From: a bacterium
Lineage (GTDB): Bacteria; Patescibacteriota; Saccharimonadia; Saccharimonadales; Saccharimonadaceae
Direction: 5' to 3'
Length of the DNA stretch: 32,352 nt
Assembly: GCA_030452455.1 (NCBI GenBank)
Contig: JAKDMF010000004.1
Coordinates: 1 to 32,352 of the forward strand
This document shows positions 1 through 32,352 of this stretch, piece after piece. Under the pieces are notes generated by a model. The model saw only the letters and a list, made by a program, of their open reading frames with translations, searched no databases and had not been told where the DNA came from. The position numbers were made by a program, and so were the translations under genes. The stretch's first letter is position 1, and each line of letters starts with the position of its first letter.

Positions 1-183
1 GACGAAGTTATCGGACTGCGCGAGGGCAGCACGCTAGTGCTGGAAGCTGGCATGACATTCCACGTTTTGTCATGGCTAGTTGGCTCGCGAATTGGTGACT
101 ACTTCGTCTCTGATACTGTCCTAGTGACTGAAAATGGCGGTGAACCGCTAACTAAAACTACCCAGAATACACTAACTGCCTAA
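1..183 (+). CDS. C-terminal fragment of an M24-family (Xaa-Pro aminopeptidase / ectoine hydrolase-like) metallopeptidase; 5' end outside window
   Basis: Frame 1 is open from base 1 to TAA at 181-183: DEVIGLREGSTLVLEAGMTFHVLSWLVGSRIGDYFVSDTVLVTENGGEPLTKTTQNTLTA*. The GMTFH...SDTVLVTENGGEPLT pattern is typical of M24 C-termini. Confidence 0.65.
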   Translation, partial: DEVIGLREGSTLVLEAGMTFHVLSWLVGSRIGDYFVSDTVLVTENGGEPLTKTTQNTLTA

Positions 184-190
184 GGAGGCG

Positions 191-1285
191 ATGATGACTG
201 ACGAGCAGGCAAAACTATGGCGAACAAGACTAAATGACCTGGAGCTTGTTCGCCAAGCGGCCATCGAGTCACCACTGGTTGAGTTACCAGAAACCGTCAC
301 CGGAAATAACAAGATTTTTCTGAAACTAGAATCATCCCAAGCTATTAAGAGCTTTAAGATCCGCGGCGCGACTTACGCTATGGCCTCTAGTCAGGCCGAG
401 CTTAAAAAGCGCGGTGTCGTCGCCGACAGCGGTGGTAACCACGCGCAAGCCGTCGCTTTAGCCGGTCGTGAACTCGGCGTGCCTGTTACTATCGTCATGG
501 CTGCTGCAGTGCCCGACAACAAGGTCGAGGCGACCCGCAGCTTCGGTGCGACCGACGGCTCATTTGCTCTGGACACCACGCCGCCGACTTTTGTCGATGC
601 CAAAAAGAAGGCTAAGCGGCTCGCTGGATGGGATGAAGCTGAAAACCTACCAGTTGATCCGGAAAATTATCCTAAATATCTATCGCCCTATGATGATCCA
701 GATATCTTGCGCGGTACGGCGACGATCGTCCCGGAGGTGATGACTCAACTCGAGCAGCGTGAGATCAATCAAATTAACAGCTTTCACGTGCCGATTGGTG
801 GTGGTGGTTTGATCGGCGGCATCGCCGACGTTAACGCCGAGCAAGACCACCTGTTCTCTCTAATTGGCCATAGCATGGACGGGGCCGATAGTGCCGCCCG
901 CAGTCTTCATAGCGACGCTCCAGCTACGATTAGTGATCCGAATATCCTCGCCGAGGGCCTAGCGGTAGCGACTATCGGCAGTCAAGGTCACCAGCGCATG
1001 CTAGAGGGCAAGATTGATGATATCTACACCTCGTCGGTCAAAGAAGTTGGTCAAGCCTACGTTTGGTATATCGATCATGTCTTGCCGGTTCTCGGTGTCG
1101 ACACCGGCGACAGTGAAGCGGTTTGGAATAATCTACCGGAATTATCTAGTATGGTGGCGGTCTCAGGGATGTTTAAATATCTGGAAAAGTCTGGCATCGA
1201 AAATCAGACTCACGTCGTGCTAATTAGCGGGGGCAATATCAATCGTCAGCGGTCCCAGGTCGCAATCGACGCCGCTAACGACTAA
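191..1285 (+). CDS. Threonine dehydratase-like PLP fold-type II enzyme (possibly EutB-like)
   Basis: SFKIRGA lysine motif, SGGNHAQAVALA, PIGGGGLIGGIA and HVVLISGGNIN motifs; SD AAGGAGG upstream of the ATG; no C-terminal ACT domain visible. Confidence 0.85.
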   Translation: MMTDEQAKLWRTRLNDLELVRQAAIESPLVELPETVTGNNKIFLKLESSQAIKSFKIRGATYAMASSQAELKKRGVVADSGGNHAQAVALAGRELGVPVTIVMAAAVPDNKVEATRSFGATDGSFALDTTPPTFVDAKKKAKRLAGWDEAENLPVDPENYPKYLSPYDDPDILRGTATIVPEVMTQLEQREINQINSFHVPIGGGGLIGGIADVNAEQDHLFSLIGHSMDGADSAARSLHSDAPATISDPNILAEGLAVATIGSQGHQRMLEGKIDDIYTSSVKEVGQAYVWYIDHVLPVLGVDTGDSEAVWNNLPELSSMVAVSGMFKYLEKSGIENQTHVVLISGGNINRQRSQVAIDAAND

Positions 1286-1346
1286 GTTACTCCACCTCTT
1301 AGCAAAAATGATATACTGGTAGTAATAGAACCTGACAGGAGAAGCA

Positions 1347-1901
1347 ATGTTTGACACAGACCCTTACGAGCAAAAAATGAAAGACGCCCTCGAGCACTTT
1401 GAATTCGAGCTATCTAAAATTAGGACCGGCCGAGCCCATCCAAATATGCTCGATAGCATTAAAGTAGTCGTTTATGGGACTGAAATGCCCCTAAACCAAG
1501 CGTCTAACATTACTGCACCAGAGGCTCAGATGCTGCTGGTGACGCCGTTTGACCCGTCAAACATCCAAGTCATCGCCGCCGCTATTCGTGATAACGGTAA
1601 CCTTGGCTTTAATCCATCCGACGATGGGCGAGTTGTCCGGGTGCCAGTGCCGTCGCTGACTGAGGAACGACGCCGTGACCTAGCCAAACAGGCTAGTGAT
1701 AGCGTCGAAGACGTCCGCATCGTATCGCGCAACATCCGCCAAGACGCCCTGAAAGACGCCAAGCGCAAAAAAGACGACAAGGATATGTCGGAAGACGACT
1801 TCAAACGAGTTGAAAAAGAAATCGAAAAAATGATGGACGATCAGCAGTCTAAAGTTGACGAAATCTTCCGGGCCAAAGAAGCTGACATCATGACAATCTA
1901 A
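1347..1901 (+). CDS. frr: Ribosome recycling factor
   Basis: 184 aa; ELSKIRTGRAHPNMLDSIKV, VPVPSLTEERRRDLAKQA and KEIEKMMDDQQSKVDEIFRAKEADIMTI are canonical RRF; SD AGGAG. Confidence 0.97.
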   Translation: MFDTDPYEQKMKDALEHFEFELSKIRTGRAHPNMLDSIKVVVYGTEMPLNQASNITAPEAQMLLVTPFDPSNIQVIAAAIRDNGNLGFNPSDDGRVVRVPVPSLTEERRRDLAKQASDSVEDVRIVSRNIRQDALKDAKRKKDDKDMSEDDFKRVEKEIEKMMDDQQSKVDEIFRAKEADIMTI

Positions 1902-2359
1902 TGAGCGAGATTTTTTCAGTTGAGCAACAAGGTGAGGGCTTCAGACTTGATCGGAAGTTAGTCCATGATTGGGCAAAAGACATACTTCATGACGGCGATG
2001 TTCGTGACCGGGAGGCGCGAGAAGCTGTTGAATTTTTCGATAAAATTAGTCAAGTTAGAGAGCAAAATGAATACATTGCTGGTGCAGTCGAACAGACTTA
2101 TGCGTCGGAGCTCGATAACTTTATCCGGACTCGAATGTTCGACGGTATACTAGAGCTAAGTGAAGGACTTGAGTACTATGGTGACGTTTCGGCTGTTGTT
2201 TATGATAACAACACTGATCAAGAAAAGTTGATTCGCATTAATGGGCTAGAGCTGTCTGACAGCGACTCTTTTCAGGTCAGTCTTCGATCCAGCGACGGTG
2301 ATCTGTATGAATACAAGAACTTTCGTGAATTATTGATGCCGGATGACATCGAATATTAG
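1901..2359 (+). CDS. Hypothetical protein, translationally coupled to frr (TAATG overlap)
   Basis: 152-aa ORF with ATG at 1901 overlapping the frr stop; no recognised family. Confidence 0.7.
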   Translation: MSEIFSVEQQGEGFRLDRKLVHDWAKDILHDGDVRDREAREAVEFFDKISQVREQNEYIAGAVEQTYASELDNFIRTRMFDGILELSEGLEYYGDVSAVVYDNNTDQEKLIRINGLELSDSDSFQVSLRSSDGDLYEYKNFRELLMPDDIEY

Positions 2360-2523
2360 TATGCGCTAAATGATAGATACCCGCCCCCAGGACTACATAC
2401 TGAGGACATAGCTTTTGCTAGCCCGGCGGATGTTTTGGCTGGAAAAAACAGCACAATCGGGCCAAGGATCAATCAGACATCAAATTACTCGAAGATTATC
2501 TTGGTAAATCCGGTTCAAAGTAG
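2360..2523 (+). pseudogene. Frameshifted gene remnant (nucleotidyltransferase-type C-terminus)
   Basis: Frame continuing past the TAG at 2357-2359 reads YALNDRYPPPGLHTEDIAFASPADVLA; a one-base shift at about 2440 continues WKKQHNRAKDQSDIKLLEDYLGKSGSK* (TAG 2521-2523). The concatenation resembles the '..LAWK..R.KD..DI.LLE' tail of nucleotidyltransferase-like proteins. No start codon of its own. Confidence 0.5.
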
Positions 2524-2538
2524 GTTATAATAAGCGTA

Positions 2539-3684
2539 ATGAATATTGTCGTGGGGATTTTTATCGGCCTAATTGTACTCGTCTTTTTAGTCGTAGTACA
2601 TGAACTTGGTCACGCCATTGCAGCCCGTCGAAATGGGGTTGGTGTCGAGGAATTTGGGATTGGCTTTCCGCCACGGGCTTGGGCTCGGAAGCTTAAAAAT
2701 GGTGTCTTGTTTACCCTCAACTGGCTACCGATCGGTGGATTTGTTCGCCTTCAGGGTGAATACGACTCAGCTAGCGAGCCAGGTGATTACGGGGCGGCTA
2801 CCTTCTGGCAAAAAACTAAAATTATATTAGCCGGTGTCCTGATTAACTGGGTGGTGGCAGCTGTCATACTATCGGTCTTAGCTGTAACGGGACTACCAAA
2901 AGTTATCCCAAATCAGTTCACGGTCCCGGGCGACACCCGAATAGTTAACGCTCCAGTTGAGGTGGTGGCCGTCTCCAGTGGTACACCAGCTGACAAAATT
3001 GGTCTCAAATCAGGTGATCAAGTCTTAGAATTTGCCGGCTCATCACTCGATAATTCTGAAAGTTTAGCTGAACTAACTGAGCAGCATAAAGGCCAGGCAG
3101 TTAACATTAAAATTTCCAACGCCGCTGGCGTTGAAGACAAGCAAGTCACGCTGCGAGGCGACAGTAGCGATGGCAAAGGCTATCTGGGCGCTTCATTTGG
3201 TCAGCGCTCATTCTCACACTCCACCTGGTCAGCGCCGATTGTTGGTGTGGCTGTGACGGGGCAGATGACCGGCGCCACTTTCGCTGGTATCGGTAGCATG
3301 TTTGGCAATCTAGCCAAAGGACTGGTCCAAAAAGTTAATTTTAACTCCGAAGTTCGCGACCAAGGCTCTGAGTCGATCAAGCAAGCCGGTGAGGGTGTAG
3401 CTGGTCCAGTCAGTATCATTGGTGTCTTGTTCCCAGCCGCCGAAAAAGCCGGTATTACTCAGCTAGCCTTACTAACCGCTATCATTTCGCTATCGCTAGC
3501 CGTCGTCAATGTCTTGCCGATTCCAGCTCTCGACGGCGGACGCTGGTATACCATGGCGATCTTTAAACTGCTCCGTAAAAAGCTGACCAAGTCACGCGAA
3601 GAAGTTATTCAGACCGTTGGCTTCTTGGTTATCCTGGGGCTGATAGTCTTGGTTACGATAGTTGATATCGGTCGGTTGATGTAA
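2539..3684 (+). CDS. rseP: Site-2 intramembrane metalloprotease with PDZ domain
   Basis: HELGH zinc motif, WLPIGGFVRLQGE, central PDZ-like domain, LPIPALDGGRW. Confidence 0.93.
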   Translation: MNIVVGIFIGLIVLVFLVVVHELGHAIAARRNGVGVEEFGIGFPPRAWARKLKNGVLFTLNWLPIGGFVRLQGEYDSASEPGDYGAATFWQKTKIILAGVLINWVVAAVILSVLAVTGLPKVIPNQFTVPGDTRIVNAPVEVVAVSSGTPADKIGLKSGDQVLEFAGSSLDNSESLAELTEQHKGQAVNIKISNAAGVEDKQVTLRGDSSDGKGYLGASFGQRSFSHSTWSAPIVGVAVTGQMTGATFAGIGSMFGNLAKGLVQKVNFNSEVRDQGSESIKQAGEGVAGPVSIIGVLFPAAEKAGITQLALLTAIISLSLAVVNVLPIPALDGGRWYTMAIFKLLRKKLTKSREEVIQTVGFLVILGLIVLVTIVDIGRLM

Positions 3685-4436
3685 TGATCAAGTGGTGGCG
3701 TAAATTTAGCTGGGGCAAGCTGTTTCTCATACCGCTCTGGGTAGCGGCCAGCTTTATCGCGGCTCAGGTAATTGTGCTCGGCCTGGTTTGGCTGCTTAAG
3801 TTTATTAACCTGCCACTCGATAGCCTCGATCAAACGGTTTTCAACACTATCGTGTCATTGATTGTATATGTCGTAACTCTGGCTATTGTCATCGGTGCGC
3901 CGTACTACTTTAAAAAAATAAAAACTACTCGGAGTGAAATCGGCATAACCCGGGCCTTTCAGTGGCGAGATATTGGCTTTGCGCCGCTTGGTTTTATAGT
4001 TTATTTCATTGGCGCCGGCCTATTGATGTATTTAGTCAGCAAGCTCCTGCCTGGTGTCGACCTCGACCAAGATCAGGCGACTGGTTTTAAATCGCTACAC
4101 ACTAACTGGGAGTATGTGCTAGCCTTCGTAACGCTGGTGGTGATAGCACCGATTGCCGAGGAAGTCCTGTTCCGCGGCTACTTGCTAGGTAAGCTCAAAA
4201 AGTACCTGCCGCTGTGGGTGGCGATTGCCGCCAGCAGCTTGCTGTTTGCAGCCCTCCACCTGCCGGGTGGTGGCGAGCAGCTGCAGTGGAACGTGGCTTT
4301 TAACGTCCTGGTTCTGGGCGTTGTGCTAGGTATCTTGCGCCCACTGACGGGCAGTATTTGGTCCGGTGTTCTGCTCCATATGATGAAAAACGGCCTAGCT
4401 TTTTACTTGCTGTTTATCAACCCGCTACTTATGTAG
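3684..4436 (+). CDS. CPBP-family (Abi/CaaX-like) intramembrane metalloprotease
   Basis: EEVLFRGYLLGKL motif, multiple TM segments, ALHLP; ATG overlaps the rseP stop. Confidence 0.88.
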   Translation: MIKWWRKFSWGKLFLIPLWVAASFIAAQVIVLGLVWLLKFINLPLDSLDQTVFNTIVSLIVYVVTLAIVIGAPYYFKKIKTTRSEIGITRAFQWRDIGFAPLGFIVYFIGAGLLMYLVSKLLPGVDLDQDQATGFKSLHTNWEYVLAFVTLVVIAPIAEEVLFRGYLLGKLKKYLPLWVAIAASSLLFAALHLPGGGEQLQWNVAFNVLVLGVVLGILRPLTGSIWSGVLLHMMKNGLAFYLLFINPLLM

Positions 4437-4453
4437 GAGGGGCACACCCCTCC
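4436..4453. repeat. GC-rich hairpin after the CPBP gene (possible terminator)
   Basis: GGAGGGG(4436-4442) CACA CCCCTCC(4447-4453); weak T-run downstream. Confidence 0.4.
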
Positions 4454-4457
4454 GTTT

Positions 4458-4480
4458 GATTATGAAGTGAATTCATAATC
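4458..4480. repeat. Perfect 9-bp inverted repeat upstream of proS
   Basis: GATTATGAA(4458-4466) GTGAA TTCATAATC(4472-4480). Confidence 0.6.
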
Positions 4481-4628
4481 CGCACTCCACCCCCTAAAGC
4501 TCGGGCGAGCTCTCGTGTCCGTGTTGGCGCGAACGGTGTAATTATTCTAGGGATACGGGTGCCCAGGGCGATAACCTCTAAAGCTAGACTGTCGGCTAGT
4601 AAGTCGTCTCATGTTACAATAATAGGAT

Positions 4629-5873
4629 ATGCGAATATCTAAATTATTTACCAAAACAACCAAATCCGTACCAGCTGACGAAGTATCAAAAAACGCACAG
4701 CTACTTATTCAAGCCGGTTTTATCTATAAGGAAATGGCCGGCGTCTACGCTTATTTGCCGCTCGGTAAAAAGGTCCTCGATAACATTACTCAAGTTGTCC
4801 GCGAAGAAATGAATGCTGTCGGTGGCAATGAAATCAGCCTAACCGCTCTGCAGCGCAAAGACCTCTGGGAAACATCTGGTCGCTGGAGCGACGAAGTCAT
4901 GGACGTTTGGTTCAAGACAGACTTAGCTAGCGGTGGTCAGGTCGGCCTAGCCCCAACTCACGAAGAGCCACTTACGCAGCTTATGAAAGGCTTCATATCG
5001 AGCTACAAAGATCTACCAGTCTATCCGTACCAGTTCCAGATTAAATTCCGCAACGAACTCCGGGCTAAAAGTGGCCTGATGCGTGGCCGGGAGTTCTGGA
5101 TGAAAGACCTCTATAGCTTTAGTCGCGACAGGGCAGAGCACGAAAAATTCTACGATGAAATGGCCGAAGCCTATATGCGAGTTTACGCTCGACTGGGGCT
5201 CGGCGACTTAACCTACAAGACTTTTGCTAGCGGCGGCAGCTTCTCTAAATACAGTCATGAGTTCCAGACCGTTAGCCCCGTCGGTGAGGATAAAATTTAC
5301 ATCTCAAAAGCCAAAAATATCGCTATCAACGAAGAGGTTTATACCGATGAAGTATTAGCCGATCTTGGCTTGAGCCGCGAAGAAATGATTGAAGAAACAG
5401 CCGTGGAAGTTGGCAACATATTTACTCTTGGTACAAAATTCTCTGACGCTCTCGACCTCAGTTACACTGCCGAAGATGGCAGCGTTCAAAAAGTGTTTAT
5501 GGGTAGCTACGGTATCGGTCCGAGCCGCTTAATGGGTATAATTGCCGAACACTTCAGTGACGACAAAGGCCTAGTCTGGCCGGAAAATATTGCCCCAGGC
5601 AAGGTCTATTTGGTCCAAATCGGTGGCGATGAGTCACGTAAAATTGCCGACGAACTATATGACGAGCTCCAGTCCAAGGATATTAGTGTGATATTTGATG
5701 ATCGCGACGCTCGGCCAGGTGCCAAATTCGCCGATGCTGAACTTATGGGAATTCCATATCGCGTGACCGTCAGCGACAGGTTAATCGAAAATAATTCATA
5801 CGAATTTACTGATAGAAAGACCGGCCAAACTGAACTATTGACACACGATGAACTGCTTGCTAAACTGGATTAA
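4629..5873 (+). CDS. proS: Prolyl-tRNA synthetase, short form without INS editing domain
   Basis: GVYAYLPLGKKVLDNI, LAPTHEEPLTQLM, FRNELRAKSGLMRGREFWMKDLYSF and GSYGIGPSRLMGIIAE motifs; 414 aa only. Confidence 0.95.
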   Translation: MRISKLFTKTTKSVPADEVSKNAQLLIQAGFIYKEMAGVYAYLPLGKKVLDNITQVVREEMNAVGGNEISLTALQRKDLWETSGRWSDEVMDVWFKTDLASGGQVGLAPTHEEPLTQLMKGFISSYKDLPVYPYQFQIKFRNELRAKSGLMRGREFWMKDLYSFSRDRAEHEKFYDEMAEAYMRVYARLGLGDLTYKTFASGGSFSKYSHEFQTVSPVGEDKIYISKAKNIAINEEVYTDEVLADLGLSREEMIEETAVEVGNIFTLGTKFSDALDLSYTAEDGSVQKVFMGSYGIGPSRLMGIIAEHFSDDKGLVWPENIAPGKVYLVQIGGDESRKIADELYDELQSKDISVIFDDRDARPGAKFADAELMGIPYRVTVSDRLIENNSYEFTDRKTGQTELLTHDELLAKLD

Positions 5874-5961
5874 GTTCCAATAGGAGAGGTCTTAAATCGT
5901 TAATAAATTGTGCATAGATAACTATCACATTACTTAAATTGATAAATACTAAGGAAGAGAA

Positions 5962-6417
5962 ATGAAAAAACTTTACCAACTTACAAAAGATGGCAAACAA
6001 GAACTAGAAAAAGAGCTAGTTGAACTCAAAAGCCGCCGCGGCGCTATCGCTGAGAAGATAGCTGATGCTCGCGATTACGGTGATCTATCTGAGAATGCTG
6101 AATATGACACAGCCCGCGAAGAGCAGGGTTTGGTGGAGAGTCGGATTGCTGAAATTGAAGACATCTTGCTTAACGCTGAGATTATTACAGCCCGTAAAAA
6201 ATCACACGTCGGACTTGGCAGCACTGTCGAACTGAGCACCAACGGCAAAAAAGTCGTTTACTCGGTGGTTGGACCAGTTGAAGCTAACCCACTCGAGGGT
6301 AAAGTCAGCAACGAGTCACCAATCGGCCAGGCGCTGATGGGCAAGGCAGTTGGCGATAGTGTCGTTATTACGACTCCAAAAGGCCAGCTTGATTACAAGA
6401 TTGTATCTATAAACTAG
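5962..6417 (+). CDS. greA: Transcription elongation factor GreA
   Basis: 151 aa; coiled-coil RGAIAEKIADARDYGDLSENAEYDTAREEQ...RIAEIE and C-terminal SPIGQALMGKAVGDSV. Confidence 0.97.
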   Translation: MKKLYQLTKDGKQELEKELVELKSRRGAIAEKIADARDYGDLSENAEYDTAREEQGLVESRIAEIEDILLNAEIITARKKSHVGLGSTVELSTNGKKVVYSVVGPVEANPLEGKVSNESPIGQALMGKAVGDSVVITTPKGQLDYKIVSIN

Positions 6418-6431
6418 TTCAGACGAGCTAT

Positions 6432-6468
6432 AAAAAATAACCGCCTAGTTGCTAGGCGGTTATTTTTT
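6432..6468. terminator. Bidirectional rho-independent terminator between convergent greA and the minus-strand gene
   Basis: AAAAAATAACCGCCTAG(6432-6448) TTG CTAGGCGGTTATTTTTT(6452-6468), 17-bp perfect arms. Confidence 0.93.
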
Positions 6469-7197
6469 GACTTTGGCTCTGGCGGCCTGTCTGTGCCATT
6501 CGATATGAAGATCTTGATTGTATTCGATGAGCTTGTTGTGTCGGGCGTAGTCCATGACAGCCTGGCCAAATTTTTCTTTTTTGAGAATCTCTCGGACGGT
6601 TTCATTGTTGTAGCTTTCGAGGCCTGGTCGGTAGAGAATCTTTTCGCCGTCGGGTAGAAAAGCTTGGATTTCGCGCAAGTTCTTGTTGTACTCTTCGATG
6701 ATTGGAGTATCATTTTCGCGGTGAGCTAGGTAGGCGTTGGCGAATAGGTGGTCGCGGTCGCCGGGGTCATTGGCGTCGGTGGTCAGCTGCAGTATCTCGC
6801 CCAGCTCATCATCCATCGCCTGGCTCAGGTATGACGGTACATTTTCGGTGTCGGCGCTCATGGCGTCGCTCAGGCTAGCAATTTGGTGGAGCTGATTAAC
6901 ATCTAGCCGGAGCGGTGTTTCATGGTCTGGGTTTTCAGTGTAGCTTTTAAAAGCACCTGAGAGACCTAAGATCTCTAGGTAAATTGAGTCGAGCTGGTCT
7001 ACCGAGTCTGATTGATCGGTCACACCTTCCGGGTCGCGAGAGGTTAGGTAAGCTTGATAGCTTTCGTCGATACCCGATAGGGCGCTATCGATAAAACGGA
7101 CATAATCAGAATAGCCGACTAAAGAGTCGGCAGTTTGAGATGTGTCAGCTTCATAGTTTTTTGGGGTGAAAGACTCGGTTTGATTATTTGTTTTCAT
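6460..7197 (-). CDS. Hypothetical protein
   Basis: 245-aa ORF on minus strand; convergent with greA, stop inside the shared terminator; no family recognised. Confidence 0.75.
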   Translation of the reverse strand: MKTNNQTESFTPKNYEADTSQTADSLVGYSDYVRFIDSALSGIDESYQAYLTSRDPEGVTDQSDSVDQLDSIYLEILGLSGAFKSYTENPDHETPLRLDVNQLHQIASLSDAMSADTENVPSYLSQAMDDELGEILQLTTDANDPGDRDHLFANAYLAHRENDTPIIEEYNKNLREIQAFLPDGEKILYRPGLESYNNETVREILKKEKFGQAVMDYARHNKLIEYNQDLHIEWHRQAARAKVKK

Positions 7198-7336
7198 GAC
7201 GTGTGTTTACAATAATTTCATTATAACACTTACGCTTATACAAGTCAAACTTGCTCCTGCCGGACAAAAGCTAGGCCGACGACTAGGCTAATGGTATTTT
7301 GCGCCGAATGGTTAATCAGTGTATACTGTAACAGAT

Positions 7337-8839
7337 ATGGCAACACTACAAGACTACCGCAATGAGCGACTACGAAAACTAGATGAATTAAAGCAACTGG
7401 GGTTCAATCCGTACCCAGCCGAGAGTCACATGACTCACAAAATCGGCCAGATTATTGATGAGTTCGACAAACTATCGGGCCAGACCGTGACTGTGGTTGG
7501 CCGGGTTGTTGGCCTGCGTAAATTTGGCAAGCTAGCTTTTGTGGTCGTTAAAGATTTCAGCGGTCAGATCCAACTATTTATGCGCGCCGGGGCAGTCGAT
7601 AAGACTGAGGCTAGTAGCGGCGTCGTCGGAATCGAAAATATCACCCTGCTTGATACGGGTGACTTCGTGGAGGCCACCGGTGAAGTTATGACCACCCAAA
7701 CTGGTGAAAAATCAGTTGGCGTTAAGACTTTGCGCCTACTATCAAAAGCTCTTCGGCCGATGCCGACCGAGCTGACCAACAAAGAGGAGCGGATGCGCCG
7801 TCGCTACGTCGATATGAATGTTAATCAGGACGTGCGCGATCGGTTTGTTCGCCGCTCTAAGTTCTGGAAAGCCACCCGTGACTACTTAGACGACAATGGT
7901 TTTCTAGAAGTTAATATCCCGGTTCTGGAGCACACCACGGGTGGAGCCGACGCCACTCCGTTTGTGACACACATGGAATCACTTGATCAAGATTTTTACC
8001 TGCGAATTAGTCACGAACTGCCGCTGAAACGCCTGGTTGGTGCTGGTTTTGAAAAAGTCTATGACCTAGGTCCACGCTTTAGAAACGAAGGCTACACCGA
8101 TGAGCATCTACCAGAGCATGTCGCCATGGAATGGTACTGGGCCTACGCCAACTGGAAAGATGGCATGAAATTCATGGAAGATATGTACAAAAATGTCCTC
8201 GATAAAACTTTTGGAACGCTGCAATTTAAGCTCGGTGAATTTGAGGTTGATATGAGCGGCGAGTGGGAAGTTTGGGACTACGCTACTATCATCAAAGACC
8301 GCTACGGTGTCGATGTTTTCGACAGCAGCCTCGATGAAGTCAAGCAAGCCCTCAAAGCCAACAGTCTAGAGGTTGAGCAGACCGAAAACCGAGCTCGCGG
8401 CATCGATAAACTCTGGAAAAATATCCGTAAAGATGTCGCCGGTCCGGTTTGGTTAGTTAATACACCGAAATTCATCAGTCCACTGTCTAAAAGCGATCCA
8501 GACGACGATCGGATTGTGCAGCGCTTCCAGCCGGTTATCGCCGGCTCAGAACTCGGTAACGGCTTCTCAGAGCTCAATGACCCAATTGAACAGCTCGATC
8601 GCTTTAAAGAACAGCAGGGTATGCGCGAAGCCGGCGATGATGAAGCTATGATGATGGATATTGATTTTGTTGAAATGCTGGAATACGGCATGCCACCAGC
8701 TTGTGGTTGGGGCTACTCAGAACGAGTTTTCTGGATATTCGAAGGTGTATCGGCCCGCGAAGGTGTGCCTTTCCCGCAGCTCCGGCTTGATTACGACGAA
8801 ACCACTCGGGATATTTACCCGGACATCAACTTAGGTTAA
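7337..8839 (+). CDS. lysS: Lysyl-tRNA synthetase, class II
   Basis: RVVGLRKFGKLAFVVVKDFSGQIQLF OB fold; MRRRYVDMNVN; FLEVNIPVLEHTTGGADATPF; GSELGNGFSELNDPIEQLDRF. The listed ORF starts at 7319, but a TATACT -10 box at 7322-7327 makes ATG 7337 the likelier start. Confidence 0.95.
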   Translation: MATLQDYRNERLRKLDELKQLGFNPYPAESHMTHKIGQIIDEFDKLSGQTVTVVGRVVGLRKFGKLAFVVVKDFSGQIQLFMRAGAVDKTEASSGVVGIENITLLDTGDFVEATGEVMTTQTGEKSVGVKTLRLLSKALRPMPTELTNKEERMRRRYVDMNVNQDVRDRFVRRSKFWKATRDYLDDNGFLEVNIPVLEHTTGGADATPFVTHMESLDQDFYLRISHELPLKRLVGAGFEKVYDLGPRFRNEGYTDEHLPEHVAMEWYWAYANWKDGMKFMEDMYKNVLDKTFGTLQFKLGEFEVDMSGEWEVWDYATIIKDRYGVDVFDSSLDEVKQALKANSLEVEQTENRARGIDKLWKNIRKDVAGPVWLVNTPKFISPLSKSDPDDDRIVQRFQPVIAGSELGNGFSELNDPIEQLDRFKEQQGMREAGDDEAMMMDIDFVEMLEYGMPPACGWGYSERVFWIFEGVSAREGVPFPQLRLDYDETTRDIYPDINLG

Positions 8840-8843
8840 AACC

Positions 8844-9188
8844 ATGCCGGGTGGGGGATATATTTATCTACTCGGCTGCTTCGGATTACTGCTCGGGCTA
8901 TCGAAGTTGGTTGAAAAAGGTAAGCTTAACTTTATCTGGGCGGGAGTCTGGTATGCGCTACTGAGCACCTTACTGCTGGTGGCGCCGCTGTTTATCGGCC
9001 AGCTGATAGTTGGAGTCGAGCCCGGTAATGTATTTATGTCGATCGCTGCGCAGTGGTGGCATTTGTTGATTAGTTTTGTCGTGGCTAGTATTGTGCTGCG
9101 CCTGCTTGATTGGCAGAGCGACACGATAGCTAACTGGCTGATAGCTTTTACCGTCGGTTATCTAATTTTAGCTTTTGTGGTGCCCTAA
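8844..9188 (+). CDS. Small multi-TM membrane protein
   Basis: 114 aa with about four hydrophobic segments, directly downstream of lysS. Confidence 0.6.
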   Translation: MPGGGYIYLLGCFGLLLGLSKLVEKGKLNFIWAGVWYALLSTLLLVAPLFIGQLIVGVEPGNVFMSIAAQWWHLLISFVVASIVLRLLDWQSDTIANWLIAFTVGYLILAFVVP

Positions 9189-9215
9189 AAGGCTTTATCT
9201 AGGCTGTCCTGTGTG

Positions 9216-9230
9216 CTATACTTTGTATAG
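9216..9230. promoter_or_regulatory. Extended -10 embedded in a perfect dyad upstream of the FMN reductase
   Basis: CTATAC-TTT-GTATAG at 9216-9230; TATACT at 9217-9222 preceded by GTGTGC. Confidence 0.55.
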
Positions 9231-9254
9231 TATAGTAATTATTTTGGAGGACAT

Positions 9255-9812
9255 ATGAAATTATTGGTAGTGACTGCGAGTGTTCGCGAAAATCGGGTCG
9301 GTGGAATAATCGGTGACTGGACAACTGAATTTGCCACCAACCACGCTGGATTCGATGAAGTTGAGTCAGTTGATCTGCGCGAGCTAAATCTACCAGTCTT
9401 CAATGAGCCGAACCACCCGATGGCTCAAGACTATAAGTATGACCACACTAAAAAGTGGAGTGCTATCGTCGATAGCGCCGACGCTATCATATTCGTCTTG
9501 CCAGAATATAATTTCTTTGCCCCCGGCTCACTAGTCAACGCCATCGATTATCTGACCAAAGAGTGGGCTTATAAGCCGGCTGGACTAGTCAGCTATGGCG
9601 GTGCCTCGGGCGGTATGCGCTCGGCTCAGTCGATTAAGCCGCTACTTAACACCGTCAAGGTTGTACCGATGTCGGAGAGTGTCTCGTTCCATATGGTTAA
9701 TAACTATATCGACGGCGAGCAGGTTAGGGCTGACAAAATGCACGATGAATCAGCCGCTGCCATGCTCGATGAGATGGTGCGCTGGACGAAAGCTCTAACA
9801 AGTCTCCGATAG
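9255..9812 (+). CDS. NADPH-dependent FMN reductase family protein
   Basis: VVTASVRENRVGGIIGDW, VLPEYNFFAPGSLVNAIDYLTKEWAYKPAGLVSYGGASGGMRSAQ; SD GGAGG. Confidence 0.9.
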   Translation: MKLLVVTASVRENRVGGIIGDWTTEFATNHAGFDEVESVDLRELNLPVFNEPNHPMAQDYKYDHTKKWSAIVDSADAIIFVLPEYNFFAPGSLVNAIDYLTKEWAYKPAGLVSYGGASGGMRSAQSIKPLLNTVKVVPMSESVSFHMVNNYIDGEQVRADKMHDESAAAMLDEMVRWTKALTSLR

Positions 9813-9852
9813 TTTTTCGCTTATGTTCGACTATTGTTGATATACTAGGTAT

Positions 9853-12156
9853 ATGACAAATACGGCAAAACAGGGTATGGGCGACGGACTGCCGATTTTT
9901 AACTACAAGCAGGCGATCATCGATGCCGTTCATAGCAACCAGGTTACCATAATAACGGCCGAGACGGGTGCCGGTAAGAGTACTCAGGTGCCACAATATC
10001 TAATCGACGCGGGTTACGAAAAGGTTATCGTGACTGAGCCGCGAATACTAGCTGCTCGCAATCTATCGCTGCGAGTCAGGCAGGAGTGGCTCGATAGTCA
10101 CCCCGAGGCAGCCGAGCTGGAGATTGCCTACCGAACCGCCCATGAGCGAGATGACGATCCGACCACTACTAAGGTGCTGTATTGTACCGACGGCCTGCAA
10201 CTGGTGCGTGAGTTAACTGGTAGCGGCACAACAACCAAGCAGGTTCTAGTCCTCGACGAAGTCCACGAGTGGAACGAGAATATGGAGGTTCTGATAGCTT
10301 GGTCCAAGCAGCGGGCTAGTCAGGATCCTAATTTTAAAATTGTGATTATGAGCGCTACTATCGAATCGGCTAGTCTGGCTAGGTATTATGGCACCGAGGC
10401 GGTTATAGAAGTGCCGGGGCGAAGTTATGATGTCAAAAAGCGTCATGGCAGCGACGTCGTCTCAGAAATAATGAGCTACTTGCCGCAGCAGAAGAATCTA
10501 CTAGTTTTTCTGCCGGGTAAGTCTGAAATCCAAGAAGTCAACGACATTATAGCCAGGCAGGCGACCAAGCATAAAGTTCCGGTCATTGCTCTCCATTCCC
10601 AACTGGAGGCAGTGGCTCAGCAGGCAGCGTTTGAGAGCTACCCGAGCGGCAAAGTTATCCTGGCGACAAATATTGCTCAGACTAGTGTGACTATCGACGA
10701 TGTAGACGTCGTAATTGACAGCGGACTGGAGCGCCAGATTGAGGTCCGGAGCGGCGTTGAAGGACTTTTCTTGAACCAGGTAGCGAAAGCTGACTGCTTG
10801 CAGCGAGCTGGTCGAGCTGGCCGAACCAAACACGGTGAATATGTGCTGGCCCAGCTTGGTGAAATGGAGTGTATCAGCCTTGACGATCGGCAAGACTACG
10901 GTCAGCCGGAGATACTGCGTAAGCACATCGACCGGGTGGCTCTGCGCCTAGCCAGTATCGGCGTTGATATCGACGAGCTGGAGTTTTACCACTCACCGAG
11001 TAAAACCGCTATCAAACGAGCTAAGCGACGCCTGAAAGACCTCGGTGCGCTTGATCTACGCGGAGCGATTACTGATATCGGCCGGCAGATGGAGCAGTAT
11101 CCAGTTGAATCGAAGTATGGCCGGATGATTGTCGAAGCCTATCAGTATAACGCCCCAGTCCAGTCATGGTTAATTGCTATTATTGGTATCCAGGAGTCGG
11201 GTGGAATTGTCCGGGGCGGCACGCAATATGACGGCTGGAAGCAGTACGTCACCCACGACCAGTCAGATTTAATCGCCGAGTACGATGTCTATCTGGCGCT
11301 CGAGGATATTTACCCCGAAGAATACGAAGACCTCGGTATTATCGAAAAGAATGTCGACAAGGCGGAGGATGTTATCTCACGGCTCAGTGAAGTGCTCGGC
11401 ATAACTTATGACAAAGACCAGCAGCTAACCAAGCAGGAGCACGCCGACCTGTTACGCTGCATTGTGGCCGGCCAAATTGACCAGCTCTGGACTATCAATC
11501 AACGCGGCCAAGCCCTGCACTATATTACTCACGACGAGCGAGAAATATCGAATAGTTCGGTCGTCAAAAAAACGCCACTATTTGCTGGCACGCCATTTGA
11601 CCTGCAGGTGTCGAGCAAATCAGGCAAGCTGGAGGTTCTGCATCTAGTTCAGGATATAACTCGGGTCGATCCGAAGTGGCTGGCCGAGCTCCGCCCAGAT
11701 GTTTTCAAGCTCAAGCCCGGTACTCAGATGTATTACGACCCGTATATCGAGGGACTAGCTGAGCGACAGGACGTTTTAGTCCATGGCATGGTGTTGTCCG
11801 GTTCCGGCACACCTGTCACCAAAGCCTCATCCTATAACCGCAAACAATTCGAAGATCAATTCGCCCTCTGGGTGCACGAAAAACTAGAGTTCAAAAAATC
11901 AAAACTCGGCCGATTTACGCGTCGCCGAGTCAAAGTACCGAGCCTCCGGCAACTAGCCCTCCAGATTCGAGGCCGGGCCGGCGGAGTGGTTGCTCTCGAT
12001 CAGCTTGATAGCAAGGCTAGGCGCGAGCTGCTTAATTTAGCTCGGCTAGACGCACCGGGCGGGGGTAGGTCCGACAAGCCGGATAAAAAGCGTCGTTTCG
12101 GTAAGCCGAAGCAAAAAGATAAGCGTTTTAAGGGACCAAAGCACAAACGCTACTAA
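9853..12156 (+). CDS. DEAH/HrpB-like RNA helicase (motif II DEVH), basic C-terminal tail
   Basis: Walker A AETGAGKSTQVPQYL, DEVHEWNEN, SAT, QRAGRAGRT; C-terminal KPDKKRRFGKPKQKDKRFKGPKHKRY. Confidence 0.9.
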   Translation: MTNTAKQGMGDGLPIFNYKQAIIDAVHSNQVTIITAETGAGKSTQVPQYLIDAGYEKVIVTEPRILAARNLSLRVRQEWLDSHPEAAELEIAYRTAHERDDDPTTTKVLYCTDGLQLVRELTGSGTTTKQVLVLDEVHEWNENMEVLIAWSKQRASQDPNFKIVIMSATIESASLARYYGTEAVIEVPGRSYDVKKRHGSDVVSEIMSYLPQQKNLLVFLPGKSEIQEVNDIIARQATKHKVPVIALHSQLEAVAQQAAFESYPSGKVILATNIAQTSVTIDDVDVVIDSGLERQIEVRSGVEGLFLNQVAKADCLQRAGRAGRTKHGEYVLAQLGEMECISLDDRQDYGQPEILRKHIDRVALRLASIGVDIDELEFYHSPSKTAIKRAKRRLKDLGALDLRGAITDIGRQMEQYPVESKYGRMIVEAYQYNAPVQSWLIAIIGIQESGGIVRGGTQYDGWKQYVTHDQSDLIAEYDVYLALEDIYPEEYEDLGIIEKNVDKAEDVISRLSEVLGITYDKDQQLTKQEHADLLRCIVAGQIDQLWTINQRGQALHYITHDEREISNSSVVKKTPLFAGTPFDLQVSSKSGKLEVLHLVQDITRVDPKWLAELRPDVFKLKPGTQMYYDPYIEGLAERQDVLVHGMVLSGSGTPVTKASSYNRKQFEDQFALWVHEKLEFKKSKLGRFTRRRVKVPSLRQLALQIRGRAGGVVALDQLDSKARRELLNLARLDAPGGGRSDKPDKKRRFGKPKQKDKRFKGPKHKRY

Positions 12157-12186
12157 GCCATCAGCGAGTCCACTATCGTATTTAAC

Positions 12187-12217
12187 TATTTACTAAACAG
12201 AGTAAATATGGTAATAT
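12187..12217 (+). promoter_or_regulatory. Promoter of the second helicase with operator-like dyad over the -35
   Basis: TATTTACT(12187-12194) AAACAG AGTAAATA(12201-12208); -35-like TTTACT 12189-12194, 17-nt spacer, -10 TAATAT 12212-12217. Confidence 0.5.
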
Positions 12218-12252
12218 AGCGGCAATACAAACTGTGTGGTAATCGAGGTCGT

Positions 12253-15120
12253 ATGCAACGAAGTTTTGGTCGTGTAGACAATGATCACAGCCCCAAAGAA
12301 GGCTATCCTACGCCTGCGCATTATTACCACGAGAATCAGTTAGCTCAGCCAGAAATAAATAAACGAAAAATCGCCGAAATACAGCAGCAAATTGGTACGC
12401 GATCAGTTGAACTTACAGTCGAGACACCGTACCGATATAGCGGTGAGATTAGTCCGGCAGATTTGATCAGCCAAATGGCCGTACCGTATCAGGTTGAGCT
12501 CGAGGCTCGACGCGAAGAAGAAATGATCAAGAGCTTTGAAGGCTTCGGCAACCCAGAACTGCCAACTGCGGCCTATAAGCAGGAGATTATCGAGGCCGTT
12601 GCTAGCCATCAAGTAACGATTATTTCTGGCGACACTGGATCGGGTAAAAGCACCCAAGTTCCACAATTTCTATATGAGGCTGGCCACTCGATAGCCATGA
12701 CACAGCCGCGCCGAATCGCTGCCTATGGCGTAGCCGAGCGAATTGATGAAGAGTTACGCCAGGTCTCAGCCGATGAGCTACCCGAGAACGTAGTTGGCTA
12801 TCATACGGCGGAGAAGAACACGACCGATAAATCGACTAAGATCACTGTCTTCACCGACGGCCTGAAGCTAGTTAAAAAGCTCAATGAAAAATCCAGCAAA
12901 ATGGAAGAAATCCTTGTGATCGACGAAGTCCACGAGTGGAACGAAAATATTGAACTACTTGTGGCACACACTAAAAAGCTGCTAGCGGAAAACAGCGACA
13001 TGAAACTGGTCATTATGAGCGCCACTATGGACGGGCATGACCTAGCCCGCTACTACGGCGAAGTTACCAAAGAAGCTCCCTCAGTTATCGAAGTGCCGGG
13101 GCGTACTTTTGGTGTCGAAAAATCAGAGCTACCAACCGAGACAGTCGAGAGTCGGATTTTGCATCACGCCGAGCGTCTGAGCACCAAAAAACAGTCTCAA
13201 ATCGATGCACTGGAACGCGGCGAGGAGTTTGAGTCGGAGCCAACTGACATACTAGTCTTTCTGCCGGGGCTAGGCGAAATAAACGACAAGTTAGGCTATG
13301 TCAAAAAACATCTACCAGCTGAAATGCGCGATACAGTTAAAGCCCTGCCGCTTCACAGCAAGGTAGGCGAGGACATCCAGCAGGAGGTCTTTCAGGCTCA
13401 TCACGATGGTATCAAAATAATCCTGGCAACTAACGTGGCTCAAACCAGTATCACCGTCAACGGTATCGATACTGTGATCGACAGTGGGCTGGAGCGTCGG
13501 ATTGAGCTTGATGAAGCCGGTGTTCAGGGCCTAAGAGTCGCTCCAGCGTCTCGAGCTGATCTTACTCAGCGGATGGGTCGAACTGGCCGGACCGCACCGG
13601 GTCACTACGAGCTAGTTAAGCTCGATGAATCAACTGATTTCGTACCATTTATCGAGCGACCACAATATTCCGTACCGGAAATACTCCGGGTTGACCTGGC
13701 TCGTAGCATGCTGCGTCTAATCCCGGCCGGTCTTGATATTGAAACGCTTGATTTCTATCACCCGATTGAAAAAGAATCCATCAAGCGCGCCAAAGATGAA
13801 CTATACGGCTTGGGTGCGATTGATCAAGACGGTAATATAACTAAATCTGGCCGCCGCATGAATGATTTCCCGCTTAGTCCAAACTCCGGTCGAATGATGG
13901 TTGAGTCAGAAAATTACTCAAAACCAGTCCGGTCCTATATGGCGGCTATGACAGCCATCAAAGAGGTCGGTGGGCTACCGATGTACAACAAGCGCTCCAG
14001 TAACTGGAAAAAACTAACCAGCCAGACTAAGTCTGACATGCTGGCCCAACTCGATATATTTATAGCCATGAACGGCCAAGATTTTGAAACCCAGCGCGAG
14101 TTTGATATCGACGTTAAAAATATGCGCCGAGCCCATGAGCAGTTCAACAAAATCAACAACCTAGTTGATGGCAGCGACGATGCTCTAGCTACTAATCCAT
14201 CCAGTGACCAGATCGAGAATATGCAGAGCTGTATCTATGCCGGTATGGTTAACCAAGTTTTCAAATTCAGTGGTAACAACGAGCGAAAACGGCCCTCGTT
14301 TAGGCACCTTAACTCCAAGGACAAGACCCGTCGAGAAATCAGTAACCGGAGCGTAGTTGACTTTAAGGGTCGCAAAGATGGCTACCTAGTTGGTGAAAAA
14401 TGGCGAGCTGAATTCAAGCGCGGCTCGGAGCTAGTTGATCGACATATTATTGAAGGTGTCACTGTACTAGAAGACCCGAAAGTACTCGGCAAAATAGCCG
14501 CCCGACTTGTCAGCTGGGAGCAGACTAGTCAAGAAACTCACTGGCGTAACGGGCGACCGGCTAAAAACGAAAAATTGATGCTGGGTGAGATTGAAATGAG
14601 CGACAGCCGAGAAGCCGAGGCAGCGCCATCAGAGACGACTCGCCAGGTTATTATCGACAAAGCTCTTGATCGACCCGGTCCAGCCCAGGAGCATATTAGG
14701 CGCGTCAAAAGCGAAGTTGAGAAGCTCCAGCACCGCACCACTCAAGACCTTAAAAAAATAACCCATAGCGATCTAATGAAAATGGTAGATCAGGCTGCGC
14801 CGACAGATATCGTCGATCCATTTGTGATAGATAATAATCTATGGATCGCAATTGATAAGCACAATATCACAGTTGATAACTATGTTTCACCTGAGAAGCA
14901 GCAAGAAATTATGGAAAACTCACCATCAACCATTGACGCTGGTGGTGTCGAATACTACGTTGAGTATCATGGTGGCGAGCCACGAATTAAGCGCTATCAA
15001 AACAACGATATTTTAAAAACCGATGGTGATATCACTCTGGCGGACGGCCGCAAGGTTATGTTCGTCTACAAAAAACAGATGTACAGTTCTAGTCAGCTAA
15101 AATCGACTCTTCAGGCTTAA
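12253..15120 (+). CDS. Second DEAH/HrpA-B-like RNA helicase (motif II DEVH), paralogue of the preceding gene with N- and C-terminal extensions
   Basis: GDTGSGKSTQVPQFL, DEVHEWNEN, SAT, QRMGRTGRT; 955 aa. Confidence 0.9.
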   Translation: MQRSFGRVDNDHSPKEGYPTPAHYYHENQLAQPEINKRKIAEIQQQIGTRSVELTVETPYRYSGEISPADLISQMAVPYQVELEARREEEMIKSFEGFGNPELPTAAYKQEIIEAVASHQVTIISGDTGSGKSTQVPQFLYEAGHSIAMTQPRRIAAYGVAERIDEELRQVSADELPENVVGYHTAEKNTTDKSTKITVFTDGLKLVKKLNEKSSKMEEILVIDEVHEWNENIELLVAHTKKLLAENSDMKLVIMSATMDGHDLARYYGEVTKEAPSVIEVPGRTFGVEKSELPTETVESRILHHAERLSTKKQSQIDALERGEEFESEPTDILVFLPGLGEINDKLGYVKKHLPAEMRDTVKALPLHSKVGEDIQQEVFQAHHDGIKIILATNVAQTSITVNGIDTVIDSGLERRIELDEAGVQGLRVAPASRADLTQRMGRTGRTAPGHYELVKLDESTDFVPFIERPQYSVPEILRVDLARSMLRLIPAGLDIETLDFYHPIEKESIKRAKDELYGLGAIDQDGNITKSGRRMNDFPLSPNSGRMMVESENYSKPVRSYMAAMTAIKEVGGLPMYNKRSSNWKKLTSQTKSDMLAQLDIFIAMNGQDFETQREFDIDVKNMRRAHEQFNKINNLVDGSDDALATNPSSDQIENMQSCIYAGMVNQVFKFSGNNERKRPSFRHLNSKDKTRREISNRSVVDFKGRKDGYLVGEKWRAEFKRGSELVDRHIIEGVTVLEDPKVLGKIAARLVSWEQTSQETHWRNGRPAKNEKLMLGEIEMSDSREAEAAPSETTRQVIIDKALDRPGPAQEHIRRVKSEVEKLQHRTTQDLKKITHSDLMKMVDQAAPTDIVDPFVIDNNLWIAIDKHNITVDNYVSPEKQQEIMENSPSTIDAGGVEYYVEYHGGEPRIKRYQNNDILKTDGDITLADGRKVMFVYKKQMYSSSQLKSTLQA

Positions 15121-15136
15121 GCAATATTGCACCGAC

Positions 15137-15168
15137 CGTCTATCTTTAGTATTATATATAGATAGACG
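15137..15168. promoter_or_regulatory. Operator-like dyad around the putative -10 of the ABC transporter operon
   Basis: CGTCTATCT(15137-15145)-14 nt-AGATAGACG(15160-15168); A/T-rich -10-like sequence (TATTATATATA) within the spacer. Confidence 0.5.
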
Positions 15169-15185
15169 TAACGATAGGGGACTAA

Positions 15186-15881
15186 GTGATTGAAGTAAAA
15201 CAAGTTACAAAAACCTACGGCAAGAAAAAGAACATCTTCACGGCGCTCGATGATGTTAATTTTTCGGTGCCCAGTAACACCAGCGTCGCGATTGTCGGTA
15301 AGTCCGGCTCAGGTAAGTCGACGCTAATGCACATTATGAGCGGGCTCGACCGGCCCCAGCACGGCGAGATTATAATCGGTGATCGCGACATACTAAAACT
15401 TAAAGCCAGGCAGACCGACTCATTTCGGGCTAAGCAGATGGGCTTTGTTTTCCAGAGCTTTTTCGTTGAAGCTAATGAGTCATGTTACGAAAACGTCTCC
15501 CTGTCTCTTGAAATGTCACGTACACCGCAAATGGAGCGACGCAAACGGATTGAAGCAGCGCTGGCTGACGTCGACTTAACAGACAAAATTAAGTCCAAAG
15601 CCGGTGATCTATCGGGCGGCCAAAAGCAGCGCTTAGCGATTGCCCGAGCGATTGTTAACCAGCCAAAATTGCTATTTGCTGATGAGCCAACTGGCAACCT
15701 CGATACTGCCACTTCCCAGGTTGTTGAGGATCTATTATTTAAATACCAAACCGACAACAAGGCAACCTTGATAATCGTAACGCACGACGAAGAGCTAGCC
15801 GCCCGCTGTGACATGCAGATTATCATTAGCGACGGCAAAATATCAGAGATTCACGAAGCCGCCAAAAAGGAGTCTAAATAA
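15186..15881 (+). CDS. ABC transporter ATP-binding protein (MacB/LolD-like); GTG start
   Basis: GKSGSGKSTLMHIMSGLD, LSGGQKQRLAIARAI, LFADEPTGNLD. Confidence 0.94.
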   Translation: MIEVKQVTKTYGKKKNIFTALDDVNFSVPSNTSVAIVGKSGSGKSTLMHIMSGLDRPQHGEIIIGDRDILKLKARQTDSFRAKQMGFVFQSFFVEANESCYENVSLSLEMSRTPQMERRKRIEAALADVDLTDKIKSKAGDLSGGQKQRLAIARAIVNQPKLLFADEPTGNLDTATSQVVEDLLFKYQTDNKATLIIVTHDEELAARCDMQIIISDGKISEIHEAAKKESK

Positions 15882-17263
15882 TGAAAACTATTGATATTGT
15901 AAAGCGAGCCGGTCGTAACTTAGGCCGAGCCAAGTCTCGAACTTTTTTGACAGCTGTGGCTATATCAGTTGGTGGTTTTGCTATTGTGGCTTCACTAGCC
16001 GCCGGCACGGGCGCCAAGCACTACGTCGACCAGGTGATTAGCGCTAATATGGACGAGCAATCGCTGGTAATCTACGCCGACTCCAAGTTTACCGATACCT
16101 CAAATGCCGCTACAAACTTTGCGCCTGGTCTGCGTGAATATGATCCAGATAGTTTTGAATCTCAGGGTGTTGATATGAAAGCTTTGACTCAAGACAATAT
16201 CGATCAACTGCGCCAGCGCGATGATCTTGCCAGCGTCGAGCCTTTTTATCAGCTGCAGCCGCAGTATGTAACTTTTGGGGTTGATAAGGGTCAGAAATAT
16301 TCGTCGGATGTTTATGCCTATGATGGCTCCAAGGTTTCACCGACGCTAGTCGGTAACATGCCGGAGCTTCATGGCATGTTGGGCGATGATGACGCCGTTA
16401 TTCCGCAGGCTTACTTAAAAACTCTCGGCATCGAAGAATCTGACGCTCAGAAAGCTATCGGCAGCGAAGTGACTGTTCGCGTCCAGCAGACACCCCAGAG
16501 TGTTGATAAAGATGAAATTCAAGCTGCCTTTATGAAGGGTGGAGAAAAAGCTGTTCAGAAATTGACTGAGGGCAAAACTATCGACAAAACATTCCAGATT
16601 GTTGCGGTCATGGGCAACTCGGTCAACGAGCTAGATCAACAGCAGGGTGTATTTATCAGCAGTAACGCCGCCAAAGAGCTATCCGATTTTAGCACCGAGG
16701 GAACTGACCTGCACGGTAAATATATGATGGCATTTGCGGTAGTAAAGGACGGTCTTGATCCAGCTGAGGTCAAAGATTCACTTAAAAATGATAAATTTTA
16801 CGCCTCAACTGCTGAAGACCTTCAGCAACTGCTATTTACATTTGTAAATGTCCTGCTCGGTATTGTGATTGGCTTCGGGGCACTAGCCCTAGTTGTCAGT
16901 GTCTTCGGTATCATTAATACCCAGTACATATCTGTCCTAGAGCGAACTCAGCAGATTGGCCTGATGAAGGCGCTCGGCGCCTCGAAGCGCGATATCGCCC
17001 GGCTGTTTAGGTACGAAGCTGCCTGGGTCGGCTTCCTGGGCGGAGCGCTCGGAGCTGGCGCCGCCTGGATTGCCGGAACTATCGCTAACCCGTGGATTAC
17101 CGATAAGCTGAACTTAGGCGACGGCAACTCACTGTTAATGTTTGAACTATTGCCATCGATTGGTGTTATTGTACTACTGGTTATTGTAGCGGTTGTATCC
17201 GGCTGGCTACCAAGCCGCAAAGCCGCTCGGCTCGATCCAATCGAAGCTCTCCGGACAGAATAA
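15881..17263 (+). CDS. ABC transporter permease, MacB/FtsX family
   Basis: N-terminal TM, large extracytoplasmic domain, C-terminal FtsX-type TMs with ERTQQIGLMKALGASKRDIARLF and SGWLPSRKAARLDPIEALRTE; ATG overlaps the upstream stop. Confidence 0.92.
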   Translation: MKTIDIVKRAGRNLGRAKSRTFLTAVAISVGGFAIVASLAAGTGAKHYVDQVISANMDEQSLVIYADSKFTDTSNAATNFAPGLREYDPDSFESQGVDMKALTQDNIDQLRQRDDLASVEPFYQLQPQYVTFGVDKGQKYSSDVYAYDGSKVSPTLVGNMPELHGMLGDDDAVIPQAYLKTLGIEESDAQKAIGSEVTVRVQQTPQSVDKDEIQAAFMKGGEKAVQKLTEGKTIDKTFQIVAVMGNSVNELDQQQGVFISSNAAKELSDFSTEGTDLHGKYMMAFAVVKDGLDPAEVKDSLKNDKFYASTAEDLQQLLFTFVNVLLGIVIGFGALALVVSVFGIINTQYISVLERTQQIGLMKALGASKRDIARLFRYEAAWVGFLGGALGAGAAWIAGTIANPWITDKLNLGDGNSLLMFELLPSIGVIVLLVIVAVVSGWLPSRKAARLDPIEALRTE

Positions 17264-17284
17264 ATTATTTCAAAAAAGAGAAGC

Positions 17285-17307
17285 GGCCAGATTATAAAAA
17301 TCTGGCC
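17285..17307. repeat. Hairpin between ABC permease and the minus-strand membrane protein gene
   Basis: GGCCAGATT(17285-17293) ATAAA AATCTGGCC(17299-17307); no adjacent T-tract. Confidence 0.5.
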
Positions 17308-17327
17308 TAGCTTACTCTCCGAGTCAA

Positions 17328-17702
17328 TTATCGATCTATCTTTTGATAGTTCCCCCGGGTAGCTGCGTGGCTGATAGTAGTAGCGATGACAAAGATGCCA
17401 ACGAAAAATGTGAGAGCTGCGAGAGCTGATAGAGCATTGGTGCTCCGGATGTGTGCAGTTTGGGCAGCATCGGCTGCTTCCATGCGCTGAGATTCATTTT
17501 CGCAGTTATAAACTGCAGTTGAACCGGTTTCTCCGCTTGGCTCCCAGGTTTCAACCGGGCAGACGCCATAGGCGCCATCGACTCGATTCTCGTAGGCGTC
17601 ATAGGACGAACCCATGACTTGGACTGCAAAAAATGCACATCCGCCAGCTAGAAGAGCGGCGATGACGGTGAACAGAAAACGACGACCTTTGTAGGTAAGC
17701 AT
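17328..17702 (-). CDS. Small membrane protein with two TM segments and an extracytoplasmic domain
   Basis: 124 aa on minus strand; hydrophobic N- and C-terminal segments flanking a polar Cys-containing region; AAGGA SD at 17710-17714 (minus). Confidence 0.65.
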   Translation of the reverse strand: MLTYKGRRFLFTVIAALLAGGCAFFAVQVMGSSYDAYENRVDGAYGVCPVETWEPSGETGSTAVYNCENESQRMEAADAAQTAHIRSTNALSALAALTFFVGIFVIATTISHAATRGNYQKIDR

Positions 17703-17855
17703 GACTGTATCCTTAGGGGGGGGAGACGATAATTGTAATGTACGTTACCGGAGGTAAGCTATCTATATTATAGCACTTATGGTTATCTGTGTCAATGTAT
17801 AGCTCGGCTAACACCTGTCGTTGTAGTTTTTGTGTCTAACAGTTAGAATAGATAC

Positions 17856-19154
17856 ATGTTAGACATACGATATATTCGCGACAACGCAGATGCAGTCCAA
17901 AAAAACGCGACCGATAAAGGCTACGAGGTTTCGATAGCCGAACTACTAAAACTAGATGACTCTCGACGTGAGCTACAGGGACAGGTCGATGAACTACGTG
18001 AAAAACGTAATCAAAACGCCGCTAGCATGAAGGGCGGCAAGCCATCACAAGAGGCGATTGATGAGGGCAAGCGCATCAAGCTTGAGCTAGCGGAGCGTGA
18101 CAAGTATCTAAATCAAGTCGATGCTGAATTTACAGACCTACTCAAACAAGTTCCAAATATGGCAACTGACGACGTGCCTTATGGCGCGACCGAAGACGAA
18201 AACGTTGAAATAAAAGTTGTCGGTGACATACCGCAGTTTGATTTTGCGCCAAAAAACCACTTTGAAATAGCCGAAGCCAAAGGCTGGCTTGATAAAGAGC
18301 GGGCCGCTAAGGTCTCCGGTGCCCGGTTTGCCTATGTTATGGGCGACATGGTGCTCTTGCAGCAGGCTATTATACAGTTTGTGATGAGTACACTGACAGA
18401 TCCGAAAAAAGTAGCGGACATCATAGCTGGTGCCGGACTTGATATTGATACTCGACCATTTATTCCAGTCTTGCCACCGTTGATGATTAAGACCGAGCCG
18501 TATGATCAGATGGACCGTTTGCAGCCCAGCGATGATCGCTATAAGATCGAGGGCGAAGAGCTATGGCTTCAGGGTAGTGCCGAGCACGTGCTCGGTAGTA
18601 TGCACGCTGGTGAGATTTTTGAGCAGAGTGAGCTACCTAAGCGCTATCTTGGATTTGCGACTAGCTTCCGTAAAGAAGCCGGAACATACGGCAAGGACAT
18701 GGAAGGCATTATTCGCATGCATCAGTTCGATAAGCTTGAAATGGAGAGCTTCACGACGGCTGATGACAGTTTCGATGAGCATCAACTATTTGTGGCAATT
18801 CAAGAACACCTATTGCAACAACTTAAGCTGCCGTACCACGTCCTGCTAAAATGCTCGGTTGATATCGGCAAGCCTAATGCTCGTGGTATCGACATGGAAG
18901 TTTGGCTACCGGCTCAGTCAAAGTACCGGGAAACACACACCGCCGACTATATGACAGACTATCAAGCCCGTCGTTTGAACACCCGAGTTAGGCGCGATTC
19001 TGGCAAGTTAGAATTGATCCACACCAATGACGCGACAGCCTTTGCGCTCGGTCGAGCGATGGTGGCAATTATCGAAAACTATCAAACAGTTGATGGTGAC
19101 GTTCGAGTTCCGGAAGTCCTGCAGCCATATCTTGGTGGCCGCGAGACCCTATAG
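17856..19154 (+). CDS. serS: Seryl-tRNA synthetase
   Basis: MLDIRYIRDNADAVQKNATDKGY N-terminal coiled coil, FRKEAGTYGKDMEGIIRMHQFDKLEM, TNDATAFALGRAMVAIIENYQ. Confidence 0.97.
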   Translation: MLDIRYIRDNADAVQKNATDKGYEVSIAELLKLDDSRRELQGQVDELREKRNQNAASMKGGKPSQEAIDEGKRIKLELAERDKYLNQVDAEFTDLLKQVPNMATDDVPYGATEDENVEIKVVGDIPQFDFAPKNHFEIAEAKGWLDKERAAKVSGARFAYVMGDMVLLQQAIIQFVMSTLTDPKKVADIIAGAGLDIDTRPFIPVLPPLMIKTEPYDQMDRLQPSDDRYKIEGEELWLQGSAEHVLGSMHAGEIFEQSELPKRYLGFATSFRKEAGTYGKDMEGIIRMHQFDKLEMESFTTADDSFDEHQLFVAIQEHLLQQLKLPYHVLLKCSVDIGKPNARGIDMEVWLPAQSKYRETHTADYMTDYQARRLNTRVRRDSGKLELIHTNDATAFALGRAMVAIIENYQTVDGDVRVPEVLQPYLGGRETL

Positions 19155-19249
19155 TCTTACTGGGGCCGGCTTCAGCTCGCGTGGACTATAATAGTACTAG
19201 TGTTATAATATAAGTATAGATATAGAACCAACTAAATAAGGAGGTAGAC

Positions 19250-19621
19250 ATGATAACATCAGTTGACATTACTGGCGTCAAGTATGACGTCGATGAAAAT
19301 ACCAAAAAATATGTACAGAAAAAAATCGGCCGTCTTGATCGCTTCCTGCCTCGACATGCTCGTAAGTCAGCTGCGGCTGATGTTCGAATTAAGCAAGTTG
19401 ACCAGCCAAAAGACAATAAGTACGAGGTCGAGATCACTCTAACTGTACCTGGTAACAACTTGACCGCCAAAGACACAGCCGGCAACGCTCTAGCTGGGAT
19501 TGATATTGTCGAGGCGAAACTGGTTCGCCAGCTCCACAAGTACAAGCAGGTCAGCTTACCGCACGTTGGCAGGCGGGGCATGCTCAGTAAATTCAAGCGC
19601 AGCTACGACCGCGAACAGTAG
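19250..19621 (+). CDS. hpf: Ribosome hibernation promoting factor / RaiA family (short form)
   Basis: ITGVKYDVDENTKKYVQKKIGRLDRFLPRHARKSAAADVRIKQVDQ; 123 aa; SD GGAGG. Confidence 0.88.
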   Translation: MITSVDITGVKYDVDENTKKYVQKKIGRLDRFLPRHARKSAAADVRIKQVDQPKDNKYEVEITLTVPGNNLTAKDTAGNALAGIDIVEAKLVRQLHKYKQVSLPHVGRRGMLSKFKRSYDREQ

Positions 19622-19636
19622 AATATTTATTAAAAA

Positions 19637-19677
19637 CAATTAAAATAGTGGGCCCCTAAAACCCACTATTTTAATTG
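19637..19677. terminator. Rho-independent terminator after hpf
   Basis: CAATTAAAATAGTGGG(19637-19652) loop CCCACTATTTTAATTG(19662-19677), 16-bp perfect arms. Confidence 0.85.
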
Positions 19678-19763
19678 ATTAACTACTCTTTATCTAGCTG
19701 TTAAAACAGCGTATAATAGGCAAAGTAGTATTTGACAGATAGTTTCAGTAAAGAGGGAAATTT

Positions 19764-22385
19764 ATGGCTATAAACAGACAAAAAGCATTGACGAAGGTCT
19801 TTGGTGATCCGCAGAAAAAGATTTTAAAACGGCTCGAGCACCACGTTAAAGCCACCAACAATCTGGCCGAGACTTATAAAAAAATGACCAAACCGCAGCT
19901 GGCCAAACAGACGGCTGTACTAAAAAAACGCCTAGAAGAAAGTCAGACAACGCTCGATACGATATTGCCTGATGCTTTTGCGCTCGTTCGCGAGGCTAGT
20001 ACACGCGTACTTGGTATGCGTCATTTCGATGTTCAGTTGATTGGCGGCATTGCCTTGCACCAGGGCAACGTTGCCGAGATGAAGACTGGTGAAGGTAAAA
20101 CCCTCGTTGCCACACTACCTGTCTATCTCAACGCCCTGAGCGAAAAGGGCGTTCATGTTGTAACGGTCAACGACTACCTAGCTCAGCGTGATGCTTCTTG
20201 GATGGGTGAGTTGTATGATTTCCTCGGCCTGTCGGTCGGTGTTATTGTCGCCGACGCTTCGTTCATCTACGATATGAAGTTCGACAACGGTAAGCACGAC
20301 GACGAGCGGATGCGACGACTGCGACCCGCCACTCGCCGTGAAGCCTATGAAGCTGACGTCACTTATGGTACCAACAACGAATTTGGATTCGACTACCTCC
20401 GCGACAACATGGTCAACGAAGTTGAGTTAGTCCGTCAGCGCGAGCTAAACTTTGCAATCGTCGATGAGGTTGACTCGATTTTGATCGATGAAGCCCGAAC
20501 ACCGCTTATTATTAGCGCTCCAGCCGCCGAAAACCCCGATAGCTACATTCAGTTTTCAAAGGTCGCTTCGCAGCTCAAGCCGGAAGATTACATTCTCGAT
20601 GAAAAGCGCCGCAGCGTTGCTCTGAGCGACGAAGGTGTCGAAAAAGTTCAAAAAATGCTTGGCATAAAAAACTTATACAATCCAGATTACATCCGTTCGG
20701 TCTATCACATGGACCAAGCTTTGAAAGCTCAGGCTATCTTCAAGCGTGATAAAGACTACGTAGTAACTAACGACGGCGAAGTCGTGATCGTTGATGAACA
20801 CACTGGCCGTTTGATGCAGGGTCGTCGCTACAACGAGGGTCTACACCAGGCGATTGAAGCCAAAGAGGGCGTTGCCGTCCTCCAGGAGAGCATGACTCTG
20901 GCGACAGTCTCGTTCCAGAACTATTTCCGTCTATATAAGAAACTTTCCGGTATGACCGGTACGGCCTTTACTGAGGCTGAAGAGTTCCAGCAGATTTATA
21001 GCCTCGATGTGGTTCAAATCCCGTCAAACAAGCCACTGGCCCGTGAAGATAAGCAGGACTTGATATTTAAGTCAGAAAAATCGAAGCTCAAAGCCGTCGC
21101 CGATGCCATCAAAGAGTATCACAAGGTTGGCCGACCAGTTTTGATTGGATCAGCCTCGATTACTAAAAACGAGATGATCGCTGACTACCTCGATAAGGAG
21201 AAAATCCCTTACGAGCTACTAAACGCCAAAAATAACGAGCGTGAAGCCGCGATTGTTGAAAAAGCTGGTGAAAAGGGAGCGATTACACTAGCGACTAACA
21301 TTGCCGGTCGTGGTACCGATATCAAACTTGGTGACGGTGTTCGTGAGCTTGGTGGACTAGTTGTGATTGGCTCGGAGCGTCATGAGTCACGCCGAATTGA
21401 TAATCAGCTACGTGGTCGTGGTGGACGCCAGGGTGATCCCGGCGAGACCCAGTTCTATGTCTCGACTGAAGATGATTTGATGCGTATCTTCCAGGGCGAT
21501 CGAATCGGTGCCTTGATGGACAGGCTAGGTGTTGATGATGACACTCCAATCCAGAACAAGGCCGTTTCTAAGACTCTAGAGGCTGCCCAGAAACGGGTTG
21601 AGGGCTATAACTTCGATACTCGTAAAAACGTCGTGCAGTACGACAACGTCATCAACCGACACCGCCGAGTTGTCTACGTGGTTCGCCGCCGGATTCTAGA
21701 GGGTGATGATATTCGCCCTGAGGTGGAGCGGTTACTTAAAAATGAGGTTAAAGACCTGACTAAGTTGCCTAGCAAAAACGACCCGAAGGCTTACGAAGAG
21801 CTAGCGACTGTTTTCCCACTAGTCGACAAGAAAGTTAAAGCTATTGGGGCCGAGAAAAAAGACGGCGCCAGGTATCAGTTTGCGCTACGTGAAGTTATGA
21901 AACTTTACGATGACAAGGAACAAGAGATTACGCCAGAAATTATGCGTAAAGTGGAGCGTGAAGTCTACATGCAGGTCCTTGATACGCTCTGGATGCAGCA
22001 CCTGGAAAACATGCAGCACCTCCGTGATGGTATTCACTGGCGCAGCGTTGGTCAACGTGACCCACTAGTTGAATATCGCTCCGAGTCACAGAAACTATTT
22101 GATAGCTTGCAGCGGACCCTGCGCGAAGAGGTAATCCGAGCCATTATGCACGTTCACAAGCACGACGTTATCGCGACTGAAGATGAAGATACCGACACAG
22201 AGCTAACCCGCCTAGCTGAGAACTCAGTTACGAGCGGTGTTAATGAAATAACTAGTGGTGAATCAAACCGCGACGATGACTTTAACTCCAAGAAAAAAGC
22301 CGTCAAAGCACCAGCTAGTACTAAAAATCAAGCTCGAAAAAAGAAAAAGAATCAGCGCCAAAATCGTAAGAAAAATCGTAACTAA
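19764..22385 (+). CDS. secA: Preprotein translocase ATPase SecA (no zinc-binding tail)
   Basis: MRHFDVQLIGGIALHQGNVAEMKTGEGKTLVATLPVYLNAL, VDEVDSILIDEARTPLIIS, ATNIAGRGTDIKLG. Confidence 0.98.
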   Translation: MAINRQKALTKVFGDPQKKILKRLEHHVKATNNLAETYKKMTKPQLAKQTAVLKKRLEESQTTLDTILPDAFALVREASTRVLGMRHFDVQLIGGIALHQGNVAEMKTGEGKTLVATLPVYLNALSEKGVHVVTVNDYLAQRDASWMGELYDFLGLSVGVIVADASFIYDMKFDNGKHDDERMRRLRPATRREAYEADVTYGTNNEFGFDYLRDNMVNEVELVRQRELNFAIVDEVDSILIDEARTPLIISAPAAENPDSYIQFSKVASQLKPEDYILDEKRRSVALSDEGVEKVQKMLGIKNLYNPDYIRSVYHMDQALKAQAIFKRDKDYVVTNDGEVVIVDEHTGRLMQGRRYNEGLHQAIEAKEGVAVLQESMTLATVSFQNYFRLYKKLSGMTGTAFTEAEEFQQIYSLDVVQIPSNKPLAREDKQDLIFKSEKSKLKAVADAIKEYHKVGRPVLIGSASITKNEMIADYLDKEKIPYELLNAKNNEREAAIVEKAGEKGAITLATNIAGRGTDIKLGDGVRELGGLVVIGSERHESRRIDNQLRGRGGRQGDPGETQFYVSTEDDLMRIFQGDRIGALMDRLGVDDDTPIQNKAVSKTLEAAQKRVEGYNFDTRKNVVQYDNVINRHRRVVYVVRRRILEGDDIRPEVERLLKNEVKDLTKLPSKNDPKAYEELATVFPLVDKKVKAIGAEKKDGARYQFALREVMKLYDDKEQEITPEIMRKVEREVYMQVLDTLWMQHLENMQHLRDGIHWRSVGQRDPLVEYRSESQKLFDSLQRTLREEVIRAIMHVHKHDVIATEDEDTDTELTRLAENSVTSGVNEITSGESNRDDDFNSKKKAVKAPASTKNQARKKKKNQRQNRKKNRN

Positions 22386-22399
22386 ATAAGAGATCGACT

Positions 22400-23686
22400 A
22401 TGCAGCATAAAACAACCGAGGTTCGCTTAAAAAACGGTGCTCGCGGACTTTTGATAGATGTACCCGGCGCAACTGTGATGAGTTTTCAGTTTCAGTTTCG
22501 TGCCGGCAACCGTTTCGTCCAGTCTCAGGACAAATACGAAACCGCCCACATCATGGAGCATCTCGCTTTTGGTGCCAATAGCGAGTTCAAGAGTGAGCAT
22601 GCCTACGAGGCTGATTTCACTAAAAATGGCGCCTATCACAATGCCTATACGAGCGATCTATCGATGGTGTATATCGCGGACTGTGCTGATTTTGAGTGGG
22701 AGCGAATCCTACGCCTGCAGCAGGTAGCTATTTGTAGCCCGAAGTTCAACAACCGCGAGCTCGAGGCCGAAAAAGGTAATGTCCGCAGTGAGCTAACTGG
22801 CTACCTGAACAACCACAACCGGGTGCTGTGGCCAAAAGTTCAGCAACTACTAGGCGAGGACGTCTATACATTCTGGCAGCGGATCCAGACTATTAATAAT
22901 GTTACGCTGGCGGACATCAAAGAACACTACGCTCGGACGCACACCGCTAAAAATCTTCGCTTTATCATCGCCGGCAAGATCGACGGCCGTAAAAGCCAGA
23001 TTGTCCGGATGCTCGAGTCTTGGGACCTGGAAACCGGAGAGCGATTCGCGGCACCGGTTGATGAATATAGTGACGCTAACCCGACATTGATTCGCCGCAA
23101 GGAAGCCTCCAACCTAACATTTGCTTGGTCGATGGTCTTGCCGTATGAAATCAGTGAGGAGGAGACTGATGCAATGGACTGTCTGAACCATATCTTGACT
23201 GGCACGATGCACTCCAGGATATACGGTGCCGCTCGCAAGCGTGGCCTAGCTTATGGCATGTTCTCAGACACTGGGGTGGCAGCTGGTACAACTGGCTGGG
23301 ACTTTGGTGGTCAGGTCAACCTAGAGACCTCAGAGGACTTATTTAAGATTATAAACCGCGAGCTCAAAAAAGTTGTTGATGGTGATATCAGCGACGAAGA
23401 GATTGAGTCGGCTAAAAGCTATGCGATTGGTCGCCACCAGATGGGTGCCCAGACTGTCGCTCAGATTAGTAGTTTCTACACCGGCCGCTACTTCACGGAC
23501 GGGACAGTCAAAAGCTATGACAAAGTGCCGGAATCAATCAAGACGATCTCCAAAGACTGTATGATCGACACCGCCCGCCAATTCTTCACTAAGGGCTCCT
23601 GGGTCCTAGCCGGTGTCAGTAGTGGCGAAAAAGAGGATATAGTTAATCTTTCCGATAGACTAGCACCACTATTCGAAACGCGCTAA
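22400..23686 (+). CDS. M16-family zinc peptidase
   Basis: HIMEH (HxxEH) motif, downstream EAEKGNVRSEL, second M16 domain RKRGLAYGMFSDTG. Confidence 0.92.
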   Translation: MQHKTTEVRLKNGARGLLIDVPGATVMSFQFQFRAGNRFVQSQDKYETAHIMEHLAFGANSEFKSEHAYEADFTKNGAYHNAYTSDLSMVYIADCADFEWERILRLQQVAICSPKFNNRELEAEKGNVRSELTGYLNNHNRVLWPKVQQLLGEDVYTFWQRIQTINNVTLADIKEHYARTHTAKNLRFIIAGKIDGRKSQIVRMLESWDLETGERFAAPVDEYSDANPTLIRRKEASNLTFAWSMVLPYEISEEETDAMDCLNHILTGTMHSRIYGAARKRGLAYGMFSDTGVAAGTTGWDFGGQVNLETSEDLFKIINRELKKVVDGDISDEEIESAKSYAIGRHQMGAQTVAQISSFYTGRYFTDGTVKSYDKVPESIKTISKDCMIDTARQFFTKGSWVLAGVSSGEKEDIVNLSDRLAPLFETR

Positions 23687-23696
23687 ACTATATAAT

Positions 23697-25001
23697 ATGA
23701 ATATCGCACTACTCGGTTACAATATCGAAAACGCCAGCGTATATGACTTTTTGAAATCGACTCATACTGAGGCTAACTTTACGGTTTATGACCAGGCTGA
23801 TAGTCCGGCTAGGGATTTGCCTGAGGGCGTCGACTTTGTCGGTGGCCTCGACTCATTTATGGAGGTTGAAGCCGATCTGGTGATCCGCTCACCGGGCGTA
23901 TCGCCCCATAAAATAAACCCGGCGGTCAAGGTAACGACGGCAACTCAGCTTTTTTTTGAAAACTCGCCGACCAGCAATATTATCGGTGTGACCGGTAGTA
24001 AGGGTAAAGGGACAACTTGTAGTCTGATTGCTAGTATCATGCGAGCTGGCGGACACAAGACACACCTCGTCGGTAATATTGGTCAGCCGGCACTCGGCGA
24101 GATTAATAACATCACTCCGGGTGATGTAGTAGTCTACGAGCTAAGTAGCTTCCAGCTATGGGACCTGACTATTTCGCCTCGGACGGCCGTCATCCTGATG
24201 ATCGAACCGGACCATCTCGACGTTCATGCCGACATGAATGAATACGTCGGGGCTAAGTCGCACATTACCGCCTATCAGTCGAGTGACGACAGGCTAGTCT
24301 ATCAGTCGCGCAACAGCCTAACGAGTGCTATTGCTGCGGCGTCGGTCGCTAGCAAAGTACCAGTCTCCAGCCCGGAGGGCGTCGATGTTCGCGACGGCTA
24401 CTTTTGGTACCATGAACAAAAATTATGTTCAATATCACACGTTAAATTACAGGGGTCACATAATTTAGACAACGCCGCAGCGGCCATTGCAGCCTGTTGG
24501 TCTTTGGTGAGCGAGCCGGCTATTTTGGGGGCTGGTCTGGAAGCTTTTGCCGGTCTTGATCACCGCCTGAAACAAGTTGGCGCAGTCGGCGACGTCGACT
24601 ACTACGATGACAGTATAGCCACCACGCCAGGTAGTGCGATTGCATCAATTAAATCATTCGACCAGCCAAAAATACTGATAGTTGGCGGCTCCGACAAAGG
24701 GGCTGATTATCAGCCGCTAGCGGAGGTTATCGCTGATACCAAATCTGTAAAGCTTGTCATAACGATCGGTGCCAATGGTAACGCTATAGCCGACGTCTTA
24801 GCTCAGGCTGGACTCGACGAGCGGGTTAGTCGCCAATCAGACCTATCGTCTATGGATAGCATAGTTGAGCTGGCTAGTCAGTCAGCTGATGCGGGTGATG
24901 TCGTGATACTAAGCCCAGCCGCCGCAAGCTTTGATATGTTCAAAAGCTACAAAGACCGCGGCGATCAGTTTATAGCTGCCGTCAACAATCTTGAGCGATG
25001 A
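23697..25001 (+). CDS. murD: UDP-N-acetylmuramoylalanine--D-glutamate ligase
   Basis: GVTGSKGKGTTCSLIASIM, VGNIGQPAL, YELSSFQLWD, DHLDVHADMNEYVGAK, YYDDSIATTPGSAIAS, VGGSDKGADY. Confidence 0.95.
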   Translation: MNIALLGYNIENASVYDFLKSTHTEANFTVYDQADSPARDLPEGVDFVGGLDSFMEVEADLVIRSPGVSPHKINPAVKVTTATQLFFENSPTSNIIGVTGSKGKGTTCSLIASIMRAGGHKTHLVGNIGQPALGEINNITPGDVVVYELSSFQLWDLTISPRTAVILMIEPDHLDVHADMNEYVGAKSHITAYQSSDDRLVYQSRNSLTSAIAAASVASKVPVSSPEGVDVRDGYFWYHEQKLCSISHVKLQGSHNLDNAAAAIAACWSLVSEPAILGAGLEAFAGLDHRLKQVGAVGDVDYYDDSIATTPGSAIASIKSFDQPKILIVGGSDKGADYQPLAEVIADTKSVKLVITIGANGNAIADVLAQAGLDERVSRQSDLSSMDSIVELASQSADAGDVVILSPAAASFDMFKSYKDRGDQFIAAVNNLER

Positions 25002-25043
25002 ACCGGGCGGCTCTCGGCCTCTCGAAATGATATACTAGTTTCA

Positions 25044-26120
25044 ATGCAACCACTTACTAAACGAATAAATACTCTATCTAGTGACGTCCAAAAAGCGATC
25101 GGGCAGTTGCAGCTGGAAGACAAGCAGCAGACGATCGATTCACTCCAGGCCGAGCTGGCTCAGCCGGAGATATGGAACAATCCTGGGACAGCCCAGTCTA
25201 AAAGCAAGCAGCTAGCCGGACTAAACTCTCAGGTCGAGCCCTGGATGACACTCCGAGCTCAGATCGACGACATCGATGAGCTGATGGAGCTCGGCGATGA
25301 TGAGCTGCTGCCGGAGTTTGAGCGCCAAATCGTCGCCATGGAGACTGAGTACTCCAAATTAAAACAGGCCCTGCTGTTTAGTCGTGAATACGACGAGCGC
25401 GATGCGATCCTGCGTATAACCTCTGGAGTTGGTGGAACAGACGCTCAAGACTTTGCTGAGATGCTAGAGCGAATGTATCTGCGCTGGGCTGATAAATCTG
25501 GTTACGACACTAAAAATATCGAGCGATCAACTGGTGATGAGGCGGGGATTAAAACCAGTGTTATCGAGATCAGCGGCGCTTATTCTTACGGCAAATTACG
25601 CAGTGAAAATGGTGTTCACCGACTGGTCCGACTGAGTCCATTTAATAGCGATAATCTGCGCCAAACTAGCTTTGCACTCGTCGAAATATTACCCCAGATG
25701 GACACACCGGATGAGGTTGCGCTTGATGAAAAAGACTTAAAAATTGATGTTTACCGCGCCGGTGGTCATGGTGGCCAGAGCGTTAACACAACCGACAGCG
25801 CTGTCCGCGTGACGCACCTGCCGACTGGAATAGTGGTCGCGATTCAAAACGAGCGCTCCCAAACTCAAAACAAAGAAACCGCCCTCAGCATACTGCGCTC
25901 CAAGCTGACCCAGCTCCGACTGGAGCAACACGCCGATAGCATTGATGAGCTCCGGGCGGGTGAGTCGGCTAGTTGGGGTTCACAGATTAGAAACTATGTC
26001 TTACATCCGTACACTATGGTTAAAGATACCCGGACCAAGTACGAAGATCGAGACGTCCAGTCGGTGCTCGATGGTAAGATTGACGGCTTCATCGAAGCCT
26101 ACCTCGAGTCGACTGATTGA
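25044..26120 (+). CDS. prfB: Peptide chain release factor 2
   Basis: AGGHGGQSVNTTDSAVRVTHLPTGIVV, SPF motif (VRLSPFNSDN), KIDGFIEAYL; single frame with no programmed frameshift. Confidence 0.96.
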   Translation: MQPLTKRINTLSSDVQKAIGQLQLEDKQQTIDSLQAELAQPEIWNNPGTAQSKSKQLAGLNSQVEPWMTLRAQIDDIDELMELGDDELLPEFERQIVAMETEYSKLKQALLFSREYDERDAILRITSGVGGTDAQDFAEMLERMYLRWADKSGYDTKNIERSTGDEAGIKTSVIEISGAYSYGKLRSENGVHRLVRLSPFNSDNLRQTSFALVEILPQMDTPDEVALDEKDLKIDVYRAGGHGGQSVNTTDSAVRVTHLPTGIVVAIQNERSQTQNKETALSILRSKLTQLRLEQHADSIDELRAGESASWGSQIRNYVLHPYTMVKDTRTKYEDRDVQSVLDGKIDGFIEAYLESTD

Positions 26121-26174
26121 CAAACTGATTAGTATATACGATACTATAGACTAATCCTTGTTCTTTGACATAAC

Positions 26175-26435
26175 GTGAGGCTGGTCAGTGTGACATTTGA
26201 TGAATGTTTGAAATACTGCATCCGGCACAGATATTCAGGCCGAATATCGCGACTTTGGATGCTGATGAATGTCGGTATGATATTGATCGCGGCCATGGTG
26301 GTCGGGTTTGTATTTAGTATTTTTCTGACTGGAGTTGGCCTGGCTATGATAGCTGGGTTGGCACTAGTCGGTGGAATAATTATTTGGTTCGGAGCAATGC
26401 TAGAAATGGCTTTGTTTCTCCGCAGAGATAGGTAG
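26175..26435 (+). CDS. Small membrane protein (GTG start)
   Basis: 86 aa with two hydrophobic segments. Confidence 0.5.
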   Translation: MRLVSVTFDECLKYCIRHRYSGRISRLWMLMNVGMILIAAMVVGFVFSIFLTGVGLAMIAGLALVGGIIIWFGAMLEMALFLRRDR

Positions 26436-26723
26436 GTGATTGCAGTGCAAAATAAAAACTTTCAAGCAGTTTTTGCCTCGACTTTGTTTCGGTTCCTGAG
26501 TGGCAAAAGAGCTACGCTGCTGGCCCATATCGGGCTGGTTGTGATGTTCGGCGCTTGTTTAGGCTTTCCGGTACTCTATGGCTATGACAATTTTGGCCTT
26601 GGGCTGAACTTGTTGCCATCTATGATGATCGCACCGTTCATCGGTGCGGCTATTCATCTTCTGGTGCTTGTTGGTCTGACTTTCATGCAGATGTATGATG
26701 CTCGGAGCCGAAATCGTGACTGA
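26436..26723 (+). CDS. Small membrane protein
   Basis: 95 aa, hydrophobic; abuts the preceding ORF and is followed by a terminator. Confidence 0.5.
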   Translation: MIAVQNKNFQAVFASTLFRFLSGKRATLLAHIGLVVMFGACLGFPVLYGYDNFGLGLNLLPSMMIAPFIGAAIHLLVLVGLTFMQMYDARSRNRD

Positions 26724-26738
26724 GTGAACAAGGACACA

Positions 26739-26773
26739 GCCCCGACTCTTAAAAGAGTCGGGGCATATTTTTT
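26739..26773 (+). terminator. Rho-independent terminator
   Basis: GCCCCGACTCTT-AA-AAGAGTCGGGGC (26739-26764) followed by ATATTTTTT. Confidence 0.92.
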
Positions 26774-26818
26774 GGACGGTATCGTCCAGCGTAGTGTTTA
26801 TGCTATAATATTTTAGAG

Positions 26819-27505
26819 ATGATACTACTTGATAGGGTAACAAAACGATACGGCAAAACCACCAATAAACCGGCCATTAACCGGGTCAGTCTTCACGTCG
26901 AGCCAAAAGAGTTCGTCATATTAGTTGGCACCAGTGGCGCCGGCAAGTCGACTCTGCTGAAGTTGCTAACCCGCGAGGAAAAGCCGACTAGTGGCAAAAT
27001 AGTGGTTGGTGGTATCGACTACGACACCCTAAAAGATAAACACATTCCACTGCTGCGACGCAAAATTGGCGTCGTCTTTCAGGACTTCAAACTGCTGCCG
27101 CAACGAACTGTGTTTGAGAATGTCGCTTTCGCTCTAGAAATCGCCGGCATGACAAATCGTGAAATCAAAAGCACCGTACCAAAAGTTATTGAACTTGTCG
27201 GGCTGGTCGGCAAGGAAAAGCACTATCCACGCCAGCTATCGGGTGGTGAGCGCCAGCGTGTTGCTATCGCCAGGGCAGTTGTCCGTCAGCCGAAGATTTT
27301 GATCGCTGACGAGCCGACCGGTAACCTTGACCCGAAGCACAGCTGGGACATTGTCCGCTTGCTAGAGAAGATTAACCGTTACGGCACAACCGTGCTGCTA
27401 ACAACTCACAACGTCGATATCGTCAACAAGCTCAAGCGCCGGGTGATTACACTAGACGGCGGCAAGGTGACAAGTGATCAGACACAGGGGAGTTATAGGC
27501 AATAA
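26819..27505 (+). CDS. ftsE: Cell division ATP-binding protein FtsE
   Basis: MILLDRVTKRYGK, GTSGAGKSTLLKLL, LSGGERQRVAIARAVV, ADEPTGNLDP; adjacent ftsX. Confidence 0.95.
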   Translation: MILLDRVTKRYGKTTNKPAINRVSLHVEPKEFVILVGTSGAGKSTLLKLLTREEKPTSGKIVVGGIDYDTLKDKHIPLLRRKIGVVFQDFKLLPQRTVFENVAFALEIAGMTNREIKSTVPKVIELVGLVGKEKHYPRQLSGGERQRVAIARAVVRQPKILIADEPTGNLDPKHSWDIVRLLEKINRYGTTVLLTTHNVDIVNKLKRRVITLDGGKVTSDQTQGSYRQ

Positions 27506-27507
27506 TT

Positions 27508-28488
27508 ATGGCAAAAAAGAATAATAAATCAAAGAATTTCGCCCAAGCCAAGCGCAATCGACGACAGTGGCTAGCCTTTGTCCGGATGTGTCGCTACGGC
27601 GTCAATAATTTTTCACGTAATGCCTGGCTAACCATTGCGGCCACCGCCGTCATGACAATTACGCTACTGGTTATATTTATATCAGTCGCCGCTTACGGCA
27701 CGCTAAACGATACCGTCGCCCAGATCCGTGACAAGGTCGATATGTCACTTTATGTCAAAACCGACACCACCGCCGAGCAGGCCGAGCAGATCAAACAAGA
27801 CATATCGAAACTATCGAGCGTAACGGATGTTCGTTATATTACTCCGGCCGAAGCTCGCAAGGAGTTTGCCCAGAACAATAAGTCTGACACCGAAACGCTT
27901 GAGGCGCTGAAACAGGCCTCCAACAAGCTACCCGGAACTTACCGTATTAACGTCGAAGATATCAACAACACCGATCAATTACGGGAGTTTATCGAGTCCA
28001 ACGAGCTGATCAAGCAACAGATTAGTCCAAATCATGAACCGTCATTTGCCGGCACTAAGTTAGCCACGATTGAGGCGATCGGTCGCTGGGCGAGCTTTGC
28101 CGTTAAAGTCGGACTCGGTGCCAGCATCGTCTTCATCGGTATATCCTCACTAATCGTCTTTAATACCATTCGCATGGCTATCTTTAACCGCAGCGAAGAG
28201 ATTGAGATGATGAAGCTCATCGGGGCCGATAAGGCCTTTATCCGCGGTCCGTTTATTGTCGAAGCCGTGGTCTATGGCTTCATCGCGGCCGTCATCGCGA
28301 CCGGCCTGGGTGTCTTTGCACTGTATTCATCGAGCGACAAGTTACTGAGCTATCAAATCAACGTCCAGCCAACACTCGACGTCGTAACCGCCTATATAGG
28401 TGTAGTATTAATCGCAATGATAATCGCTGGCGCCGTGATAGGGGTTATATCATCACTATTTGCCACTCGGCGTTACCTAAAAATCTAA
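27508..28488 (+). CDS. ftsX: Cell division protein FtsX
   Basis: Four-TM FtsX topology, MSLYVKTDTTAEQAEQIK extracytoplasmic loop, EEIEMMKLIGADKAFIRGPFIVEA. Confidence 0.95.
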   Translation: MAKKNNKSKNFAQAKRNRRQWLAFVRMCRYGVNNFSRNAWLTIAATAVMTITLLVIFISVAAYGTLNDTVAQIRDKVDMSLYVKTDTTAEQAEQIKQDISKLSSVTDVRYITPAEARKEFAQNNKSDTETLEALKQASNKLPGTYRINVEDINNTDQLREFIESNELIKQQISPNHEPSFAGTKLATIEAIGRWASFAVKVGLGASIVFIGISSLIVFNTIRMAIFNRSEEIEMMKLIGADKAFIRGPFIVEAVVYGFIAAVIATGLGVFALYSSSDKLLSYQINVQPTLDVVTAYIGVVLIAMIIAGAVIGVISSLFATRRYLKI

Positions 28489-28550
28489 ATACTATATTAA
28501 ATACAGTAATGTTTGACTTAATTAAATAGCTTATGCTAAAGTAATAGGTA

Positions 28551-29741
28551 ATGAAACTACGGTCCACCACACCAGTTTCGGTCAAGATGAAAGCGACGAG
28601 AACAGCGCTTATCGCAGCAGCTTTCATTATGGCCGTCTCAGCCCCAATCGCTATGGGTGCCTTTAATGATGTATTCGCCCGAAACTATGATGCGGAGATT
28701 CAGGCCGCTCAAGCCAAAATCGATGCCTACAACAAGCAGGCTCGAAAACTAGGTAAAGCCGCCGATACTCTGCAGACGAAACTTGATAAATTGACCAACG
28801 AAAAACAGTCTATCCAAGCAGAAATCAACCTAAGCCAAAAAGAGTATGATAAGCTCCAAGCTAATATCAAGAAAAACGAAAAAAAGATTGTTGAAAACAA
28901 AGATGCTCTCGGTGGCACGATTGCCGATCTATACGTCAATAGCAACACCTCTCCGCTTGAGATGCTAGCTAGTAGCAGCAATATTGGCGACTATATAGAT
29001 AAGCAAACTCAGCAGAACTCAGTCAAGGACGCTTTAACTGAAACTATTAATGATATAACCAAACTAAAGGCCCAGCTCGAGAAGCAGCGAGCTGACGTTA
29101 AGAAGATTCTAGTCAACCAAACTAGTCAGCGAAATGCATTAGCGGCCAAAGAAAACGAACAGCAGCAGCTAGTAAATGACACTCGAGGTAAAGAATCGGC
29201 TTATAAGAAACTGTCTAGTAAGAGCAAAGCTCATAAAGCGAAGCTTGTAAAAGCTCAGCAGGCGGCCATCGCTCGAAAGTATAGCGGCAATGGTACTGTC
29301 TCAGCCGGAAATCTTCCAGCCTACTCATCTTGGTCTGGTACGGATTGTTACGTCGATAATGCTGGCTACTCACACCGAGGCCACAGCGGTAACGGACAAG
29401 ATCCACTAGGCTATGGCTGCAACCAGTGTGTTAGCTATACCGCTTGGAAGATGGGCAAAGTTACCGGATTCTCACCAAGCTACTGGGGAAATGCCAATCA
29501 ATGGCCAGCCAGCGCCCGAGCAGCCGGCTACAAGGTTTCAACCAAGCCACGAGCTAATTCACTTGGTGTTATGATGTCAGGTGCCTACGGTCACATCGTC
29601 TACGTTGAAAGCTACCACAAGGGTTCAAACACAGTTGATATTAGTCAGTACAACGAGTGGATAAATGGCAAAGGTTTCGGCTACTTCAGTACTCGTAGCG
29701 GTGTATCTGGCGGAACATACGACAAGTATATCTACCTATAA
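28551..29741 (+). CDS. PcsB-like secreted peptidoglycan hydrolase: N-terminal coiled coil + C-terminal CHAP domain
   Basis: Signal/TM segment, long coiled coil, CHAP catalytic CNQCVSYTAW and YGHIVYVESY; directly downstream of ftsEX. Confidence 0.88.
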   Translation: MKLRSTTPVSVKMKATRTALIAAAFIMAVSAPIAMGAFNDVFARNYDAEIQAAQAKIDAYNKQARKLGKAADTLQTKLDKLTNEKQSIQAEINLSQKEYDKLQANIKKNEKKIVENKDALGGTIADLYVNSNTSPLEMLASSSNIGDYIDKQTQQNSVKDALTETINDITKLKAQLEKQRADVKKILVNQTSQRNALAAKENEQQQLVNDTRGKESAYKKLSSKSKAHKAKLVKAQQAAIARKYSGNGTVSAGNLPAYSSWSGTDCYVDNAGYSHRGHSGNGQDPLGYGCNQCVSYTAWKMGKVTGFSPSYWGNANQWPASARAAGYKVSTKPRANSLGVMMSGAYGHIVYVESYHKGSNTVDISQYNEWINGKGFGYFSTRSGVSGGTYDKYIYL

Positions 29742-29773
29742 AATCTTAGTATAAGAACGAGCGTAACAACCTC

Positions 29774-29807
29774 ATACTACATCCGTTTCGGATGTAGTAT
29801 TTCTTTA
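29774..29807 (+). terminator. Rho-independent terminator
   Basis: ATACTACATCCG(29774-29785) TTT CGGATGTAGTAT(29789-29800) followed by TTCTTT. Confidence 0.85.
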
Positions 29808-29882
29808 TCTCAGAAACAACAGCAAGTGTTATACTATTAATATACAAACATGAGCAAAATTGAGTGAGGGAGTAGGTACCGA

Positions 29883-31118
29883 GTGTCTAAAAATCAGCCA
29901 GCGACAAATACCAGTAGTGAAGCAGTCGGAACAGTTAAAACCAAAAACGTCTCGAAGGGCGTGCTATTTGCGTCGATTGCTATCACGGCGCTGGTTGGGT
30001 TTGTCGCCGGGACGCGGAGTGACCAGATTATAGCGGTCGTCGGACCAGCCTTCGGCATCAACCGCTCAGCTGATCGACTCGATCTCAGCTCGGTCCAAAA
30101 GACCTACCAAACACTGCGCAGCAACTACGACGGCGATATTGACACCGATAAGCTGGTTGTCGGCGCCAGCAAGGGCCTAACAGCCGCTTTAGGCGATAAA
30201 TACACTGTCTACTTCGACCAAAAAGAGTCCGAGCAGTTTAATAGCGACCTTGACGGCAGCATCGGCGGTGGCATCGGCGCTATGATCGGTCTTCAGCACA
30301 ACCAGCCAACCATTCTTCAGGTGCTTAAAAACGACCCAGCCGAGCAGGCCGGACTGAAAGATAACGATCGCATTATTGCCATTAACGGTGATACGATGGT
30401 CGACAAGACGGTCGATGATGTCGTGGCCAAGCTCCGTGGCAAAACCGGCACGACAGTCAAAATCACTGTGCTTCGCGGCAGCAATAAGCAGACTTTCAGC
30501 GTCACCCGCGACGAGATTACCAGTCCAAGTGTTGATAGTGATATCAAGGGCGACGTTGGTGTACTGTCTATATCAAGGTTTGATGACGAGACAGGCTCTG
30601 AAGCCCGTCAGGCAGCCGAAAAAATGCTGCAGCATGGTGTTAAGTCGGTTGTACTGGACCTGCGTAACAACGGCGGTGGCTATGTCGATGCCGCTCAGGA
30701 CGTCGCCAGCCTCTGGCTCAAAGACAAAGTTATCGTCCAGGAGCGTAAGGGAGACAAAGTCGTCGATACATTGTCAACGACCGGTACCCCAATCCTCAAC
30801 AAGCTACCGACTGTCGTATTGATTAATGCCAACAGTGCTAGCGCCGCTGAGATTGTAGCCGGCGCCCTGCATGACTACAAGGTCGCGACCCTACTAGGCG
30901 AGAAGTCATTTGGTAAGGGTAGCGTTCAGACCGTGATCGACATGGGATGGGGCAACACCCTAAAAGTAACTATCGCTAAATGGTACACACCAAACGGCGT
31001 TAACATCATGGACGAAGGTATCAAGCCGGACATCAAGGTTGGTATTACTGAAAAAGACGTAAATAATGGCAAGGACGTGCAGCTACAGGCCGCTCTAGAC
31101 AAGCTAAACAAGCATTAA
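29883..31118 (+). CDS. S41-family C-terminal processing protease with PDZ domain (GTG start)
   Basis: YTVYFDQKESEQFNSDLDGSIGGGIGAMIG, PDZ, VLDLRNNGGGYVDAA, NANSASAAEIVAGAL, GEKSFGKGSVQ. Confidence 0.95.
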   Translation: MSKNQPATNTSSEAVGTVKTKNVSKGVLFASIAITALVGFVAGTRSDQIIAVVGPAFGINRSADRLDLSSVQKTYQTLRSNYDGDIDTDKLVVGASKGLTAALGDKYTVYFDQKESEQFNSDLDGSIGGGIGAMIGLQHNQPTILQVLKNDPAEQAGLKDNDRIIAINGDTMVDKTVDDVVAKLRGKTGTTVKITVLRGSNKQTFSVTRDEITSPSVDSDIKGDVGVLSISRFDDETGSEARQAAEKMLQHGVKSVVLDLRNNGGGYVDAAQDVASLWLKDKVIVQERKGDKVVDTLSTTGTPILNKLPTVVLINANSASAAEIVAGALHDYKVATLLGEKSFGKGSVQTVIDMGWGNTLKVTIAKWYTPNGVNIMDEGIKPDIKVGITEKDVNNGKDVQLQAALDKLNKH

Positions 31119-31159
31119 AGCTTGTGCTTCATAGGGTGACGTAGTAATATATAAGTACT

Positions 31160-31543
31160 ATGGAAGACAATAAGAAAAGAATTTTGTTAGTCGAAGACGA
31201 TACCGCCCTGGCGGCTGTCTATCGCTCGCGACTTGAGCTGGAAGGCTTCGAGATAAAAGAAGTCAACGACGGTGAAAATGCCCTGTCTGCAGCAGTCAGC
31301 TTCAAGCCAGATCTTATCTTGCTTGACGCTATGATGCCGAAGATTAGCGGCTTTGACGTCCTAGACATCTTGCGTAACACTCCCGACACTACTAATATTC
31401 GTGTCATCATGCTGACCGCTTTGTCACAGCCAAAAGACAAGCAGCGAGCGGAAGACCTTGGGGCAGATGATTACCTAGTTAAGTCTCAAGTTGTTATCAG
31501 TGATGTCGTTGACCGAGTTAAGCACCATCTTGGCGTCAGCTAA
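31160..31543 (+). CDS. Stand-alone response regulator receiver domain protein
   Basis: ILLVEDDTALAAVYR, DLILLDAMMPKISGFDVL phospho-Asp, MLTAL, YLVKS; no output domain. Confidence 0.93.
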   Translation: MEDNKKRILLVEDDTALAAVYRSRLELEGFEIKEVNDGENALSAAVSFKPDLILLDAMMPKISGFDVLDILRNTPDTTNIRVIMLTALSQPKDKQRAEDLGADDYLVKSQVVISDVVDRVKHHLGVS

Positions 31544-31612
31544 CCAGCATTTGCAAGGTCTGACCTCGCAAATTACAACAGTCTGACATCGTCAACACAA
31601 TTTCCACCAAAT

Positions 31613-31643
31613 AAAAATATCCGAGTAAATCTCGGATATTTTT
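31613..31643. terminator. Bidirectional terminator between receiver gene (+) and rpmA (-)
   Basis: AAAAATATCCGAG(31613-31625) TAAAT CTCGGATATTTTT(31631-31643). Confidence 0.9.
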
Positions 31644-31660
31644 ATAATGCTTAGAGGCTA

Positions 31661-31933
31661 TTAGCCAACTGAGACGCGTGTTCGATCAACACTACGACCA
31701 GTGAAGTGGCCTTTTTTCACCTTAGCGAAGCTAACTACGCCAGCTTTGGCAGCGTGAATAGTAAAGTTACGGCTGACGTAAGTGCCAGGTCCAGCTATTT
31801 TTGTTGAACCAGTCTGACGAACCAAAACTTCACCGGCGTTAACTTGTTGGCCACCAAAGCGCTTTACGCCAAGTCGTTGACCAGCATTGTTGTGGATGTT
31901 TTTACTGGAACCACCAGCTTTGACATGGGACAT
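31661..31933 (-). CDS. rpmA: 50S ribosomal protein L27
   Basis: MSHVKAGGSSKNIHNNAGQRLGVKRFGGQQVNAGEVLVRQTGSTKIAGPGTYVSRNFTIHAAKAGVVSFAK; SD AGGAG (minus) at 31940-31944. Confidence 0.96.
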   Translation of the reverse strand: MSHVKAGGSSKNIHNNAGQRLGVKRFGGQQVNAGEVLVRQTGSTKIAGPGTYVSRNFTIHAAKAGVVSFAKVKKGHFTGRSVDRTRVSVG

Positions 31934-31971
31934 CTATAACTCCTTTAGTTTTTATAAAATCAATCTGTATA

Positions 31972-32000
31972 ATTGTAATTTATATCGCCCCTGATGTCAA
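31972..32000 (-). promoter_or_regulatory. sigma70-type promoter for rpmA
   Basis: On minus strand: TTGACA (31995-32000) - 17 nt - TACAAT (31972-31977). Confidence 0.8.
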
Positions 32001-32031
32001 GGGGATGGGGCGAGTTTCGTCGAGTGGAGGA

Positions 32032-32164
32032 CGAATCGGCCACTCAGTATATTTGAACCATCGTGTCCATGAGGAGAATCTTGAGGCAAGCCTCAGGAAT
32101 CTCCTCATAGACAGCGCTAGATTGTTAATGGTTCAAATACACCAAGCAACTGGTTCGCTAGCGC
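32032..32164 (+). ncRNA. Structured RNA element, copy 1, of unknown class
   Basis: Nested helices: P1 32032-32039/32150-32157; P2 32050-32061/32128-32139; P3 32069-32077/32100-32108 (plus 32065-32067/32110-32112); P4 32079-32086/32091-32098 across an A.A mismatch; candidate pseudoknot 32114-32120/32158-32164. Same fold in copy 2 with compensatory changes. Confidence 0.8.
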
Positions 32165-32218
32165 ATGACGGAGGTCGCATAGATTATATATTTTAGGGAG
32201 CACTGAAAATTAGATAGA

Positions 32219-32352
32219 CCGGATCAGCCACTTGGCACATCTGAAGCATCGTGGCCAACTGGAGAATCTTGGGTCGGACGTCAGGAATCTCCAGTTGGTC
32301 AGCGCAGATAGTTAATGCTTCAGATACGCCCAGCGACTGATCCGGCTAGCGT
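32219..32352 (+). ncRNA. Structured RNA element, copy 2, of unknown class (may extend past window edge)
   Basis: P1 32219-32227/32337-32345; P2 32239-32249/32315-32325 plus 32234-32236/32328-32330; P3 32253-32265/32288-32300; apical hairpin; pseudoknot candidate 32302-32307/32346-32352. About three-quarters identical to copy 1 with paired substitutions. Confidence 0.8.

Follow-up and report, generated by a model that had tools for sequence, protein, structure and literature searches.

Two copies of a long hairpin lie at the right end of the 32,352-nucleotide stretch of Saccharibacteria DNA analysed here (hereafter the window), and the repeats to which they belong are probably a small mobile element that is non-autonomous, occurs in one Saccharibacteria family and is active as the hairpin of one folded strand. 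The element is about 130-150 nt long and keeps its shape while the sequences of its stems vary freely between copies. One strand, the minus strand of the window, is the one that must pair; the copies are dispersed in the genomes that carry them and are absent from the same sites in relatives. We describe the element, which would act as RNA or as single-stranded DNA, as non-autonomous because Y1 transposases, reverse transcriptases and extra tyrosine recombinases do not follow its presence.

Two copies at the right end of the window

A first-pass annotation of the window had reported a tandem pair of structured elements of about 133 nt on a 188-nt period. Both copies are present, with core hairpins at 32045-32144 and 32233-32331 (188 nt apart), and their extents are redrawn to whole predicted hairpins at approximately 32026-32162 and 32215-32348. 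The first copy, W1, comprises stems P1, P2 and P3 on the minus strand (32026..32162) and folds with a z-score of -7.9, its core on the minus strand scoring 98.9 bits with covariance model R2; the second, W2 (32215..32348, minus strand), folds with a z-score of -8.4 and its core, likewise on the minus strand, scores 94.9 bits with the same model, both z-scores being relative to dinucleotide shuffles. The compensatory swaps reported between the copies at T48-A141/C236-G328, T53-A136/C241-G323, C58-G131/G246-C318 and T70-A107/A258-T295 (numbers shortened from 32xxx) were checked by position and are real. An asymmetric bulge of about 11 nt, conserved in the 8- and 35-copy alignments described below, lies on the minus strand at 32119..32129 in W1 (plus-strand letters CTAGATTGTTA) and at 32306..32315 in W2 (plus-strand letters CAGATAGTTA), the edges being approximate in both. 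The apical part, also on the minus strand, reads GAGATTCCTG...CAAGATTCTC around a T.T mismatch, with a variable loop; it occupies 32074..32103 in W1 and, with the same motif, 32262..32291 in W2, and it is invariant or nearly so in all copies.

The word pair is correct locally, but the same genome carries at least eight copies, at least six of them outside the window on contigs C44, C7 and C5. The window joins contig C26 of this genome through an exact 55-base overlap, and the extension to the right that had been proposed for counting further tandem copies reveals no third copy in the continuation; the first gene beyond W2 on C26 encodes a methyltransferase on the minus strand. The overlap, between the window end and the start of L011, falls inside W2, and this assembly break is consistent with the repeat or strain variation splitting the contig.

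On the left, the pair is flanked by rpmA (31661..31933, minus strand), encoding ribosomal protein bL27 (Pfam PF01016, 72.3 bits). A promoter-like sequence TTGACA-17-TACAAT (31972..32000, minus strand), recognised by its consensus match at 11 of 12 positions, stands between W1 and rpmA and is a neighbour rather than a part of the element. Because it separates the copies from rpmA, and the copies lie upstream of it, W1 and W2 are not in the rpmA leader. The promoter 12-mer TGACATCAGGGG recurs beside smpB in L012 (~1798-1809). Elsewhere in the window, two adjacent large ORFs (9853-12156 and 12253-15120) with the helicase-like motifs GSGKSTQVPQ and DEVHEW are apparently tandem DEAH-box helicases.

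Anatomy of the hairpin and selection on pairing

P1, the outer stem, is about 25-33 bp long, and its sequence is free to vary. It is followed by a short conserved block of pairs (CAT/ATG and CG/CG) and by about 11 conserved nucleotides bulged on one side. A second stem of free sequence, P2, of about 11 bp, runs between the bulge and the apical motif which, on the strand first read (the plus strand of the window), is AGAATCTtG / CaGGAATCT with a central A.A mismatch; this motif is invariant and leads to a variable loop. The conserved blocks had been described earlier as unpaired or irregular. That description suits the bulge of about 11 nt, C.AGAT.GTTA, which is both unpaired and conserved, but not GAGAATCTTG...CAGGAATCTC, which is mostly paired around the A.A mismatch.

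Selection acts on pairing in the hairpin, as had been proposed from the window copies with covariation among further homologues as the check. In an alignment of eight copies, two-sided changes occur at 22 of the 39 pairs; sliding the partners by 1-3 columns leaves 6-11 such pairs, and shuffles give a mean of 12.4. With 35 copies, 33 of the 39 pairs and 397 cells are affected, while slid structures reach at most 25 pairs and 100 cells; as the copies are related, these counts, like the mismatch counts below, are not independent tests. Compensation is far above chance in both sets, and the APC analysis agrees: when 35 copies are aligned with MAFFT, blind to structure, the 23 column pairs with the strongest APC-corrected covariation are all on the two diagonals of the hairpin.

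The strand that folds

A G.T mismatch on one strand reads as A.C on the other. Because the two are each other's complements, the ratio of A.C to G.T reveals the strand that must pair. On the strand first read, the variable pairs contain 76 A.C against 28 G.T, and P1 stems aligned without a model contain 69 A.C against 11 G.T, with 24 copies leaning towards A.C and none in the opposite direction. The bias has the same direction in copies that are sense and antisense to their neighbours, and the reverse-complement covariance model gives the higher score on 17 of 26 held-out copies. Mismatch bias and better reverse-complement scores together place the folded strand on the minus strand of the window, and the plus-strand RNA of the first-pass annotation is rejected by the mismatch pattern. 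RNA and DNA both tolerate G.T better than A.C, so the bias does not separate RNA from single-stranded DNA.

Distribution

The covariance model built from eight aligned copies detected the element in 19 of 296 genomes of the host's Saccharibacteria family, spread over 12 of 61 genera, at 1-8 copies per genome (G000, G016 and G162 being multi-copy genomes), and a second search using a richer model and a second draw of genomes detected it in 18 of 394, the genomes searched often being incomplete. Across a phylum-wide sample of 384 genomes, two genomes matched, both from the host's family; the model found no match outside this one family. The named records behind the model matches are Saccharibacteria and the others are MAGs. 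No copies were found by blastn in phages and plasmids. Sequence-pattern matches in Methanothrix, Nostoc, Bacillota and one viral contig were set aside: the covariance model disagrees with them, and the apical motif alone matches, weakly. The element had initially been matched to no known riboswitch, ribozyme or other RNA class, and a search of Rfam 15 concurs, with no match at the gathering threshold and nothing relevant at E values up to 10, where the best matches are unrelated miRNA models. The literature searched yielded no paper on dispersed palindromes or structured repeats in Saccharibacteria, nor on structured RNAs in Saccharibacteria or CPR.

Dispersal and same-site absence

The neighbours of the copies are unrelated housekeeping genes in every orientation, with copies antisense to genes and inside coding sequence, in a tally that rests on mechanical ORFs and their reading by eye. 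One copy in genome G086 is inserted in frame within recG, adding about 153 nt (51 codons) in a loop before LPHLLAMTATPIPRS, and is missing from 12 congeneric genomes. Another, in G100 (L031:1137-2243, minus strand), lies in frame in the linker joining the RNase HII and UPF0102 (YraN) domains of a single rnhB-yraN ORF. G158 carries an inverted pair that is lacking in 14 congeners whose flanks can both be aligned, and in most of these the flanks are only 24-54 nt apart. A mobile structured repeat had been one of several options considered for the window copies, and dispersed copies, unrelated neighbours and same-site absence in relatives now speak for it.

Close pairs, direct or inverted, recur in the window, on C44 and in G158 and G118, a recurrence suggestive of target preference. 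On contig C44 (L012, ~1960-2085), two apparently decayed copies, CTGTTAATGG and reversed CAGCGAAAATTATTAA, separate copies a and b, and from its sequence the smpB-pyrH interval of this contig looks like an insertion hot spot.

Copies retained at one site

Some copies have stayed in place. A copy is found between smpB and cmk in four species of one genus, and between rpmE and prfA in two genera (L019:1430-1700 and L028:1255-1560). The stems of retained copies differ by compensated changes and the loops are kept. The orthologous copies of L030 and L024 show four two-sided changes, all paired in both states; across genera, the copies of L019 and L028 show eight, of which six are paired in both states. 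Compensation between orthologous copies counts against a purely mobile element, since it suggests that the copies serve some local function for which a mere parasite would have no need; retention implies continuing activity or host use.

At the smpB-cmk locus, L021 and L030 have near-identical cmk starts and strongly different element alleles and smpB sides; by inspection, a recombination breakpoint appears to lie near the element. Hypermutation of the stems between L021 and L030 was considered and rejected, the element and the cmk flanks grouping the four species differently (by inspection). Because the relationships of element and flank differ, recombination between alleles is the simpler cause at this locus.

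Comparison with known palindromic elements

Patescibacteria have reduced genomes, and Rickettsia, the hosts of the Rickettsia palindromic elements (RPE), are likewise small-genome, host-dependent bacteria. RPE are described as elements of 105-146 bp forming a long stem-loop, located between genes and in frame within protein genes (PMC2229807). Compared by description rather than by sequence, the Saccharibacteria element resembles them in size, in being a dispersed palindrome present in several copies, in its in-frame and intergenic insertion and in its small-genome, host-dependent bacteria; the empty site in relatives is a further RPE-like trait. Unlike RPE as far as they are described in that source, its stems differ yet stay paired, a single strand is functional and an internal bulge is conserved (PMC2229807). 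By analogy, the element seems most like RPE-type small mobile palindromes, with no detectable relative outside the host family. The ERIC, Correia (NEMIS) and YPAL-type MITE-like repeats are presented in the same source as imperfect palindromes of about 100-170 bp, mostly intergenic, recognised by sequence and mostly bearing short terminal repeats and target duplications (PMC2229807). The palindrome is similar in the Saccharibacteria element, but no target-site duplication or fixed terminal sequence was found, its exact ends being approximate.

Proposed mechanism and alternative explanations

For the mobile hairpin, we propose that a trans-acting enzyme or protein would recognise the bulge and the apical motif on a folded single strand, either RNA or single-stranded DNA. 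The two recognised motifs would stand about one helical turn apart, and the stems would need only to pair. New copies would insert chiefly into intergenic DNA, at times also in frame inside a gene, and some would be kept for long at their site, under selection or active. Against this reading, no partner enzyme was found; reverse transcriptase genes show no association with the element, being present in 4 of 19 carriers and 7 of 19 controls. More tentatively, the element may represent a previously unrecognised class of nucleic acid, either mobile or trans-acting, in which one folded strand is active, as RNA or as single-stranded DNA with a host or so far unknown enzyme, two fixed loop motifs are recognised and the stems are free; such a class would have become fixed at translation-gene loci in some lineages and been maintained there by compensatory change.

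It seems rather unlikely that the copies form a family of trans-acting or RNA-processing structured RNAs (such as a long hairpin that RNase III cleaves), spread by duplication, kept for a host function and supplied by read-through transcription. About one G.U per ten stem pairs would be expected of RNA, and P1 on the minus strand shows a share of about 10 percent, with 69 G.U-like pairs beside 630 Watson-Crick pairs; the compensated changes in copies that species or genera hold at a common locus would also fit, as would the copies that lie in sense orientation upstream of smpB, pyrH and prfA. However, no conserved promoter or terminator was seen travelling with the element, many copies run antisense to the genes on both sides or sit in frame inside a gene, presence is patchy (the 19 of 296 genomes above) with same-site absence in relatives, and the window copies lie upstream of the rpmA promoter.

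An attC-like recombination site, at which a tyrosine recombinase, possibly the Xer of the host, would act on a folded single strand of DNA, is improbable. In integrons, the folded bottom strand of attC is described as the recognised form, with free stems and unpaired bases that matter (PMC3053210). The Saccharibacteria element shares the single folded strand, the stems that are free but paired and the conserved unpaired bases, and about 11 copies follow closely after a stop codon, their functional strand running antisense to the gene, as in gene cassettes, against about three in the reverse arrangement (tally by eye). It differs in being dispersed singly, without cassette arrays or core boxes and with no integrase identified in a PF00589 search: the attC boxes GTTRRRY / RYYYAAC are absent in register, the bulge carrying GTTAATG or variants unpaired to RYYYAAC (by inspection), and the elements move without genes. 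Extra tyrosine recombinases do not track with the element either, and a search with PF00589, a general and not integron-specific model, finds about one Xer-like gene in nearly every carrier and none in the incomplete genomes G000, G016 and G153.

Mobilisation of a REP-like element by a RAYT (Y1) transposase is more doubtful still. The element is, like REP, dispersed, extragenic and often in close pairs, and Y1 transposases occur in the host's family; REP elements are given as 20-40 bp (PMC3733652), a third to a quarter of the length seen here, and Y1_Tnp shows no association with the element (present in 4 of the 19 carriers and in 48 of the 277 other genomes), with none in the host genome. A cis-regulatory RNA in tandem on the plus strand, either a riboswitch, as suggested earlier, or a ribosomal-protein leader, would be in keeping with two tandem copies with conserved loops; it can be set aside almost entirely, as it uses the wrong strand, has no Rfam match and no conserved downstream gene or orientation (smpB-cmk and rpmE-prfA excepted), and neighbours and orientations are mixed, with copies antisense to genes, within coding sequence and upstream of the rpmA promoter.

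Implications

To our knowledge, how RPE-type elements move is unsolved. For the small mobile hairpin that we favour in Saccharibacteria, one may ask whether the host makes use of the copies fixed close to smpB and prfA. Comparing the numbers of G.T and A.C mismatches is an easy method, independent of any model, for identifying the functional strand of hairpins of this kind. With its strong covariation and measurable functional strand, this repeat would allow the movement of small palindromic elements to be tested directly.
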